Below, in pieces: positions 1 to 64,000 of a stretch of DNA of 64,000 bases. A program made the position numbers and the translations under genes. The notes below the pieces were generated by a model, which was not told where the DNA came from, ran no database searches, and saw nothing but the letters and a program-made list of their open reading frames with translations. The stretch is from Methylorubrum extorquens. GTDB taxonomy: Bacteria; Pseudomonadota; Alphaproteobacteria; Rhizobiales; Beijerinckiaceae. Location of the stretch: positions 1,556,001 through 1,620,000 of the forward strand of contig NZ_JALJXF010000001.1 in NCBI RefSeq assembly GCF_024169925.1. Reading direction: 5' to 3'. The stretch's first letter is position 1. Every line of letters starts with the position of its first letter.

Positions 1-614
1 CGGTGCGGAGCGCCAGTCCAGTGCACGAGTTCGTGGGCAAGCGTGCCAGCGTAGCCTGTGGGTGTGCGGAAGGCGGTGCGAGGCGGCAGATGGATCGTGT
101 CGGTGGCCGGCACGTAGCAGGCGCGGGCCCCGCCCTCGCGGATGGTGGCGCCGGTGGCCGCGACGAACGCGTCGAGGGCCGGAAACGGCGCGGACGGTGA
201 TGTGTCCGTGGGTTCGCTGGCGGCGGGTGGAGCGGCGTCGACCTGGGCGGCGTTGAAGACGTACGCCGCGCGGGCGACGAAGGGAGCCCCATCGGCCCGG
301 TCGGCCTCGGAGCGGTCGCAGTGGGGTAGGTCCTTGTAGAACACCACCAGCGTCCCGCGCTCGGCCTTCCGCACCTGCGCCCCGAGCGTGGCCCACTGCT
401 GGTACGTCGCCCAGCGCGCGTCGGTGTAGCCCTGGGCCTGCGCCGCGCACCACAGCGCCAGCACGTTGATGCCGCGGTAGCGCCGTCCGGTGCGGGCGTT
501 GCGCGGCATCGGATCGGCGCCGTGCCAGGGCGGGGCCCACGAAGCGGGGTCGGCGATCTCCAGCTGCGCGAGGATGGTAGCGGCGACGCGAGCGTGCAGA
601 TTGTTGGCAGGCAT
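1..614 (-). CDS. ArdC-like antirestriction protein (N-terminal part, cut by window edge)
   Basis: The minus strand reads MPANNLHARVAATIL onward from an ATG at 614 and stays open to the left edge, about 204 codons. The N-terminal half has the ArdC single-stranded-DNA-binding layout: W26-A-P-P-W, RTGRRYRGIN, and a block ending LVVFYKD near residue 93. Near the edge a zincin motif AHELVHWTG follows, with the HExxH histidines and glutamate intact (H-E-L-V-H), then GAPHR. ArdC proteins are carried by plasmids and conjugative elements and protect incoming DNA from restriction; some also have protease activity. The C-terminus lies outside the window. Its presence fits a conjugative or integrative element extending left. 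The family call is secure; antirestriction activity is inferred from family. Confidence 0.85.
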   Translation of the reverse strand, partial: MPANNLHARVAATILAQLEIADPASWAPPWHGADPMPRNARTGRRYRGINVLALWCAAQAQGYTDARWATYQQWATLGAQVRKAERGTLVVFYKDLPHCDRSEADRADGAPFVARAAYVFNAAQVDAAPPAASEPTDTSPSAPFPALDAFVAATGATIREGGARACYVPATDTIHLPPRTAFRTPTGYAGTLAHELVHWTGAPH

Positions 615-900
615 GAAGGGCGAGGCTCCGGGCCGCCGCGGTGTCGGCGGCTCGAGGAGTGTTTCCCGGAATGACAGGGGGCCTTTACCGCATCGACGGT
701 TGCCGGTGGGCGGCCCAACTGGTCGAGGTGCAGCCTTGCGACAGGCCGGCCGGGCCTGTGCTGTCGGCCTTTACGCACCGCTTTCGCCTCTGTGGATGTC
801 CATCGCCGACGGACCAGGCCGCTTGATCCCGCGCGTTGCCGGGGTCTTCATCCACCCAACCGCATTCATCCCGGCCGGGTCGTCCCGCCCGCCGCCCCGC
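615..900. other. Intergenic, no gene seen
   Basis: This spacer separates the start of the ArdC-like gene (minus) from the stop of the WYL regulator (minus). The open frames across it have no family resemblance and read like shadows. It should contain the ArdC promoter, but I cannot assign elements with confidence. Confidence 0.4.
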
Positions 901-1914
901 TCAGGCAGCGGCGTCGTCGAGAGCGGTACACGCCTCAGCAAGGCACGCGCGATAGCGGATCCGGAGCACCTCGGGCGCAAGGACTTCGACGTGGGCTCCC
1001 CATGTAAAGAGGTGCCACACCATCTCCGTCAAACCGGACGCCGTGAACGCGACGGTGACCCGCCCGGCCGCGTCCTCGCTGACCCGCTGATCGCGATGAA
1101 ACCGGAAGCCGCGCGCGTCTCCGGCGACCGCCGCTGAGAAGCGCCAGACCACGTCGAAGCGCTCGCCGTCCCAGAACGCCCCGAACGAGCGGGCGGCGAA
1201 GGCCTGGAGGTCGAACCCCTCGTCGCGCACGAACCCGGTCTCCATTGGCGTGAGACGTTCGATGTTGCTAATCGCGTACAACCGGTGCTCGCGCACCTCC
1301 GGGTGCGGATTGAAGCCAACGAGGTAGGCGCGTGACCCGGTGAGGAAACCGTAGGGATGCAGCAGCGGGAAGGAGCGCTCGGCCGTGTCGCGCCGTCGGT
1401 AGACGAGCCGGACCACACGGTTGGCGAGAAACGCGTCCCGCAGCCCCGAGACGATGGCCGGTTCGAGGGTCTCCTCCGGACCCGGTCTCACGACGGCGCC
1501 CGTCCCCCGCAGCAGGTCAGAGAGGTCTCCCTCAACCGGACGCCACGCTGCGCGCGTTTGTGCCGCCTCAAGCTTCAACGCGAGGCTCGTCAATCGCTCG
1601 GCCTCGAGGCGCAGACCCTGCTGCTGAGCGCGCTCCGCTGCGAGGCGCAGTTCCAAGAGTTCGTCGCGACTCGGTGGCAGCAGCGTCGCCAACCGCCCCG
1701 CGGGTACGCGCCAGCGCTTCGTGCCGTCCTCAAGGACCTCCTCTCGCAGCGCGTGCGGCATGAGCCGGTGCAGGGCGTCACGCAGGCGCTCGGCTGTGCG
1801 CCGCCCGACGCCCAGCAGCGTGGCCATCTCGTCAAGCGTCAAGCCAACTCGTGCATCGGCCAGCGCCAGGCCGAGTGTCAGAAGCCGCTCGGCTGGGGCG
1901 TACCGCCTGCTCAT
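901..1914 (-). CDS. WYL-domain transcriptional regulator
   Basis: 337 residues. A DeoR/HTH_11-like winged helix at residues 5-70 (LTLDEMATLLGVGRRTAERL) is followed by a linker, then a WYL domain at about 165-235 with RLVYRRRDTAER, HPYGFLTGSRAYLVGFN and HRLYAISNIERL. A C-terminal WCX dimerisation region follows (AFTASGLTEMVWHLFTWG, APEVLR). WYL proteins sense nucleic acids or nucleotides and very often control phage-defence loci; the aromatic of the W-Y-L signature is A-Y-L here. It lies between the ArdC gene and the membrane-protein operon and is transcribed away from the latter, so it could regulate either. Family call firm, target unknown. Confidence 0.88.
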   Translation of the reverse strand: MSRRYAPAERLLTLGLALADARVGLTLDEMATLLGVGRRTAERLRDALHRLMPHALREEVLEDGTKRWRVPAGRLATLLPPSRDELLELRLAAERAQQQGLRLEAERLTSLALKLEAAQTRAAWRPVEGDLSDLLRGTGAVVRPGPEETLEPAIVSGLRDAFLANRVVRLVYRRRDTAERSFPLLHPYGFLTGSRAYLVGFNPHPEVREHRLYAISNIERLTPMETGFVRDEGFDLQAFAARSFGAFWDGERFDVVWRFSAAVAGDARGFRFHRDQRVSEDAAGRVTVAFTASGLTEMVWHLFTWGAHVEVLAPEVLRIRYRACLAEACTALDDAAA

Positions 1915-2107
1915 CTCGTCCCCCCTCCCGCGCCAGCCCGACGGCGCGTATCGAAGGATAACAGGTTCGCCGGCGGCCGACGGTCCCGCGCGTGCTCTTC
2001 GAGCGCGTGCGCGATGAGCCGGCGGTCAAGTCGATCGCGGGCTGGCGACGGCACGTACCTTCGAGCAAGCTGGTACTGCTCCCCACGGGGGCACGGGAGC
2101 AACCGAA

Positions 2108-5068
2108 ATGCGTGTGAGGCTCTTCGGCGAGTGGATCCTCCTCCTGACCGCGGTACTCGCTCTCGTCGGGAGCGGCCTGCCCCTCCTGCCGCGCGCACGG
2201 ACGGCCGCGCGGTTGCTCGCCGTGGCCGAGAATCCCCCGGCGATCGCCGCCATCCGGCTGCCGCGAGTGCTCACCCCCGAACGGGTCGAGGCCGAAATCG
2301 ATGCGGCGATCGCCGCCGAGGACGACGACCTTGCTCAGAGCTTTCTTGATCTTGCCGACGCGCATGGAGGCATGGTCGCCCCAGACCGCCGCGCGCGAGT
2401 CGCCGCGATGCAGAACGGGGCGAGCTATCGCGCGGCCCGGGCCTTCGCCGCGGGAGCGGCCACCGGCGAGGCTGAGACCGCCGCCGGGCTCGCGGGCGTG
2501 CTCGCGGCCGACCTCTCAGGGCTCGGCGATATCCGGGACATCGCCCGCGAGGGACCGATCTGCGCGCGGGGCGAGGCGTGCGACACCCTGGTGTTGGGGC
2601 TCGCCACCGTGGAGCTGGCGACGAACGCGGCGACGATCGCAAGCGCAGGCGCCGCTACCCCGTTGCGCGCCGGTGTGACCATCCTGAAGACCGCACGCAA
2701 GCTTGGACGCCTCCCCGCGCCGCTCGTGGCCGCGCTGACGCGCATGGTACGTGCTGCCGTCGACCCGGAGGCGGTGCGTGTCCTGGTTCGGGCGGGGGGA
2801 CGCCTCGATGCCGCGGGCTTGACCGCGGCAGCCCGGTCCGCGGTGCGGCCCGACGCGCTGTGGGGCCTGCGCGATCTCGGCGGCAACGTCTACGGCCTCT
2901 ACGCCGCGGCGGGTCCCCGGGGCGTGCTGCAGGTTCTCGGGCTTGCCCGTACCCCCGGGGAGATCGCACGGGCGGAGCGCTTGGCGCTGCGGTTCGGCAC
3001 ACGGACGCGCGCGACGCTTAAGCTTCTCGACCGCTCCGCCTTCGTCCTGGGCCGCGAACTGGCGTCGCTCGCGCGGACGGTTCTCTTCGCACTCGCCTGG
3101 GCGTTCGGGCTGGCTCTGTTCTGCCGGCGGCTGGGCACAGCTCTGGGACGGTGGCTGTGGCGGCGCCCGGCCTCAGTCCGTCTCAAGCCCATGTCCGATT
3201 CTGTCGTAGCCATCGCCGAAGGTCGACACGGACGGGATGCAACGGATCGCCCGGAGGCCGACCGCGCCGAACCGGTAGGCGTCGGGGGACCAGAGTTGCC
3301 CGCCGAGCTGGACTCACCCGGATCCCGACGCATGCCCGACCTTGACCCTGCCATGCACACGATGCCCGCTGTCCCGATCATCGGACGCTACGGGCCGACC
3401 CAGGCGCGCGAGGCGTCCGGTCCGCTCGATCCTCACGATGCGGGAGTCCGGATCGTAGCGATCGGCGGCCCCCTGCCGGATTGGGCCGCGCCGACGTCGG
3501 CGCCCGTCGCGGAGGACAAGATCGAACTGATGGTGGTGCACGGGCCGCCCTCGCGCAGCGCCGCAAGGGAGGACGGGCGTCGATCCGATGCGTCCGCGCC
3601 TCAGCTGCGGCTCATCGTGTGTGATGAGACGCTCGCGGACTGCCCCCTCGACGTCCAAGAGGGCATGACGGCGGTCGTGCGCATATCCACAAGGCCGCAT
3701 GACCGCGACACCGTGGCCCGCGCCCTCGCCGCCTGCGCCCACGGCGGCGGTCTGCTCATTGGGACGGACGCCGGGGATCTGCAGCGTGTGGCGGGCGTCG
3801 AGCCGGGCCGGGCGGGGCGCGGGCGCGCGATCGTCATTCCCGGTCGCGCGGACGCCGAGCTGGGTAAGAGTCCGTCCGATAAGTCACGAAGCGCGTCCGA
3901 GGCGTCGGACGAGGATCATGGCAGCGGCGGCGTAGAGGAAGGCTTGGGCCGAGGCGAGGGTGGCCTCCGGATCCTTCCAGAGGCGGCGATTGCGGCTGAT
4001 CCAGGCGAAGAAGCGCTCGACGACCCAGCGGCGCGGGTGAACGGCGAAGCCGACCTGCCCGGGTGGCTTGCGCACGATCGCGACGGTGATGCTCGTGGCC
4101 GTGGCGGGTCGGTCTCCGGCATAGCCAGCATCGGCGAACGCCTTGGTGATGAACGGGAAGGTGCGACGCGACAAACGCAGCACCGGCACCGCTCCGTCGC
4201 GATCCTGTACGTCGGCGGGCTGCGGATCGAGGACGAGGGCACGCCCGTCCGTGTCGACCAGAGCTTGGCGCTTACGGCCCTTCACCTTCTTGCCGGCATC
4301 GTAGCCGCGCGGCCCGCCGCTCTCGGTGGTCTTGATGCTCTGGCTATCCAGAACCGCCGCCGACGGCGAAGCCTCGCGTCCGACCCGTTCACGGTCAGCC
4401 ATGACGAGGTGGTGGTTGATCCGGCCGAACAGGCCGTCGTCGCGCCAGCGGCTGAAGTAGCCGTAGGTGGTCGAGCGGGGTGGCAGATCCTTGGGGATCA
4501 GCCGCCACGCGATCCCGCCGCGCAGCACGTAGAAGATCGCGTTCAGGATCTCCCGCATCGTCCAGACCGGCGGACGCCCGCACGGTGCAGGCTTGGGCAT
4601 CAGCGGCTCGACCACAGCCCACTCGGCATCCGTCAGGTCGGTTTCGTAGCGCAGGCCCGAGCGGCTATGCTGCCGCCGGGTAGTCGGGGTCCACATGGCA
4701 CTTCCAGGTCAGGCTTCAGCACCCTTCTGGAAGCATCGCCATCCCGGCCACTCAACCCCAAACTCAACCCTTATCGGACGGGTTCTGAGAGCGCGGGATC
4801 GGCTGTGGCCACGCTGACCGCCGCCGGCTTTGACGGCGGCCGCCTGATGATCCAGCTCGTCGCCGCGCCGAACGCCGCCGCCATCGATCTCGCCGCGCTC
4901 GACGCCTGCGCAGCCGCCATCATCCGGTGGGATGCCGATCGCGACTGGATCCTCTCATGCGCCATGACCGACCGCACCGCGCTGGTGATCGTCGCCTTCG
5001 ACCGGCCTGCCCCCGTGCCGGTGGAGGTTGACCCGACGATGGGATCGCTGCCGGATCGTTCCCCGTGA
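2108..5068 (+). CDS. Hypothetical membrane protein interrupted by an IS5-family element, frame preserved
   Basis: The native gene is 2108-3867 joined to about 4789-5068. The N-terminus is a hydrophobic anchor (residues 9-28) and a second membrane segment lies near residues 322-340 (TVLFALAWAFGLALFC), with an Ala-rich helical region between. The part after residue 360 is soluble. An IS of 918 bp plus a 3-bp duplication sits at codon 587. Both lengths are multiples of three and the IS antisense strand has no stop in this frame, so the reading frame remains open over 986 codons. Excising the IS gives ADAELGK joined to SAGSAVATLTAAGFDGG in frame. The stop overlaps the start of the next gene (GTGA at 5065-5068), so the two were an operon. 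I do not recognise the family. The product is probably inactive or carries a 307-residue nonsense insert. Confidence 0.6.
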   Translation: MRVRLFGEWILLLTAVLALVGSGLPLLPRARTAARLLAVAENPPAIAAIRLPRVLTPERVEAEIDAAIAAEDDDLAQSFLDLADAHGGMVAPDRRARVAAMQNGASYRAARAFAAGAATGEAETAAGLAGVLAADLSGLGDIRDIAREGPICARGEACDTLVLGLATVELATNAATIASAGAATPLRAGVTILKTARKLGRLPAPLVAALTRMVRAAVDPEAVRVLVRAGGRLDAAGLTAAARSAVRPDALWGLRDLGGNVYGLYAAAGPRGVLQVLGLARTPGEIARAERLALRFGTRTRATLKLLDRSAFVLGRELASLARTVLFALAWAFGLALFCRRLGTALGRWLWRRPASVRLKPMSDSVVAIAEGRHGRDATDRPEADRAEPVGVGGPELPAELDSPGSRRMPDLDPAMHTMPAVPIIGRYGPTQAREASGPLDPHDAGVRIVAIGGPLPDWAAPTSAPVAEDKIELMVVHGPPSRSAAREDGRRSDASAPQLRLIVCDETLADCPLDVQEGMTAVVRISTRPHDRDTVARALAACAHGGGLLIGTDAGDLQRVAGVEPGRAGRGRAIVIPGRADAELGKSPSDKSRSASEASDEDHGSGGVEEGLGRGEGGLRILPEAAIAADPGEEALDDPAARVNGEADLPGWLAHDRDGDARGRGGSVSGIASIGERLGDEREGATRQTQHRHRSVAILYVGGLRIEDEGTPVRVDQSLALTALHLLAGIVAARPAALGGLDALAIQNRRRRRSLASDPFTVSHDEVVVDPAEQAVVAPAAEVAVGGRAGWQILGDQPPRDPAAQHVEDRVQDLPHRPDRRTPARCRLGHQRLDHSPLGIRQVGFVAQARAAMLPPGSRGPHGTSRSGFSTLLEASPSRPLNPKLNPYRTGSESAGSAVATLTAAGFDGGRLMIQLVAAPNAAAIDLAALDACAAAIIRWDADRDWILSCAMTDRTALVIVAFDRPAPVPVEVDPTMGSLPDRSP
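3868..4785. mobile_element. IS5-family insertion sequence, 918 bp
   Basis: The imperfect terminal inverted repeats read GAGTCCGTCCGATAAG at the left end and, on the opposite strand at the right end, GAACCCGTCCGATAAG (14 of 16 identical). The element contains one transposase gene on the minus strand. The flanking triplets are taa (3865-3867) and tga (4786-4788), which fits the T-N-A target rule of this group but is not an exact duplication. One copy has therefore mutated or the flanks were rearranged. The insertion lies inside the membrane-protein gene that starts at 2108. Confidence 0.85.
3884..4696 (-). CDS. IS5-family transposase
   Basis: 270 residues with the IS5/IS427-type single-ORF layout: an N-terminal DUF4096-like domain (YETDLTDAEWAVVEPLMP, GRPPVWTMREILNAIFYVLR, GIAWRLIPKDLPP) and a DDE domain with LDSQSIKTTESGG carrying the first Asp, KVKGRKRQALVDTDG, DAGYAG, and RRWVVERFFAWISRNRRL carrying the Glu. 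It is complete, starts at ATG 4696 and fills the element almost end to end, so the copy may be active. It reads antisense to the interrupted host gene. Confidence 0.92.
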   Translation of the reverse strand: MWTPTTRRQHSRSGLRYETDLTDAEWAVVEPLMPKPAPCGRPPVWTMREILNAIFYVLRGGIAWRLIPKDLPPRSTTYGYFSRWRDDGLFGRINHHLVMADRERVGREASPSAAVLDSQSIKTTESGGPRGYDAGKKVKGRKRQALVDTDGRALVLDPQPADVQDRDGAVPVLRLSRRTFPFITKAFADAGYAGDRPATATSITVAIVRKPPGQVGFAVHPRRWVVERFFAWISRNRRLWKDPEATLASAQAFLYAAAAMILVRRLGRAS

Positions 5069-6333
5069 GCCGCGCCATGGCCGAGGATGCTGGGCGATGG
5101 GCGTGGGATGGGCCACTTCAGCAGAGCTTCTCCGCCTTCGTCGAGGAACTTTACCTCACGTACCTGCGCCGCCACTGCGCCTGGGGTTGTCCAGCGCACA
5201 TCCCGCGCGAGGTGTGGGCCTGGAGGCCCGATCCGTGCCCCGCGCGGATCGGTGTGGCCGCGGCACGAGTCTTCGAGGAGCAGGTTGAGGCCGCCGCGTG
5301 CGCGATCCCGCCCGAGCGCAAGCGGGGCGGGGTGACCTACGCGGACGAGGTCCGGCACCTGTACGACGTACTCGCAGCAAACCTGGCCCGCGCGGCCCAC
5401 GCGCCCACGGATTTCAAGCCCTGCTCCACGTTCGCACTGGAGCGGGTCGAGGGGATCTGGGAGATCGGCTTGATGAAGTCGCACACCGATGCGGCGGATC
5501 GTGCGCCCGCGATGGAGCCACCCGCGGTCCGGTCCGCGCCCGCCCGGCCGACCAGCCGGCGCGAGGCCCTCGGCTTCGCCGCCCTCCTGCCCGGCGCGCT
5601 TCTCGCCCGATCCCGCCCTGCCATCGCAGCGTCGGGAGAGCCGGCCAGTGCAGTCGCCAGGCCGGATACAGTGGCTCAAGTGGCCGGCGCCCTGCGGGAT
5701 CTCGAGGGTCTCCCGTGGCGGGGCCGATACCCGCTGCGGCGCGTGCCGGGAGAGGACGCGTGGGAGTATTATGTGCCCAACCGCAATGCCGAGGCCCGCT
5801 TGCGCGAACTCGGTATCGGACCGTTCACAACCGCCGGTGCTCTCGTCCGCCGACTGGCCGGGACATTAACGGTCGCGGACGATCGGTTCGTACGCGAGGC
5901 GTGCGCCCGGGAGGACATCGCCCAAGCGGACCATGCCGATCACATCCGCTACCACGCCGCAACGGCGGATCAGCTGATTGCACGGCTGCAACGGTACGCC
6001 GCAACGGGGACGCACTGGGCTGGTTTCCACGCGGGCGCGGACTGGACTTGGAACGCCCTGGTGTCCTGCGCGTGCTTCGATCTGCTCAACTTCGCGAAAT
6101 CGCTGGGTCAGCGCGAGGAATGCATCCGCCAAGCCGGCGATCCGCTTACATTCACGGCTGAGTTGCAGGTCGCGCTCGATCCGTTCCTGTTCCGCCGGTA
6201 CGTGTCCGGCTCGGGCCTGATCGGCCCGACGCTGTGTGCGTGGCACGTGCCACACGCGGGCGAGCAGATCCCGGCATCCTCAGAGGTAACCTACGTCTGC
6301 CTGCTCGACGAATGGCCCGGCTCCCCGTCATGA
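5065..6333 (+). CDS. Hypothetical protein with an internal twin-arginine signal (possible fusion of two genes)
   Basis: The GTG start at 5065 overlaps the stop of the preceding gene. Residues 1-137 are soluble and contain W/C-rich stretches (YLRRHCAWGCPAHIPREVW). At about residues 165-190 comes PTSRREALGFAALLPGALLA followed by RSRPAIAAS. That is a textbook Tat signal (S-R-R-E-A-L, hydrophobic core, A-x-A-like cleavage), but it is internal. A plausible second start is ATG 5473 (MKSHTDA) or the next in-frame ATG in MEPPAV. The C-terminal part contains YYVPNRNAEARLRELGIGPF and a cysteine cluster (SCACFDLLNF). No family recognised. Either two ORFs lost the stop between them or two products are made from alternative starts. 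The exported part would act in the periplasm. Confidence 0.55.
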   Translation: MSRAMAEDAGRWAWDGPLQQSFSAFVEELYLTYLRRHCAWGCPAHIPREVWAWRPDPCPARIGVAAARVFEEQVEAAACAIPPERKRGGVTYADEVRHLYDVLAANLARAAHAPTDFKPCSTFALERVEGIWEIGLMKSHTDAADRAPAMEPPAVRSAPARPTSRREALGFAALLPGALLARSRPAIAASGEPASAVARPDTVAQVAGALRDLEGLPWRGRYPLRRVPGEDAWEYYVPNRNAEARLRELGIGPFTTAGALVRRLAGTLTVADDRFVREACAREDIAQADHADHIRYHAATADQLIARLQRYAATGTHWAGFHAGADWTWNALVSCACFDLLNFAKSLGQREECIRQAGDPLTFTAELQVALDPFLFRRYVSGSGLIGPTLCAWHVPHAGEQIPASSEVTYVCLLDEWPGSPS

Positions 6334-6506
6334 GCCATCGCGATCAGCCAAGCATCCCGCGAGGGGGCGTGACCCCAAGACCGGTTCACGGGGTTGCGCC
6401 CGCCCCTTCGGGCTACGTCCGGTTCTGTCGTGTGGTGGGTCGATCATGTGCACTGCCCGGGGCGAACGGGTTACGATGTCACCCCGGATAGACCAGCAAG
6501 GATGAC
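6334..6506. other. Intergenic, no gene seen
   Basis: This short spacer lies between the hypothetical operon and the DUF262 gene, both on the plus strand. GTCACCCC and GGATAGACC precede the ATG at 6507 and AAGGATG sits six bases before it, giving a reasonable ribosome binding site for the DUF262 gene. Confidence 0.35.
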
Positions 6507-8840
6507 ATGACTGATCGCTTGTTCGACGGGACCTCCGTACAAGGCCTGAACCTCATCACATTTCTCGATTGGGCGCGCAGCTCAAACGACGTCCTGCGCG
6601 CTAATCCCGGCGGCGGTGCGGCGGATGAAGGACCCCACGAGTCCCTTCAACGCTTCGGCCTCCTCGCCCTGCCGCCGGTCCAGCGCAGCGCGGTCTGGCG
6701 CCCCAAACAGGTGGTCGACCTCTGGGATTCGCTGTTGCGCGGCTTGCCGATCGGCAGCTTCTTCCTGATGGCCCGCGGCGCGGACGGCGTCGCGCACGGC
6801 CGGGACTTCGGCAGCGACGGCCGGATCGCGTCGATCGCGCGGGCGGGCTTCGACCTGTTCGACGGGCAGCAGCGGACGCGGGCCATGCTGCTCGGCGTCT
6901 GCGGCCCCGACCTCGACCACCGCTGCCTCTGGGTGGACCTGGCGCAGGGGGCCAAGCACAGGCTCCATCTGACCTCGGCGAGCCAGCCGTTCGGGTACGA
7001 TCCGTCGTCCGGGCAGAAGCTCTCGCGTTCGGATCGGGCGAAGGCGAGAGCCGAGTTCGATGGAGTCGCCGCTCTCACGGTCGCGCGCGGCGGGGCCGGC
7101 GAGACCCGCGCCGCCTACGATCACGAGATCTTCGATATCCTCCTCGCCGAACCGGACGGCCAGCGGGATCTCCCCCGGCCCTACAAGGCATCCGGCTGCA
7201 CCTATCGCCTCGATGAGCTGCTCGCCGCCTGGCGCGCCGCCCACGTCTCGACCGGCGCGGGCGCGGACGGGCTCGCGCAGCTCATCGCGGCGCGGGCACT
7301 GGGCGAGGACACCCGGCCGGTGCTGGCCGAACTCGCCACCGCGTTCGCGCGCGTCGCGGACGGTGAAGTCGCGCTGATGCAGATCGATCCGCGCCGCTTC
7401 GCCGGCGGCGGGGAGGCCGCCCACGAGAGCCTGCTGATGCTCTTCGATCGGATCGGAGCCGGCGGGACGCCGCTGACGAACGACGAGCGGCTGTTCTCCA
7501 TCCTCAAGCACTACGATCCGCGCGTGCACAACGCGGTGCTCGAGATCCACACGGCGGTCGGACGGGTCATGGCCCCGACGAAGATCGTCGTCACGGCCCT
7601 GCGCATCGCGAACGCGCTGAGTTCCGCTGGCGCGACCGGCCTGCCGGACGTCGCCGGGTTCGCCCGCACGATGAGCGAACGGGCTCCACAGACGGCGCCG
7701 TTTCGGGATGCGCTGTCGCAGCTGATCCCGACGGACGGCGAGGCGGCGCGGTCGGCCGACTCGGCGCTTCTGACCCGGGCGTTCCGCGTGGCGTGCACGC
7801 TGCTCGAATACGCGCCTGCCTCCGACGCGGCCGCCGCCGGATCGAATCCGAACGGCCTGCCGCGGGCCGCCCTCGTCGAATTGCCGACGGAGCTGTGGCA
7901 GGTCGTCCTGTTCTGGGTGGTGCGCGGGCTGCGCGCCGGGTGGACCGTCGCGGATCTCGGCGCGGCGCGCGCGGAGTTGCTCCGCTTCGCACTGTTCTGG
8001 CGCCTGTGCGTCTACAACGACGGGCGAGCAGCCGCTTGGTCGCTCAAGGTGCTGCAGGAGCACCAGCAGATCTGCGCGTTTCCCGGCCGGAATCTCTACC
8101 GGCTGTGCGTCGGCGACGTCAACGGGGAGCGCTGCGCGAACCGCCTGCTCCCCACTGACGTGATGACACGCTTTCTCGTCGCGGACCCGCCGGTACCGGC
8201 CTGGCGCTCGGCGCAGGAGCGCTTCGCACGCGATGAGGCGCCCGTCGGCTACGAGGCGCTCGCCTCAGCCTGGTGGTGGTCCGCACGTAAGCTGCTGCCG
8301 TGGCTGCAACGCGACTACGTGGCGTCCGCGTTCCCGCACTACGATCCGCTCTCGGACAGAGACGACGATCTCCCCTACGATCTCGACCACCTGTGCCCTC
8401 AGGCCGATTGGGGCGCGCACTGGGCCGGGCTGAGCGGCCGGATTGAGGCCTCGGCGGGCATCGCGAGGGCGATGTGGGGATGGCGCAGCCTCCTCGGCAA
8501 CGGCATCGGCAACCTGCGGATCGTCGACGCCTCGGTGAACCGGGGCGATGGCGACACCCCGCTGCCCGCCAAGGTGCCGGGCCTCTCCGCCTCCCAACTC
8601 ACGGCGGAGGCTGCGGCCGCCATGGCGGCGATGGCGCTGGATCCGGCTGAGTACGCGCTGTGGCTCGCCGCGTCGACGCCCGATGACCGATGGGACGAGG
8701 CACGTCTCGCCGCGTTCCAAAGCGCCGTCGAGCGGCGGTCCGCTGAGCTGTATCGCCGGTACTTCGAGGATCTCGAGTTCGCCACCTGGCTGCAAGAGGA
8801 CGAAGTAGAGCAAAACGCCGCTTGCGAACACGAAGCCTGA
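6507..8840 (+). CDS. DUF262/DUF1524 (GmrSD-like) putative restriction protein
   Basis: 777 residues. The DUF262 (ParB/Srx-fold) domain is clear: PPVQRSAVWRPKQVVDL at 56-72, LPIGSFFLM at 80-88 and FDGQQRTRAM at 118-127, the nucleotide-binding signature. A long helical middle region follows. The C-terminus carries an HNH-like DUF1524 block: YDLDHLCPQADWG near 625-635, then GNGIGNLRIVDASVNRG near 665-680, which matches the D-H and G-N-L...N pattern of that nuclease. GmrSD-type proteins of this layout cut modified (for example glucosyl-hydroxymethyl) phage DNA using NTP. It is single-gene, as in fused GmrSD/BrxU relatives. The call rests on motif pattern; substrate is unknown. Confidence 0.82.
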   Translation: MTDRLFDGTSVQGLNLITFLDWARSSNDVLRANPGGGAADEGPHESLQRFGLLALPPVQRSAVWRPKQVVDLWDSLLRGLPIGSFFLMARGADGVAHGRDFGSDGRIASIARAGFDLFDGQQRTRAMLLGVCGPDLDHRCLWVDLAQGAKHRLHLTSASQPFGYDPSSGQKLSRSDRAKARAEFDGVAALTVARGGAGETRAAYDHEIFDILLAEPDGQRDLPRPYKASGCTYRLDELLAAWRAAHVSTGAGADGLAQLIAARALGEDTRPVLAELATAFARVADGEVALMQIDPRRFAGGGEAAHESLLMLFDRIGAGGTPLTNDERLFSILKHYDPRVHNAVLEIHTAVGRVMAPTKIVVTALRIANALSSAGATGLPDVAGFARTMSERAPQTAPFRDALSQLIPTDGEAARSADSALLTRAFRVACTLLEYAPASDAAAAGSNPNGLPRAALVELPTELWQVVLFWVVRGLRAGWTVADLGAARAELLRFALFWRLCVYNDGRAAAWSLKVLQEHQQICAFPGRNLYRLCVGDVNGERCANRLLPTDVMTRFLVADPPVPAWRSAQERFARDEAPVGYEALASAWWWSARKLLPWLQRDYVASAFPHYDPLSDRDDDLPYDLDHLCPQADWGAHWAGLSGRIEASAGIARAMWGWRSLLGNGIGNLRIVDASVNRGDGDTPLPAKVPGLSASQLTAEAAAAMAAMALDPAEYALWLAASTPDDRWDEARLAAFQSAVERRSAELYRRYFEDLEFATWLQEDEVEQNAACEHEA

Positions 8841-8952
8841 CGCACGGACGTCGGCTATCGGCGAAATCCTGGCGCGGCCCATGGCAAGCGCTCGAGGTCA
8901 CAGCGGTGATCATGCCGCGCGGCGGGGGGAAAGTGTCCTTCCTCACGCCGCG

Positions 8953-9249
8953 TCATCGTCCGTACGGCGGCGCGTCGGCGTTCTCGCAGAGTGACCAGCC
9001 GTCCCGTATGAGAGCATTGACGCTGTCGTAGGTGCTGATCTCACCGGACCGCTCGTCCACAAGACGCATCCGACCGTTCAGGTTGTCCTCGGCTGACAGT
9101 GTGCCGACCTGACCGGATGCATGTCGGAAGGCGAGCGCGCCGCCGCCGTCGATGTCGAAAGCCATGATGGCGGCGGCGGTTCTCCAGAGATCGGCGTTCT
9201 CGCTCACGTCGAGCGGACTCAGCCCTACTTGCCCGTCGCTCTCGCTCAT
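8953..9249 (-). CDS. Small acidic hypothetical protein
   Basis: 98 residues, ATG at 9249. Composition is that of a real soluble protein (LWRTAAAIMAFDIDGGGALA, NGRMRLVDERSGEISTYDSV), unlike the Arg/Pro-rich shadows around it. No family recognised. It sits tail to tail with the DUF262 gene (stop 8840), so it is not in that operon. A related role is possible but unsupported. Confidence 0.5.
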   Translation of the reverse strand: MSESDGQVGLSPLDVSENADLWRTAAAIMAFDIDGGGALAFRHASGQVGTLSAEDNLNGRMRLVDERSGEISTYDSVNALIRDGWSLCENADAPPYGR

Positions 9250-9379
9250 GGCCCGCCGTGCTCCCTGGCAGCCCGCTCGCGCTCCTGTTCAAGATCGAGG
9301 CACCCGAACCCGCGGCCCCGGGGCTCCGCCCACGCAGGCTTCGTCGAAGGAGGAGCGCGATCCAGCAACTTCTTCGCGA

Positions 9380-9637
9380 TCAGCGTTCCGACGGTCTCGA
9401 AGCCCGAGGGGGGACCGCACCGCAAAGCTGTTCCTCGAACTCCTCGGCGTCCAAGTGGATCGTCATCGCGAAAGCTGTCTCAAGACCCGATTTGATTTCA
9501 TCCGACAGAGCTTTTCCGCCGATATCGTCTGGGGCTTCCCAGTACATCCTACAGACGCGATCAACTTCAGCCTGGATAGTCCTACGCTTGTTTCGGAGAA
9601 CAAACTCTCGTGCGCGCGCGACATTCATCCTGATCAT
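9380..9637 (-). CDS. Small hypothetical protein
   Basis: I chose the ATG at 9637 because GAAGGGA lies immediately upstream as a ribosome binding site; a GTG at 9670 is also in frame. About 85 residues: MIRMNVARAREFVLRNKRR, then EVDRVCRMYWEAPDDIGG, KALSDEIKSGLETAFAM and AEEFEEQLCG. It looks helical and soluble. No family recognised. It lies just downstream of the AAA-ATPase remnant on the same strand, with the remnant's stop overlapping this start region. Confidence 0.45.
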   Translation of the reverse strand: MIRMNVARAREFVLRNKRRTIQAEVDRVCRMYWEAPDDIGGKALSDEIKSGLETAFAMTIHLDAEEFEEQLCGAVPPRASRPSER

Positions 9638-9645
9638 TCCCTTCA

Positions 9646-9941
9646 CTATGAAAAGCTGATCGGGCCGCACCCAGTTCCAGGCTTGACCGCAACCTCCGCA
9701 GCAAGGAGCTGGAGGAGTATCTCAGGCTCGCGCTCCCCCAGCACCTCCGCCTTGCGCACCACCACCGCGAAATCCCCCGCCGTCAGCAGATCGAGCCGGT
9801 CGAGCCTGGCCGGCGGCTCGGCCTCGAGGAAACGACGGAAGGGGGCGCGCCTGGTCCGGTCGCCCTGGCCCGCCACGAGCGCTCCGGCCGTAGAAGGGGG
9901 TGGGCGTACAGGCGCAGCTGAAGCAGATCGTGGCGGGTCAT
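9646..9941 (-). pseudogene. Frameshifted remnant of an AAA-family ATPase C-terminus
   Basis: Two overlapping minus-strand frames together resemble the tail found on AAA ATPases encoded in Methylobacterium-type genomes. One frame gives MTRHDLLQLRLYAHPLLRPE; after a frame change comes FRRFLEAEPPARLDRLDLLT, AGDFAVVVRKAEVLGEREPE and LLAAEVAVKPG. The L-D-x-L-T-x-G-D-F-A-V-V-x-R-K-A pattern is characteristic of that tail. No Walker motifs remain nearby, so the rest of the gene has been lost. This is recognition from memory of the family, not a search. Confidence 0.4.
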
Positions 9942-10544
9942 CGAAGCCCCTCGAACCGTGTGAGAGAGCAACACCAAGCCCACGTCAAAACTGGACGCAT
10001 GACTCCGGGCTACCCCATGCGCCCGCGGCGGCAGAAACATCTGAACGCAGCCGCTTACCAACGAGGCGTCGCCTCGGGGTTGAGGCCTGAGGAACGCAGG
10101 CCGCGCGACTGCTGCAACAGTAGTCTGTCAAACCGGCGGGAGCGAGCTGTAGCTCGTGGAATGCATCCGGGGCGGTATGTCGGCAGGACGCCCGTGGTCA
10201 GAAGTGTCGAGTTTCAAACACTTGGCGGGGGACGGAAGGGGGCGATTTCGGTGATGCGCTCACGCGGGTAAGCTCTGCCGCGCTCAGGGACTGAAAGCGA
10301 AGTAGCACCCGTCATGAACAGAGGAAAGAGTGCGGTCTGGCAAGTCGCATCTGCTGCAAGATCTTGGTGCGGCGCCACTCGTTGACGAAAGCCATCCTTC
10401 ATGATTGGCTATTCGCACGGGACTGGATATTAACGCCGCGAACACGATTGATCCGCGTCAAGCTGACTATTGCGTGCAGTGGGCATCCCGGGGACGCTCA
10501 CCCGCCCCCGGGATGCCTGTATTTCTATCGTGGTGCCGCCGCTG
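9942..10544. other. About 600 bp without a gene; contains repeat copy 1
   Basis: No frame here has protein-like composition. The notable content is the first copy of the interspersed repeat (10134-10270). Between 10380 and 10480 the sequence becomes richer in A/T and may hold a promoter or decayed DNA. Confidence 0.4.
10134..10270. repeat. Interspersed element, copy 1 of 3
   Basis: About 130 nt that aligns without any gap to 11291-11430 (about 78% identity over the first 68 positions) and more distantly to 15457-15600. The landmarks in order are CGAGCTGTAGCTCG (a small hairpin), TGTCGGCAG, GTGGTCAGA and GAGTTTCAAACACTTGG; the spacing between the first CGAGCT and the GTTTC block is exactly 68 nt in all three copies. 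The differences show no three-base periodicity. The GAGT...AACACTTGG block resembles the end of the IS630 element at 12032, so an IS-derived origin is possible. Confidence 0.7.
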
Positions 10545-11093
10545 TCAGTCCGCCGACTCGCGCAGGATGCTGCTCTCCTCGACAAGTCGCGTGAGGCGTT
10601 CCGTGGCCTCAAGCCAGAAGGTGTGCAGGTCAACCCGGCTCGTGTACCGCCAGAGCGTCGTGCTGTGATAGCCGATCCGAAGCTTGAACCCCGTGGAGGT
10701 CGTCTTGCCTTCCCACTGATGCTTGTCGAGGTCTAGATGCAGATAAACCGGGTGCTCGTTCATCATGCCCGGTACGGCAGATGTATAGAACTGAATCTCC
10801 ATCAAGTTGTAAGCGCGTAGCGTCTGGGGGGCCAGGACGTACGTGATAGGCTCTTCGTCCGTGCCGCCCTTTGTCTTCCAGACGGTCTCGCCTTTGGGTT
10901 CGGCGGAGAGGGAAACCAGTTCCTGGTCGGGGGGCACGATCCAGCGCTGGAACAGCTCCGGGTCGGTCCAGGCACGATAGATTTCGTTCCTGCGTGCGAC
11001 CACGAATCGGTCGATCGTGAACGTGATGGCGGGCTCCGCAGCCTTGTACCCATCGTCGTTGAACGGCGGCAGTGGTGGTGGTGCGTCGGTCAC
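10545..11093 (-). CDS. SRPBCC/AHSA1-fold protein
   Basis: 182 residues. The N-terminal half carries the START/AHSA1 pattern (ITFTIDRFVVARRNEIYRAW, TDPELFQRWIVPP), followed by a beta-rich middle (ETVWKTKGGTDEEPITYVL). The second half (YLHLDLDKHQWEGKTTSTGF, LRIGYHSTTLW) is less typical of the family. SRPBCC proteins bind hydrophobic ligands or act as chaperone activators. The start overlaps the stop of the small ORF upstream (ATGA, 11090-11093), so the two are translationally coupled. The function in this island is unknown. Confidence 0.6.
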   Translation of the reverse strand: MTDAPPPLPPFNDDGYKAAEPAITFTIDRFVVARRNEIYRAWTDPELFQRWIVPPDQELVSLSAEPKGETVWKTKGGTDEEPITYVLAPQTLRAYNLMEIQFYTSAVPGMMNEHPVYLHLDLDKHQWEGKTTSTGFKLRIGYHSTTLWRYTSRVDLHTFWLEATERLTRLVEESSILRESAD

Positions 11094-11254
11094 AGCTTAC
11101 CCCTGAGTTTCAGGTCTAGAGTTGCCGCAGGAAAGAGATTCGCAAGAACACTGACTCGTTTTCTGCGTAGTCTCTCTGCCTGCTCGTCCGATATATTCGG
11201 CATCTGTTCGCGCGAGCATGCGGACGCAGGGTGATTTTCAGTCGACCCTCGCAT
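11090..11254 (-). CDS. Small ORF coupled to the SRPBCC gene
   Basis: About 54 residues from ATG 11254 (MRGSTENHPASACSREQ) or 37 from ATG 11203 (MPNISDEQAERLRRKRVSVL). The stop overlaps the ATG of the next gene by four bases, which is the main argument that it is translated. Its C-terminus (RRKRVSVLANLFPAATLDL) is basic then hydrophobic. No family recognised; it could be a short regulator or a coupling leader. Confidence 0.4.
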   Translation of the reverse strand: MRGSTENHPASACSREQMPNISDEQAERLRRKRVSVLANLFPAATLDLKLRGKL

Positions 11255-11290
11255 CGTTCTGAGTTTTCGTGCCTCTCGGGCCTCGGACAA

Positions 11291-11430
11291 GCGGGGGCGA
11301 GCTGCAGCTCGCTGGGTGCGCCCGAGGCGGCATGTCGGCAGAACGTCCATGGTCAGACGCGCCGAGTTTCAAACACTTGGTGGCGCGCGGATCGGTGCGA
11401 AAAGGGCGATGCAGTCGCGCGGGTGGTGCC
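11291..11430. repeat. Interspersed element, copy 2 of 3
   Basis: This is the best conserved partner of copy 1. CGAGCTGCAGCTCG starts at 11298 and GAGTTTCAAACACTTGG follows at 11364. A potential stem CGCGCC/GGCGCG encloses the GAGTTTCAAACACTTGG core in this copy. It lies about 40 bp upstream of the small minus-strand ORF. Confidence 0.7.
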
Positions 11431-11431
11431 G

Positions 11432-12029
11432 TCACGTACGGCACGGCTGGCGGTGCTGTGCCGTCGCGTACGCCTGCTCCTCCAGGCGTCGGAGCCAGAG
11501 GTCCGCGATGTCGCTCAGCGTGTCAGGTTGCGGGGCCACCAGGGTTCGCGCACGAAGTGGAAGGACAGGGTCACACGGGTGGTGATTGTCGGCCCCGGCT
11601 GGAGAAGCGGGCTCAGGTCAGCGGTCGGCGCGAAGGAGTGCGCCCCGCGAACATCAAGGACGGCCTCGTCATCCCCAGTCTCGGCCGTGAGGCGCCAGAT
11701 CGAGAGGTGTCGCGTCCGGAGGGGTGGCGCTCGCTGATGCCGCTCTGTGGGCAATGAAGCGTTACCGCGCCACGACCTTCTAGAACTGGATCGAGGTCGA
11801 TCGTGATTGGGTGTGGTCGTTGCCGATCTGCCGCCGACGGCGTGAACAAGCTTGGGTGACGCAGGATCCGCGCGAGATAGTGCGGGGCGGCATTGAAGCG
11901 GCGGCTTGTTGTGAGCGCGGCGATGCACCAGCGATGATCGTCGTGGTGAAAAAGCATCAAGGGGCGCCCCGTGGGAGGGACGCCGCACCGGGTGCTGCAG
12001 CGGCGGCTTTGGTAAGGGCGCAATGACAC
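11432..12029 (-). pseudogene. Decayed hypothetical gene(s) next to the IS630 copy
   Basis: Several short minus-strand stretches read like protein but in different frames: GRPLMLFHHDDHRWCIAAL with HPITIDLDPVLEGRGAV (about 11790-11960), SIWRLTAETGDDEAVLDVRG with TTRVTLSFHFVREPWWP (ending 11515), and a coupled GTG ORF of 35 codons (11432-11539, DTLSDIADLWLRRLEEQAYA). The 5' end abuts the IS630 insertion at 12032, so a gene was probably broken by the IS and then decayed. The original product cannot be identified. Confidence 0.3.
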
Positions 12030-13108
12030 TAGTGGTGCGAGTCTAACACTTGGTGCCCGCGCCTTGCGGCCTGGATGATGCGATCCGGGTCGGCGGTCCA
12101 GGTGAAGGGCTTGGGGTCGCCGTTGCTCTCGGCGATGAAGCGTTTGATGGCCGCCTGTACCTCGATCAGCGATCCGAACACGCCGCGTCGCAGGCGGCGT
12201 TTTGCGAGCTTGGCGAAGAAGCCCTCAACGGCGTTGAGCCACGAGGCTGAGGTCGGGGTGAAATGGAAGGTCCAGCGTGGGTGGCGATCGAGCCAGGCGC
12301 GGACCTTCGGGTGCTTGTGAACGGCATAGTTGTCCAGGATCGCGTGGACGATCTTGCCCGCCGGAACCGCCGCCTCGACCGCGTTGAGGAAACGGATGAA
12401 CTCCTGATGCCGGTGGCGCTGCATGCAGCGGCCAATCACCTTGCCCTCCAGGATGTCCAGAGCGGCAAACAGGGTCGTCGTGCCGTGGCGCTTGTAGTCG
12501 TGGGTGCGCGTCGTCGGCTGGCCCGGCTTCATCGGCAACGGGGCCTGCGTGCGGGCGAGCGCTTGGATCTGGCTCTTCTCGTCGACCGAAAGCACGACGG
12601 CATGGGCGGGCGGATCGACGTAGAGCCCGACGACGTCACGCAATTTGGCAGCGAAGGCCGGGTCGGTAGAGAGCTTGAACTGCCGGACCCGGTGTGGCTG
12701 TAGGCCGTGCCTCCGCCAGATCCGCTGCACCGACGAAATGCTTATGGCTGTGACCTTGCTCATGGCGGCGGCCGTCCAATGCGTGGTCTCGCCGGGCGGA
12801 TCTTCCTGCGTCAGAGCCACAACACGCGCCGCCACCTCCGGCCCCAGCGGCGGGATGCGCGCCGGCCGCGTCTTGTCTCGCAGGAGCCCTTCGACGCCCT
12901 CCTGCGCGAAGCGGTCCTGCCAGCGCCAGACCGCCGTCTTGGACACGGCCGCCTCACGCATGATCGCGTGCGTCCCGATCCCATCGGCGCTCAGCAGCAC
13001 GATGCGAGCGCGCCAAACGTGCTTCTGCGGAGTGTTTCGATCCGCGACCAGGGCCTCTAGCCGAAGGCGATCCGAGGCGGAGAGCGTGAAAGAGATGTCA
13101 CTGCGCAT
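12029..13108 (-). CDS. IS630-family transposase, copy A
   Basis: 359 residues and complete. An N-terminal helix-turn-helix pair (HAIMREAAVSKTAVWRWQDR; KVTAISISSVQRIWRRHGL) is followed by a DDE_3 domain: VVLSVDEKSQIQAL (first Asp), HAILDNYAVHKHPKVRAWL (second Asp) and TSASWLNAVEGFFAKLAKR (Glu, the usual N-x-x-E). The translation is identical to copy B at 25368-26447, and the frames on the other strand are identical too, so the DNA copies are essentially the same. The TAG stop is completed outside the element by the TA target duplication plus the next base. Confidence 0.95.
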   Translation of the reverse strand: MRSDISFTLSASDRLRLEALVADRNTPQKHVWRARIVLLSADGIGTHAIMREAAVSKTAVWRWQDRFAQEGVEGLLRDKTRPARIPPLGPEVAARVVALTQEDPPGETTHWTAAAMSKVTAISISSVQRIWRRHGLQPHRVRQFKLSTDPAFAAKLRDVVGLYVDPPAHAVVLSVDEKSQIQALARTQAPLPMKPGQPTTRTHDYKRHGTTTLFAALDILEGKVIGRCMQRHRHQEFIRFLNAVEAAVPAGKIVHAILDNYAVHKHPKVRAWLDRHPRWTFHFTPTSASWLNAVEGFFAKLAKRRLRRGVFGSLIEVQAAIKRFIAESNGDPKPFTWTADPDRIIQAARRGHQVLDSHH

Positions 13109-13177
13109 CCCACGAGACTCGCAGGACGGACTTCAAACCGGAACCCCGGACGGACTCAACCGTCAGGGCTGAACCAC
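12032..13177 (-). mobile_element. IS630-family insertion sequence, copy A, 1146 bp
   Basis: The outer ends read GTGGTGCGAG at the left and, on the opposite strand at the right, GTGGTTCAGC. The flanking TA dinucleotides (12030-12031 and 13178-13179) are the target duplication typical of IS630, and the target was CTAG. The second, identical copy sits inverted at 25299-26444. Both transposases read outward from the 12-kb interval between them. Confidence 0.93.
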
Positions 13178-13179
13178 TA

Positions 13180-13555
13180 GCACCTGCCATGAGCAGGCGC
13201 GGAAGTACAGATGAGGTAAGTCGTGTCCGCGGCAGAGCTCCGGTGCGGTGCTGTCGATCGACGTTCGTCGATCTAAACTACAGACGCTTGCTCTGATAGA
13301 TTATACCTCCTCACGAAGCGCATGGAGCCATCAAGGATTTATGCTGGGTAGCGGGATCGCGCGGGGTGTACGCTGGCCTCGCTGTCCGAACGAAGCGGTC
13401 CCTATGTGGTTTGTGGTCCGTGCGCAGGCGGCGAGCGTAGGCGGCGGCGCGGTCCAACGTGGAGGGCCCGGCGCGGTGTTCGGCTGCGCCGGGGACGAAG
13501 CGGTGGTGTGCGATCGCCAGTGTAGGGCGGGGCGGGCGAACCGCAGTGGAGGGTG
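13180..13555. other. About 375 bp without a gene
   Basis: This spacer lies between the IS630 end and the stop of the nuclease gene at 13556. It includes a short A/T-richer stretch near 13270-13340. I see no protein-like frame, RNA gene or repeat. Confidence 0.4.
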
Positions 13556-14764
13556 TCAGGCGGCGCGGGCTACCTGCTTGGGGAATGGACTGGTTGCGTG
13601 CGGTCGGCTTCGCCGCGTTGGCAGCTTCGGACCTACTGGTGTGTCGGTGGTGGACTGCGCGGTCGGTGCGGCGGCGGGGACCGGTGCGGGCGTGGGCATG
13701 GCCGCGAGTTCAAGTTCACCGTCGACGAGCCACCAGTCCGTGTAGCGGCGGTGCAGCGCGCGGGCGTGATCCGGGAGGCCAGCCGCCGCTATGGCCACGA
13801 ACGCGTGCTCCAGAGTCAGCGGGACGAACGGGATCGGGCCGGCCTGCGGGTCCGTGAGCTGGCGCGTGTATGCCGTGGCCGCGGCGTGCGCGAGGCTGTT
13901 GTGCATGGGGGCGATGAAGGCCAGCGTCGCCGTTTCCGCGAGACCGGCCGTGAGCATGGCGCTCGCGAGGCAGTGCTGGCGGTAGAGTTGCTGGCAGGCC
14001 GAGCCGGTCAGGGTCGGGTCGTCCGGGTCCACGAACAGGCCGGAGGTGGTGCGGGCGATCTCCGTGTATCGCGGGTGTGGCGGCGGTGCGGGTTCGTGGC
14101 CGGCTTCGCTGTATTTGATTTCGATGCAGACGATGGTGCGGGCGCCAGTCGCGTCCCGGCCGCGGAGCACGACGTCGTAGGCGGTGCGGTCGGCGGTGTA
14201 GCGCGGGTCGCCGCGTCCCGGCGAGTGCTCGAACAGGATGTCGGTGACTGAGGTCAGTTTCCCCGGCAGCAGTTCGGCGGCGAAGCGGGTGGCCAGTTGC
14301 GGGTCGCGGGCGAGCGGGCCGAACAGGTTGAAGGCCAGGGGCTGCGAGGACAGCAGGTTGGTCTTCAGCCGGTCGACGTCGTAGGCCGCGCCCGGCTCGC
14401 GGTACGCCAGGGCCCGGGTGACCACCGGGACGATGTCCGGATGAAGGAAGTTGCTGCCGAGTGCGCCAGCCGCGGCCGAGATTCGCGAGCCGAGGCGGCG
14501 CGGGCGGTGCGGTTGACGGCGGTCGACGTGGGTGCCGATCGCGAGGCCGCGGTCCTCGCGCCAGAGCGCCTGCATGAAGCGGGCGGCGGCCTTGAAGCGG
14601 TGGTCGGCGGGGATGAAGACGCGGTGGCGGCGGCGGGCGGCCTCGGGGATGAGGGGCACGCGGTCGATGATGCCGAGGCCCGAAAGGTCGAGGACGGCGC
14701 GGGCGGCAACCCCGAGGGGGGCAGGGGCGTCGGCGGCGGGCGGCAGGGGGGCGGTGATGTCCAT
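13556..14764 (-). CDS. PGN_0703-type putative restriction endonuclease
   Basis: 402 residues. The core matches the PGN_0703 family of PD-(D/E)XK nucleases: LLSSQPLAFNLFGPL at 137-151, FEHSPGRGDPRYT at 178-190, then D197 in TAYDVVL and the E215-I-K217 pair in CIEIKYSE. A C-terminal region follows (ACQQLYRQHCLASAM, FIAPMHNSLAHAAA) and a Pro-rich tail of about 45 residues. Members occur as stand-alone predicted type II-like nucleases in defence islands. No cognate methylase is visible in the window. It is monocistronic on the minus strand with no adjacent same-strand gene within 1.1 kb upstream. Confidence 0.82.
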   Translation of the reverse strand: MDITAPLPPAADAPAPLGVAARAVLDLSGLGIIDRVPLIPEAARRRHRVFIPADHRFKAAARFMQALWREDRGLAIGTHVDRRQPHRPRRLGSRISAAAGALGSNFLHPDIVPVVTRALAYREPGAAYDVDRLKTNLLSSQPLAFNLFGPLARDPQLATRFAAELLPGKLTSVTDILFEHSPGRGDPRYTADRTAYDVVLRGRDATGARTIVCIEIKYSEAGHEPAPPPHPRYTEIARTTSGLFVDPDDPTLTGSACQQLYRQHCLASAMLTAGLAETATLAFIAPMHNSLAHAAATAYTRQLTDPQAGPIPFVPLTLEHAFVAIAAAGLPDHARALHRRYTDWWLVDGELELAAMPTPAPVPAAAPTAQSTTDTPVGPKLPTRRSRPHATSPFPKQVARAA

Positions 14765-15867
14765 CGTGCAGGTCCTGGGTCACGGCCGCGGTGGTGCGGC
14801 TGGACTGGGTTCCCGGAAGGGGGCAGCGGGATGAACGACGAAGGGGACGGAGCGGTGTTGCTCCCTACCACGCCAGCGGTGCGCCTGAGCGTAGTCCGTC
14901 TGGTGCTTCGGTGCGGTCGCCGGTCGAGGTGCCGGGCCGCCACGGGGCGGTCGCAGCCGTCGTCGCCCACGTCAGCGGCGGTACGGCAGGCATGCCGGCG
15001 GGTGTCGGCGTAGGGGTGGTAGGCGCAGGTAGTGCACCACCGCCACCCGGCCGGCTGCGTGCGCCTCGTCCCTGGTCTGGCTGATGTTTTCGCGAAGATA
15101 GCGGGTCCGACAGCCGGGGTGCACTCGCTGCCGTGCGTCAAAGCGCCGTCGCCCCTTCTGAGATGCGTCACTTCTGGACCTTCGATCAGAGTTGTTGGAA
15201 TGGCCGCCCGTTACCCGATTGCGGACCATTTAGCCGGGCTCTCGCCGGTGGAGTGGGACGCCGTCCTGGAGAGGGAGGCGGCCCTGGCGACGGCTGCGCG
15301 TCAGCCAGGATCAGCAGGCACCAGAGTGGGCGGGCGTGGACAGCCGTTCACGACGGCAGGACGAGGCCGTGAGCGGATGAACCGCTGGCGTCGGCTCGCC
15401 AACGGTGGTGGAGCAGATGTGGGATTGAGGAGGGTTCAGCGAGGCATCGACCTGTCGGGCCGAGCTGGAGGTCGTTGGTCGCTGTCGAGGCCGTGTGTCG
15501 GCAGAACCGGGCCGTGGCGAAGTGCCAAGTTCCAAATACTTAGCGGCGTCGAGATCGACGGAAAACCGACGATGGTCCGGGTCGGGTGGTTGGTGTCGAG
15601 GTCAGTCTTCGGTGGAGCTCACGTGCGTCAGGCCGTGTGGGCACAGTGGTATGGGTGCCGGAGCCAAGCGGCCCTTATCCACCCTGCCGAGGGTGCGCCG
15701 GTGCCCACCGGCGTGGGCGGTGGGACCAGTCCTGCAGGGCTACTCGTCTGCCGCCGGCTGGGGTGATTTTCGGTGTGATGTAGTGGTCGTGAATCCCGCG
15801 CGGCAGCCGTAGATCCGGTCACCCTTCGTAGCGATGCGGGATTGCGGCATGCTGGATGGTTATGTCC
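14765..15867. other. 1.1 kb without a clear gene; contains repeat copy 3
   Basis: Minus-strand fragments with some protein-like character occur around 14990-15110 (RENISQTRDEAHAAGRVAVV), but no intact frame of credible composition is present, so this may be a decayed gene. The third copy of the interspersed repeat lies at 15457-15600. No terminators or RNA genes were recognised. Confidence 0.4.
15457..15600. repeat. Interspersed element, copy 3 of 3 (most diverged)
   Basis: It aligns gaplessly with copies 1 and 2: CGAGCT at 15461, TGTCGGCAGAAC at 15495 and GTTCCAAATACTT at 15529, again 68 nt from CGAGCT. Identity is concentrated in the TGTCGGCAGAAC and CAAAnACTT blocks and in CGATG near the 3' end. 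Confidence 0.6.
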
Positions 15868-16572
15868 TCAGGGGGCGTCGCCGTCCGCAGCCTCCGCCGC
15901 TCGCGATCGCCGGACTGGCACCCAGTTCGTATCGAGCTGGGTGCGACGTTCCGCCATGAACCGGCTGAACGAGGACGTCGTCGTCAGGACCGCGTCGCCG
16001 ATCGCCAGCCGCAGCCGCCGCTGGCCACTTTCCTCGACGTCGTCAGCTTCGCGCAGCAGGCTCTGCACACGGTGGAGGTCGACCGTGCCGCCCGCGATCA
16101 GCGCGCTGGCGTACACAGCATGGTCGGGAGCCTCGGTGTGGCACCAGAGCCAGAGTAGGTGCTCCGCGCTCGCCAGCCGCGCCGGCACGCCGAACCACGG
16201 GCGGGTGCGCGCCTCCGACAGCAGCCCCGCCTCGGCGGCGCAGGCGCAGGACCGCAGCGTCAGGACGATCGGTCGCCGGCACTGGTGCGGGTCCATGTAC
16301 GCCGCGAACCGAGCCCGCGTCGCCCGCATGAGCTCCGCGGCGTGATCGCCCCGATCCGGGTCGAGGTCGGCGACGATCTCGATGTCGCCGACGAAGCGGG
16401 CTTGCTCGTGCAGGGTCAGGGCGATGCGGCCGGCCACGGCGTAGGGGAGTCCGGCCGCGTCAAGCCGTCCGACGATGTCGCGAAAGATTGCCGGCAGCAT
16501 CCCCGGCATCGGGTTGTCCGGATCGGTAACGTCGATCAGCAGCGCCTCGATGTCGGCCGAGCTGCCGCCCAT
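15868..16572 (-). CDS. Nucleotidyltransferase-fold protein (AbiEii/MNT-like)
   Basis: 234 residues. Residues 27-72 read AIFRDIVGRLDAAGLPYAVA then GRIALTLHEQARFVGDIEIVAD. This corresponds to the NTase substrate-binding turn (usually G-G-x-A, A-G-R here) and the paired acidic residues, D63 and E65 in G-D-I-E-I. It is the layout of AbiEii-type toxin or antitoxin NTases, although the glycine pair is altered. The gene lies 17 bp downstream of the 150-residue gene at 16590, on the same strand. Whether the two form a toxin-antitoxin pair is an inference only. Confidence 0.55.
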   Translation of the reverse strand: MGGSSADIEALLIDVTDPDNPMPGMLPAIFRDIVGRLDAAGLPYAVAGRIALTLHEQARFVGDIEIVADLDPDRGDHAAELMRATRARFAAYMDPHQCRRPIVLTLRSCACAAEAGLLSEARTRPWFGVPARLASAEHLLWLWCHTEAPDHAVYASALIAGGTVDLHRVQSLLREADDVEESGQRRLRLAIGDAVLTTTSSFSRFMAERRTQLDTNWVPVRRSRAAEAADGDAP

Positions 16573-16589
16573 GCTGCGTGTCCTCCGGG

Positions 16590-17042
16590 TCAGGCGAGCG
16601 TGCGGTAGTGCGCGTCGGAGCGCACCGTGTGATGCTTCCCAGTGAGGCCGAACAAGCGAACGAGCTCGGCGATCGTATCCGGCCGCTGCAGGCGCCGGTC
16701 GGCGTAGAGGGTGAACAGCGCCGGCCCACGCATGTAGACCACCCGCCCGCGTGGGAACGCCTCGTATTCGTCACCCGCGATGGCTGGCGGCAGGCCGCAG
16801 CGGCGCAGAGCCGTCGCCCCGAGCCGGCGCCAAGCTTCCCAGACCTCGTGGTGCCCGCGCGGGTGGGTAAGGCAGTCGCCGTAAGGTTCCGCCCGCGCCA
16901 AGGTCGTGCGGTCGGTAACCAGCACCGTGCGTCCGCCGTCGGGCACGCCCCAGAAGATGCCGACGCTCGGTAGGGGCATTTCGCCGAGAGGGTTGCCGGG
17001 CTCCGGAGGGGTGGTATCCGTGCCGTGAGTGCTCGTGCTCAT
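16590..17042 (-). CDS. Hypothetical protein upstream of the NTase gene
   Basis: I use the ATG at 17042 (MSTSTHGTDTTPPEPG), which begins 14 bp after the stop of the secreted-protein gene; longer in-frame starts would overlap that gene. About 150 residues: VGIFWGVPDGGRTVLVTDRT, TLARAEPYGDCLTHPRGHHE, VWEAWRRLGATALRRCGLP, YEAFPRGRVVYMRGPALFTL, ending with TIAELVRLFGLTGKHHTVRS and DAHYRTL. The P-R-G-R-V-V-Y and D-x-H-Y-R-T pieces look like a small globular protein found next to NTase genes, possibly the partner. Not recognised by family. Confidence 0.55.
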   Translation of the reverse strand: MSTSTHGTDTTPPEPGNPLGEMPLPSVGIFWGVPDGGRTVLVTDRTTLARAEPYGDCLTHPRGHHEVWEAWRRLGATALRRCGLPPAIAGDEYEAFPRGRVVYMRGPALFTLYADRRLQRPDTIAELVRLFGLTGKHHTVRSDAHYRTLA

Positions 17043-17056
17043 CGCGTTCGCTTCCG

Positions 17057-17542
17057 TCAGAACACGAACTTCCAGTCGATTCGCTTCATGGGGGCACCTG
17101 CGTCGGCCAGAGCCGCCGAGCACATCACCACGATGTCCTGCATGATCGGCGTGGTCCCCGCCCGCACGGGGTTCGGCTTGACCATGAAGCACAGGCCCGT
17201 GGCCGGCCAGTGCCGCTGCTTGTCGGGGGCGCCGACGGTCATCAGCGTCACGTGCGTCAGGCGGAGCACGTAGCCGTAGGCATTCTCCATGTCGGGTGTC
17301 TGGGCAGTCGCGAAGTTGATCACCATCTCCGGCTTGGTCTGGGCCGCACGGTAGCCGGTGACGAAGTTGACCTCGCCCTTGCCGTCATCGACGAGGCGGA
17401 AGTCGTGGTTGCAGGAGGCGGGCTTTCCGTCGAGCTTGAGTTCGAGGCAGCCGCCGGACTTGATCTCGTCGACCGGCGGGTTGGCCCGGGCCGGGTGGGC
17501 GGCCAGCAGCAACAGGCCGAGCGGCAGCGTCGCGCGCATCAT
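17057..17542 (-). CDS. Hypothetical exported protein
   Basis: 161 residues with a clear Sec signal (MMRATLPLGLLLLAAHPARA, cleavage after A-R-A). The mature part has three or four cysteines (GGCLELKLDGKPASCNHDF, GLCFMVKP, VVMCSAAL) that could form periplasmic disulfides. No family recognised. It is first in a possible minus-strand run 17057-17542, 16590-17042, 15868-16572, with short gaps of 14 and 17 bp. Confidence 0.6.
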   Translation of the reverse strand: MMRATLPLGLLLLAAHPARANPPVDEIKSGGCLELKLDGKPASCNHDFRLVDDGKGEVNFVTGYRAAQTKPEMVINFATAQTPDMENAYGYVLRLTHVTLMTVGAPDKQRHWPATGLCFMVKPNPVRAGTTPIMQDIVVMCSAALADAGAPMKRIDWKFVF

Positions 17543-17620
17543 GAGGGTGATCCGTCGAAAAGAGAGTAGGGGGACGCCGGACGGCCCAGGCGCGGAGGCG
17601 CCCGGCCGATATCGGAAGGG

Positions 17621-18022
17621 TCAGCGGCGGGTCAGCGCGCCAGCGAAGGCGCAGGACGTCCCGTGAAAATCACCGCAGCCCTGCTCCTCCATCCGCACGC
17701 GCTTACGGTCAGAGCCGAAGCGCAGTGTCAGAGTGCAGATCTCCTCCGAGCCGCTCCCCTTGCGGTTCAATATCAGCACCCCGGCGCCACCGGGCTTGGC
17801 AAGACCGCGCAGCTCGCCGGTGCATTCATTCGGAATCGCCGTCTCGGCAACGACGAAGTGGGTGCCGCTGCCGTCACCCAGCTCAAACACCTGCAGATCG
17901 AGCCGTCCCTCGCCGCGGCCTTGGTAACGTCCTTCAAAGGGCGAGTCGGCCTGAGCCGGCATCGCGGTGACGGCGAGCGCGACCAGTACGCCGAAACGCA
18001 GGGCAGTCGTGGCGGCATGCAT
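17621..18022 (-). CDS. Hypothetical exported protein
   Basis: I prefer the ATG at 18022 (MHAATTALRFGVLVALAVTA), which gives a normal signal peptide ending M-P-A-Q-A; upstream in-frame starts give an Arg-rich extension. The mature part reads SPFEGRYQGRGEGRLDLQVF, then AETAIPNECTGELRG, EEICTLTLRFG and MEEQGCGDFHGTSCAFAG, a small beta-rich protein with four or five cysteines. It resembles periplasmic lysozyme-inhibitor-sized proteins, but I cannot assign a family. It is 78 bp upstream of the next exported protein. Confidence 0.6.
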   Translation of the reverse strand: MHAATTALRFGVLVALAVTAMPAQADSPFEGRYQGRGEGRLDLQVFELGDGSGTHFVVAETAIPNECTGELRGLAKPGGAGVLILNRKGSGSEEICTLTLRFGSDRKRVRMEEQGCGDFHGTSCAFAGALTRR

Positions 18023-18196
18023 ATGCCTGCGAACGCGTGGCCTGCGGCCGATCGAGGTGGGCTGACGGGCCGTGAGGAACATGACGAAGGGTCTCGCGGA
18101 AGCTCCGGCGGAGCCGAGGATAGGTATTCCCGTTCCCCACCCCGCGAATTTACCGCCGGCTGCAGATTCCCGCTGCGGCCGGCGGTCGCACCCTGA

Positions 18197-19294
18197 TCAG
18201 ACCGGGCTGGATGTCAGATCCTTCGGACGGCGGAAGGCAGCTGTACCTTTGCCCGGCCGGCCGACCGCGTAGACTCGCAGGTTGTGCTGGCTTCTCAGGC
18301 TCTCGGTGATCGTCCCGACCGCGCCGTCCCTCTGGTCCGCGTCGAAGCCGAACAAGACAAGGCGCGGCTCAGAGTCGACCTGCAGCCGGCGTGCGCCGGA
18401 GGCCACCTCGACCACGAGCGGATCGCGCTGCGGCAGCGCAGTTACTTCGAGGCCGCGGGCCAGTCGCACCGTGCGGCGCAGGGTGTCGAGGCGGACGAGG
18501 TCGCGGCACAAGGCGGGGTAACTCGTAGCGAGGCGGTCGGCCTCGTGCTTCAGCGTGGCACGGTAGCGCTCAACCTGCCCGACGATGGCTGGGATCGATC
18601 TGGAGCGCAGCGCAGGGTTTGTCGCGAGCTTGGCCTCGTGAAAGACGAGCCATGCCTCACCGGCCACGCCCCGCTCCTCCAGGCTCGCTACGTCGAGCCG
18701 ATCCTGCCGCGTTGGGGCCACACCCGCGTCCGCGTCAGGGGATTGAAGTGCGGCGTCCACCTCCGCCTGAGCTCCGTCAGGCTCGGCCGCTGTGTCGAGT
18801 GGTGCCCCGGTCAGTGAAACCTCGACATCGACGACGTTCGGGCTGGCCTGCGCAAGCGTGTGCACCCCGGTCTTCTCCAGACCGGCGAGCGGCGTCGCGG
18901 CCCGCTTCATTTCTGCCAGCGTCGCGGGGCCTTCGTAGCGGGTCCAGACCGCTGCAGCCGGATCGAGACCGAAGCCGCCATCCGCGGCAAGGCGGGTCAT
19001 GGCCTGGCGCTGGCGCACAAGGTACTTCACGTGCGTCTCGGCCGCGACGCCCTCGCTCGCTGGGGTGATCCGGAAGAGTGAGGCGCCGCGGTAGTAGACG
19101 TTGAGCGACCGGTTCCGGACCGCCAGCAGCAGGTCCGGGTCGGCGAGCACATCAGCCCACCACGCTCCGTTCGGCGCGTCCGCCAGAGCTTCGAGGGCGG
19201 CGAGGAAGGGCTCGCCCAGGCTTCGGTACGAAACGACAGCCGTACCGCTTCCGGGGGCGTTCTCCACGCTACTCATGCCGCCGTCTCCCACCAT
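18197..19294 (-). CDS. PD-(D/E)XK-like protein paired with an MBL hydrolase
   Basis: 365 residues. The N-terminal half has LLAVRNRSLNVYYRGASLF (residues 56-74), a beta-rich motif. The C-terminal half has the nuclease-like series D201 in RQDRLDVASLE, E220-A-K222 in LVFHEAKLATN, then IPAIVGQVERYRATL (234-248). The order D...E-x-K followed by a Q-x-x-x-Y helix is characteristic of PD-(D/E)XK enzymes. The gene starts 22 bp inside the end of the upstream MBL gene, so they are translationally coupled. Nuclease function is inferred from motif spacing and needs structural confirmation. Confidence 0.5.
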   Translation of the reverse strand: MVGDGGMSSVENAPGSGTAVVSYRSLGEPFLAALEALADAPNGAWWADVLADPDLLLAVRNRSLNVYYRGASLFRITPASEGVAAETHVKYLVRQRQAMTRLAADGGFGLDPAAAVWTRYEGPATLAEMKRAATPLAGLEKTGVHTLAQASPNVVDVEVSLTGAPLDTAAEPDGAQAEVDAALQSPDADAGVAPTRQDRLDVASLEERGVAGEAWLVFHEAKLATNPALRSRSIPAIVGQVERYRATLKHEADRLATSYPALCRDLVRLDTLRRTVRLARGLEVTALPQRDPLVVEVASGARRLQVDSEPRLVLFGFDADQRDGAVGTITESLRSQHNLRVYAVGRPGKGTAAFRRPKDLTSSPV

Positions 19295-20523
19295 TGTCCG
19301 TCCTCTCTGATCGTGACGCGTGACCCGAACAGCGCCGGGAAGCGCTCGGGTTCGAAGGTGTGGACCGGAACGAGCTGGCGCGGCGCGATCGCCCCTGCCA
19401 GGCGCTTAAGGTCCGGGATGCTGGCGTGGCCCGAGGTGTGGGCGTGGCTGAGCGGAATGGCGCGGGTAGCCAGATCGGTGACGAGAGCTTGGCCTCGGGG
19501 CTGGCCGAGGTAGCCGGCCCACTGCGACCAGATTGCCCGTGCGCCGGTGAGACAGTCGGCTCGGTCGAGGTCGGGCAGCAGCGAGTGGCGGAACAGCAGG
19601 GCGGCGCGGGGCGCGATTGCCGCGAGTTGTTCGCCGTAGATGCGGTTGGCTCCATGCCGCTCGATCAGGTCGAAGCGGCCCGTGCGCTTGATCCGCACGC
19701 GCTGGTGCTGGGGCACGAAGACACTGACGCCCGACCAGTCGGATTGTGGGATGCGCGGGTTGCCAGTCGCGGCCACCACCTCGGCGGCGTAGAGGTCGAG
19801 CACCAAAGTGCGGCCGGTGCGCTTGCATGCGCGGTAGAGGGAGACGACGCGGTCGATGTTTTGAGCCGAGACCGCCACCAGCGCCAGGCCTTCGGTGTCG
19901 GCGAACAGGCTGACGAAGCGGTCCTCGATGTCCGCCTCGGTCGGGAAGATGCAGTCGTCGTCGAGGCGGCCGAGGCTCGATCCCTCCAGCAGCAGCGTGT
20001 CGATCTCGAGGGGCGGGTCGCGCACGAGGCGCTCGAACAGCGCGCCCTTGCGCCCGTGTGCGCGAAGGTCGCCGGAGTACAGCAGCCGCTGCCCGCCGGC
20101 CTCCACCAGTAGGGCGTAGGCGTCGTAGGCCGAGTGGTCGACTAGGATCGGCGTGACGGTGAACGGGCCAAAGCTGAGCGCCTGCCCGTCGGTGAAGGTG
20201 ACGGTGTTCGTGGGGACATAGCTGTCCGGGACGAAGGCGGCGGCGGCTCGGAGGATGCGCAAGGTCGCGTCGCCCATCGCCACGGGCAGGTCCGGCCCGG
20301 CGAGGTGACTTAGTCCGACGTGGTCGCGGTGGCCGTGGCTGAGAACGACCGCGAGGAGATCACCACCGCCGGCGAGTCCGTCAATCGTCGGGTGGCGGCT
20401 CGTGTCGGCAGGATCTCCGTCCAGCGGCAGGCCGAGATCGAGCAGCAGCCGGGCCCCATCGTGCTCCAGCTCGACGCAGGTGCCACCAATCTCGCGCGTG
20501 CCGCGGTGGATGCGCACCTGCAT
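19273..20523 (-). CDS. Metallo-beta-lactamase-fold hydrolase (RNase J/CPSF-like)
   Basis: 416 residues. The metal-binding signature H63-G-H65-R-D67-H68 is intact, with H130 in LVDHSAYDAYAL and D152 in LYSGDLRAHGRKG completing the di-zinc site. The C-terminal HTSGHASIPDLKRLAGAI and QLVPVHTFEPERF are the beta-CASP-type motifs of RNase J and related exonucleases. A likely nuclease rather than a lactamase. It is the promoter-proximal gene of a pair with the PD-(D/E)XK-like protein and is divergent from an XRE regulator 107 bp away. Family assignment is strong; substrate unknown. Confidence 0.85.
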   Translation of the reverse strand: MQVRIHRGTREIGGTCVELEHDGARLLLDLGLPLDGDPADTSRHPTIDGLAGGGDLLAVVLSHGHRDHVGLSHLAGPDLPVAMGDATLRILRAAAAFVPDSYVPTNTVTFTDGQALSFGPFTVTPILVDHSAYDAYALLVEAGGQRLLYSGDLRAHGRKGALFERLVRDPPLEIDTLLLEGSSLGRLDDDCIFPTEADIEDRFVSLFADTEGLALVAVSAQNIDRVVSLYRACKRTGRTLVLDLYAAEVVAATGNPRIPQSDWSGVSVFVPQHQRVRIKRTGRFDLIERHGANRIYGEQLAAIAPRAALLFRHSLLPDLDRADCLTGARAIWSQWAGYLGQPRGQALVTDLATRAIPLSHAHTSGHASIPDLKRLAGAIAPRQLVPVHTFEPERFPALFGSRVTIREDGQWWETAA

Positions 20524-20579
20524 CGTGCCCCTGTGCCCCTTACGGTCTCCAGCCGCGTCACGAGCTTAGATTTAATGTG

Positions 20580-20591
20580 TGGCTATAGCCA
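20580..20591. promoter_or_regulatory. Palindrome between divergent MBL and XRE genes (possible operator)
   Basis: TGGCTATAGCCA is a perfect 12-bp palindrome in the 106-bp gap between the divergent starts at 20523 and 20630, next to an A/T-rich TTAGATTTAATG. Its position suits autoregulation by the XRE protein and control of the MBL pair. No direct evidence of binding. Confidence 0.45.
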
Positions 20592-20629
20592 GTGGTTAGA
20601 TAGCCCGCGCTGGCCGCTGATCCTGGCCT

Positions 20630-20887
20630 ATGAAGGGTCGGGCATTGGTGGCGTGGAACCTACGCCGGGTGCGTGTGGCGCAGGGCTTGAGTCAGGAGCG
20701 GCTAGCGGCGGACGCCGGCGTGGATCGGGCGTATCTCGGCGGGCTTGAGCGACAGGCAGAGAACCCGACGGTTGATCTGCTCGACAAGGTCGCCGAGGCG
20801 CTTGCCGTACCGCTGGGGGAGCTGTTCGTTGCACCGGCTGAGGGCGCAACGCCGCCCCTGCCGCTGCGCGCCGGCCGTCGTCGCTGA
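20630..20887 (+). CDS. XRE-family transcriptional regulator
   Basis: 85 residues. A single Cro/CI-type helix-turn-helix occupies residues 6-65: LRRVRVAQGLSQERLAADAG followed by VDRAYLGGLERQAENPTVDL and LDKVAEALAVPLGELF. There is no effector domain. It is divergent from the MBL/PD-(D/E)XK pair and the palindrome between them is a candidate operator. Small XRE proteins often control defence or toxin genes beside them. Confidence 0.85.
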   Translation: MKGRALVAWNLRRVRVAQGLSQERLAADAGVDRAYLGGLERQAENPTVDLLDKVAEALAVPLGELFVAPAEGATPPLPLRAGRRR

Positions 20888-21262
20888 TGGGTGATCAGTA
20901 CATGCGCGGACATTGCAGAGGCGATGTGGCCGCTTGGGGCTTCCCCGCTGGCGGTATGTTGTCTTGCCTGACGCGTACCCAAAACGAGGTTTACTGGCCG
21001 CTGCCGGCGCGGCCAGAGGATAAATACATCAATAAATTCAGATATATATCAAGGCACCCTGGTCTGCCCATCTGATGACGGACGTGCATAAAAGGATCCC
21101 TGGCCGTGCATTAGGTTCAGAGACCCGTAATACACGCGAAGGACGTATACGGGGTCTGGGGGTCACTTTCGGACCGATTCTACTGGCACCGGCGTGACGC
21201 CGACGCCTCTGTAGCTGCGTCGTCCCGCCGGTGCAGAACCGCGATTAGGTGCAGAACCGCGA
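20888..21262. other. About 375 bp without a gene; A/T-rich patch and tandem repeat
   Basis: Positions 21018-21055 are markedly A/T-rich (ATAAATACATCAATAAATTC and ATATATATC). An 18-bp tandem repeat lies at the right end (separate entry). No RNA gene recognised. The XRE gene ends from the left and the clamp-like gene from the right, so this is a convergent spacer. Confidence 0.4.
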
Positions 21263-21265
21263 TCA
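21230..21265. repeat. 18-bp tandem repeat, two units plus a partial third
   Basis: The unit GGTGCAGAACCGCGATTA (21230-21247) is followed by GGTGCAGAACCGCGATCA (21248-21265) and then GGTGC. The stop codon of the clamp-like gene lies inside the second unit. It may be a slippage product or a binding site. Confidence 0.7.
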
Positions 21266-22960
21266 GGTGCGGGGCTGCAACGGAGCGTCCCAACGTTTGG
21301 ATCGGCGCGGCGGCAGACCGTGCGTATCGTCTTGCGTCCCTGACGCCAGGACGTAGTCCGTCCGGTGCTCCGCCATGGCCTCCGATACGAGGAGGGCCTT
21401 GTCTTCAAGGAACTCGAGACACAGGAGGCCGCTGCGTAGGGAGCGTAGGGCACCTCGTAGATCGGACACGACATAACGGCCGAGCTCGATTGCTGGTGCC
21501 GGATCGTGCCATGCAGAGGCCTCTCCTGCCTGTTCGCGCTCCAGATTGAGTATGTGGGAGGATCGGCTCAGGCGACCGCGGAGATTGGAGGCCTGTTCGG
21601 GGTCCATCATGACACTGCAGCAGTCGTTCCTGAAGCGATTCGCTGCCCATGCAGCGTCCATCCCAAGAGCGATCTGCCCGTCAACGAGGGCGATCCGGAG
21701 TTTAAGCTGCAGGCGCCGCTGGCCGTCCGAGTTAGCGCTTGCGGTGAGCAGGGCGATGTCGACGAGTCGGGAGAGTTCCGCGTGTTCGCACTGCATCGCC
21801 AGGGTCGGCTGCAAGGACGAGCGGGGATTGATTACGGGAAAGGTGTCGAACGGTTGCGTAAGGTAGATAGTGAGCCGAGGGTCCTGGATCACACACGTCC
21901 TGCCCGAGCTGCGGAACGTCGTCGCGGTCGGGTCGAGATGGCGCATGAGGGATGTGAGTTTCGAGATGTCTGACTCGGCGACACGGAAGGACAGTCCGGC
22001 GAGCGCTGGGTCGCTGTGGAAGGCATACATCCGTTGGTTTGACGCGCAGGCGATCCGGTCTTCGATCGCGACTTGGCTCAACTTAGGTAAGGCGTCGATC
22101 CTTGTCGCTGCTGCGGGCTTGGCAGCGCGCAGGGCGGTTGAGACTCGATCGGGGAAGATCTGGATTGGATCGCTCAGTTCAAGATTATCCTCCCACGGCA
22201 TGCCCGTGTCCGTCGGAGCGAAAAAATTAAGCTCAGTGTCGCCATAGAGCAGCCGGCCGTCTGATGTCTGCGACTTCATGGTCCAGTGTGCTGGCTCGTC
22301 CGGGACGCTCTGATAGATGGCGCGCGGCGCCAGGCTTCGATTGGACGATTGAGGTCGAGTAGAGGTCTTCTTCGGCTTCGATTTGTTTTTGACAACCTGC
22401 AGTGCTGCTAGCCGCAGGATCTGGGCAGGAATTTGCATCCGACCAGCCCCGCTTGAGTTCGTACCACCAGCAAACGGAACCCGAACTTGGCAGCGAATCG
22501 AACCGTTGCAGAAGTCGAAGCGCAACCCATCCGGGGTGACTTCGCATGGCACCCTGGTTTCCACGTCCTTCCCGTCTGGTTCCGCTGCGACGGGCATGGG
22601 TAGCATTGTGGCGGTGACGTCACGTAGCTGCAGCAGGTCGATGTGATAGGTTTGAAAGCGGATTCCATCCTCCGGTTCTCCAGCCTCCTGCATGTCCTCC
22701 GACGGACCGCAGTCTTTTCCGCCGCCCATACCGCTGCAGTCGAAGAGGGCCGATGCCGGTTGATCGACCTGCGTATCGACCGCGGTGGAGCTGGCATCGA
22801 CATCCATCGACGAATCGGCCCCCTGGGGATCCGAAGTCGGTGGGAGTACGAAGTGCGGCCCAGGTTGGTGCGCGGGCGCGGCGCCTGCCAGCGTGGGACC
22901 GAACGCGGGGGCGGCGACTGGCAGCGCTGCGGGCGTGGTATCGGGGTCAGCGTCTGTCAT
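21263..22960 (-). CDS. Diverged DNA sliding-clamp (DnaN/beta)-like protein
   Basis: 565 residues with a Pro/Ala-rich disordered N-terminus of about 95. The rest follows the beta-clamp pattern. The end of domain 1 reads IRCQVRVPFAGG then GRMQIPAQILRLAALQ (155-189). Domain 2 has ACASNQRMYAFHSD at 304-317, in the place of the clamp signature T-D-G-H-R-L-A, then RVAESDISKLTSLMRHLDP (326-344) and LTIYLTQPFDTFPVI (363-377), matching the beta strand and the G-R-F-P-D-Y region. Domain 3 begins at about 383 (LQPTLAMQCEHAELSRLVDI). It is longer than DnaN (about 370) because of insertions. It is the last gene of an operon with a clamp loader, which strongly supports the idea. This is a pattern-level call without a database search. 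Confidence 0.6.
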   Translation of the reverse strand: MTDADPDTTPAALPVAAPAFGPTLAGAAPAHQPGPHFVLPPTSDPQGADSSMDVDASSTAVDTQVDQPASALFDCSGMGGGKDCGPSEDMQEAGEPEDGIRFQTYHIDLLQLRDVTATMLPMPVAAEPDGKDVETRVPCEVTPDGLRFDFCNGSIRCQVRVPFAGGTNSSGAGRMQIPAQILRLAALQVVKNKSKPKKTSTRPQSSNRSLAPRAIYQSVPDEPAHWTMKSQTSDGRLLYGDTELNFFAPTDTGMPWEDNLELSDPIQIFPDRVSTALRAAKPAAATRIDALPKLSQVAIEDRIACASNQRMYAFHSDPALAGLSFRVAESDISKLTSLMRHLDPTATTFRSSGRTCVIQDPRLTIYLTQPFDTFPVINPRSSLQPTLAMQCEHAELSRLVDIALLTASANSDGQRRLQLKLRIALVDGQIALGMDAAWAANRFRNDCCSVMMDPEQASNLRGRLSRSSHILNLEREQAGEASAWHDPAPAIELGRYVVSDLRGALRSLRSGLLCLEFLEDKALLVSEAMAEHRTDYVLASGTQDDTHGLPPRRSKRWDAPLQPRT

Positions 22961-22985
22961 GATCTTCCTTCGTGTTGATGGGTTG

Positions 22986-24089
22986 TCACAAGAGCTTCCC
23001 GTCGCCGGGAGCGGACTGTTCTCCCGTCAGTGACCACCATCCGCCCCAGGACCGGGGCCGCAGTTCAGCCCGCCAGCTGCAGCGGACCTCGAGATCCGCA
23101 AACGCTGCGGCTCGGCGCGCGCGCACTAGGGCGTTGGGTCCGTCGGGGTACAGCGCATCGATGCGGGCGCGGAACTCGACGCGCGCCGCGCGCTCTGCCG
23201 ATCGGGCGCGGTGTTCGTCGAGTTCCCATCCAGAGAAGAGCCACGCCCAGGCGCGATCCTGCATTGGGTTGAGGAAGCCCATACCGTCCGCCGCCGCTCT
23301 CCGTCGTGCTTCTGGGGCGATCGAGTCCGAGGTGCTGATGCGCTGGGCGGCGTCGATCGCGCCGATCGCACGCCGCTCTGATACGGGCACACCAAGCAGA
23401 TCGATCAGGGGGCGCCGAACATCCTCCTCGTCCCAGTCGTAGATGTTGGGGTCGAGGCCACGCAGGAGCCGCCGGAACGAGGTGGCGTGGTAAGCGACCC
23501 GCTCGTCCCGCTTCGTCGCACGGCAGACTGCCACTTGAGCTTGGGGCGCGGGGCGGCGCCGGGTCGTCTTGAAGTCTTCCTCCGCCCAGGAGGTGAAATC
23601 GACGAGGCGGTGGTCAGGGACGACATGCGCGGCGAGTTCGGTGACGAAGCGTCCCTTACCGGTCATTTCGTGAACGGAGAGGAACGGAAAGTCGTCCTGA
23701 CCGCGCCGCTTGAGGAGGGCCCGAGCGCGACGGCAGAAATCCGTGATGGCCGCGCTCGCGACGGATCCCGCGTGCGCCGCGTCGGGGCCGTGGTCGAACG
23801 TCACCCGGACGTTGAGCAGGCGTCCGGTGTCTTGTGCGAGGAAGGAGGCGGCGATGTACAGGTCGCGGGCTTGGCTGGCGTTCAGGTACGGCTGCCGCCG
23901 CTCGACCCGCGAGCGCGTCTTGGCTCGCTCGTGCGCGGCAAGCCTGCGGCGACAGCGGGGGAGAATGGGAGACGCCGTCGGCGGAAGATCATGGTCGGTG
24001 GCCGGATGTACGCGCTCTGGCCCCTCGCGCGCTGCGCCAAGCAGGTCGTAGAACCCAGTCAGACGGAGGATGAGTTCGTCTTGCGTCAC
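22986..24089 (-). CDS. Putative replication-initiator-like protein (middle gene of the clamp operon)
   Basis: I choose the GTG at 24089 because it overlaps the upstream stop as GTGA; a TTG at 24104 is also in frame. About 367 residues. LLNVRVTFD (91-99), a helical stretch ending CRRARALLKRRG, FPFLSVHEMTGKGRF (134-148) and TELAAHVVPDH (150-160) follow the order of the first motifs of HUH/rolling-circle Rep proteins, but only one histidine of the H-x-H pair is present. A Tyr-containing helix follows (RVAYHATSFRRLLRG). It could be a degenerate Rep or an unrelated nucleic-acid-binding protein. The gap to the clamp gene is 25 bp. Confidence 0.4.
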   Translation of the reverse strand: MTQDELILRLTGFYDLLGAAREGPERVHPATDHDLPPTASPILPRCRRRLAAHERAKTRSRVERRQPYLNASQARDLYIAASFLAQDTGRLLNVRVTFDHGPDAAHAGSVASAAITDFCRRARALLKRRGQDDFPFLSVHEMTGKGRFVTELAAHVVPDHRLVDFTSWAEEDFKTTRRRPAPQAQVAVCRATKRDERVAYHATSFRRLLRGLDPNIYDWDEEDVRRPLIDLLGVPVSERRAIGAIDAAQRISTSDSIAPEARRRAAADGMGFLNPMQDRAWAWLFSGWELDEHRARSAERAARVEFRARIDALYPDGPNALVRARRAAAFADLEVRCSWRAELRPRSWGGWWSLTGEQSAPGDGKLL

Positions 24090-25189
24090 TGGGCCGTCCC
24101 CCAAAAGCGCGCACAGTCCTCCAGGTACGCTGCGAGGGACGAGGTTTCCGGACGGCGAGCGTCGAAGCGCGCTACCAACGCCTCACGACGCTCTACGGGG
24201 AGGTCGTTCACCGGATCGTAGGCCTTACCGATATGCCGGACGTGAGAAAGGCTTAGGCGGAGCAGGAAGCGCTGCATCGTGGCACGCTTCTCATCAGGGC
24301 TTCCGGGCGCCTCCACGAAGGCAGCGATGGCGCCCGATAAATCGTCATCGAGCAGAGCTTCGGCACAGCGCAGGCAGGCCGCGAGGGGATCGGGGAACAG
24401 CCGGCGGACCGTGGCCACGGTCAGCGGACCCGCGGTTATGCATCGGTCGAGCGCTGCCGCCACCTCGCGGTAGCTCACCCCCTCATGTGCTGCCAGAAGG
24501 TCGAGCGCGGCTGGTTCATATGCCTCCGGTCCCAAGCCCCACCCCACCTCGCATCGCCGGCGGAGGTAACGCAGGCGGTCCACTGTACAGGCCGGACGTA
24601 GCCGGACGTGGCGGCAGCGCGTCAGGAGGGCGGTGCCGAGCTTGTCCGGCTCCGTGGTGGCAAGAATGTAGATCGCGTGAGGTGCGGGCTCTTCAAGGTC
24701 CTTGAGGAGCGCGTCTTTCCCCGCGCGGGAGGTGCGGTGCGCTTCGTCGGCAAAGCCTACTTTGAAACGCCCGAGGGGTGAGCGGCGCATCAGCGCCACC
24801 AGGTGGGACATCGCATCGACGCCGGTGTACTCGGCCGCACTAATCTCGACGTAGTCGTCGATTCCACGTGGCGGATTCTCCCGGAATGCATTGCAGATGG
24901 CGCAGGCCCCACAGGCCTCGTGGCCTTCGTTCCGGTTCCAGCACAGGGCGACGTTTCCCAGGATGCGCGCGATCGTCGTCTTCCCGATCCCACTAACGCC
25001 GCTCAGGAGCAGCGTCCGGCAGCGCGGCTTCGAGTTGGCCGCGCTGAGCGCATCCTCCAGGAAGGATCGGATCGCGCCGATTGCCTCCTCCTGACCGCTC
25101 ATGTCCTCGAAGCTGCGCGGACGATCGAGGAACGCGGCCTGCGCGGGGACAGGGCGCCGCCACGCGGAATCCGAAGGGTCACTCGACAT
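24086..25189 (-). CDS. DnaX-like clamp-loader AAA+ ATPase
   Basis: 367 residues, closely patterned on the DNA polymerase III tau/gamma subunit. Walker A is GVSGIGKTT (64-72). The zinc module is C83, C93, C96 and C99, with the C-G-x-C-x-x-C spacing of DnaX. VEISAAEYTGVDAM (114-127) matches the E-I-D-A-A-S-N-T-G-V-D segment. Walker B is FADEAH (146-151), followed by KDALLKDLEEP, sensor 1 ILATTEPDKL (175-184), and T-R-C (190-192) in place of the S-R-C arginine finger. It lacks the long tau C-terminus. It is first in a three-gene operon with a Rep-like and a clamp-like gene. The housekeeping dnaX is expected elsewhere in the genome, so this is an element-encoded paralogue. Confidence 0.85.
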   Translation of the reverse strand: MSSDPSDSAWRRPVPAQAAFLDRPRSFEDMSGQEEAIGAIRSFLEDALSAANSKPRCRTLLLSGVSGIGKTTIARILGNVALCWNRNEGHEACGACAICNAFRENPPRGIDDYVEISAAEYTGVDAMSHLVALMRRSPLGRFKVGFADEAHRTSRAGKDALLKDLEEPAPHAIYILATTEPDKLGTALLTRCRHVRLRPACTVDRLRYLRRRCEVGWGLGPEAYEPAALDLLAAHEGVSYREVAAALDRCITAGPLTVATVRRLFPDPLAACLRCAEALLDDDLSGAIAAFVEAPGSPDEKRATMQRFLLRLSLSHVRHIGKAYDPVNDLPVERREALVARFDARRPETSSLAAYLEDCARFWGTAQ

Positions 25190-25298
25190 GGTCGGCGCGC
25201 TCCCGATGGGTTTGCGGCATAGGTGGCCGATCGATGAACCCGGGTGACGGGCATCGTGGTGGGTTAGCCGTTCCTGTGAAGGCTCGTGCGGGTCCCTA

Positions 25299-26444
25299 GT
25301 GGTTCAGCCCTGACGGTTGAGTCCGTCCGGGGTTCCGGTTTGAAGTCCGTCCTGCGAGTCTCGTGGGATGCGCAGTGACATCTCTTTCACGCTCTCCGCC
25401 TCGGATCGCCTTCGGCTAGAGGCCCTGGTCGCGGATCGAAACACTCCGCAGAAGCACGTTTGGCGCGCTCGCATCGTGCTGCTGAGCGCCGATGGGATCG
25501 GGACGCACGCGATCATGCGTGAGGCGGCCGTGTCCAAGACGGCGGTCTGGCGCTGGCAGGACCGCTTCGCGCAGGAGGGCGTCGAAGGGCTCCTGCGAGA
25601 CAAGACGCGGCCGGCGCGCATCCCGCCGCTGGGGCCGGAGGTGGCGGCGCGTGTTGTGGCTCTGACGCAGGAAGATCCGCCCGGCGAGACCACGCATTGG
25701 ACGGCCGCCGCCATGAGCAAGGTCACAGCCATAAGCATTTCGTCGGTGCAGCGGATCTGGCGGAGGCACGGCCTACAGCCACACCGGGTCCGGCAGTTCA
25801 AGCTCTCTACCGACCCGGCCTTCGCTGCCAAATTGCGTGACGTCGTCGGGCTCTACGTCGATCCGCCCGCCCATGCCGTCGTGCTTTCGGTCGACGAGAA
25901 GAGCCAGATCCAAGCGCTCGCCCGCACGCAGGCCCCGTTGCCGATGAAGCCGGGCCAGCCGACGACGCGCACCCACGACTACAAGCGCCACGGCACGACG
26001 ACCCTGTTTGCCGCTCTGGACATCCTGGAGGGCAAGGTGATTGGCCGCTGCATGCAGCGCCACCGGCATCAGGAGTTCATCCGTTTCCTCAACGCGGTCG
26101 AGGCGGCGGTTCCGGCGGGCAAGATCGTCCACGCGATCCTGGACAACTATGCCGTTCACAAGCACCCGAAGGTCCGCGCCTGGCTCGATCGCCACCCACG
26201 CTGGACCTTCCATTTCACCCCGACCTCAGCCTCGTGGCTCAACGCCGTTGAGGGCTTCTTCGCCAAGCTCGCAAAACGCCGCCTGCGACGCGGCGTGTTC
26301 GGATCGCTGATCGAGGTACAGGCGGCCATCAAACGCTTCATCGCCGAGAGCAACGGCGACCCCAAGCCCTTCACCTGGACCGCCGACCCGGATCGCATCA
26401 TCCAGGCCGCAAGGCGCGGGCACCAAGTGTTAGACTCGCACCAC
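25299..26444 (+). mobile_element. IS630-family insertion sequence, copy B, 1146 bp
   Basis: This is an inverted duplicate of 12032-13177. Ends read GTGGTTCAGC (left) and, on the opposite strand, GTGGTGCGAG (right). Flanking TA dinucleotides at 25297-25298 and 26445-26446, again from a CTAG target. It sits between the start of the clamp-loader operon and a hypothetical gene and separates that operon from the integrase. Confidence 0.93.
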
Positions 26445-26447
26445 TAG
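25368..26447 (+). CDS. IS630-family transposase, copy B
   Basis: 359 residues, identical to copy A over the full length, with the same helix-turn-helix pair and D-D-E catalytic set (VVLSVDEKSQ, HAILDNYAVHK, SWLNAVEGFF). The TAG stop is built from the TA target duplication plus the adjacent G, as in copy A. Identity at both DNA and protein level indicates recent transposition. Confidence 0.95.
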   Translation: MRSDISFTLSASDRLRLEALVADRNTPQKHVWRARIVLLSADGIGTHAIMREAAVSKTAVWRWQDRFAQEGVEGLLRDKTRPARIPPLGPEVAARVVALTQEDPPGETTHWTAAAMSKVTAISISSVQRIWRRHGLQPHRVRQFKLSTDPAFAAKLRDVVGLYVDPPAHAVVLSVDEKSQIQALARTQAPLPMKPGQPTTRTHDYKRHGTTTLFAALDILEGKVIGRCMQRHRHQEFIRFLNAVEAAVPAGKIVHAILDNYAVHKHPKVRAWLDRHPRWTFHFTPTSASWLNAVEGFFAKLAKRRLRRGVFGSLIEVQAAIKRFIAESNGDPKPFTWTADPDRIIQAARRGHQVLDSHH

Positions 26448-26456
26448 AACGCGCGC

Positions 26457-26494
26457 AGGCCGATCCTGCCTGCCGAGGTAGGCCGATCCTGCCT
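26457..26494. repeat. 15-bp direct repeat near the IS630 right flank
   Basis: AGGCCGATCCTGCCT occurs at 26457-26471 and again at 26480-26494, eight bases apart, between the IS end and the stop of the next minus-strand gene. Function unknown. Confidence 0.6.
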
Positions 26495-26964
26495 CAGTCG
26501 TCCGGATCGCGCAAAGGTTCGGCCGCCTCGCGTCTGCGGTCGAGTAGTTCCGCTACGATCAGAGCTTCGTCTTCGGTCAGAGCAGCTACGAACCGGGCGA
26601 GAAGTTCATGGGACGATGACTTCGGTGTAACGGCCACTTTCCGGAAGAGGCCGCCCGTCGTGAAAATCGGATCATTATTGATGCGGATGCGTTTGCCGGT
26701 CGCAACACATCCTAATAGCTCTAGTTTAGCGGCCGTCGCTACGCCGACGAATTGCTTTGTCTTCGACGATGCAAACGTGTCGCGGCCGAACTGCTCGATC
26801 AGATACTTGCTGATGGCTCCGACTGGCGGATCGCCCGCCGACACGGCTGCAAGAAGCGGAGCTTCGAGAGAGTGTCCCGATATGAAGGTCTGAATCTGGA
26901 TCAGGATGGGCGAGGCACGTGAAAGCTGCCTTGCGCGCTGCTGCATGGAGTAGGCCGGCATCAC
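26494..26964 (-). CDS. Hypothetical protein between IS630 and integrase
   Basis: 156 residues: MQQRARQLSRASPILIQIQT, then FISGHSLEAPLLAAVSAGD, ISKYLIEQFGRDTFASSKTK, QFVGVATAAKLELLG and a C-terminal helical ELLARFVAALTEDEALIVAE. The composition is credible and less GC-driven than its neighbours. No family recognised. It is on the integrase strand, separated from the integrase stop by about 85 bp, and could be an element accessory or a regulator. No helix-turn-helix is evident. Confidence 0.55.
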   Translation of the reverse strand: MMPAYSMQQRARQLSRASPILIQIQTFISGHSLEAPLLAAVSAGDPPVGAISKYLIEQFGRDTFASSKTKQFVGVATAAKLELLGCVATGKRIRINNDPIFTTGGLFRKVAVTPKSSSHELLARFVAALTEDEALIVAELLDRRREAAEPLRDPDD

Positions 26965-27048
26965 AAGATCCAGTATCTTGCACGTGACAAGGGTTTCAAT
27001 ACGTTTAGACCGGTGACCTCTTGTTGTCGAGTCCGCTTGCCTGCGATT

Positions 27049-28875
27049 TTAGGGTTTCGGCGGGAGGGGTTGGCTCGACGCGTGCGGTGACACGTCTCCC
27101 CCACCTGGAAGAAGATGAGACAGGCCCGACTCGATCACGATCGTCTCGACGGCTGCCTTCAGTTGCGCGAGCGTCGAGCGTTTGGTGTAGCGAGCCGTCT
27201 CGCCTGGGGTCGTATGACCCGTGACGTGATCGATCACGGCCGTAGCCACACCAGCTTGGTGCATCAGCGTCGTCGCGGTGTGCCGGAAGGAGTGGAAGTT
27301 CAGCCCGGGGCGGTAGAGGCCAACGTCCCGTCGGTAGCGCGTGAACCATTTGGTGAAGGCGTGCCCCAAACGGTCGTCCGCGCCGCCCGGACGGAACGCG
27401 GGAAACACGCGGGTCTGCCGGCTGCGGCGCAGACGCTCGACATGTTGCATGAACCCGAGCCGGATCAGTTCCGAGTGCATAGGCACGCGCCGGATCGCCG
27501 TGGCATTCTTAAGCTTGCGCGGCGGCCGATCGTTGATGTCGAAGTACCAAATCCCGTTCTCTTGACGAACGTCCTCAAGTTGCAGCTGGCAGATCTCCTC
27601 CTGGCGCAGCCCGGAGAAGACGGCGATCAGCGGCAGCCAGAAGCGCTCGTCCCGGAGGATGAGCGTACCGGGCGTGCTTCGCTGCGTCGCCGACCGGCAG
27701 CCGGTCCAGACCGGCGTGGTGAAAAGGCGCGCGAGGTTGGCCTGTTCCCACATGTCCCGCTGCTCGCTCGGCTTGCGGGTGGCGGAGAAGCGATGGCCTG
27801 AGAAGATGTTTTCGCCCGCATCACCCTCCGCCACCGCCGCCGTCCAGAGTGTGGATAGAGCCGAGAAGTGGCGTTTGATGGTCTTCTGGGTGATGACCTC
27901 GACACGGCCGGCCTGGGGCAGGGCGGTGTAGGCGCTCAAGATCGCCTCGACGCTGAGGCCGCGGTACCGTGGGTGCTTGCCGTAGTCGCTGGGCAGGCGT
28001 TCGACGCGCTCGCGGAAGCGCCCGGCGTCCTTGCGGGTGTAGGCGCCGAGGGGCTTGTCGCCGCACACGTCGACGAACAGGCGATAGGTGGCGCCGGCCT
28101 GCGCCGCGGTCTGATTGTCCCAGCGCTTCGTCTGGACCTGCTGGTCGCGGAAAGCTTTGCCGCGGCCCTCGAACCGGACGCCGGGCACTGGAACGGTGTC
28201 GTTTTTCGCGGGCGGTGGTGATGCCACTGGAGCGACAGGGGCGGTTGCGGCCATCGGTGGTGCCGCAGGCGTCGGCCATTGCTTCGGTTGTGGCTCGGCA
28301 AGCGTCGCCTTCAGGAGCTTGTCGCGCGGCTCGTAGTTGAAGTCGCCCTCGTAGCGGGCTTTCAGCGCCTCGGAGAGGTCGATCCCCGCACGCAGCATGG
28401 CCTGCTTGGCTCTGGCCGCTTCCGTGGGCGTCAGATCCCGGATGGCGATCCCCTGACGCTTCAACATCACCTCGGCGATGAAAGCCGCCTCGTCGAGGCG
28501 GTTGCCGGCTAGCGCCTCGCGGCCTTTAGCGGCCATCGTCGCGTACTGCGTGACTCGGGCCTCCCGCACGCCATCGGGCAGCGGGCCACGGGTGAGCCGG
28601 CCGGCGTTCTCGTCGGTCAGCATGGTGTCGAAGAAGTCGCGGACGAGGCGGATGATCTGGTCGTCGGTCAGCATCGGCGTAGCGCGCAGGGTCGAGAACA
28701 GCTCTTCCGCCGCCACGTATAGCCGACAGCCCCTGAGCTTGGCAGCGCGGATATCGCCCGTGCCGAGGCTGCACACGAGTTCGTGGCGGCCGAGGCGTAG
28801 CCGAAGGTCGGCCGGGATTCGGCGTCGGAAGTGAAAGATGCGTCCGCGCTGGACGACGTTGGCGACCGAACCCAA
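27049..28875 (-). CDS. Large tyrosine recombinase/integrase
   Basis: 608 residues from a TTG at 28875 (no ATG/GTG closer in frame). The N-terminus RGRIFHFRRRIPADLRLRLG is the DUF6538 module that begins many alphaproteobacterial island integrases. A Pro/Ala linker (about 205-235) precedes a core-binding SAM-like domain. The catalytic domain has R in FSGLRQEEICQL, K in DINDRPPRKLKN, HSFRHTATTLMHQ (H-x-x-R), GHTTPGETARYTKR (H and the nucleophilic Tyr). The gene lies 117 bp from the 3' end of the tRNA-Gln gene and reads away from it, as expected for an integrase next to its att site. It should excise and integrate the island. Confidence 0.92.
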   Translation of the reverse strand: MGSVANVVQRGRIFHFRRRIPADLRLRLGRHELVCSLGTGDIRAAKLRGCRLYVAAEELFSTLRATPMLTDDQIIRLVRDFFDTMLTDENAGRLTRGPLPDGVREARVTQYATMAAKGREALAGNRLDEAAFIAEVMLKRQGIAIRDLTPTEAARAKQAMLRAGIDLSEALKARYEGDFNYEPRDKLLKATLAEPQPKQWPTPAAPPMAATAPVAPVASPPPAKNDTVPVPGVRFEGRGKAFRDQQVQTKRWDNQTAAQAGATYRLFVDVCGDKPLGAYTRKDAGRFRERVERLPSDYGKHPRYRGLSVEAILSAYTALPQAGRVEVITQKTIKRHFSALSTLWTAAVAEGDAGENIFSGHRFSATRKPSEQRDMWEQANLARLFTTPVWTGCRSATQRSTPGTLILRDERFWLPLIAVFSGLRQEEICQLQLEDVRQENGIWYFDINDRPPRKLKNATAIRRVPMHSELIRLGFMQHVERLRRSRQTRVFPAFRPGGADDRLGHAFTKWFTRYRRDVGLYRPGLNFHSFRHTATTLMHQAGVATAVIDHVTGHTTPGETARYTKRSTLAQLKAAVETIVIESGLSHLLPGGGDVSPHASSQPLPPKP

Positions 28876-28992
28876 ACCGCGCTCCCGCCGTCCGCGCGGA
28901 CGGCCTGTGTAGCAGCGGTGTGTAGCAAAGTGCTCAGACCGCAGGGCGGCTCAGCAAAATCGTCAGCGTCTGCAGTGGCTTAGGTCGCTAGA

Positions 28993-29020
28993 TGGCTGGG
29001 GGACCTGGATTCGAACCAGG
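28993..29020 (-). other. Putative attachment site at the 3' end of tRNA-Gln
   Basis: The 3' part of the tRNA gene (T-arm through CCA) faces the integrase, the classical position of an att core. No second copy of this stretch is seen elsewhere in the window, so the other end of the island must lie to the left of position 1. Inferred from context. Confidence 0.5.
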
Positions 29021-29066
29021 ACTAGCGGAGTCAGAGTCCGCGGTTCTACCGTTAAACTATCCCCCA
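28993..29066 (-). tRNA. tRNA-Gln (anticodon CUG)
   Basis: 74 nt on the minus strand. The acceptor stem TGGGGGA pairs with TCCCCCA, followed by G and an encoded CCA. The anticodon stem GCGGA/TCCGC encloses CTCTGAC, whose middle triplet CTG reads glutamine codon CAG. The T-arm loop contains GGTTCGAATCC. It is the integration target of the island and its sequence remains intact. Confidence 0.95.
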
Positions 29067-29290
29067 CCGGAGCCCTCACCTGTCCCGTTGAGAACGGTCC
29101 GGATTCAGGCAGGAAAGCGTTTGCCGCAATCCCGCGCTCGGTGCTGGCGTCAGATAGGCTGTGACGGGCGTCACGTCAACATGGATGCGCACGCGATCGT
29201 GCGGATGAGGGTCGACGGCCACGGTTGCCGGAGCCTGCCGGGTCTCGGGAGCGGCTGGCGGCGGCGTCCGCGCGCTCGGAAGCCACCGGT

Positions 29291-30478
29291 TCAGTTCAGG
29301 GAAGGCTGACGGTGGCCGGCCTTGGCCGCGACGAGCGCCTCCGTCGGCGATAGGGCCGCCGCCCGCGTGGACGGGCCCAGCGCCAGCGTCTCGGCGATCA
29401 CGTAGCGGGCCAGCGCGTCGAAGGTGTAGACCCGTTCGACCAGCGCCTGAGCTGCCGACGTCATCCGGTCGACGCCCGCGTCGTCCGTGCGCAGCAGGTG
29501 ATCGAGGGCGCGTTCCAGATCCTCCTGCGGGTCGAGATAGAACCCCTCGCGGCCGTGCAGGAACGGCTTGATGCCTGTCAGCGGGCGGGTGTCGAAGATC
29601 GGCACGCTGCCCAGCGCTGCGACCTCGTAGTGCCGGTAGCAATCCCAGCCGACGCCGCTCGGCGACAGGCAGAACCGGCTCCGGGTGATCGCCTCGGCGA
29701 AGGCTTCCGGGCTCAAGCGGTGCGTCGGCGCGTGGATGCGCCAGCCGCGGGCCGCCAATCGGGGCAGGACGCCGCTCAAGGCCTCGCGGAAGGCGATCCC
29801 CTGCGCCGAGCCGACGTAGAACAGGTCGTAGCTGCGCGCGGAGGCCGGGATCGGGGCTTTCAATGCCGTGGCCCCGATTCCGAGGGCGAAGGGGCGCAGC
29901 TTGGCCCGCAGGGCGAGGCAGGCGGGATCCTGGCGGGCATGGCCGGCGCAGGCGCCGCGGGGCAGCACCGTCTCAAGGGTATTCCACGGATTGGCGGCCA
30001 ACTCGCGCTTGAAGAACAGGTCGCAACGCCGGAGGAAGGCGCGGTCGCGTGGGTGGATCGTGAGATGGTCGGTCACGTCGAGGACCGCGAGCCGGACGCG
30101 GGGGCCGCGGGCGGCGAACAGGACGAGGCCGCGGAAGGCGAGCCCGATCAGGCTCAAGGCCGCATGGACGGGATAGGCGCGCCCGGCGCTGTTGACCGGG
30201 CCGACACAACGGGCAACGACGATGTCGTAGTCCTGGACGAGGCAGGCGCGAGCGATGCCGGCCACCCGCCGAACCAGCTTCAGCAGCCGCAGGGGCATGC
30301 TGCCGGAACGCGGTGCGCGGGTCCGCACGTCGGCCCAGCGCAGCCGCGTGTCGAGGAAGGTCGTGCGCTCGGGGAAGGCGGCGGTCACGAGCGGCATCAG
30401 CCCGAATTCGAGAATCCGCGGAGGGCCCGGGAGGCCATCCGACGCCACGTGGCGGGCGCGGTCGGTCAGCGTCTCCAT
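29291..30478 (-). CDS. Glycosyltransferase, exostosin/GT1-like
   Basis: I take the ATG at 30478 (METLTDRARHVASDGLPG); upstream starts add an Arg/Pro-rich extension. About 395 residues. There is no signal peptide; a hydrophobic segment ALSLIGLAFRGLVLFAA lies in the first third. The C-terminal domain has YDLFYVGSAQGIAFREAL, HAPTHRLSPEAFAEAI, CLSPSGVGWDCYRHYEVAAL, GSVPIFDTRPL and a DLERALDHLL helix, which is the pattern of exostosin-family and related transferases. It probably acts in surface polysaccharide synthesis together with the GT2 gene next to it on the same strand (181 bp apart). Confidence 0.65.
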   Translation of the reverse strand: METLTDRARHVASDGLPGPPRILEFGLMPLVTAAFPERTTFLDTRLRWADVRTRAPRSGSMPLRLLKLVRRVAGIARACLVQDYDIVVARCVGPVNSAGRAYPVHAALSLIGLAFRGLVLFAARGPRVRLAVLDVTDHLTIHPRDRAFLRRCDLFFKRELAANPWNTLETVLPRGACAGHARQDPACLALRAKLRPFALGIGATALKAPIPASARSYDLFYVGSAQGIAFREALSGVLPRLAARGWRIHAPTHRLSPEAFAEAITRSRFCLSPSGVGWDCYRHYEVAALGSVPIFDTRPLTGIKPFLHGREGFYLDPQEDLERALDHLLRTDDAGVDRMTSAAQALVERVYTFDALARYVIAETLALGPSTRAAALSPTEALVAAKAGHRQPSLN

Positions 30479-30659
30479 GGCGGCTCCCTTGGTGGCTCCA
30501 TGGCGGCTTCGGGGTCGGCCTTGCGGCGCTCGCCCCGCGCCGGGACCGTGCCACCGGATCCGCTCGAACGGAGCGGTCTCCACCTCATAACGCCCGCGCG
30601 ATGTCCGAGCCGGCGCCCACTGTCATGGCGACGGGATCGCGAGGGCATCAGCTCGGACC

Positions 30660-31478
30660 TTAGAAATGGGCGTGGGGCTGAAGCTTCAGCCGGCTGCGGC
30701 CGAGATCGAGCTGCTTACTGATGAGCCAATCCGGGTTGCGGGCGTTGAAGTAGCCTTTCAGCGCATAGCGCCAGAACAGCTCTTCCGCGCGGGAGGACGG
30801 CCCGTGCACCCCCTTCACCTGGGCGACCTCGCCCAGCGCCCGTGCCTTATGGGCGAGGTTGGCGCTGTTGTTCTGGCCGGTGCGGCGGAAGCAGGCGACC
30901 GGCCGGCCGACGCGGGCATAGGGTTCCTGCGCCAGGGCACGGCAGAACATCTCGTAGTCGCCGCAATCCCTGAACGCGTAGTTGAACCCGCCGAGTTCAG
31001 CGTAGAAATCCCGCGCGATGTAGGTCGCCATGTGCATGACCGGGTTCCAGCCGAGGCACACGAGCATGCGCGGCGTCATCCAGTTGGGCGGGGCGGCCAA
31101 CCCGCCCAGGCCCCGGCCGCGCCCGTCGATCCAGCGGATCCCGCCGACGACCCAGCGCCGGCGGTTGCCTTTGTAGGCCTCGACCACGGCCTCCAGGCCG
31201 CCTTCGAGCAGCACGTCATCCGCACCCAGGAAGCCGAGCAACTCGCCCGAGGCGGCGAAGGAGCCCTTGTTGATCGCGTCGAAGATGCCGCGATCCTTGC
31301 CCTGGAGCACGGTGGCGCCCAGGCTTTGGGCGAGTTCGACGGTTCCGTCGGTGCTGCCCGCATCGACGATCACATGCTCGACCTCGATGCCGTTGCGGGC
31401 GCTGGCCCGCGAGGATTCGATGCATTCGCGCAAGTATTCGACGCCGTTCAGCGTCGGGGTGACCACGGACACCTTCAT
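30660..31478 (-). CDS. Family 2 glycosyltransferase
   Basis: The natural start is ATG 31478 (MKVSVVTPTLNGVEYLRECI). 272 residues with a GT-A fold: the nucleotide-binding VVTPTLN, VIVDAGSTDGTVELAQ, QGKDRGIFDAINKG (the D-x-G-I-x-D-A-x-N-K signature), GFLGADDVL (D-x-D equivalent) and YEMFCRALAQEPYA. It resembles WcaA/colanic-type GT2 enzymes that transfer sugars onto a lipid carrier. Likely role: exopolysaccharide or O-antigen assembly. The donor and acceptor cannot be read from sequence. Confidence 0.85.
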   Translation of the reverse strand: MKVSVVTPTLNGVEYLRECIESSRASARNGIEVEHVIVDAGSTDGTVELAQSLGATVLQGKDRGIFDAINKGSFAASGELLGFLGADDVLLEGGLEAVVEAYKGNRRRWVVGGIRWIDGRGRGLGGLAAPPNWMTPRMLVCLGWNPVMHMATYIARDFYAELGGFNYAFRDCGDYEMFCRALAQEPYARVGRPVACFRRTGQNNSANLAHKARALGEVAQVKGVHGPSSRAEELFWRYALKGYFNARNPDWLISKQLDLGRSRLKLQPHAHF

Positions 31479-31572
31479 GGCCGGCTTCCTCGTCTTTTGG
31501 CTTGCGATCGCGTTCGGGATCACGCGTTTTCGGGGATAGGCGGCGCCGGGCCGTCTGGGCGCCGCGCGATCG

Positions 31573-32334
31573 TCAGGCGACGGCCGCCAGGGCGCCGGAG
31601 AAGCTGTCGCGGCCGGCCACGAGGGGGAGGGGCGGTACGAGGCCGCCGAACCGCTCGGCGGGGGCACAGCCATTGGTGACGATGCCCTTGTTCATCGCCC
31701 AGACCGCCGCCTGCGTCCGATTCTTCACCCGGACCTTGCGCAGGATCGCCTTGACGTGAACCTTGACCGTGGCCTCCGCGATGTCGAGGTTGCGGGCAAT
31801 GACTTTGTTGGACTCTCCCAGAGCCAGCCCTTCGAGGATGTTGACCTCGCGGCTCGACAGGCTGGCGAGCGAGGTGCCGTCTGCCCTCTGCAGCCCGGTA
31901 AGGGCGGCGACCGGGCCGGGCGTGCGCACCGGGTCGAAGGCCAGGCACAAACGCCCAAGGAAGCTCACCGGCAGCACCGCGCAATCGGCGATCACCACTT
32001 CCAGGGTCTTGAGGAGGTCGGCCGGGGAGACGTCCTCGGTCAGATAGGCCGAAGCGCCGAGTTGAAGGCTGCGCAGCATCAGCCCCTCGGTGTCGCGCAG
32101 CGCGAGCGCCACGATCTTGACCTCGGGCAGCGCCTCGGCGACCTGCCCGACGATACCCGCAGCCTCCTCATCGATGACGACGAGCGCCAAATGCGCCGCC
32201 TTGAGGTCGGACAGGTGAAGCGCCGGGCTGGCCGCGACCTGCCGCACCACGAAGCGGGTGCCGGACAAAAGCGCGATCAGGCTTTCCCGGACCATACGGT
32301 TGTCACTGACAATGAGCGTATCGATATGTTCCAT
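31573..32334 (-). CDS. LuxR/NarL-type response regulator with atypical receiver
   Basis: 253 residues. The receiver has S10-D-N in place of the usual acidic pair and keeps the phosphoacceptor-position Asp (D55 in LVVIDEEAAG), but the conserved Lys is E100 (AYLTEDVSP). The C-terminal NarL HTH (LSSREVNILEGLALGESNKV and IAEATVKVHVKAILRKV) is normal, so DNA binding should be intact. It is monocistronic with an A/T-rich upstream region. Such pseudo-receivers usually act without phosphorylation. No partner kinase is on this strand. Confidence 0.85.
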   Translation of the reverse strand: MEHIDTLIVSDNRMVRESLIALLSGTRFVVRQVAASPALHLSDLKAAHLALVVIDEEAAGIVGQVAEALPEVKIVALALRDTEGLMLRSLQLGASAYLTEDVSPADLLKTLEVVIADCAVLPVSFLGRLCLAFDPVRTPGPVAALTGLQRADGTSLASLSSREVNILEGLALGESNKVIARNLDIAEATVKVHVKAILRKVRVKNRTQAAVWAMNKGIVTNGCAPAERFGGLVPPLPLVAGRDSFSGALAAVA

Positions 32335-32527
32335 CGGAGTTACTCCCCTGATCTCCTGAAAACCTCCCGCGCCGGATCACCCTGTCCGCCAGATTCTGTT
32401 CGGGCCGTTCAAACGCACATATTGTGCGTCGCAGAATGGTTAGGCACAAATTAACTAGACCGAATGGGAGGTGTCCTGTCATGTCAGAAAAAACTTGGAC
32501 AACTCAGCACGGACTATCCAGTTCGTA

Positions 32528-33178
32528 CTAGATTTTGCCCTTGAGGATTGTCGGCGCGAGCAACGCAGCCTCGGTTCGATTTCTGACGCCGAGCATCCGG
32601 ATCACGGCGGAGACGTGAATTTTCACGGTCGCCTCGGCGATACTCAGCGCGATCGCGATCTCTCGATTGGATAACCCCTTGCCGATCAGCGCCAGAACTT
32701 CGCGCTGGCGCAGGGTCAACCCGAACGTTCGCACGCCGCGCTCCGGTTGCCGCAGCGCGGCCACAGCCTCCGGCGGCTTTACGGCCAGAATCGCACTGGG
32801 TGCGTAGAGCCGGCCGTCGAGCGTGGTTCGAACCGCCTCGAGCATTTCCTCGTGGCTCTGGCGCCGCACGATCAATCCGTGGAAGCCGAGGCTTAGGGCA
32901 TCCTGGAACAGGTCGGCCGAGGCGTGGGGAACGATGAGCAGGAGGCGTGCGGTGCCGGCCGCTCGCTTCAGGGCTCCGAGATAGGTCGGGTCTCCGGCCG
33001 GAAGGAGGCGCGATCCGACGATGACGAGATCCGTTTTCAGTGGCGATCGGAGGCTGTTGATCAGTTCCGATGAACTCGAAACATCAAAGACGATGATTCC
33101 ACTCACATTTAATTCCAAACTTCTACGCAGCATGCTGCGGAAGTTTCTCTGGTCATCTGCAATGACGATCCGCAACAT
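32528..33178 (-). CDS. LuxR-type regulator with pseudo-receiver lacking the phosphoacceptor
   Basis: 216 residues. The acidic pair is present (IADDQ), but the phosphoacceptor site is glycine (G55 in DLVIVGSRLLP) and the conserved Lys is replaced (LIVRRQS). The LuxR HTH is normal: LTLRQREVLALIGKGLSNRE and IAEATVKIHVSAVIRMLG. It cannot be controlled by Asp phosphorylation in the usual way. It is 193 bp upstream of the other pseudo-receiver regulator and shares its orientation, and the two C-termini are similar, which suggests duplication. Confidence 0.85.
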   Translation of the reverse strand: MLRIVIADDQRNFRSMLRRSLELNVSGIIVFDVSSSSELINSLRSPLKTDLVIVGSRLLPAGDPTYLGALKRAAGTARLLLIVPHASADLFQDALSLGFHGLIVRRQSHEEMLEAVRTTLDGRLYAPSAILAVKPPEAVAALRQPERGVRTFGLTLRQREVLALIGKGLSNREIAIALSIAEATVKIHVSAVIRMLGVRNRTEAALLAPTILKGKI

Positions 33179-33869
33179 AATTAAGAATTAACTCCCTAGA
33201 TTGCGGATCAGCAGGATAAAAATCATTATGTCTCCAAAAAATTCCACCCTGATCATCACGTTCGGTTTTGTTTTCCGTGAATTACAGATTTCGATTGCGA
33301 CAAGATCGGGACCGACGTCAAATCAAAACAAAATCCTTAATCATAGACAAATCAACAGACTCTCCTGCAACGCAGCAGAGCTTTGCCCTTCCAATGCTTA
33401 GCATGAAGGCGGCAACCAACAAGTTTCTCTCAAGAGATTACCCGATATTGGCAAATATTATTTTGAATCATCGAATTCAAGGCGAGATCAATCCAGAAAA
33501 TCCGCGACACACCATCAATTATGAATTGAATACGCCTTTCGGGCTATCAACAATGAGGTATCCGCGAAACACTTTTGTTATATACTGCGTCGCAGCAGAG
33601 TCATATCGTACAACCCGACGACGGCCTTGGCGGAATTAATCCGGTGTTTCAACCATAACCCGGATGGATCATGCCAACATGGCAGCGATGGGTAACGGGG
33701 CTCCTGACGATGTCAGTAATCGCGGTCGGTGGTGGCGGCTCGATCACGCTGCTGATGTACGGACATCGATGCCGAACGTTCTCGATACGCTTATCGCGCC
33801 CTCCCCGGCACCACGGAGCCATATGCGTGGATGCATGGAGCCTGTGACGTGTCGAGGGGGGGCTCGTCG
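33179..33869. other. A/T-rich 690-bp intergenic region between divergent regulators
   Basis: Positions 33180-33560 are conspicuously A/T-rich for this genome (TCAAAACAAAATCCTTAATC, AATATTATTTTGAATCATCG). Small frames exist but have low-complexity, non-credible composition. It should hold divergent promoters for the orphan regulator (minus) and the histidine kinase (plus). It could be a bent or H-NS-like-bound regulatory region. Confidence 0.45.
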
Positions 33870-35084
33870 ATGGATCAGAGCGTGGCGACGGCGGCCGGCT
33901 CAGGCCCGCTGACCGCGGAGGCGGCGCGCGTCCTCGATTCGATCGATGCCCCCGTCCTGGTCGTCGCCCGTGCGGGCAGCATCGCCTACGCCAACGATCC
34001 CGCCCGCCTTCTGCTGACGCGGGACGATCCGTCCCGGATCCATCTCACCGGCACCACCCCACGCAACAGCAGGACTTCGCCGACCGACAGCCCCTCGCTT
34101 ACGGGCAGGGTCTCGACGGTATTTCTCGCCCGGGCCAGGGCGACGCGGACGCCGCTTCCCGGCGTGATCGCGATCAAGCGGGGAAGCGGGATACGCCGTT
34201 ACCGCTGCCATGGCTTCCGCCTGAACCGGGAGGGGATCGCCCCCCTGGTTCTCCTGCGGCTCCTGCCGACGCCGGAGATGCGGTTCAGCCTGCAGGCGAA
34301 CGAGGCGGCGATGCTTCGGCGTGAACTCGCCGCGCGCGAGCGCCATCATCGCAGCCAGCAAGAGCTGCTGCGCGAGCGCGACCTCCTGCTGGCCGACCTG
34401 CGAAGCACCGCGCAGGCGCGCCTGCGCGCCGAGCGCGACCGGGACGCGGTCCTCGCCCAACTCTACCGGGCGCATCAGGCCGAGCGGGAACGTCTGGCCC
34501 GGGAACTCCACGACGAGGCCGGCCAGCAACTCGCATGGCTGAAGCTGCAGCTCGACCGCCTGCGGCGTGCGCCGTCGCCGATGCAGGTCGAGGCGATGCT
34601 GAAACAGGTCGATGCGATCTCGGCCAGCCTGCGGCAGGTGGTTCGGGAGCTGCGCCCGGTCACCCTGACCGAACTCGGCCTTATCCTCGCCTTGGGCGGC
34701 CTCGTGCGCGAATGGTCCGACCAAAGCGCGATCCCCACCGAATTCCAGCTTTCGGGGACCACGATCCGCCTCACGCCGGAGATCGAAGTGACGATCTTTC
34801 GTCTGGTGCAGGAAGCCCTGACCAACGTCGTCAAGCACGCGCCGGGGGCGCGCCACGTTTCCGTGACCCTGCAATACGCCAGCACCGGCGTCACCTTGGC
34901 GATCGAGGACGACGGGCCCGGACTCGCGTGCGAGCCGGCGGCCGAGGCGCGTCAGGCGGGGGGCGGGTTCGGGCTCGCTGGCATGCGCGAGCGGCTGACG
35001 CTGCTCGGTGGAACGCTCATGATCGAATCGCCTCCCGGCGGTGGGACGACGATTCTGGCGCGATTGCCGCTGACAGGGGGATGA
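33870..35084 (+). CDS. Soluble histidine kinase, HisKA_3 type
   Basis: The start is ATG 33870, preceded by GAGGGGGGG; an upstream ATG at 33831 is less likely. 404 residues without membrane segments. A PAS-like domain (about 18-135: VLDSIDAPVLVVARAGSIAY) is followed by a coiled coil (RELAARERHHRSQQELLRER) and the dimerisation/phosphoacceptor box ERERLARELHDEAGQQLAWL with H214. The HATPase_c domain carries N in VQEALTNVVKHA, EDDGPGL (G1) and GGGFGLAGMRERLTLLGG. It belongs to the NarX/DesK class. The partner regulator begins one base after the stop. It probably senses a cytoplasmic signal. Confidence 0.88.
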   Translation: MDQSVATAAGSGPLTAEAARVLDSIDAPVLVVARAGSIAYANDPARLLLTRDDPSRIHLTGTTPRNSRTSPTDSPSLTGRVSTVFLARARATRTPLPGVIAIKRGSGIRRYRCHGFRLNREGIAPLVLLRLLPTPEMRFSLQANEAAMLRRELAARERHHRSQQELLRERDLLLADLRSTAQARLRAERDRDAVLAQLYRAHQAERERLARELHDEAGQQLAWLKLQLDRLRRAPSPMQVEAMLKQVDAISASLRQVVRELRPVTLTELGLILALGGLVREWSDQSAIPTEFQLSGTTIRLTPEIEVTIFRLVQEALTNVVKHAPGARHVSVTLQYASTGVTLAIEDDGPGLACEPAAEARQAGGGFGLAGMRERLTLLGGTLMIESPPGGGTTILARLPLTGG

Positions 35085-35085
35085 T

Positions 35086-35796
35086 ATGCGAACGGCGCAG
35101 GAACGGGTCAGGGTCGCTCTGATCGACGACCACCCAATCTTCAGAAGCGGCGTCCGAGGCCTGCTCGGCGAGACGTCCGGCATCGAGGTCGTCGGAGAGG
35201 CGAGCGACGGCCGGCATGCCCTGGACCTCGTCCGCAGGACCAATCCCGATGTCGTCGTCATGGACATCACCATGACCGGCATCAGCGGCCTCGCGGTGGC
35301 GCGGGCGCTCCGCGAAGCGGGCCTTGCGGTGCACATCGTCTTCCTGACGGTCAACGAAGACCTCGCTTTCGTCGACGAGGCGCTGACCGCCGGGGCCCAG
35401 GGCTACGTCCTCAAGCGTTCCGCCGGCACCAGCCTGCTGGAAGCCATCGAAGCGGTCGTCCTGGGCGGCCAGTACGTCGATCCCGAAATGCGCGCGCCGC
35501 CAGCGCCGCCCGACCGTACGGAAGCCGGCCCGCCCGCTCCGCATCCCGGCCAGGAGGGCGGCCTCACCGCACGGGAGCGCGAGGTGCTCCGGCTCATCGC
35601 CCTCGGCATGACGATGAAGGAGGTCAGCCTCGCCATGTCGATCTCGGCGGCCTCGGTCGATACCTACAAGATCCGCGGCTGCAAGAAGCTCGGTCTCCGG
35701 TCCCGCGCCAGCATCGTCCGCTTCGCTCTCGGTCAAGGCTGGCTCGAGGTCGAGAGTGGGCGATTGCTGTCGGATCGACCATCGTCTGTCATGTGA
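35086..35796 (+). CDS. NarL-type response regulator (partner of the kinase)
   Basis: 236 residues. The receiver is canonical: acidic pair D14-D15 in ALIDDHP, phosphoacceptor D60 in VVVMDITMTG, Thr/Ser switch in FLTVNED, Lys in GYVLKRSA. The C-terminal LuxR HTH is LTAREREVLRLIALGMTMKE, then AASVDTYKIRGCKKLGLRSR. An unusual Pro-rich linker (APPAPPDRTEAGPPAPHPG) separates the domains. It is translated immediately after the kinase, so the pair is a two-component system. Targets are unknown. Confidence 0.9.
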   Translation: MRTAQERVRVALIDDHPIFRSGVRGLLGETSGIEVVGEASDGRHALDLVRRTNPDVVVMDITMTGISGLAVARALREAGLAVHIVFLTVNEDLAFVDEALTAGAQGYVLKRSAGTSLLEAIEAVVLGGQYVDPEMRAPPAPPDRTEAGPPAPHPGQEGGLTAREREVLRLIALGMTMKEVSLAMSISAASVDTYKIRGCKKLGLRSRASIVRFALGQGWLEVESGRLLSDRPSSVM

Positions 35797-36191
35797 ATAT
35801 TTTGATAAACAGTGTTTTTTCCTATGAGCTGATCTCATCTCATGAGCCGCGTACTCGATCATCCCGTGTTCTTCACCCGGGGCGAAGCGGGCAACCGACA
35901 TCCTCTCGTCGCTGACAGGCACACGATCGGTCTTCGATCATCGAGAGCCTACCGCTCCTGACGACCGGGGCAGGCGCTTCTTGCGTATCGTCCGGGTTCT
36001 TCCCGATCAGAGCCGACCGGCCGCAGCTGCCCGTTTCATCGAAGGCAGCGCACTCGCCCCGGCAGACATCCCCGACCGACTTCCATCAGGGCACAGGTGC
36101 AAGAGACGACGCTTGCCGATGCCGTAACCTTCTACCGCCCGAACCTGCCCAACAGCCCGCGCCAAGCCCGGCCCATTCTCACCGTGGCAGC
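35797..36191. other. 395 bp without a gene
   Basis: This is a convergent spacer between the response regulator (plus) and the TetR gene (minus). The first 30 bases are A/T-rich (GAATATTTTGATAAACAGTG then TTTTTT), which may be a weak terminator for the two-component operon. The rest shows no credible frame or structure. Confidence 0.4.
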
Positions 36192-36752
36192 TCAGCCGAG
36201 TTCCTGCGCCGCGCGTTCCAGCGCGCCCAGAAGCGGTTCGATCTGCGCAGGGCTCAGCTCGTGGAAACCGAGGGTGCGGCCCATCACGACCCCGAGCAGC
36301 GCGAAGAACAGGGCAGCCCCGACGCCGGTCGGCCCCTCCGTAGCCTCGAACCGGGCGAGGCGCTCGGCCACGAACGCGCGGTAGCCGGCGAGCGCATCGG
36401 GATTCTCGGCGGAGGCAAGGAGCAGGGCACGGCTGAACTCGTCCTCCTCACAGTAGCTGCGGCGCAGGTGCTCGATCATGCCGAGCGCAAGCCCCGTCGC
36501 GCCCGGCGCCCGCTCGGCCTCGCAGGCGGCGATGCCGGCGCGCAACTCCTCCAGCTTGCGGCCGACGAGGGCGAGGATCAGCGCATCCTTCGAGGCGTAA
36601 TGGTGCAGCACGCCGCCCTTGCTCAGGCCCGCCTCGGCCGCCACGGCGTCGATGGTCAGCGACCGTGCCCCGCCCCGGCGCAGCACTGCGCCCGCCGCGT
36701 CGAGAATCACTCCGGCACGGTCGCCGCGCCGGCTGCGCGTCTTCTGCGACAT
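36192..36752 (-). CDS. TetR-family repressor of the RND efflux operon
   Basis: The start is ATG 36752 (MSQKTRSRRGDRAGVILDAA), 186 residues. The HTH is clear: SLTIDAVAAEAGLSKGGVLH then HYASKDALILALVGRK. The C-terminal ligand-binding part contains LGMIEHLRRSYCEEDEFSRA and ends in ALERAAQELG, like the TetR_C family associated with efflux. It is divergent from the RND operon with 220 bp between starts and a palindrome there that is a likely operator. It probably represses the pump and itself, released by a pump substrate. Confidence 0.88.
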   Translation of the reverse strand: MSQKTRSRRGDRAGVILDAAGAVLRRGGARSLTIDAVAAEAGLSKGGVLHHYASKDALILALVGRKLEELRAGIAACEAERAPGATGLALGMIEHLRRSYCEEDEFSRALLLASAENPDALAGYRAFVAERLARFEATEGPTGVGAALFFALLGVVMGRTLGFHELSPAQIEPLLGALERAAQELG

Positions 36753-36868
36753 GATCGCCCCCGATCCCCGCCCCCTGCAAGCGGCATCCCGCGTGCCGTA
36801 CCAAATCACGGCCGCCGTTCATGTTTCGGGGGACGCCGGGGGCATCTCCCGCACCAACTCAATTAAAA

Positions 36869-36882
36869 ACCGTCTGGACGGT
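36869..36882. promoter_or_regulatory. Palindromic operator candidate for the TetR repressor
   Basis: ACCGTCTGGACGGT, arms ACCGTC/GACGGT, lies between the divergent TetR and efflux genes, flanked by A/T-rich AATTAAAA and TAAGATAGG. This resembles other TetR operators of efflux systems in these bacteria. Binding is inferred. Confidence 0.6.
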
Positions 36883-36972
36883 CGGTAAGATAGGCGATAA
36901 GCCTGCGCCGCGAAAGCCGTCCTTTCGCGATACGGCTGCACGCCCAGTCCCCGCCGTCCGGAAACTCGGCCG

Positions 36973-38136
36973 ATGTCCTCACGGCTCCGCCCCGCTCTCA
37001 CCGCGACCGCCCTCACGGCTGCCCTGTCGGTCCTGCTCGCGACCGCGGCCGTTCCGGCGGACGCGCCTGCGGCCTCCGCCATTCCGGAGGCGGAGAACCC
37101 TTCCGTCGTGCTGGTGCGGGTCGTGACGGCGACGAAGGGTCCCGTCACCTCGGATGTGGTGCTCACCGGCGACATCCAGGCTCAGGCCCAGACCAACGTC
37201 GCCTTCCGCACCAACGGCAAGGTCGCCGAGCGCCGGGTCGAGGTCGGCGATCACGTCACCGCCGATCAGGTGCTCGCGGTGCTGGAGCCGCTGACGCAGC
37301 GGGCGAATCTCGACAACGCCCGCGCTGCCCTGGTCTCGGCGGAAGCGCAGCTCACCCAGGCCAAGGTGACCTTCGAGCGCCAGAAGCAGCTCATCAGCGG
37401 CGGCTACACCACGCGCCCGTCCTACGACAACGCCGAGCAGCAGTTGCGCACCTCTCAAGCCGCGGTCGATTCGGCCAAGGCGGCGCTCGGCACCGCCGAG
37501 GAACAGCTCTCCTATACCGAGCTGCGCGCGGGCGTTTCCGGCATCGTCATGAGCCGCACCTTCGAGGTCGGGCAGGTGGTTCAGGCGGGTCAAGCCGTGA
37601 TGGTGCTGGCCCAGGACGGACCGCGCGACGCGGTTTTCAACGTCTACGAGGCGCTGACCGCCAACCCGCCCGGCGACAAGACGATCCACGTCACGCTCCA
37701 GTCCGATCCCACGGCGGCGGCGGCGGGGCATGTGCGCGAAATCTCGCCGACGGTGGATGCAGCGAGCGGTACGGTCCGCGTCAAGGTCGGGCTGGAATCG
37801 ACCCCGCCCGCGATGACGCTCGGCGCGGTGGTGATCGGCCGGGGCCGCTTCGCTACGCGCGAGGCCGTCGTGCTGCCCTGGTCGGTGCTCTACCGTTACG
37901 ACGACCGGCCGGCGGTGTGGATCTACGATTCTGCCGCGGGCACGGTCTCGATCCGGGAGGTCGAGATCGACCGCTACGGCTTCGACGACATCGTCCTGAA
38001 GGGCGGCGTCAAGCCCGGCGAAACGGTGGTGGTCGCCGGCATCCCATTCCTGCGCCCCGGCCAGCACGTCGCGCTGGCGACGCAAGACGCTGCGCAAGGC
38101 TCCACGAAATCCGCGGCCGGGGAGGGCGGACGATGA
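36973..38136 (+). CDS. RND efflux periplasmic adaptor subunit 1
   Basis: 387 residues. A signal sequence spans residues 1-37 (LTAALSVLLATAAVPADAPA). It has the membrane-fusion-protein layout: lipoyl half-motifs GKVAERRVEVGDHVTADQVL and TELRAGVSGIVMSRTFEVGQ, flanking an alpha-hairpin (AQLTQAKVTFERQKQLISGG), then a beta-barrel (IHVTLQSDP) and membrane-proximal domain (GAVVIGRGRF, VVAGIPFLRPGQHVAL). It overlaps the second adaptor by four bases. It bridges the permease to an outer-membrane channel; no channel gene is in the cluster. Probably repressed by the divergent TetR protein. Confidence 0.9.
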   Translation: MSSRLRPALTATALTAALSVLLATAAVPADAPAASAIPEAENPSVVLVRVVTATKGPVTSDVVLTGDIQAQAQTNVAFRTNGKVAERRVEVGDHVTADQVLAVLEPLTQRANLDNARAALVSAEAQLTQAKVTFERQKQLISGGYTTRPSYDNAEQQLRTSQAAVDSAKAALGTAEEQLSYTELRAGVSGIVMSRTFEVGQVVQAGQAVMVLAQDGPRDAVFNVYEALTANPPGDKTIHVTLQSDPTAAAAGHVREISPTVDAASGTVRVKVGLESTPPAMTLGAVVIGRGRFATREAVVLPWSVLYRYDDRPAVWIYDSAAGTVSIREVEIDRYGFDDIVLKGGVKPGETVVVAGIPFLRPGQHVALATQDAAQGSTKSAAGEGGR

Positions 38137-39284
38137 GGCGAAGGCTTCTGGTCTGCGCCGTCCTTGCCGGCGCCGCTCCGCTCACCGCCTGCCAGCCGTC
38201 GCAGGAGCCGCCCGCACCGCCGCCCGTGCGGCCGGTTCTGACCACGCTGGCACAGCCCACCGACAGCGTGACCTTCGGCCCCTTCACCGGTACGGTCGAG
38301 CCGCGCTACCAGTCGCAACTCGGTTTCCAGATCGGCGGCCGGGTGGTGGCGCGCGACGTCACCATCGGCGATGTCGTGAAGAAGGGCCAGCGCCTCGCGG
38401 CCCTCGACCCGATCGTCTCGCGGTTCGACCTCAGCCGCGCCGAGGCGGAACTGTCCGATGCCAAGGCCCAGGCCGAGAACGCGACGGCGACCGAGGCGCG
38501 CACGCGGCGCCTGATGGAGGGCGGCAACGTCACCCAAGCCCAGCTCGACGCGGCGGTGGCCCGGCGCGACACCGCCCAGGCCCGCCTCGCCCAGGCCGGG
38601 GCCAGCCTGCAGAAGGCCCGCGACCAGATCGGCTATACCGAGCTGCACGCCGATTTCGATGGCGTCGTCACCCAGCGACTCGCCGAGATCGGGCAGGTCG
38701 TGAGCCCGGGGCAGGGGATCGTGACGCTGGCCCGGCCCGAGACCCGCGAGGCCGTGGTCGACATCCCCGAGACGCTGGCCGGCGCCATGCCCAAGGACGG
38801 ACTGTTCACGGTGGTGCTCCAGAGCGCGCCCGCGATCACCGCCCGCGGCCGGGTGCGCGAGGTCGCCCCCTTCGCCGAATCCGGCACCCGCACCCGCCGC
38901 GTCCGCCTGACCCTGGAGGAGCCCGGCCCCGCCTTTCGGCTCGGCGCGACCATCACCGTCGCGCTGGAGCGCCGCATCGAGCGCCGCTTCGTCCTGCCGG
39001 CCACCGCGCTCCTCGACACCGAGGGGCGCCGCTCGGTCTGGATCGTGCCGGAAGCCGAGAGGCGCGGGGACGATAAGGCGAGCGGGCAAGGCGGTGGCCA
39101 AGGGGATGAGCCGGGCGACCGGCACGTCGAGCGCCGGGACGTGACCCTGGACGGGGAGGGGCCGGACGGAAACGGGCGCATCGCCGTGCGCACGGGGCTG
39201 AAGCCCGGCGAGCGGGTCGTGGTCGCGGGCGCCCATTCCCTGCGCGACGGCCAGACCGTCCGCCTGGCCGACGACCGGAACTGA
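38133..39284 (+). CDS. RND efflux periplasmic adaptor subunit 2 (lipoprotein)
   Basis: The start is ATG 38133 (MRRRLLVCAVLAGAAPLTAC), overlapping the upstream stop as ATGA. 383 residues with a lipobox ending at C20, so anchored to the inner membrane by lipid. Lipoyl-like halves are GRVVARDVTIGDVVKKGQRL and TELHADFDGVVTQRLAEIGQ with an alpha-hairpin between (RLMEGGNVTQAQLDAAVARR). A charged insert (EAERRGDDKASGQGG) lies before the last domain. It is paralogous to the first adaptor. Having two adaptors before one permease is typical of heteromeric MdtABC-like or FusA-type systems. Confidence 0.9.
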   Translation: MRRRLLVCAVLAGAAPLTACQPSQEPPAPPPVRPVLTTLAQPTDSVTFGPFTGTVEPRYQSQLGFQIGGRVVARDVTIGDVVKKGQRLAALDPIVSRFDLSRAEAELSDAKAQAENATATEARTRRLMEGGNVTQAQLDAAVARRDTAQARLAQAGASLQKARDQIGYTELHADFDGVVTQRLAEIGQVVSPGQGIVTLARPETREAVVDIPETLAGAMPKDGLFTVVLQSAPAITARGRVREVAPFAESGTRTRRVRLTLEEPGPAFRLGATITVALERRIERRFVLPATALLDTEGRRSVWIVPEAERRGDDKASGQGGGQGDEPGDRHVERRDVTLDGEGPDGNGRIAVRTGLKPGERVVVAGAHSLRDGQTVRLADDRN

Positions 39285-39340
39285 GCCGGCCCCCGACGAG
39301 GGATTCGATCCGGCAAGAACTTCTGCAAAGGTTTCCGCGC

Positions 39341-42300
39341 GTGAAGGACTTCAACCTTTCCGATTGGGCGCTCGGCCACCGTTCGCTGGTCTGGTTCCTG
39401 ATGCTCGTCTGCCTCGTGGCGGGCGTGATGGCCTATTCGCGCCTCGGTCGGGAGGAGGATCCGCCCTTCGCCATCAAGACCATGGTGGTCCAGGCGAGCT
39501 GGCCCGGCGCCACGATCAAGGACACCCTCGATCAGGTCACCGACCGGATCGAAAAGGAACTCCAGCAGATCAACGCGCTCGATTACGTCCGCAGCTACAC
39601 CACGCCGGGTCAGGCGACGGTGTTCGTGCAGTTCCGCGACACGACGAAGAAGGAAGAGATCCAGCCCGCTTTCTACCAAGTGCGCAAGCGGCTAGGCGAC
39701 ATCGGGCACACCTTCCCGCAAGGCGTGCAGGGCCCGAGCTTCAACGACGAGTTCGGCGACGTCTACGGCAACGTCTACGCCTTCACCGCCGACGGCCTGA
39801 CCCATCGGCAATTGCGCGACTACGTCGAGGGCGTGCGCACCGAGATCCTGAAGGTGCCCAATATCGGCAAGACCCTGCTGATGGGCGTGCAGGGCGAGAC
39901 GATCTATCTCGACTTCTCGACCCGCAAACTCGCGGGCTACGGCATCGATCTCCAGGCCTTGATCAAGGCGCTGCAATCGCAGAACGCGGTGGCCGCCTCC
40001 GGCGTGGTCCAGGCGGGGCCGGAGCGGGTGAGCTTGCGGGTGAGCGGCCAGTTCTCCTCCGAGGAGTCGCTGCGCAACGTCAACCTGCGCTTCAACGACC
40101 GCTTCTTCCGCCTCGCGGACGTGGCCGAGATCTCCCGCGGCTACGAGGATCCGCCGGCCGCCCTGTTCCGCGTCGACGGCAAGCCGGCGATCGGGCTCGC
40201 CATCGCCATGCGCCCCAACGCCAACCTGCTCAAGTTCGGCGAGGATCTGAAGGAACGCATGCACGTCATTGAGGGCAAGCTGCCCATCGGCGTCGGCATC
40301 CACCTCGTCTCCGACCAGCCTCGAATCGTCGAGGAGGCGGTCGGCGGCTTCACCAAGGCGCTGGTCGAGGCGGTCGTCATCGTCTTGGTGGTGAGCTTCG
40401 TCAGCCTGGGGCTTCGCGCCGGCCTCGTCGTCGCGGTCTCGATCCCGCTCGTGCTCGCCATCGTCTTCGTGGTCATGCAGATCATGGGCGTGACGCTGCA
40501 GCGCATCTCGCTCGGCGCCCTCATCATCGCGCTCGGCCTGCTCGTCGATGACGCGATGATCACCGTCGAGATGATGGTGGCCCGTCTCGAACTCGGCGAC
40601 AACCTGAAGAAGGCGGCGACCTTCGCCTATACCTCGACCGCCTTCCCGATGCTCACCGGCACCCTGGTGACGGTCGCCGGCTTCCTGCCGATCGGCTTCA
40701 ACGGCTCGTCGGCGGGCGAGTACACCTACTCGCTGTTCGTGGTGATCGCCGCTTCGCTCTTGGTCTCCTGGGTGGTCGCGGTGCTGTTCGCGCCGCTGCT
40801 CGGCGTCACCATGCTGCCCAAGACCATGAAGCACCATTCGGAGCGGCAGGGCCTGTTCACCCGCGCCTTCATGGCGACCTTACGGGTCGCGATGCGGCTG
40901 CGCTGGATCACGGTGGTCCTCTGCGTCGCGCTGATGGGGCTGGCCGTGGTCGGGATGGGCCATGTGCAGCAACAGTTCTTCCCGTCCTCCGACCGCTCCG
41001 AGCTGCTGGTCGATCTGACGCTGCCGCAGAACGCCACCATCACCGAGACGCGGGCGCAGATGGACCGCTTCGAGGCGCACCTGAAAGACGACCCCGACAT
41101 CGAGCGCTGGAGCTCCTATGTCGGCCAGGGCGCGGTGCGCTTCTACCTGCCGCTGGACCAGCAGCTCGCCAACGCCTTCTTCGGGCAGATCGTGATCGTC
41201 ACGAAGTCGCTGGAGATCCGGGATCGGGTCATCACGCGGCTACAGAAGATCGGCCGGCACGATTTCGTCGGCACCGACATCCTGGTGCAGCCACTCAGCC
41301 TCGGCCCTCCGGTGGGGCGCCCGATCCAGTACCGCCTGTCCGGGCCCGACGTGCAGGAGGTGCGCCGCCTTGCCCTCAAGCTCGCCGACGTGGTGGCCAC
41401 CGACAAGCGCCTCGCGGTCCCGACCTTCGACTGGAACGAGCCCGGCAAGGTGCTGCGCGTCGAGATCCTGCAGGACAAGGCGCGCCAGCTCGGCGTCACC
41501 AGCCAGGACATCGCCGGCATCCTCAACGGCGTCGTCGGCGGTCAGGCGATCACGCAGGTGCGCGATTCGATCTACCTCGTGAACGTGGTCGGCCGGGCCC
41601 GCACCGTGGAGCGCACCTCGCTCGACACGCTCCAGAGCCTTCAGGTCGCCCTCTCCAACGGCTCGGTCGTGCCGATCCTGGCATTCGCCAAGATCGACTA
41701 CGACCTCGAACAGCCGATCGTCTGGCGCCGCGACCGGGTGCCGACGCTGACGGTGCGCGCCACCATCAAGGACGCGACCCAGCCACCGACCGTCGTCGCC
41801 GCGCTCCAGCCCGCCATCGACGCCTATGTGAAGGCGCTGCCGGAGGGCTACACGCTTGCCGTCGGCGGCGCGGTCGAGGAGGCGGGCAAGGGCCAGGGGC
41901 CGATCGCGGCGGTGGTGCCGGTGATGCTGCTGGCCATGGCCTTCTTCCTGATGATCCAGCTCCAGAGCTTCCAGAAGCTCTTTTTGGTATTTTCTGTTGC
42001 GCCCCTCGGTCTGATCGGCGTGGTGCCGGCGCTCCTGCTGTTCGACAAGCCGATGGGCTTCGTCGCCATCCTCGGCATCCTGGCGCTGATCGGGATCATC
42101 GTGCGCAACGCGGTGATTCTAGTGAGCCAGATCGAGGAATGCGAGGCGGACGGGATGGCGCCGTGGGATGCCGTGGTCGAGGCCACCCGCCACCGGATGC
42201 GGCCGATCCTGCTCACGGCTGCGGCGGCGAGCCTCGGCCTGATCCCGATCGCCCGCGAGGTGTTCTGGGGGCCGATGGCCTACGCCATGATCGGCGGCAT

Positions 42301-42403
42301 CCTGGCGGCGACCGCCCTGACCCTGCTGTTCCTGCCGGCGCTCTATGTCGGCTGGTACCGGATCAGGCCGCCCGCGCACGACGCGGCAGCGCCCGGCCAT
42401 TGA
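39341..42403 (+). CDS. RND efflux permease (HAE family)
   Basis: 1020 residues from a GTG start at 39341 with AAAGG upstream. It has the classical twofold layout: TM1 then a large periplasmic loop (to about 330), TM2-6, TM7 near 520, a second loop, TM8-12. The proton-relay aspartates are the adjacent pair in GLLVDDAMITVEMM (about 403-404). Other family signatures are IGFNGSSAGEYTYSLFVVIA and RMRPILLTAAAASLGLIP. It exports hydrophobic or amphiphilic compounds with the two upstream adaptors, powered by the proton gradient. Substrate cannot be read. The operon is 36973-42403. Confidence 0.93.
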   Translation: MKDFNLSDWALGHRSLVWFLMLVCLVAGVMAYSRLGREEDPPFAIKTMVVQASWPGATIKDTLDQVTDRIEKELQQINALDYVRSYTTPGQATVFVQFRDTTKKEEIQPAFYQVRKRLGDIGHTFPQGVQGPSFNDEFGDVYGNVYAFTADGLTHRQLRDYVEGVRTEILKVPNIGKTLLMGVQGETIYLDFSTRKLAGYGIDLQALIKALQSQNAVAASGVVQAGPERVSLRVSGQFSSEESLRNVNLRFNDRFFRLADVAEISRGYEDPPAALFRVDGKPAIGLAIAMRPNANLLKFGEDLKERMHVIEGKLPIGVGIHLVSDQPRIVEEAVGGFTKALVEAVVIVLVVSFVSLGLRAGLVVAVSIPLVLAIVFVVMQIMGVTLQRISLGALIIALGLLVDDAMITVEMMVARLELGDNLKKAATFAYTSTAFPMLTGTLVTVAGFLPIGFNGSSAGEYTYSLFVVIAASLLVSWVVAVLFAPLLGVTMLPKTMKHHSERQGLFTRAFMATLRVAMRLRWITVVLCVALMGLAVVGMGHVQQQFFPSSDRSELLVDLTLPQNATITETRAQMDRFEAHLKDDPDIERWSSYVGQGAVRFYLPLDQQLANAFFGQIVIVTKSLEIRDRVITRLQKIGRHDFVGTDILVQPLSLGPPVGRPIQYRLSGPDVQEVRRLALKLADVVATDKRLAVPTFDWNEPGKVLRVEILQDKARQLGVTSQDIAGILNGVVGGQAITQVRDSIYLVNVVGRARTVERTSLDTLQSLQVALSNGSVVPILAFAKIDYDLEQPIVWRRDRVPTLTVRATIKDATQPPTVVAALQPAIDAYVKALPEGYTLAVGGAVEEAGKGQGPIAAVVPVMLLAMAFFLMIQLQSFQKLFLVFSVAPLGLIGVVPALLLFDKPMGFVAILGILALIGIIVRNAVILVSQIEECEADGMAPWDAVVEATRHRMRPILLTAAAASLGLIPIAREVFWGPMAYAMIGGILAATALTLLFLPALYVGWYRIRPPAHDAAAPGH

Positions 42404-42679
42404 GGCCGGGCAGACCGATGCGGGAGGCATCCCACGGGATCCTACGGATCGGAGACGATCGCGCAAAGATGAAACTAGTTCTATTATGCATCTCACGCGC
42501 TTTTCGCCGAGATTTCTGCGCCTGAGCGCATGACCTCTGCTTTTGCTGCATGACCGTCCTGTGCGGCATCTCGCGTCGCCAAAAACTCTTTGCGGATGTC
42601 AAGCCATCCGCTAGGCACGTGCCGAACGCCGCGCCAAGGCGGCGGCTCCGATCACCTTCAGGCGAGCCGGCTGCCCGCG

Positions 42680-44014
42680 ATGACCACCGACCACGCCACG
42701 GCCAATTCTCACCCGCTCGAGCGCGACGCGCAGGTGGCCATGAGCCACCACGACGTCAGCCCCAACGACATCGCGCTCGGCGTGGTGATCGGGCGGGCGT
42801 CGGAATATTTCGACTTCTTCGTGTTCGGCATCGCCTCGGTGCTGGTGTTCCCGAAGGTGTTCTTCCCCTTCGCCGCCCCGCTGACGGGCACGCTCTACGC
42901 GTTCGCCATCTTCGCGCTGGCCTTCATCGCCCGCCCGCTCGGGTCGATCTTCTTCATGTGGGTCCACAAGCGGCACGGGCGCGGGGTGAAGCTCACCATC
43001 GCCCTGTTCCTGCTCGGCGGCTCGACCGCGGCGATCAGCTTCCTGCCGAGCTACGACTCGATCGGCGTCGTCGCCATCGAGCTGCTCGCGGTGCTGCGGG
43101 TGGCGCAGGGCTTCGCGCTCGGCGGCGCCTGGGACGGGATGGCTTCGCTGCTCGCCCTCAACGCGCCGCGGGAGCGCCGCGGCTGGTACGCGATGATTCC
43201 GCAACTCGGCGCGCCGATCGGCTTCATGGTGGCGAGCGCCCTGTTCGCTTTCTTCGTGGTCAACCTGACCCCTGAGGATTTCACCGACTGGGGCTGGCGC
43301 TTCCCGTTCTTCTGCGCCTTCACCATCAACGTCGTGGCCTTGTTCGCCCGCCTCCGCCTCGTCGCGACGCCGGAATTCACCCGGCTTCTCGACAAGGGCC
43401 GGCTGGAGCCGGTCAGCGTCATCGATCTCACCCGCCACCACGCCCTCGACGTATGGATCGGCGCCTTCGTGCCGCTGGCGAGCTTCGCCCTGTTCCACCT
43501 CGTGACGATCTTCCCGATCGCGTGGCTCGCCCTGTCGAGCGAGCGTTCCGCGGGCGACTTCCTGATGGTGCAGTTTTCCGGCGCCCTCGTCTGCGCCGGC
43601 GCCGTTGCCGCTTCCGGCCTGATCGCCGACCAGATCGGACGCCGCAACATCCTGCTCATCAGCGCCGGCCTGATCGCCGTGTTCGCCTGCGGCAGCATCC
43701 TGGCCCCGCTGATCTTCGGCGAGAACGCCATCGGCCAGACGATCTACGTCAATATCGGCTTCATGCTGCTCGGCCTGTCCTACGGCCAGACCGCCGGCGC
43801 CGTGACCTCCCGGCTCGGGGCGCGCTACCGCTACACCGGGGCGGCGCTCACCTCCGACCTCGCCTGGCTGTTCGGAGCGGGTTTCGCTCCCCTCGTGGTG
43901 CTGTACCTCTCCACCGAGTACGGGCTCGCGATGGTCGGCGTGTACCTGCTGTCGGGCGCGCTGGCGACGCTGCTCGCGCTCGCCCTCGACCGGTCTGAGA
44001 TGCGCCAGATGTGA
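42680..44014 (+). CDS. MFS transporter, MHS family
   Basis: The start is ATG 42680 (MTTDHATANSHPLERDAQVA). 444 residues, 12 predicted membrane helices. GRASEYFDFFVFGIASVLV matches the metabolite:H+ symporter start (E-x-x-D-F-x-x-x-G), then AFIARPLGSIFFMWVHKRHG with the loop 2-3 R-x-G-R-like motif, and GFALGGAWDGMASLLALNAP, ADQIGRRNILLISAG. MHS members import citrate, shikimate, ketoglutarate or proline/betaine. The substrate here is unknown. Monocistronic; a strong hairpin follows. Confidence 0.85.
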   Translation: MTTDHATANSHPLERDAQVAMSHHDVSPNDIALGVVIGRASEYFDFFVFGIASVLVFPKVFFPFAAPLTGTLYAFAIFALAFIARPLGSIFFMWVHKRHGRGVKLTIALFLLGGSTAAISFLPSYDSIGVVAIELLAVLRVAQGFALGGAWDGMASLLALNAPRERRGWYAMIPQLGAPIGFMVASALFAFFVVNLTPEDFTDWGWRFPFFCAFTINVVALFARLRLVATPEFTRLLDKGRLEPVSVIDLTRHHALDVWIGAFVPLASFALFHLVTIFPIAWLALSSERSAGDFLMVQFSGALVCAGAVAASGLIADQIGRRNILLISAGLIAVFACGSILAPLIFGENAIGQTIYVNIGFMLLGLSYGQTAGAVTSRLGARYRYTGAALTSDLAWLFGAGFAPLVVLYLSTEYGLAMVGVYLLSGALATLLALALDRSEMRQM

Positions 44015-44119
44015 GTTTTGCCCCGCGGGCGGAGAATCCGTCTCGCCGCGGGACCGAGAACGCTTTCCGCCGAACGACGACTGCCGGCTCGGTGAGACAA
44101 AGCGCGCCACAACACGATC

Positions 44120-44160
44120 CCGGATACGCCGAGCCGACACCGTCGGCTCGGCGTATCCGG
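44120..44160 (+). terminator. Perfect 19-bp hairpin after the MFS gene
   Basis: The arms 44120-44138 and 44142-44160 (CGGATACGCCGAGCC... and its complement) are perfectly complementary around a 3-nt loop ACC, but no T-tract follows. It lies 105 bp after the MFS stop and about 50 bp before cyoA. It could terminate MFS transcription or act in the cyoA leader. Confidence 0.6.
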
Positions 44161-44209
44161 AGAGAAACGAACCGCCGCCACGCGGGAAGTCACCCGCGCG
44201 GCCCTTGCG

Positions 44210-45373
44210 ATGGAACGAAGATTCGTGGCCATGACCGCCGACCGTTCATTGAGAGCCCGTGCCGGGGCCGGCTCCGCGGGCCGGATCCTGCGGGGTCTCG
44301 TCCTCCTGCCGCTGTTCGGCCTGCTCGCCGGCTGCAACCTCGTGGTGATGCAGCCCTCCGGCGACATCGCCATGCAGCAGCGCAACCTCGTCCTCGCCTC
44401 GACGGGGCTGATGCTGCTCATCATCATCCCGGTGATCGTGCTGACCCTGCTGTTCGCGTGGCGTTACCGCGCGTCGAACACGGCGGCCCGCCACGACCCC
44501 GACTGGGACCACTCGACCGGGCTCGAAGTGGTGATCTGGACCGCGCCGCTGATGATCATCATCGCGCTCGGCGCGCTGACCTGGATCAGCACCCACACCC
44601 TCGATCCGTTCCGGCCGCTCTCGCGCATCGAGCCGGGCAAGCCGATCGCGGCGGAGGTGAAGCCGCTGGAGGTGCAGGTCGTCGCCCTCGATTGGAAGTG
44701 GCTGTTCTTCTACCCCGAGTACAACGTCGCGACGGTCAACGAACTGGTCGCGCCGGTGAACCGGCCGATCAACTTCAAGATCACCGCCGCATCGGTGATG
44801 AACGCTTTCTACATCCCCGCGCTCGCCGGCATGATCTACGCGATGCCCGGCATGCAGACGCAGCTCCACGCCGTGATCAACAAGCCGGGCGCCTATGACG
44901 GGCTGTCGTCGCACTACAGCGGCACCGGCTTCTCGCGCATGACGTTCAAGTTCCACGGGCTCGAAGGCGACGGCTTCGACCAGTGGATTGCCAAAGTGAA
45001 GCAGCAGGGTTCGGAATTGAGCCGTGATGCCTATCTCGAACTCGAGCGCCCGAGCGAGCGCGTTCCCGTCACCTACTACGCCTCGTTTGCCGACGGCCTC
45101 TTCGGCAAGATCGTCGGCATGTGCGCCGTGCCCGGCAAGATGTGCATGCACGAGATGATGACCATCGACGCCAAGGGTGGCGCCGGCAAGGAAAGCCGAG
45201 AGAACGCCGAGCGGCTCCAGTACGACAACCGCCACACGCAGCGCGGCGACGAAGCCCCGGGGGCGACGACCCCGGCCTCGCACCGCGCGCCCAAGAGCGA
45301 GTCGCCCGACGGCGAGAAGAACCACGAGGGGAGCGGCCAAGGCCACTCCGCTCCCGACCAGACCAACAACTGA
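44210..45373 (+). CDS. cyoA: Cytochrome bo3 quinol oxidase subunit II
   Basis: 387 residues. A lipobox ends at C42 (LPLFGLLAGCN), then two membrane helices (LVLASTGLMLLIIIPVIVLT and VVIWTAPLMIIIALGALTW). The cupredoxin domain has QVVALDWKWLFFYPEY, NAFYIPALAGMIYAMPGM and SSHYSGTGFSRMTFK. The CuA ligand motif of cytochrome c oxidases (C-x3-C with H and M) is absent, as expected for a quinol oxidase. A long charged C-terminal tail follows, rich in Glu/His/Ser. First gene of cyoABCD; the enzyme oxidises ubiquinol, reduces oxygen and pumps protons. Confidence 0.93.
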   Translation: MERRFVAMTADRSLRARAGAGSAGRILRGLVLLPLFGLLAGCNLVVMQPSGDIAMQQRNLVLASTGLMLLIIIPVIVLTLLFAWRYRASNTAARHDPDWDHSTGLEVVIWTAPLMIIIALGALTWISTHTLDPFRPLSRIEPGKPIAAEVKPLEVQVVALDWKWLFFYPEYNVATVNELVAPVNRPINFKITAASVMNAFYIPALAGMIYAMPGMQTQLHAVINKPGAYDGLSSHYSGTGFSRMTFKFHGLEGDGFDQWIAKVKQQGSELSRDAYLELERPSERVPVTYYASFADGLFGKIVGMCAVPGKMCMHEMMTIDAKGGAGKESRENAERLQYDNRHTQRGDEAPGATTPASHRAPKSESPDGEKNHEGSGQGHSAPDQTNN

Positions 45374-45412
45374 TCCGTCGCCGCCTCAGGATTTACGGAC
45401 GAGTTTCAACCC

Positions 45413-47416
45413 ATGTTCGCAAACACGGACCTGCAGCACCTGCTGTTCGGGCGCCTCTCCCTGGAGGACATCCCGTTCCACGAACCGATCCTGCAAGTAA
45501 CCTTCGCAGGCGTCGCCGTGGCCGGGATCGCGGTGCTCGCCGCCATCACCTATTTCCGCTTCTGGGGTCCGCTCTGGCGCGACTGGTTGACCTCGGTCGA
45601 TCACAAGAAGATCGGCATCATGTACGTCATCCTGGCGCTCGTGATGCTGCTGCGCGGCTTTGCCGACGCGCTGCTGATGCGCTCGCAGCAGGCGATCGCG
45701 TTCGGTGCCAACGAAGGCTACCTGCCGCCGCACCACTACGATCAGATCTTCACGGCGCATGGCGTGATCATGATCTTCTTCGTGGCGATGCCCTTCGTCA
45801 CCGGCCTGATGAACTACGTCGTGCCGCTGCAGATCGGCGCGCGCGACGTGGCCTTCCCGTTCCTGAACAACTTCTCGTTCTGGATGACGGTGTCGGGCGC
45901 GGCCACGATCATGATCTCGCTGTTCGTCGGTGAGTTCGCCCGCACCGGCTGGCTCGCCTACCCGCCGCTCTCGGGCGCGGACATGAGTCCGGGGGTCGGC
46001 GTCGATTACTACATCTGGGGCCTGCAGATCGCGGGCATCGGCACGACGCTGTCCGGCATCAACCTGGTCGCGACCATCGTGAAGATGCGCGCGCCCGGCA
46101 TGTCGATGATGAAGCTGCCGATCTTCACCTGGACCTCGCTGTGCACCAACGTGCTCATCGTGGCCGCCTTCCCGATCCTCGCCGCCGTTCTCGCGCTGCT
46201 GAGCCTCGACCGCTACGTCGGCACGCACTTCTTTACGAACGACCTCGGCGGCAACCCGATGATGTACTTCAACCTCATCTGGATCTGGGGTCACCCGGAG
46301 GTCTACATCCTCATCCTGCCGGCCTTCGGCGTGTTCTCGGAGGTCACCTCGGCCTTCAGCGGCAAGCGCCTGTTCGGCTACACCTCGATGGTCTACGCGA
46401 CCGTCGTCATCACGATCCTGTCCTACCTCGTGTGGCTGCACCACTTCTTCACGATGGGGTCGGGCGCGAGCGTGAACTCGTTCTTCGGCCTCACGACGAT
46501 GATCATCTCGATCCCGACGGGCGCGAAGATCTTCAACTGGCTGTTCACGATGTACCGCGGCCGCATCCGCTTCGATGTGCCGATGCTCTGGACGGTCAGC
46601 TTCATGGTCACCTTCACCATCGGCGGCATGACCGGCGTGCTGCTCGCCGTGCCCCCGGCCGACTTCGTGCTCCACAACTCGCTGTTCCTGATCGCGCACT
46701 TCCACAACGTGATCATCGGTGGCGTGCTGTTCGGCATGTTCGCCGGCGTGAACTACTGGTTCCCGAAGGCCTTCGGCTTCAAGCTTGATGAGTTCTGGGG
46801 CAAAGTCAGCTTCTGGTTCTGGACCATCGGCTTCTACGTCGCCTTCATGCCGCTCTACGTGCTGGGCCTCATGGGCGTGACCCGCCGTGCCCAGCACTTC
46901 GACGATCCGTCTCTCCAGATCTGGTTCGTGATCGCCGCCATCGGCGCGGGTCTGATCGCCCTGGGCATCGGCGCGATGATCGTCCAGTTCGCGGTCTCGA
47001 TCAAAAACCGCGAGAAGCTGCGCGACGTGACCGGCGATCCGTGGGAAGGCCGGACCCTCGAATGGGCCACCTCCTCGCCGCCACCGGACTACAACTTTGC
47101 CTTCACGCCCGTGGTGCATCGCCTCGACGCGTGGTGGGACATGAAGGCCCGCGGCTTCCAGCGGCCGCTCTCGGGCTACAAGCCGATCCACATGCCCAAG
47201 AACACCGCCACCGGCGTGATCCTGGGCATGGTCAGCATCGTCTTCTCCTTCGCGATGATCTGGTACATCTGGTGGCTCGCAGCCCTCACCTTCGTGGCGA
47301 TGCTGGCGATCACGATCGGCCATACCTTCAACTATAACCGCGACTTCTACATCCCCGCCGAGACGGTCCGCCGGACCGAGCAGCGGCGGACCGAGGCGCT
47401 GGCGGCGCGGGTCTGA
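45413..47416 (+). CDS. cyoB: Cytochrome bo3 quinol oxidase subunit I
   Basis: 667 residues. Heme and copper ligands are all present: low-spin heme H in IFTAHGVIM, CuB and cross-linked His-Tyr in [12 protein letters not shown], the CuB pair in WLHHFFTMG, and heme H residues in [11 protein letters not shown]. The quinol-binding set characteristic of CyoB is visible: R and D in [16 protein letters not shown] and Q in [10 protein letters not shown]. That supports a ubiquinol rather than cytochrome c substrate. Fifteen-helix length is normal (663 in E. coli). Proton-pumping core of the complex. Confidence 0.95.
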
Positions 47417-47421
47417 GCATT

Positions 47422-48069
47422 ATGGCAACGCACGCGACCCACACCCTTGTCGGCGAACGGATGTCCGGCGCCGACGTGCCGGACTTCCTCGATCTCGAGG
47501 GCGAGCATCACCCGGAAGGGGGCACGATGCTCGGCTTCTGGATCTACTTGATGAGCGACTGCCTCATCTTCGCAGTCCTGTTCGCGACCTACGCCGTGCT
47601 CGGCCGCAGCTACGCGGCCGGGCCCTCGCCCAAGGACCTGTTCGACCTGCCGATCGTGGCGGTGAACACGTCGATGCTGCTGTTCTCCTCCATCACCTAC
47701 GGCTTCGCCATGCTGGCGATGGAGAAGGACGATCTCGCCAAGACCCAACTCTGGCTCGCAATCACCGGCCTGTTCGGCGCGGCCTTCGTCGGGCTCGAAC
47801 TCTACGAGTTCGCCCACCTGATCCACGAAGGCGCCACGCCCCAGCGCAGCGGCTTCCTGTCCGCGTTCTTCACCTTGGTCGGAACCCACGGCCTGCACGT
47901 CACCTTCGGCCTGATCTGGCTCGTCACGCTGATGATCCAGACCCGGCTCAAGGGCCTCGGGGCGGAGAACAAGCGCCGGCTGATGTGCCTGTCGATGTTC
48001 TGGCACTTCCTCGACGTCATCTGGATCGGCGTCTTCACCTTCGTGTACCTGATGGGAGTCCTGCAATGA
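47422..48069 (+). CDS. cyoC: Cytochrome bo3 quinol oxidase subunit III
   Basis: 215 residues, five membrane helices, with the family motifs [79 protein letters not shown] and [20 protein letters not shown]. It sits five bases after cyoB and overlaps cyoD by four bases (ATGA). It stabilises the subunit I catalytic core and binds lipid. Confidence 0.95.
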
Positions 48070-48455
48070 GCGGGGCAGCACACGCCGACGATCACGGGCA
48101 CGACGGCCATGGGCAGGACGCCCACGGCCACGGCTCCTTCAAAGACTACGTCACGGGCTTCGTGCTCTCCGTCATCCTGACGGCGATCCCGTTCTGGCTG
48201 GTGATGGGCGACGTGCTGGGCGACAAGCTCGTCACCGGCGTCGTCATCCTCGGCCTGGGTGCGGTGCAGATCGTGGTTCACATGATCTACTTCCTGCACA
48301 TGAACACGAAGTCGGAGGGCGGCTGGACCTTCATGGCGCTGATCTTCACGATCACCCTCGTGGTCATCACGTTGTGCGGGTCGATCTGGGTCATGCACCA
48401 CCTCAACACCAACATGATGCCGATCTCGGCCGAGGAGATGCGTCACGCTCCCTGA
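48066..48455 (+). CDS. cyoD: Cytochrome bo3 quinol oxidase subunit IV
   Basis: The start is ATG 48066, overlapping the cyoC stop. 129 residues: a His/Asp-rich N-terminus ([18 protein letters not shown]) then three membrane helices ([60 protein letters not shown]) as in CyoD. The histidine-rich head may bind metal but is common in this subunit. Confidence 0.93.
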
Positions 48456-48516
48456 CGCATCCCGCAAACTCGACGCTTCGACATCCGCCGCCCCGGCGAC
48501 GGGTCGGCGGCGCCCG

Positions 48517-49242
48517 TTGCTCGTCCGGCTCGCCCTGATCCTGGCGGGCCTTGCGGTGACGGGCGTGTTCCTCGGCCTCGGCACGTGGCAGGTCGAGCGC
48601 CGGATCTGGAAGCTCGACCTGATCGACCGGGTCGAGGCCCGCATCCGTGCCGAGCCCGCGCCCGCACCGGGGCCGGAGGGATGGGCCGGCCTCACCGCCG
48701 CTTCCGCCGAATACCGGCGGGTCCGGCTCACCGGGCGCTTCGCCGACGATCGTGCCACCCTGGTTCAGGCGGTGACCGCGCGCGGCAGCGGCTTCTGGGT
48801 GCTGGTGCCGCTCGCAACCGACCGCGGCTTCACCGTCCTCGTCAACCGCGGATTCGTACCGACGGAGGCCCGCGAGCGCGCGGCCCGTGCCGCGGGTGAG
48901 CCGGATGGGGACAAGACGGTCACGGGCCTGTTGCGCCTGTCCGAGCCCGGCGGCGGCTTCCTGCGCCGCAACGATCCGGCGGCCGACCGCTGGTACTCCC
49001 GCGACGTCGCGGCTATCGCCGCCGCCCGCGGGATCGACGGCACGCCGAATGCGCTCGCGCCCTATTTCGTGGATGCCGATGCCGCGTCCAATCCCGGCGG
49101 CCTGCCGGTTGGCGGCCTCACGGTGGTGGCCTTCCACAACAACCATCTCGTCTACGCGCTGACTTGGTACGCCCTCGCGCTGATGACCGCCGCGGCCCTC
49201 ATCTACGCCCTCAGGGAGTCTCGCAGGATGCCAAGTCGCTGA
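48517..49242 (+). CDS. SURF1-family oxidase assembly factor
   Basis: 241 residues from TTG 48517; the frame is open upstream to 48418 but contains no ATG or GTG, so the start is TTG or a rarer codon (an upstream in-frame stretch RRRP precedes it). An N-terminal helix LALILAGLAVTGVFLGLGTW and the conserved W-x-x-R-R (GTWQVERRIWKLDLI) open the protein; VLVNRGFVP, GFLRRNDPAADRWYSRD and a second membrane helix near the C-terminus (YALTWYALALMTAAALIYAL) follow, all typical of SURF1. It inserts heme a or supports heme-copper assembly. Being 61 bp after cyoD, it probably serves the quinol oxidase, like Surf1q of Paracoccus. Confidence 0.85.
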   Translation: MLVRLALILAGLAVTGVFLGLGTWQVERRIWKLDLIDRVEARIRAEPAPAPGPEGWAGLTAASAEYRRVRLTGRFADDRATLVQAVTARGSGFWVLVPLATDRGFTVLVNRGFVPTEARERAARAAGEPDGDKTVTGLLRLSEPGGGFLRRNDPAADRWYSRDVAAIAAARGIDGTPNALAPYFVDADAASNPGGLPVGGLTVVAFHNNHLVYALTWYALALMTAAALIYALRESRRMPSR

Positions 49243-49432
49243 CCGCCGTCCTATGCCGGTTCGACGGGATCTTCATGGGCAGCTGCGGCTCCCGGCCATT
49301 TGAAAATTATTTCGCACATTTTATCGCTGCACCTGTATCGATTGAACGGTTGAGGTTGTTAACCCTTCATACACCGGTCGCCGTCGCGATTCGCGGCGGC
49401 CCTGACCGCGCCGGATGAAGCGGGGAGCCGAT

Positions 49433-49843
49433 ATGGGAGTCGCCCTGCAGGGGCCTGAACGGGACGGACGTGATCGCCGGGATGGCGACGGATTCGCCCG
49501 TCGCGTACCCGAGCCGCTGGCAGATCTCATTGTTGCCATGGAGCGGACCCTTGTCGCGCTGGCAGGAGAGAGCGGCGGGCGCGACGAGTTGCATGCCCTG
49601 CGTAACTATCTCTCCGACCTGTGCGTCCTGACCCAGGAGACGCCGACGATCCGCCGGGCAGTGGACCGTCTCGTCCTGGCAGGCGACCGCCTCGGCGAGG
49701 CAGTGATTGCGCCGCGGGGCTACGAGCGCCGCTGGCGGAGCCCCCGCCTGAACAAGGCACGCCAAGCGCTCACCTCTCTCGAACGGACGCTCACGGGTGC
49801 GCGGCCGAGCCGGATCGCAGTGCGGCTCGACCGCGACTGGTGA
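49433..49843 (+). CDS. Small hypothetical protein
   Basis: I choose ATG 49433 because GGGGAG (49422-49427) lies five bases upstream; an earlier ATG at 49415 is in frame. About 136 residues, basic and helical: FARRVPEPLADLIVAMERTL, VALAGESGGRDELHALRNYL, SDLCVLTQETPTIRRAVDRL, NKARQALTSLERTLTGARP. No membrane segment and no recognised family. Confidence 0.5.
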   Translation: MGVALQGPERDGRDRRDGDGFARRVPEPLADLIVAMERTLVALAGESGGRDELHALRNYLSDLCVLTQETPTIRRAVDRLVLAGDRLGEAVIAPRGYERRWRSPRLNKARQALTSLERTLTGARPSRIAVRLDRDW

Positions 49844-49987
49844 AGGGGAGGCGGGCGAGGCAGGCGCCGCGTTGAGCGGGCGGATCGGGCATCACGCGAA
49901 AACGGCCGAGCTTGGCGGAACAGTTACGCCGGCCAACGGTTTGCGGACGCGTGCGACCGGCGCGCCGGTCCCGCTTCGAGCCACTGA

Positions 49988-50686
49988 ATGGATAAACCCA
50001 GCCGCTCGGCCCAGACCTGGGCAGTCACGGCCGGCGCCGCCGCGCTGGCGGTCGGGGCATGGTACCTCCTGCCCGTCGAGGAATGGCTGCGCGCGTTCTC
50101 GGACTGGGCGAACGGCCTCGGTCCCTACGGCCTCCTCGCCTTCGGCGTGCTGTTCTTCCTTGCGACGCTCCTCGTCGTACCAGGCACCCCGCTCACCATT
50201 GCCGGAGCCGTCGCCTTCGGCTGGGCGGTGATGCCGGTGGTGTTGTTCTCGGCAACGCTCGGCTCCTGGCTCGCCTTCGTGGCCGCCCGTCACCTGTTCC
50301 GCGAGCGGGTGCGGGGACTGATCCGGCGCCGGCCGGCGCTGAACGCCACCCTGGAGGCGGTCGGCGACGGCGGCTGGCGGCTCATGACCCTGATGCGGCT
50401 CAGCCCCTTCGTGCCGTTCAACGCCCAGAACTACGTGTTCGGGGTGACGGATGTCCGCACCTCCGCCTATCTGGTCTCCACGGTGATCGGCATGCTGCCG
50501 GGCACGGTGGTGTGCGTCTATCTCGGCGTCATCGGCCGCCATGCCGGCAGCGACGAGCCGACCCGCTGGGTCACTCTTGGCCTTGGCCTCCTCGCGACCG
50601 TCGCGGCGGTGGAACTCACCCGGCGCCGGGTGCGGGCCAAGCTTGAGGCGGGCAAACTCAAGCCGGAAAAGGCCGGGGCACGATGA
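49988..50686 (+). CDS. TVP38/TMEM64 (VTT)-family membrane protein
   Basis: 232 residues, 5-6 helices. The VTT core is clear: PYGLLAFGVLFFLATLLVVP, GTPLTIAGAVAFGW, SWLAFVAARHLFRERVRG, then the family signature LMRLSPFVPFNAQNYVFGVT and VIGMLPGTVVCVYLGVIG. DedA/TVP38 relatives are scramblases or lipid-handling proteins. It is followed after 58 bp by a phospholipase D-like protein, a fusion partner of VTT domains in many genomes. Confidence 0.88.
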   Translation: MDKPSRSAQTWAVTAGAAALAVGAWYLLPVEEWLRAFSDWANGLGPYGLLAFGVLFFLATLLVVPGTPLTIAGAVAFGWAVMPVVLFSATLGSWLAFVAARHLFRERVRGLIRRRPALNATLEAVGDGGWRLMTLMRLSPFVPFNAQNYVFGVTDVRTSAYLVSTVIGMLPGTVVCVYLGVIGRHAGSDEPTRWVTLGLGLLATVAAVELTRRRVRAKLEAGKLKPEKAGAR

Positions 50687-50744
50687 GTGTTCCGCTCGAA
50701 CAAGGGATAAGCGCGCCGTCGCGGGGTGGCGGCTCGGTGGGCGC

Positions 50745-52280
50745 ATGAGGATGGAAGTCGGGGTGAGTCACGGATCGTCCGAGAGCTGGCTGCGGCCAGG
50801 GCTCACCTGCTGGCGGCAGGAGAGGGCGGGGCGCATCGCGGTGCTGCATGACGGTGCGGCCTATTTCGCCGCCGCCCATGCGGCGCTGCTGAAGGCGCGC
50901 ACATCCATCACCCTGATCGGTTGGAGCTTCGATCCGCGCTCGCGCCTGCTGCCGGGGGATTCGCCCGATGCGGGCGAGACCCTGGCGGAACTGCTGGCCC
51001 GCCTCAAGGCCGCGCGGCCGGAACTCGCCATCCGCATCCTGATCTGGGACATGCCGTGGCCGATCTCGGCGGGCAACGACCACACCCCCGACAGCGTGCG
51101 GGCGAGCCTCGGGCCCGACATCGACTTCCGCATCGACGGCACGCTGCCTTTCGGCGCCTGCCAGCACCAGAAGATCCTCGTCATCGACGATGCGATCGCC
51201 TTCAGCGGCGGCAGCGACTTCGAGGTGAACCGCTGGGACACCCCCGCCCACCGCGACCGCGACCCCCGCCGCCGCCTGCCCTCCGGTGAGGACTACCCGC
51301 CGCGCCACGACGTGATGATGCTGGTCGACCGTGCCGCCGCACGGGCGCTGGCGGACCTGGCCCGCGAGCGCTGGCGCCGCGCCACCGGCGAGACCTTTCC
51401 ACTCGCAGGTTCCGACGAAGCCCACGATCCCTGGCCCGAAACCCTCGCACCGCACCTGACCGACGTAATGGTGGGGCTTGCCCGCACCGATCCGCCGCAG
51501 GACGGGCGCCCGGCGGTGACGGAGAGCGCCGCGCTCTATCGCGCCTCGATCCGCGCGGCGGAGCGCTTCATCTATCTGGAGAACCAGTATCTCACCTCGC
51601 CGGTCGTCGCGGAGGCGCTGGCCGAGCGCCTCGCCGAACCCGACGGGCCGGAGATCGTGATCGTCCTGTCCGAGCGCAGCCCGAGCGGCTTCGACCGCCT
51701 GACCATGGACAGCGCCCGCCGCGGCCTGATCCGGGCCTTGCGCCGCGCCGACCGGTTCGACCGGCTGCGGATCGTGGCGCCGCACACGGAGAAGGGCCGG
51801 CCGATCCTGGTGCATGCCAAGGTCGCGATCATCGACGAGCGCCTGCTGCGGATCGGCTCGACCAACCTCAACAACCGCTCCCTCGGCTACGACACCGAGT
51901 GCGACCTTGCCGTTGAGGTGCCGGCCGACGACGCCGAGGCCCGCGCGGCGCTGCGGCGCCTGCTCGTCCGGCTGCTCTCGCATCACGGCGGCTGCCCACC
52001 GGATGTGTTCGCGCAAGCCCTCGAGGCCCGCGGTTCCCTGCGCGCGGTGCTCGACGATCCCCGATTGATGCCGCGCCCCCGGGTCTGCCCCCTCGTCCCC
52101 TCCCGCCGCGGCCCGGTGGCCCGCCTCGTCGAGGCCTTCCATCTCGGCGACCCGGTGAGCCCCGCCGATGCGTGGCGCCCCTGGCGGCGGCGCAAGGCGC
52201 TGCGCCGGGCTGGCGGCCCAAGCTGCTCGGAAGCGGACATCGCCTCGCAACCGGAGAAGGCGGCACTGGGCGCCTCATAA
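50745..52280 (+). CDS. Phospholipase D/cardiolipin synthase-like protein
   Basis: The start is ATG 50745 or 50751. 511 residues. Two HKD motifs are intact: HQKILVIDDAIAFSGGSD and HAKVAIIDERLLRIGSTN, each H-x-K-x4-D. Supporting segments: SITLIGWSFDPRSRLLPGDS, RFIYLENQYLTSPVVAEALA, RSLGYDTECDLAVEV. No signal peptide or helices. Likely transfers or hydrolyses phosphatidyl groups at the membrane. It belongs with the preceding VTT protein and with the EEP-type phosphodiesterase at 53546 (on the other strand), like E. coli ybhP-clsB-ybhN. Confidence 0.9.
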   Translation: MRMEVGVSHGSSESWLRPGLTCWRQERAGRIAVLHDGAAYFAAAHAALLKARTSITLIGWSFDPRSRLLPGDSPDAGETLAELLARLKAARPELAIRILIWDMPWPISAGNDHTPDSVRASLGPDIDFRIDGTLPFGACQHQKILVIDDAIAFSGGSDFEVNRWDTPAHRDRDPRRRLPSGEDYPPRHDVMMLVDRAAARALADLARERWRRATGETFPLAGSDEAHDPWPETLAPHLTDVMVGLARTDPPQDGRPAVTESAALYRASIRAAERFIYLENQYLTSPVVAEALAERLAEPDGPEIVIVLSERSPSGFDRLTMDSARRGLIRALRRADRFDRLRIVAPHTEKGRPILVHAKVAIIDERLLRIGSTNLNNRSLGYDTECDLAVEVPADDAEARAALRRLLVRLLSHHGGCPPDVFAQALEARGSLRAVLDDPRLMPRPRVCPLVPSRRGPVARLVEAFHLGDPVSPADAWRPWRRRKALRRAGGPSCSEADIASQPEKAALGAS

Positions 52281-52317
52281 CCCTCAACCGTGACGGTTGG
52301 ACGGTTGGTTTTCGCCA

Positions 52318-52356
52318 AGCTCCTCCTCTTCCCGAACAGCGGGGAGAGGAGGAGCT
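52318..52356. terminator. Bidirectional hairpin between convergent genes
   Basis: Arms 52318-52333 and 52341-52356 (AGCTCCTCCTCTTCCC / GGGGAGAGGAGGAGCT) pair over 16 bp with one G-T wobble and a 7-nt loop. It lies between the phospholipase (stop 52280) and the asparaginase (stop 52398, minus). A second smaller hairpin CAACCG-TGA-CGGTTG precedes it at 52285-52299. No T-run in either direction. Confidence 0.65.
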
Positions 52357-52397
52357 CGCTCAATTCGAGTCCATCACATGGAGCCGAAAAAGCACCG

Positions 52398-53465
52398 CTA
52401 CTTGTCGAACACCGCCTGCAAAGCCGCAGTGTCCTTCCGCGCCTCCTTGCCCGCGGGCAGGGCGAGCAGGGTGAGGATGCGGGCCTTGTCCGGCGTGAGG
52501 TCGCCCGCGAACACGGCGCCCGCCTTGCGCAGGGTGTTGCCGCCGCCCTTGAAGCCGTAGACCGGAAGCGCGCGACCATCATGCACCTTGGTCGCTACGA
52601 TCACCGGCACGCCCCGCGCGATGACCTCGGCGATGGCGTCATGCATCTCGGCGTTGACGTTGCCCCAGCCATAGGCCTCAACCACGATCGCCTCGGCCCC
52701 GCTTTCAGCCGCGTGCCGCACCTGCGAACCGTCGGCGCCGGCATACATCGCCACGAGATCGACTCGCGGCATCCGCTCCGGCAGCGGCAGGGTCTGGCGA
52801 CGCAGGGAACGGCGGCCGAACACGACGCGGTCCTCGTCCACGTATCCGAGGATGCCGGCTTCCCCCGAATGGAAGGTCTCGACGTTGCTGGTGTGGGTCT
52901 TACGCACCTCGCGGGCCGCATTGATGCGGTGGTTGAGCGTCACCGTCACGCCCTGGCCCACCGCGCCCTCGGCCAGGATCTGGCGGGCGGCGTTGAGGAG
53001 GTTGCGCGGGCCGTCGGCATCCGAGTCGGACGCGTTGCGTTGCGCCCCCACCAGCACCACCGGCTTGTCGCTCCTCAGCGTCAGGTCGAGGAAGTAGGCG
53101 GTCTGGTCGAGGGTGTCGGTCCCGTGCAGGACGATCGCCCCGCGGATGCCGGGATCGGCGAGCAGCGCGTCGAGCCGAACGGTCAGGGCCGGCCAGCGGT
53201 CCGGCCCCATATAGTCGCTCGGCACGTTGCTGAACTCGGTGACCTCGATGGTGGCGATGTCCTTCAGCCTCGGCACCGCCGCGACGAGATCCTCGCCCGA
53301 CAGGGCCGGGACCGGCGCGTGGGTCGTGGGATCGAGCTTCATCGCGATGGTGCCGCCGGTCGCGACCACGGCGATCCGCGGCGGCTCCGCCCAGGCCGGC
53401 CCGGCGGACAATGCGGTCAGGGCGGCGAGACCGAGAGCGGTCAGGAATCCGTTCGTCTTCGTCAT
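52398..53465 (-). CDS. Periplasmic L-asparaginase (type II)
   Basis: The start is ATG 53465. 355 residues with a Sec signal (LTALGLAALTALSAGPAWA, cleaved after A-W-A at 26). The catalytic T-G-G-T-I-A (36-41) contains the first nucleophile Thr, and HGTDTLDQTAYFLDL (114-128) contains the second Thr-Asp pair; QRNASDSDADGPRN and AYGWGN complete the family. A glutaminase side activity is usual. It hydrolyses asparagine to aspartate and ammonia in the periplasm. Convergent with the phospholipase gene. Confidence 0.92.
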   Translation of the reverse strand: MTKTNGFLTALGLAALTALSAGPAWAEPPRIAVVATGGTIAMKLDPTTHAPVPALSGEDLVAAVPRLKDIATIEVTEFSNVPSDYMGPDRWPALTVRLDALLADPGIRGAIVLHGTDTLDQTAYFLDLTLRSDKPVVLVGAQRNASDSDADGPRNLLNAARQILAEGAVGQGVTVTLNHRINAAREVRKTHTSNVETFHSGEAGILGYVDEDRVVFGRRSLRRQTLPLPERMPRVDLVAMYAGADGSQVRHAAESGAEAIVVEAYGWGNVNAEMHDAIAEVIARGVPVIVATKVHDGRALPVYGFKGGGNTLRKAGAVFAGDLTPDKARILTLLALPAGKEARKDTAALQAVFDK

Positions 53466-53545
53466 CGCGCGGCGCATCCTCTCCGGTCCACGGCCGGTCG
53501 TTCGTGCCGTCCTGCGAAGGACCATGCGCGCACGCGAAAAAACCC

Positions 53546-54373
53546 TCAACCCGGCTCGATCCGGATCTCCGCCAGGAGCGGCCGATGGTCGGACGCCTTC
53601 CGCGCCAGCGGCGTGTCCACGACCGCGACGCGCTCGACGGTAACGCGCTCGCTCACGAAGACATGGTCGATGCGCAGCAGGGGGAAGCGGCTCGGGAAGG
53701 TCGCCCCGCCGCGACGCCAGCGCCGCTCCCCGGTGAGCCGCCGCGCATCGGTGAGGCGTCCGCTCAGCCGGCGGTAGGCGCGCGACCAGCCCGTGGCGTT
53801 GAAGTCGCCGAGCAGCACCGCCGGTGCATCGCAGGCCGGACCGCCGAGCCAGTCCGGCCCGAGCAGCGCCTCGGCCTGGGCGACGCGCTCCGCCCCGAGC
53901 AGCCCGAAATGCGTGGTGAGCACCTGAAGCCTGCCCGCGCCCGCCGTCACCTCGATCCAGAGCGCACCGCGCGGCTCCAGGCCGGGGCGCCGCAGCAGGC
54001 CGGGCAGGGGGCCGGCGCGCCGGAGCCGCGAGGGCAGGTGGGTGAGCAGGGCATCGCCGTAGCGCTCCTCCTCGATGTGCAGGGCCGGGTGGAAATGCGC
54101 GAACATGCCGACGAGCCGGGCGATCTCCTCCGCCTGATCCAGGCCGCCGGTGCGCTTGCGTCCGACATCGACCTCTTGGAGCGCGACGATGTCGGGCGCA
54201 CACGCGGCAATCACCCGCGCAACCCGCTCCGGCGCGACCCGCCCGTCGGTGCCGCGGCAATGGCGGACGTTGTAGGTCAGCAGGCGAAGGCGCCGCGACG
54301 CCACCGAGGCCGGCTCGTCGGCCGCGATCTCCGATCGATCCTCGGCATGCGCCTCGATCTGCCCCTGTTGCAC
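53546..54373 (-). CDS. Endonuclease/exonuclease/phosphatase-family phosphodiesterase
   Basis: 275 residues. EEP motifs in order: LLTYNVRHCRGTDG (N35), VALQEVD (E67), GDALLTHLPSRLRRAGPLPG, LTTHFGLL, VLLGDFNATGWSRAYRRL (D and N near 193-196), SDHRPLLAEI (D and H near 264-265). No signal peptide is visible. It resembles YbhP, which is found with phospholipase D-like enzymes. Substrate probably a phospholipid or nucleic acid. Confidence 0.85.
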   Translation of the reverse strand: MQQGQIEAHAEDRSEIAADEPASVASRRLRLLTYNVRHCRGTDGRVAPERVARVIAACAPDIVALQEVDVGRKRTGGLDQAEEIARLVGMFAHFHPALHIEEERYGDALLTHLPSRLRRAGPLPGLLRRPGLEPRGALWIEVTAGAGRLQVLTTHFGLLGAERVAQAEALLGPDWLGGPACDAPAVLLGDFNATGWSRAYRRLSGRLTDARRLTGERRWRRGGATFPSRFPLLRIDHVFVSERVTVERVAVVDTPLARKASDHRPLLAEIRIEPG

Positions 54374-54614
54374 GCCCTCTCCCCCGGCCGATTGCAGCGC
54401 GCCCTACCAAGGAACCGGAGCGGCGCGCGCCAACCGAACGCCGGGATCGGCCAACCGATCCCGGATCGCACGCAGCGAACCCGCGCCGACGGCCGTTTTC
54501 CGCTCGAAGCGGAACCGCACCGGGGATGACTTCTTTCGAAAGGGCGAGGCGCGTGATGCGGCGCCGAAGGCAGGATGGGGTGGACGCGATGCGAACGAGC
54601 GGGGCACGCAAGGC

Positions 54615-55502
54615 ATGAGGACCGAGGACGCCAGCGCCCGCTACGTCGATCTCGATGCCTGGGCCGGGCTCGACATCCTCCAGGCGCTCTGGGAGGGCCA
54701 GCTCGCGGCCGTCGCGGCGGTGGGGCCGGCGCTGCCGGCGATCGATGCGGCGGCGCGGGCCGCCGAACCGGGTCTGCGCGAGGGCGGGCGGCTGGTCTAT
54801 GTCGGGGCCGGCACCTCCGCGCGGATCGGCGTACAGGACGGGGCGGAATTGCCGCCGACCTTCGATTGGCCGGAGGCGCAGCTCGGCTTCGCCATCGCCG
54901 GCGGGGAGGGCGCCCTGCTGCGCGCCGTGGAAGATGCGGAGGATTCTGCCGCCGACGGCGCCTCCTGGATCGTCCGCGCGGAGATCGGCCCGCGCGACGT
55001 GGTGGTAGGGCTCGCCGCCAGCGGCTCGACGCCGTTCACCGTCGAGGCGCTGAAGGCCGCCCGCATCCTCGGCGCCGTCACCGTCGGCGTCAGCAACAAC
55101 CCCGAGGCGCCGATCCTGCGCGAGGCCGCCCACGGCATCCTCGCCGCCACGGGGGCCGAGGTGCTGGCGGGCTCCACGCGCATGAAGGCGGGCACGGCAC
55201 AGAAGGTGATCCTCAACCTGTTCTCGACCCTGGTGATGATCCGGCTCGGCCGGGTCTATCGCGGGCGGATGGTGGCGATGCGCGCGACCAACCGGAAGCT
55301 GCGCGCCCGCGGCGTCGCCATGGTCTCCGAGCTCGCCGGCTGCCCGGCGGAGGTTGCCGCCGACGCCCTGACGCGGGCCGACGGCGACATCAAGCGTGCG
55401 GTGCTGCTCGCGGGGGGGATGAGCGCGATGCGGGCCGACGACCTGCTCCTGCGCCACGACGGCAACCTGCGCCGGGCGCTTCGTGAGGTGGGGCGATCAT
55501 GA
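54615..55502 (+). CDS. murQ: N-acetylmuramic acid 6-phosphate etherase
   Basis: 295 residues, normal MurQ length. SIS motifs YVGAGTSARIGVQDG (62-76), catalytic Glu in DGAELPPTF (E78), then AASGSTPFTVEAL, TVGVSNNPEAPI, and GSTRMKAGTAQKVILNLFST are characteristic. It cleaves the lactyl ether of MurNAc-6P to GlcNAc-6P and lactate. It starts a three-gene amino-sugar operon, overlapping the next gene by four bases. A kinase such as AnmK or MurK is not in the window. Confidence 0.95.
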   Translation: MRTEDASARYVDLDAWAGLDILQALWEGQLAAVAAVGPALPAIDAAARAAEPGLREGGRLVYVGAGTSARIGVQDGAELPPTFDWPEAQLGFAIAGGEGALLRAVEDAEDSAADGASWIVRAEIGPRDVVVGLAASGSTPFTVEALKAARILGAVTVGVSNNPEAPILREAAHGILAATGAEVLAGSTRMKAGTAQKVILNLFSTLVMIRLGRVYRGRMVAMRATNRKLRARGVAMVSELAGCPAEVAADALTRADGDIKRAVLLAGGMSAMRADDLLLRHDGNLRRALREVGRS

Positions 55503-56512
55503 ACGCGACGACCTTCATGGCGCGGGAGATCACCGAGATCCCCGACAAAGCCGCAGCGTTGCTGGCAGCCGGCGAAGCAGCCCGGCTCGGCGCGACGCTG
55601 AGGGCACAAAGCTTCCCCTTCGTGGTCGTGTGCGGGCGGGGCAGTTCGGGCCATGCCGGCGTCCATCTGCGCTACCTGATCGAAACGCGGCTCGGCCTGC
55701 CGGTTTCGGCCGCCGCGCCCTCGGTGGTGACGGGCTATGACCGGCCACCGAAGGTCGCGGGCGCACTCTTCGTCGTGGTCTCGCAATCGGGCCGCTCGCC
55801 CGATCTCGTCGCGGCGACGCAAGCCGCACGCGCCGGCGGCGCGCTGACCCTCGCCCTCGTCAACGATCCCGACTCCCCGGCCGCGCGGGCGAGCGACCTT
55901 GTCTTGCCGATCCTCGCCGGGCCGGAGCAGGCGGTCGCCGCCACCAAGACGGTGACGAACTCCGCCATCGCGGGCGCCGCGCTGGTGGCGGCCTGGGCCG
56001 GCGACAGCGAGCTGGAACAGGGCCTTGCCGCCCTGCCCGAGCGGCTGAGGCAGGCGCTCTCCCTGGATTGGTCCGCCTGGAGCGCTGATCTCGCGAGCGC
56101 CCCGGCGGCCTTCGTCACCGGGCGCGGCCATGGGCTGGGCCCCCTGCGCGAGATCGCGCTCAAGCTCGCCGAGACCCTGCGCCTGCCCGCACTCGGCTAC
56201 TCGGCAGCCGAGTTGCGCCACGGACCGCGCGCCTCCGTCTCCGCCGCGACGCCGGTCTTGGCCCTGCGCCAGGCCGACCCGCTGGCCGAGGGCGTGGACG
56301 CGCTCGTGCGCGACCTGACCGGGGACGGAATGCGGGTTCATGCCTGCGGCGGCCCCCTCGGCACCCTGCCCTGGCTCGGCGACGGGCATCCGGCCTGCGA
56401 TCCCATCGCGATGCTGGTGCCGGCTTATCGCGCCATCGAGGCAGAGGCACGCCGCCGCGGCCTCGACCCGGACAAGCCGGCCGGCCTCACCAAGGTCACG
56501 GAGACGCTCTGA
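55499..56512 (+). CDS. SIS-domain glucosamine-6-phosphate deaminase/isomerase (NagB-II type)
   Basis: 337 residues, two SIS domains as in the GlmS isomerase half: VVVCGRGSSGHAGVHLRYLI, VVSQSGRSPDLVAATQAAR, VNDPDSPAARASDLVLPILA, GPEQAVAATKT, then TGRGHGLGPLREIALKLAET and ELRHGPRASV. It has no glutaminase domain, which fits NagB-II/AgaS. With MurQ and NagA it converts recycled GlcNAc-6P via GlcN-6P to fructose-6P. Confidence 0.88.
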   Translation: MNATTFMAREITEIPDKAAALLAAGEAARLGATLRAQSFPFVVVCGRGSSGHAGVHLRYLIETRLGLPVSAAAPSVVTGYDRPPKVAGALFVVVSQSGRSPDLVAATQAARAGGALTLALVNDPDSPAARASDLVLPILAGPEQAVAATKTVTNSAIAGAALVAAWAGDSELEQGLAALPERLRQALSLDWSAWSADLASAPAAFVTGRGHGLGPLREIALKLAETLRLPALGYSAAELRHGPRASVSAATPVLALRQADPLAEGVDALVRDLTGDGMRVHACGGPLGTLPWLGDGHPACDPIAMLVPAYRAIEAEARRRGLDPDKPAGLTKVTETL

Positions 56513-56516
56513 TGAA

Positions 56517-56606
56517 TCCGGATCTCGAAAAGGCGAGCCTTTTCGCGGGTCCAGGGCAGAGCCCTGGGACGACATCGGGGCGCCGCCCCGAGACCCCGCC
56601 AGAGGG
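56517..56606. repeat. GC-rich palindromic repeat cluster before nagA
   Basis: Consecutive hairpins GGTCCAGGGCAGAGCCCTGG and TCGGGGCGCCGCCCCGA followed by ACCCCGCCAGAGGG are the type of palindromic repeats scattered in Methylobacterium genomes. The nagA ATG lies at the end of it, with AGAGGG abutting the start codon. Confidence 0.6.
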
Positions 56607-57773
56607 ATGATCCCTTTGGGAACCCAACATCATCACGCGATCTGCGCGGAGCGGATCTTCGACGGCGAGCGGATGCTCGGTGGCCGCGTCGTCGTGCTGG
56701 GCGGCGGGCACATCATCGACGTCACCGCCGAACCGCCTGCGGGCGTGCCGCTCGTCCGGCTGCCGGCGGGTGCGGTGCTGGCGCCGGGCTTCATCGACTG
56801 TCAGGTGAATGGCGGCGGAGGGGTACTGCTCAACGACGATTCCAGCGTGGCCGGCATCGCCCGGATCGCGGCGGCGCACCGGCGCGGCGGCACCACCGGC
56901 CTGTTGCCGACCCTCATCACGGACACGCGGCCCGCGATCCGCGCGGCCATCGCGGGCGTTGCGGCGGCGATTCAGGCGGGTGTCCCCGGCATCCTCGGCA
57001 TCCACCTCGAAGGGCCTTTCCTGAGCCCGAAGCGGATCGGCATCCATGATCCCGGCCGCCTCGCCGAGTTCGGCCCCGGCGACGCCGAACTCCTGACCGG
57101 ACTGGGCGAGCACGGCCTCACCCTGGTGACACTGGCACCCGAGCGGGTGCCGGCCGGCGCCGTGGCCGACCTCGTCTCTCGTGGCGCCTGGGTCTGCGCC
57201 GGGCATACGGCGGATGCGGGTCCGGCGATCCGGGCGGCGATCGGGGAGGGGCTTACCGGCTTCACCCACCTGTTCAACGCCATGTCGCAAATCGGCCCGC
57301 GCGAGGCCGGCGCCGTCGGCGTCGCCCTCGCGGAGGCTGACACCTTCGCCGGCATCATCGCCGACGGCCACCATGTCGGCGACGACCAGCTTCGGATCGC
57401 CCTGCGCCTCAAGGGACGCGACCGGCTGATGCTAGTGAGCGACGCCATGCCCCCCGTCGGCGACACCCGCGCGGACACATCCTTCACCCTGTTCGGCCGC
57501 CGGATCGTCCGAACCGGTGACCGCCTGACCGGCGCGGAGGGCACTCTGGCCGGCGCGGCGATCACCATGGCGCAGGCCGTGCGCCACATGAGCACCCGCG
57601 GCGGCGCCTCCCTGGAAGAGGCCCTGGCGATGGCTTCGCTGACTCCGGCCCGCTTCCTCGGGCTCGACGCGCGGCTCGGCCGGATCGCCCCCGGCTTCGC
57701 GGCGGATCTGGTCGGGCTCTCGGCCGACAAGGCTGTGCTCGGTACCTGGATCGGCGGGGAACAAGCCGTCTGA
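56607..57773 (+). CDS. nagA: N-acetylglucosamine-6-phosphate deacetylase
   Basis: 388 residues, amidohydrolase fold: metal-binding Glu in IHLEGPFLSPKRIG, His in VCAGHTADAG and FTHLFNAMSQI, catalytic Asp in LMLVSDAMPPVG, C-terminal GRIAPGFAADLVGLSA. Deacetylates GlcNAc-6P. The start at 56607 lies inside a palindromic repeat, so the true start or leader is uncertain, but the core begins at HHAICAERIFDGERML. Third gene of the murQ operon. Confidence 0.93.
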   Translation: MIPLGTQHHHAICAERIFDGERMLGGRVVVLGGGHIIDVTAEPPAGVPLVRLPAGAVLAPGFIDCQVNGGGGVLLNDDSSVAGIARIAAAHRRGGTTGLLPTLITDTRPAIRAAIAGVAAAIQAGVPGILGIHLEGPFLSPKRIGIHDPGRLAEFGPGDAELLTGLGEHGLTLVTLAPERVPAGAVADLVSRGAWVCAGHTADAGPAIRAAIGEGLTGFTHLFNAMSQIGPREAGAVGVALAEADTFAGIIADGHHVGDDQLRIALRLKGRDRLMLVSDAMPPVGDTRADTSFTLFGRRIVRTGDRLTGAEGTLAGAAITMAQAVRHMSTRGGASLEEALAMASLTPARFLGLDARLGRIAPGFAADLVGLSADKAVLGTWIGGEQAV

Positions 57774-57834
57774 GGCACGGTTCGCTTCCTCATAGAGCCC
57801 GTCCTGGGCCGATTTTCCGTAAAAGGTTCGAACC

Positions 57835-58092
57835 ATGAGATTTCCGCTTCGAAGCGGTCTCGTCGCCCTGGCCGCGACGCTCGCCCTGACCCTCGCCGGC
57901 CCCGCCGGCGCGCAGGGCGGCAATTCGGGCAGCGGCCTCTCGCCGTCGGCGAGCGCCACCGGCAATGACCGCAGCGCCGGCGTCAACAGCGGCAACTACC
58001 GGCGCCCCGGCGGGTACGGCACCCGGCGGGCCTACCGGGCGAGGCGGAGCCCGTCGCGGCCGTTCATGCGAAGCCGCGCCCCGCGCTTCTGA
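57835..58092 (+). CDS. Small exported basic protein
   Basis: 85 residues: a signal peptide (LVALAATLALTLAGPAGA, cleavage before QGG) then Gly/Ser/Asn-rich GNSGSGLSPSASATGNDRSA and a basic tail (RRAYRARRSPSRPFMRSR). It looks like a secreted unstructured cationic protein. No family recognised. Confidence 0.6.
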   Translation: MRFPLRSGLVALAATLALTLAGPAGAQGGNSGSGLSPSASATGNDRSAGVNSGNYRRPGGYGTRRAYRARRSPSRPFMRSRAPRF

Positions 58093-58182
58093 GCGGCTCC
58101 CGGCGCTGCGTCGCCTGATGTCGCAGGGGCGAACCCTGCGCATCTCGGAACGTTGCCGCGGCGCCACGCAACGGGAGTGACC

Positions 58183-60066
58183 GTGACGGACAGACCCATC
58201 GCCGACTACGCCGTGATCGGCGATACCTGCACCACGGCCCTGATCGCCCGAGACGGTTCCCTCGATTGGCTGTGCTGGCCCCGGCACGACGGACCGGCAG
58301 TGTTTCTGGCCCTGCTCGACAGCGAGCAGGGCGGCGCCTGCCGCCTCGTCCTCGACGGCCTGACCGGGACGACCCGCCGGTATTTGCCGGACACCAACAT
58401 CCTCGAAACCACCTTCGTCACCGCCACGGGCCGCGCGGTGCTCACCGACTTCATGCCGCTTCACCGCCATGAATCGGTGCCGGAGGAAGGGCCGGACGGC
58501 CGGGCCCAGGCTCAGGTGGTCCGACGCCTCGCCTGCCTATCCGGGCACGTGTCCGGCCGCTGGCGGCTGCGCCCGAGCTTCGATTACGCCCGCGCTCCGA
58601 CCGAAGCGACGACGGAGGACGGGGTCGGTGTCCGCTTCCGCGGCGGCGGGGATACCATCCGCGCCGTCTGCGCCGTGCCGCTCGCCCTCCGCGACCGTGA
58701 GGCCGAAGGCGCCTTCGCGCTCGGGGCCGGTGAGCGTGCCGACCTCGTGATTGCCCACGGCGAAGCGCGCGTGACGGAGGGAAGAGGGTTACCCGGCGTA
58801 GTGGATGCGTCACTTGCCGACACGCGGGCCTATTGGGAAGAGTGGTCGGGCCGATGCACCTACCAGGGGCCTTACCGCGAGACGGTCCTGCGCAGCGCCC
58901 TGACTCTCAAACTCCTGACGCACGGCCCGTCGGGCGGCATCGTCGCCGCCGCGACGGCGGGACTGCCCGAGGCGGTGCCGGGCAACCGCAACTACGATTA
59001 CCGCTACGTCTGGATGCGGGATGCGAGCTTCACCGTTACCGCCTTCGTCAATCTCGGCTACCGGCGCGAGGCCGCTGAGTTCCTACGCTTCCTGCGCGAG
59101 GCCGACACGAGCCGGGGACGCGACCTCCACCTGATGTACGCCCTCGACGGTGCGGTGCCTGGGGAGGAATCCCTCGACCACCTGCGCGGCTGGCGCGGCA
59201 CCGGCCCGGTGCGGATCGGCAACGCGGCGGCCGATCAGGAACAGTACGACATCTACGGCGAGTTCCTGGTGGCGCTCCACGGCTACCTCGAAGCGGTGGA
59301 GTACGACCCGCCAGTCAAGGTCAACGACCATCTGCCCGAGGCGCTTGGCCACCTCACCGACCACATCCTGCGCGCCCGCCACGCGCCGGACCACGGCCTA
59401 TGGGAGATGCGCACGCAGAAGCGCCAGAGCGTGCACACCAAGGCAATGCTCTGGGTCGGTCTCGACCGCGCCGTGCAGATCGCCCGCGCCGACCCGAAAC
59501 GCCGCCTCGCCCATCCGGACACGATCGCGGGGTGGGAGCGCGCGGCGGCCGAGATCCGGGCCGAGTACCACGCCCGCGGCTGGAACGCGGCGCGCGGCGC
59601 CTACACCATGGCCTACGATTCGGACGACCTCGACGCGGCGGTGCTGCGCGCCGTGCTGTTCGATGCCTTCGACCCGGACGATCCGCGCGTGACAAAAACC
59701 CTGGAGCGCGTCGGCGAGGAACTCGGCGCGGGCGATCTCGTCTACCGCTACCGGCTCGATGATGGGCTGGAGGGCGAGGAGGCGACCTTCACCGCCTGTG
59801 CCTTCTGGCGGGTCGGCTGCCTGGCGATGGCCGGCCGCAACGACGAGGCGACCGCCCTGTTCGAGCGACTGCTGGCGCGGGGCAACGACCTCGGCCTATT
59901 CGCCGAGGAGATCGACGCGGAAACGGGCGAGCAGCGCGGGAACGTACCGCAGGGCTTCACCCATATGGCGGTGATCAACCACGCCGTCCGCCTCGCCGCG
60001 GCCGACCGCGAGACGCCGACCGACGAGCCGGATTGCCGGGCAGAGGCCGATGCCGTCTCGGCCTGA
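58183..60066 (+). CDS. Glycoside hydrolase family 15 (glucoamylase/trehalase-like)
   Basis: GTG 58183 (MTDRPIADYAVIGDTCTTAL) is preferred, with GGGAG at 58173-58177; an in-frame upstream extension is possible. About 627 residues, cytoplasmic. The N-terminal beta domain begins IADYAVIGDTCTTALIARDG and SLDWLCWPRHDGPAVF; the catalytic (alpha/alpha) barrel has NRNYDYRYVWMRDASFTVTA, LMYALDGAVPGEESLDHLRG, GLWEMRTQKRQSVHTKAMLW and FTACAFWRVGCLAM. Family GH15 enzymes cleave glucose from alpha-glucans or trehalose; which one here is unknown. Confidence 0.88.
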   Translation: MTDRPIADYAVIGDTCTTALIARDGSLDWLCWPRHDGPAVFLALLDSEQGGACRLVLDGLTGTTRRYLPDTNILETTFVTATGRAVLTDFMPLHRHESVPEEGPDGRAQAQVVRRLACLSGHVSGRWRLRPSFDYARAPTEATTEDGVGVRFRGGGDTIRAVCAVPLALRDREAEGAFALGAGERADLVIAHGEARVTEGRGLPGVVDASLADTRAYWEEWSGRCTYQGPYRETVLRSALTLKLLTHGPSGGIVAAATAGLPEAVPGNRNYDYRYVWMRDASFTVTAFVNLGYRREAAEFLRFLREADTSRGRDLHLMYALDGAVPGEESLDHLRGWRGTGPVRIGNAAADQEQYDIYGEFLVALHGYLEAVEYDPPVKVNDHLPEALGHLTDHILRARHAPDHGLWEMRTQKRQSVHTKAMLWVGLDRAVQIARADPKRRLAHPDTIAGWERAAAEIRAEYHARGWNAARGAYTMAYDSDDLDAAVLRAVLFDAFDPDDPRVTKTLERVGEELGAGDLVYRYRLDDGLEGEEATFTACAFWRVGCLAMAGRNDEATALFERLLARGNDLGLFAEEIDAETGEQRGNVPQGFTHMAVINHAVRLAAADRETPTDEPDCRAEADAVSA

Positions 60067-60156
60067 TCTGCCGGGCCGATCGGGCGCCCTGACACAAACC
60101 GGACCGATTGTCGGGCTACCTTGATTCCGAGGGTGCGGCGATGCGGAGGCCATCCG

Positions 60157-60405
60157 ATGCGAAGCTACAACCTGTTCCGCCGCCGGGGCAGGGAAGCGCT
60201 GTTCTGCGCAGTTCCGGAGAGTTGTGCCGTGCCGCGCTTCGTCGGCGGGCGCCGCTGGACCTTCGGCGGGCGAATCGACGGCAGCGCGAGCCCGCCCCCC
60301 GGCTTTGACGACCGCGCCGCGGTGACCGCTGTGCGCTTCAACGGCTTCTACCTGTTCCAGTGCCTCGACGAGGGCGGGTCGGGGCGGGCGGGCGACGCCC
60401 CCTGA
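60157..60405 (+). CDS. Small conserved-looking hypothetical protein
   Basis: ATG 60157 (MRSYNLFRRRGREALFCAVP), 82 residues: ESCAVPRFVGGRRWTFGG, then AVRFNGFYLFQCLDE. The aromatic/charged mix with two well-placed cysteines suggests a real gene. No known family. Confidence 0.5.
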   Translation: MRSYNLFRRRGREALFCAVPESCAVPRFVGGRRWTFGGRIDGSASPPPGFDDRAAVTAVRFNGFYLFQCLDEGGSGRAGDAP

Positions 60406-60486
60406 GCGGGCGCGCGATCATGGCGAGCATTCCTTAACGGCCGGCATGGCAGACAGGCGGGGAGTCAGGCGGGCCGGAGACCGATC

Positions 60487-60921
60487 ATGATCAGCGACAA
60501 GCGCCAGGAGACGCGCAAGCGAACCTTTCTCAAGGGACGGATCCACTTCAACAAGGGCGCGTCCAGCATGGACTGCCTCGTCCGCGATTTCTCGGAGATG
60601 GGCGCGCGGCTGGAGTTGAGCGAGACCAATACCCTGCCGGAAACATTCGACCTCTACATCCCGCAGAAGGAAATCACCCTCCGGTCGAATCTGCGCTGGC
60701 GCCGCGGCGATGCGGTCGGCGTCGCCTTTGCGGAGGCGACGAAGGCCACCCCAGAGCCATCCCCGGCACCGTTGACGGACCCGTCGCTCGCCGTCCTGCT
60801 GCGCCGGATCGCCGAGTTGGAGGCCGAGAATGCCGGCCTGCGCTCGGTGATCGCGTCCATGGGAACCAGCATGGGTGCCGTTATGGGAGCGGGATCGGCG
60901 AACGGGGCCCAACACGCCTGA
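60487..60921 (+). CDS. PilZ-domain protein
   Basis: 144 residues. The c-di-GMP-binding signature is visible: R-x3-R-like ETRKRTFLKGRI near the N-terminus and DFSEMGARLEL (residues 34-44), the D/N-x-S-x-x-G motif, followed by the beta barrel LYIPQKEITLRSNLRWRRGD. A C-terminal helical segment LLRRIAELEAENAGLRSVIA could be a coiled coil. Likely a small c-di-GMP effector. Convergent with the HIT gene. Confidence 0.85.
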   Translation: MISDKRQETRKRTFLKGRIHFNKGASSMDCLVRDFSEMGARLELSETNTLPETFDLYIPQKEITLRSNLRWRRGDAVGVAFAEATKATPEPSPAPLTDPSLAVLLRRIAELEAENAGLRSVIASMGTSMGAVMGAGSANGAQHA

Positions 60922-60967
60922 ATCGCGCTGGCGCGATGGGTGTCCCCTTTAAGCGCCGCGCGGGCTT

Positions 60968-61010
60968 GCTGATCCGGTCCGCGCTTGACTCAAGCGGAAA
61001 CCGGATCAGC
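60968..61010. terminator. Terminator-like hairpin between PilZ and HIT genes
   Basis: GCTGATCCGGT (60968-60978) pairs with ACCGGATCAGC (61000-61010), and the inner sequence CCGCGCTTG/CAAGCGG continues the stem. It overlaps the HIT stop codon at 61006. It is positioned for both convergent genes. No T-tract. Confidence 0.65.
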
Positions 61011-61434
61011 CCTCGTCCAGCGCCGCCCGGATGCGCGCGGCGTGCTCGGCGAGCACCGCATTGTCGGCCATGCCGCCCTCGTGGCGCTTCAGCGGCACGC
61101 CGTCATGGCGCGGCACGAGATGGAAGTGCAGGTGGAACACCGTCTGCCCGCCGGCCGGCTCGTTGTACTGGAATAGCGTCAGCCCATCCGCCTTGAAGGC
61201 CGCCTTCACCGCGCGGCCGACCCGCTGCACCGTGCCGATCACGGTGCCGAGCGTCTGCGGCTCGGCGTCGAGCAGCCCGCGCGAAGGCGCCTTCGGGATG
61301 ACGAGGGTATGGCCCTCGCCCTGGGGCATCACATCCATGAAGGCGACGCTGTGCTCGTCCTCGTAAACCTTGTGGGCGGGGATCTCCCCGCGCAGGATCT
61401 TCCCGAAGATGTTGTCCGGATCGTAGGGCGTCAT
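61006..61434 (-). CDS. HIT-family protein (histidine triad)
   Basis: ATG 61434 (MTPYDPDNIFGKILRGEIPA), 142 residues. Typical HIT family: IPAHKVYEDEHSVAFMDVMP, GHTLVIPKAPSRGLLD, and the triad FHLHFHLVPRHDG near the C-terminus. HINT-like nucleotide hydrolases or transferases act on AMP-conjugates. Chromosomal housekeeping. Confidence 0.9.
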   Translation of the reverse strand: MTPYDPDNIFGKILRGEIPAHKVYEDEHSVAFMDVMPQGEGHTLVIPKAPSRGLLDAEPQTLGTVIGTVQRVGRAVKAAFKADGLTLFQYNEPAGGQTVFHLHFHLVPRHDGVPLKRHEGGMADNAVLAEHAARIRAALDEG

Positions 61435-61567
61435 CGCACGGCTCCTCGCAGAAACGGGCGGCACGTTGCACGGGCCGGCTCATCGCAGCAACTGTGCGAG
61501 CAACCTTGACCACTCCGGCGGCGTTGACGAGCCCGTGACGGCGGTGCGCGCCGCTCGGGAGCGGGAC

Positions 61568-62602
61568 ATGGCCGAAAGCACGGGTGCGATCTACACGGCG
61601 GCGGGCGCCAACCTTGCCATCGCGGCGGCGAAGTTCGTCGGCGCCTTCCTCACCGGCTCGACCGCGATGCTGGCGGAGGGCGCGCACTCGCTGGTCGACA
61701 CCGCCAACCAGCTCCTGCTGCTGGTCGGCCTGAAGCGGGCGAAGAAGCCGGCGGACGCCAAGCATCCCTTCGGCTACGGGCGCGAGGTGTACTTCTACGC
61801 CTTCATCGTCGCCCTGTTCATCTTCCTCGGCGGCGGCATCTTCGCGATCTACGAGGGCGCCCACAAGATCCAGCATCCCGAACCCGCCGCCGACGCCACC
61901 GTGCTCGGCTTCCACCTCTCCGGCTTCTGGGTGAACGTCTCGATCCTCGGCTTCGCGATCCTGGCGGAGGGCTATTCCTGCCTCGTCGCGCTGAAGGCGT
62001 TCTGGGCGGAGAAGGGCGAGCGCGGTGCGATCACCGCGATCCAGCGCAGCAAGGACCCGGCGCTCTACACCATCCTCGTGGAGGACGTCGCCGCCCTGAT
62101 CGGCCTCGTCATCGCCATGGCCGGCGTGGTGCTCGCGCATGTCCTCGACAAGCCGGCGCTCGACGGCTGGGCCTCGATCGGCATCGGCCTCGTTCTGATC
62201 GGCATGTCGATCTTCCTGATGATCGAGACCCACGGCCTGCTGATCGGCGAGGCCGCCGACCCGGCGGTGGTGCGCACGATCCAGGCGGCGGTGCGCGAGG
62301 AGAGCGCGGTCCAGCACGTCAACGAGGTGCTGACCCAGCATCTCGGCCCGTCGGACATCCTGGTGAATCTCAGCCTCGACTTTGCCGACGACGTGCCCGC
62401 GGGCGAAGTCGAGCAGACGGTGGCCCGGCTGGAGCAGCGGATCAAGGCGAAGAGCCCCAACGTCACCCGCGTGTTCATCGAGATCCAGTCGCGGAAGGGG
62501 CATGCCGCAGGCCACGCGCCCACCGATACGCCGACCGATGCCCCCACTCCTGCGCCCACTGGCCACGACGCGGCCCCGCCCGGCTCGGCCGTTCCGGCGT
62601 GA
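61568..62602 (+). CDS. Cation diffusion facilitator (CDF) transporter
   Basis: ATG 61568 with GGGAGCGGG upstream (a GTG at 61535 is also in frame). 344 residues, six helices and a cytoplasmic domain. The first metal site has HSLVD in LAEGAHSLVDTANQ. In TM5, where many CDFs have H-x3-D, this protein has YTILVEDVAALIGLVIAMAG, so the metal site is of the SLC30A9/alternative type. Then HPFGYGREVYFYAFIVAL and the C-terminal VNEVLTQHLGPSDILVNLSL. It moves divalent metals (Zn, Mn or Fe) out of the cytoplasm. The tail is Pro/Thr-rich. Confidence 0.85.
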   Translation: MAESTGAIYTAAGANLAIAAAKFVGAFLTGSTAMLAEGAHSLVDTANQLLLLVGLKRAKKPADAKHPFGYGREVYFYAFIVALFIFLGGGIFAIYEGAHKIQHPEPAADATVLGFHLSGFWVNVSILGFAILAEGYSCLVALKAFWAEKGERGAITAIQRSKDPALYTILVEDVAALIGLVIAMAGVVLAHVLDKPALDGWASIGIGLVLIGMSIFLMIETHGLLIGEAADPAVVRTIQAAVREESAVQHVNEVLTQHLGPSDILVNLSLDFADDVPAGEVEQTVARLEQRIKAKSPNVTRVFIEIQSRKGHAAGHAPTDTPTDAPTPAPTGHDAAPPGSAVPA

Positions 62603-62611
62603 GGGATTAAA

Positions 62612-62704
62612 GCATCGTCCCGAAAGGTGGCTTCCGGCTTTCGGAAAAGATGATGCAAAAACAAAAGGCTAGAGCATCGTCCTGGATCCGATATCTAGGA
62701 CGAT
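62612..62704. repeat. Rhizobiales-type palindromic hairpin repeats
   Basis: Two adjacent hairpins. One starts GCATCGTCCCGAAAGG and ends CCTTTCGG-like with GATGATGC (62612-62656). The other has stem ATCGTCCT/AGGACGAT (62676-62683 and 62697-62704) around GGATCCGATATCT. They lie between the CDF and Ada genes, convergent. This type of GCATCGTCCxGAAA repeat is scattered in Rhizobiales genomes. Confidence 0.65.
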
Positions 62705-62707
62705 GAT

Positions 62708-63793
62708 CTAGCGCTTCACTCCCTCGCGGGCGAGCAGGGCCGCCTTGCGCGCCGTGCCCCAGCGATACCCTGAGAGCGCCCCGTCCGAGCGCACCACCCG
62801 GTGGCACGGGATCGCGACGGCCAGCGCGTTGGCGCCGCAGGCCATGGCCACGGCGCGGACCGCCGCCGGCTCGCCGATGGCGCGGGCGATCTCTGCATAG
62901 GTCGCGGTGGTGCCGACCGGGATGCGGCGCAGGCCCTGCCATACCCGCTGCTGGAAGGCGGTGCCGCCGATATCGAGGGGCAGGTCGAACGCGCCTCCCG
63001 GCGCCGCGACGAGGCGCACGACCTCAGTCACCGTCGCCGCGAAATCCGCGTCGCCGGCCACGATCGCCGCTTTGGGGAAACGCGCCGTCAGGTCGTCTCG
63101 GAGCGCGTCGGCCTCGTCGCCGAGCAGGATCGCGCAGACCCCTCGAACGGTGGCCGCCACCAGCACGAGCCCGAGAGCGCAGGCGTCAGTTGCAAAGAAA
63201 ATCCGCTCGCCCGCGCCGCCCTTGCGATAGGCCGAGGGGCTCATGCCGAGCCGCTCCGCGCCACCCGCATAGAACCGGCTCGGCGCGCCGTAGCCCGCCG
63301 CGTAGACGCTCTCGGTCACGGTTCGGCCCTCGGCGAGGCTGTCGGCGGCGCGGGCCGCGCGGTGGGCTTGGGCGTAGGCCCTCGGCGTCACGCCGGTGAC
63401 CGCCTTGAAGATGCGGTGGAAGTGGAACGGGCTCAGGGACGCCGCGCGGGCGAGCGCGTCGAGAGAGGGCGGCGTCTCCGCCGCCTCGATCAGCCGGCAG
63501 GCGCGGGTGACGGCCTCCGCCTGCCGCTTGGACTGGGCCGCCTCGTCGGGCCGACAGCGGCGGCAGGGCCGGAAGCCCGCGGCCTCGGCTTGCGCCGGTC
63601 CGGCATGGAAAGACAGGTTTTCAGGCCGCGCCGCCCGCGAGGGACAGCTCGGCCGGCAATAGACCCCCGTGGAGCGCACCGCGTAGACGAAACGCCCGTC
63701 GAAGCCGCCATCGCGCGCGGCGACGGCAACGCGCATCTCGGCCTCGGTGAGAGGCGCCTCGTCGGGTGGGGCGATTTCGGGTTCGGCGAGCAT
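62708..63793 (-). CDS. ada: Ada: transcriptional regulator/O6-methylguanine-DNA methyltransferase
   Basis: 361 residues, full-length bifunctional Ada. The N-terminal Ada_Zn-binding domain has C46, C50, C77 and C80 (FVYAVRSTGVYCRPSC and CRRC). The AraC HTH follows: SLDALARAASLSPFHFHRIF, KAVTGVTPRAYAQAHR. The C-terminal methyltransferase has the acceptor cysteine in AIPCHRVVRSDGALSGYRW and the R-x-V-x-x-A pattern. It repairs methylated DNA and, when methylated, activates its own response. Convergent with the CDF gene. Confidence 0.92.
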   Translation of the reverse strand: MLAEPEIAPPDEAPLTEAEMRVAVAARDGGFDGRFVYAVRSTGVYCRPSCPSRAARPENLSFHAGPAQAEAAGFRPCRRCRPDEAAQSKRQAEAVTRACRLIEAAETPPSLDALARAASLSPFHFHRIFKAVTGVTPRAYAQAHRAARAADSLAEGRTVTESVYAAGYGAPSRFYAGGAERLGMSPSAYRKGGAGERIFFATDACALGLVLVAATVRGVCAILLGDEADALRDDLTARFPKAAIVAGDADFAATVTEVVRLVAAPGGAFDLPLDIGGTAFQQRVWQGLRRIPVGTTATYAEIARAIGEPAAVRAVAMACGANALAVAIPCHRVVRSDGALSGYRWGTARKAALLAREGVKR

Positions 63794-63888
63794 CGGCTCC
63801 TCCGGGAGAAGGGATGCGGCGATCCTGACGGATCAGAGCGGCGCGCGCATCCCGTCCCTTGCGGTCGAATCCGAATGCCGTTGCAAAA

Positions 63889-63919
63889 CCCCTCCCTCCC
63901 GCACGGGGAGAGAGGGGGA
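63889..63919 (-). terminator. Intrinsic terminator downstream of the M20 gene
   Basis: On the minus strand a GC stem CCCTCTCTCCCC-GTGC-GGGAGGGAGGG is followed by TTTT (plus-strand AAAA at 63885-63888). It lies just beyond the stop of the truncated gene at 63926. Good example of a Rho-independent terminator. Confidence 0.7.
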
Positions 63920-63925
63920 CTTACG

Positions 63926-64000
63926 TCACGCCGCCGCGCGCCGCTCCACCATCCGCGCCAGATAGGCCGCGCCGAGCGGGATCAGGCTGTCGTCGAAATC
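63926..64000 (-). CDS. C-terminal end of an M20-family amidohydrolase (cut by window edge)
   Basis: The minus strand reads DFDDSLIPLGAAYLARMVER then RAAA and TGA (63926-63928). This is the usual C-terminal pattern of M20/hippurate-hydrolase-type amidohydrolases (F-x-D-x-x-I-P-x-G-x-x-Y). The rest is outside the window. Confidence 0.55.
   Translation of the reverse strand, partial: DFDDSLIPLGAAYLARMVERRAAA

Follow-up and report, generated by a model that had tools for sequence, protein, structure and literature searches.

A DnaX-like ATPase, a Rep-derived protein and a diverged clamp-like protein encoded side by side in a tRNA-Gln island of Methylorubrum extorquens

The window analysed here is a 64,000-nucleotide stretch of Methylorubrum extorquens contig NZ_JALJXF010000001.1, to which all coordinates refer. 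Three open reading frames were confirmed on its minus strand, at 24086-25189 (367 aa), 22986-24104 (372 aa) and 21263-22960 (565 aa), and these encode, in operon order, a DnaX-like ATPase, a middle protein (MID) and a clamp-like protein (CLAMP). Comparison with the related loci of Methylobacterium sp. Leaf99 (L008) and M. tarhaniae (L009) placed the likely start of MID at the GTG codon at 24089. The end of the DnaX-like gene and the start of MID share a four-base GTGA overlap, in the window and in L008 alike. The features of the island are as follows.

12029-13180, inverted relative to the copy at 25296-26447: second IS copy (1152 bp, 100% identical)
13556-14764, minus strand: PDDEXK_13 nuclease (PF20796, 3.6e-99), a recurrent companion in related elements
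18197-19294, minus strand: 365-aa protein, family not recognised, overlapping the next gene
19273-20523, minus strand: metallo-beta-lactamase/beta-CASP-like nuclease of the same element (PF12706, 3.1e-13; PF07521, 1.9e-4)
20630-20887, plus strand: XRE-type regulator (PF01381, 1.7e-13), with relatives in L008, L009 and L082
20888-21262, no strand assigned: non-coding stretch where CLAMP and the XRE gene converge, a terminator or candidate origin
21263-22960, minus strand: CLAMP, very diverged sliding-clamp-like protein (565 aa), from a nine-row family alignment and structure
21332-21844, minus strand: codons of CLAMP residues 373-543, DnaN-type domain III
22986-24089, minus strand: MID, Rep-derived protein that has lost the HUH histidine pair and the catalytic tyrosine
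24086-25189, minus strand: DnaX/gamma-like clamp-loader ATPase (367 aa; PF13177, TIGR02397), first gene of the operon
25296-26447, plus strand: IS copy with a 359-aa transposase, between p156 and the DnaX-like gene
26494-26964, minus strand: p156, conserved small protein between the integrase and the DnaX-like gene, also in L008 and L009
27049-28875, minus strand: tyrosine integrase with DUF6538 (PF20172, 2.7e-15; PF00589, 3.5e-15)
28993-29066, minus strand: tRNA-Gln(CTG), bounding the island on the integrase side

A gene-neighbourhood search recovered the triad in the same order in L008 and L009, which rules out a chance juxtaposition. The common order extends from the integrase through p156, the DnaX-like gene, MID and CLAMP to the XRE gene, adjoining a tRNA-Gln; in L008 and L009 a tRNA-Gln(TTG) takes the position equivalent to the tRNA-Gln(CTG) of the window. 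The first-pass annotation had described three coupled genes for a loader, a Rep-like protein and a clamp-like protein in a mobile element, and this layout bears it out. Between the window and L008, dN and dS were 0.152 and 0.914 for the DnaX-like gene, 0.172 and 0.62 for MID, and 0.252 and 0.753 for CLAMP; for each gene dN is far lower than dS, consistent with purifying selection. Upstream of the DnaX-like gene, ~107 bp from its start, lies the IS copy, whose transposase we take to be IS630-like. The stretches searched yielded no duplicate of the tRNA 3' end, and in those examined neither a polymerase nor a primase was recognised.

The first gene, which had been read as plainly DnaX-like, matched PF13177 above the cut-off (1.3e-15) and the dnaX family TIGR02397 at 2.7e-38 with 132.2 bits, short of the NCBIfam equivalog cut-off of 250. 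Its product carries a Walker A motif (GVSGIGKTT), a Walker B motif (DEAHR), an arginine-finger motif (TRC) and a Cys4 module (C-x9-C-x2-C-x2-C) whose spacing is within the range of ordinary DnaX rows. The AAA+ core and these motifs are shared with the DnaX gamma/tau and HolB delta-prime subunits of the DNA polymerase III clamp loader, whereas the score below the equivalog cut-off, the separate branch described below and the tie to a Rep-derived domain set the protein apart from them. Database searches matched 582 proteins, and among the best 120 of the 582, six clusters matched at 70-100% identity (the window's own included), followed directly by DnaX-type proteins at 29-41%. Searched alone, the first gene had DnaX-type matches in 131 plasmid records, none of which covered 80% of it. 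The host genome has its own DnaX and a HolB-like gene, both labelled by resemblance.

Relatives were sought with profiles of the Rep-derived protein. The three-row profile A2, searched in 111 Methylobacterium genomes, matched in 12, comprising the three elements with separate genes and nine distant matches, and all nine of the latter were C-terminal parts of 699-755 aa proteins with a DnaX-like N-terminal part. Within the family, a broader profile (A3) matched in 8 of 298 genomes; the order gave 5 of 397 and the class 1 of 376 (the window's own). These counts may miss relatives, since only three to six candidates were scored per genome. The A3 profile added two further DnaX/MID fusions (G091, the tenth in Methylobacterium, and G432), a MID beside an IS-disrupted DnaX-like fragment (G193, locus L077) and four free-standing Reps (G118, G362, G131 and G749). 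No relatives of MID or of the clamp family were found in viral contigs (searched with short peptide patterns), in phages (searched with one MID query) or in plasmids.

The 15 DnaX-linked loci to which the Rep-derived domain led fall into four architectures and one disrupted locus. Type A has separate DnaX-like, MID and CLAMP genes (window, L008, L009), and type B has a fusion with a divergently oriented clamp gene (L022, L023) whose product is related to CLAMP by hhalign (5.4e-6). Type C combines a VapE-type helicase protein, the fusion, a further protein and a delta-prime-like ATPase (L024, L025, L026, L028, L029, L030, L076, L081), the last two being fused in five of the eight loci; VapE was identified by Pfam in L024 (with a J domain) and L081 (VapE only), and the other loci were assigned by similarity to L024. 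Type D, found in L027, has the fusion beside two large proteins of no recognised family, and the fifteenth locus, L077, is IS-disrupted. No clamp was recognised in type C. Its protein in the delta slot was considered as HolA but did not match it (hhalign P 0.32 against five HolA sequences), and its J-domain-first protein was rejected as a clamp since it carries the VapE domain. The two large L027 proteins looked by eye like paired clamps, a suggestion not upheld by hhalign (P 0.065 and 0.15).

A DnaX-like partner accompanied the Rep-derived domain in all 15 loci (as a fragment in L077), but a recognisable clamp was present in only five. The outcome is mixed for the condition that the first-pass annotation had set against its own reading, namely homologues of the first gene lacking the other two. 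A 12-row clamp profile found clamp genes in 5 of 111 Methylobacterium genomes, and all five adjoin DnaX/MID genes. In the wider genome searches G672 gave a weak clamp fragment interrupted by stops, which was left uncounted. In a FastTree phylogeny of 36 rows (element DnaX halves, delta-prime-like proteins, 13 ordinary DnaX proteins and HolB), one group (local support 0.995) united the DnaX halves of every element type with six of the eight element delta-prime-like proteins and left the ordinary DnaX proteins and HolB outside. The DnaX halves of types B, C and D grouped with delta-prime inside it (support 0.936), and the DnaX-like protein of the window clustered with the DnaX halves of the fusions, away from the host DnaX.

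The middle protein had been noted to carry the early motifs of HUH Rep proteins. By itself MID had no Pfam match and a single sub-threshold Rep match in PHROG (0.11), and PF23343 matched none of the 17 MID rows scanned; its homology to rolling-circle HUH Reps (REP_ORF2-G2P, PF23343) emerged only through relatives, in profile searches. The A3 profile recovered intact Reps at 3e-15, 3e-10 and 5e-10. The Rep of L082 (G749), in which the His-Thr-His and Tyr-x-x-Lys motifs are both intact, gave a match to MID at 2e-22 within a small, local sequence set, to PF23343 at 1.7e-5 (25.5 bits, below the cut-off of 27.8) and, at 1.6e-4, to a rolling-circle initiation PHROG, and therefore serves as a bridge from the Reps to MID. 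The other three free-standing Reps (L078, L079 and L080), likewise below the cut-off, matched PF23343 at 0.042, 8.5e-4 and 1.3e-3.

Rep ancestry was accompanied by catalytic loss. In an alignment of 24 rows (20 MID and four free-standing Reps without DnaX), the HUH histidine pair was present in none of the 20 MID rows versus all four Reps, which also have both the His-Thr-His and the Tyr-x-x-Lys motif; L025 and L076 retained the second histidine alone. The catalytic tyrosine was lost in 18 of the 20 MID rows, being arginine in the window, and was retained only in L022 and L023, where arginine replaces the lysine of Y-x-x-K. The neighbourhood is known for 15 of the 20 MID rows, the other five being database proteins, and no DnaX-like match was found within the 20 kb fetched around each of the four intact Reps. 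Partnership with DnaX thus coincides with loss of the nickase site. MID is, on these alignments, an HUH Rep descendant whose catalytic residues have been lost, which corrects the first-pass reading and makes nicking of DNA very unlikely. The model predicted for MID averaged a pLDDT of 41, gave no Foldseek match at E 0.001 and was too poor to show an HUH fold.

CLAMP had no family match in four libraries (Pfam, NCBIfam, PHROG and PADLOC). Its N-terminal ~100 residues are poorly conserved, and all nine rows of the family alignment carry the C-terminal RRSKRWD unchanged. In the structural model, 434 of 565 residues had pLDDT under 50, including all of residues 1-383. Structure comparison supported a DnaN-type domain III processivity fold for residues 373-543. 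Among the 50 PDB matches listed by Foldseek, 48 are named as a clamp, PCNA, 9-1-1 or pol III beta, and the remaining two are chains of the mismatch repair complex 8xla; 49 of the 50 VIA entries listed are named as a clamp or pol III beta, and the last, 5x06, as a replication regulation protein; and seven of the ten best viral structure matches are named clamps or processivity factors, with three lacking an informative name. The match spans domain III and stops where the beta clamp stops. The C-termini differ, the host DnaN ending in YVLMPMRV and CLAMP having YVLASG and a further tail, a correspondence that rests on the model. Identification as DnaN by sequence profile failed, since the hhalign score was matched by 12 of 200 shuffled controls and reversed DnaN scored higher, and a PDB sequence search with the CLAMP alignment returned only a ribosomal protein (E 1.1). 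Clamp identity is firm only for domain III.

We favour the view that the triad is a replication module of the integrative element over the clamp sequestration and damage or defence sensing that had also been proposed. In its specific form, with a dead HUH Rep as DNA recogniser tied to a gamma-like loader, we give it an even chance of being correct. An ancestral rolling-circle HUH Rep would have lost its nicking site and become a DNA-recognition domain, tied to the loader ATPase by the GTGA overlap in the window and by fusion in its more remote relatives. In the excised element this domain would bind the origin and bring in the loader, of which the DnaX-like protein would be the motor; the loader, perhaps with the host delta and delta-prime subunits, would place a clamp, which would in turn recruit a polymerase. 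Elements of types A and B would supply the clamp themselves, and those of type C would provide a VapE-type helicase and a delta-prime-like ATPase in place of a recognised clamp. The data suggest that these elements converted a DNA-nicking initiator into a guide for placing replication clamps. More tentatively, and with the balance leaning somewhat against it, the catalytically dead Rep fused or coupled to the DnaX ATPase may load a private, fast-diverging clamp on element DNA and so act as a site-directed clamp loader.

Parts of this arrangement have precedents. RK2 TrfA, as outlined in PMC4980987, needs contact with the beta clamp for oriV-dependent replication and is alike in being an initiator that brings the clamp to the origin; there a clamp-binding motif acts with the clamp loader complex, whereas the present elements encode the loader ATPase themselves and join it to the Rep-derived domain by coupling or fusion. 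In polyoma- and papillomaviruses an inactivated HUH domain is the origin-binding domain, according to the summary in PMC6668415, a similar shift from an enzymatic to a structural role, but it is joined to an SF3 helicase, whereas MID is joined to a clamp-loader ATPase, in bacterial elements. Some jumbo phages encode an RFC-like loader and a PCNA-like clamp (PMC7824862), and phage beta clamps exist by name, so that both clamp and loader are likewise carried on mobile DNA. In the part of that source drawn on here, the phage modules adjoin a phage polymerase and no Rep-loader fusion appears; the present elements are small tRNA islands in which no polymerase was recognised.

The clamp has diverged far more than its neighbours. 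The fusions of L022 and L023 share 92.4% identity and their clamps 54.5% (dS 0.175 versus 1.72), with a sharp drop in identity near the fusion gene start in the direction of the clamp. Between L008 and L009, identity is 97.5% for the DnaX-like protein, 86% for MID and 72% for the clamp (dS 0.069, 0.23 and 0.39), declining gradually from the MID end. The raised dS suggests exchange of the clamp region rather than protein change alone. This divergence suits conflict as well as replication, and it is one reason to consider interference or defence, in which the dead Rep would act as a sensor for rolling-circle replicons entering the cell or for competing elements, and the loader would block their replication by placing a non-productive clamp or sequestering the host clamp, possibly together with the nearby PDDEXK_13 nuclease. 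The XRE regulator would fit such a role, as would the PDDEXK_13-like gene found in 10 of the 19 loci compared, the window included. However, PDDEXK_13-like genes also lie beside the intact Reps without DnaX (L078, L079, L080 and L082) and are thus not specific to the module, the VapE domain of type C points to replication, and PADLOC-DB 2.0.0 gave no specific defence match for the triad, with none for MID and CLAMP and weak generic ATPase matches for the first gene (best 4.5e-4). We consider interference unlikely. The 19 loci, 15 DnaX-linked and four with intact Reps, are stretches of only 12-21 kb, so that absence of a gene from them says little. PDDEXK_13, an integrase and a tRNA form a recurrent setting in them, with an integrase resembling that of the window in eight.

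Less probable still is a role for the clamp not in vegetative replication but in integrating, excising or repairing the element, in which it would mark element DNA and recruit repair or recombination enzymes in the manner of 9-1-1. The integrase lies in the same island, a 9-1-1 chain is among the Foldseek matches listed, and the invariant RRSKRWD could dock a partner, but no recurrent repair enzyme was recognised in the loci examined, where a minority of genes were family-scanned, and the Rep ancestry points to replication. It is also improbable that the third gene encodes no sliding clamp but merely a repeated alpha/beta domain like those of clamps, leaving a DnaX-Rep system beside an unrelated protein. 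The missing family match, a profile-profile score not above controls and the largely low-confidence model would agree with this; against it stand the predominance of clamp names among the structural matches listed and an alignment that spans domain III and ends with the beta clamp. Finally, a decaying relic, non-functional in the window genome, is very improbable, as the IS copy may separate the operon from its promoter but the three frames are intact and dN is well below dS between lineages.

Mobile-element replication modules are a known kind of system, but we have not seen the architecture of this triad described, and no DnaX-Rep fusion or loader/clamp operon on a bacterial integrative element was found in the titles and opening lines of abstracts listed by searches of open-licence literature. 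Clamp loaders are generally thought to locate their site by primer-template structure. A natural fusion of an initiator-derived domain to a clamp-loader ATPase would offer a direct handle on targeted clamp loading, and would parallel, in bacteria, the conversion of an HUH enzyme into an origin-binding domain described for polyoma- and papillomaviruses. A further consequence would be that small integrative elements are able to encode some of the elongation machinery, and that clamp genes are exchangeable as cassettes. A site-directed loader, if true, would mean a second, element-specific clamp/loader pair beside that of the host in one bacterial cell, outside phages.

Two further features lie downstream of CLAMP. 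The MBL-fold nuclease has a counterpart in L009 and is absent from the L008 gene calls. The non-coding stretch at 20888-21262 is less conserved than CLAMP DNA among the type A copies (pairwise identity 55-79% versus 72-81%), and it may therefore be a terminator only; an Rfam scan of 20400-21400 gave no match. The stretch is conserved in patches across all three copies, and it contains a hairpin at 21186-21234 and a 14-base invariant run.

The minus-strand operon encoding the DnaX-like, Rep-derived (MID) and sliding-clamp-like (CLAMP) proteins lies between two inverted IS copies:

12029-13180, left IS copy, 1152 bp, inverted relative to the right copy
25296-26447, right IS copy, 1152 bp, inverted relative to the left copy

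The copies share 100% identity over 1152 bp in opposite orientations and enclose 12.1 kb, which carries the PDDEXK_13, MBL and XRE genes together with the triad. The DnaX-like gene starts ~107 bp downstream of the right copy, which may have cut it off from its promoter. In a pattern scan, the Cys4 motif was kept in the element DnaX-like proteins, whereas it was absent from the host's own DnaX (L002).

Between two convergent genes, the non-coding stretch 20888-21262 contains a hairpin, inverted GTGCATTA/TAATGCAC-like motifs and an invariant 14-base run, CTAATGCACGGCCA, all common to the three type A elements.

Among type C loci, a ~450-residue unassigned domain is fused ahead of the delta-prime-like ATPase in L028, L029, L030, L076 and L081, and is encoded by its own gene, separate from the ATPase, in L024, L025 and L026. 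At the type D locus L027, the following adjoin the DnaX-Rep fusion:

L027:12075-15601, two large proteins of 737 and 481 aa

Neither had a significant match in Pfam or PHROG, and they are possibly a heteromeric clamp. Judged by eye, both have a clamp-like segment order.

L079 and L080 are related elements at tRNA-Ser with an intact HUH Rep, an integrase (DUF6538 confirmed in that of L079) and a PDDEXK_13-like gene, a layout that is possibly the ancestral arrangement.

At 18197-20523 in the window, the genes for the MBL/beta-CASP-like nuclease and a 365-aa protein overlap at their ends. The M. tarhaniae element (L009) also has the MBL gene, plus an ORF resembling that for the 365-aa protein.
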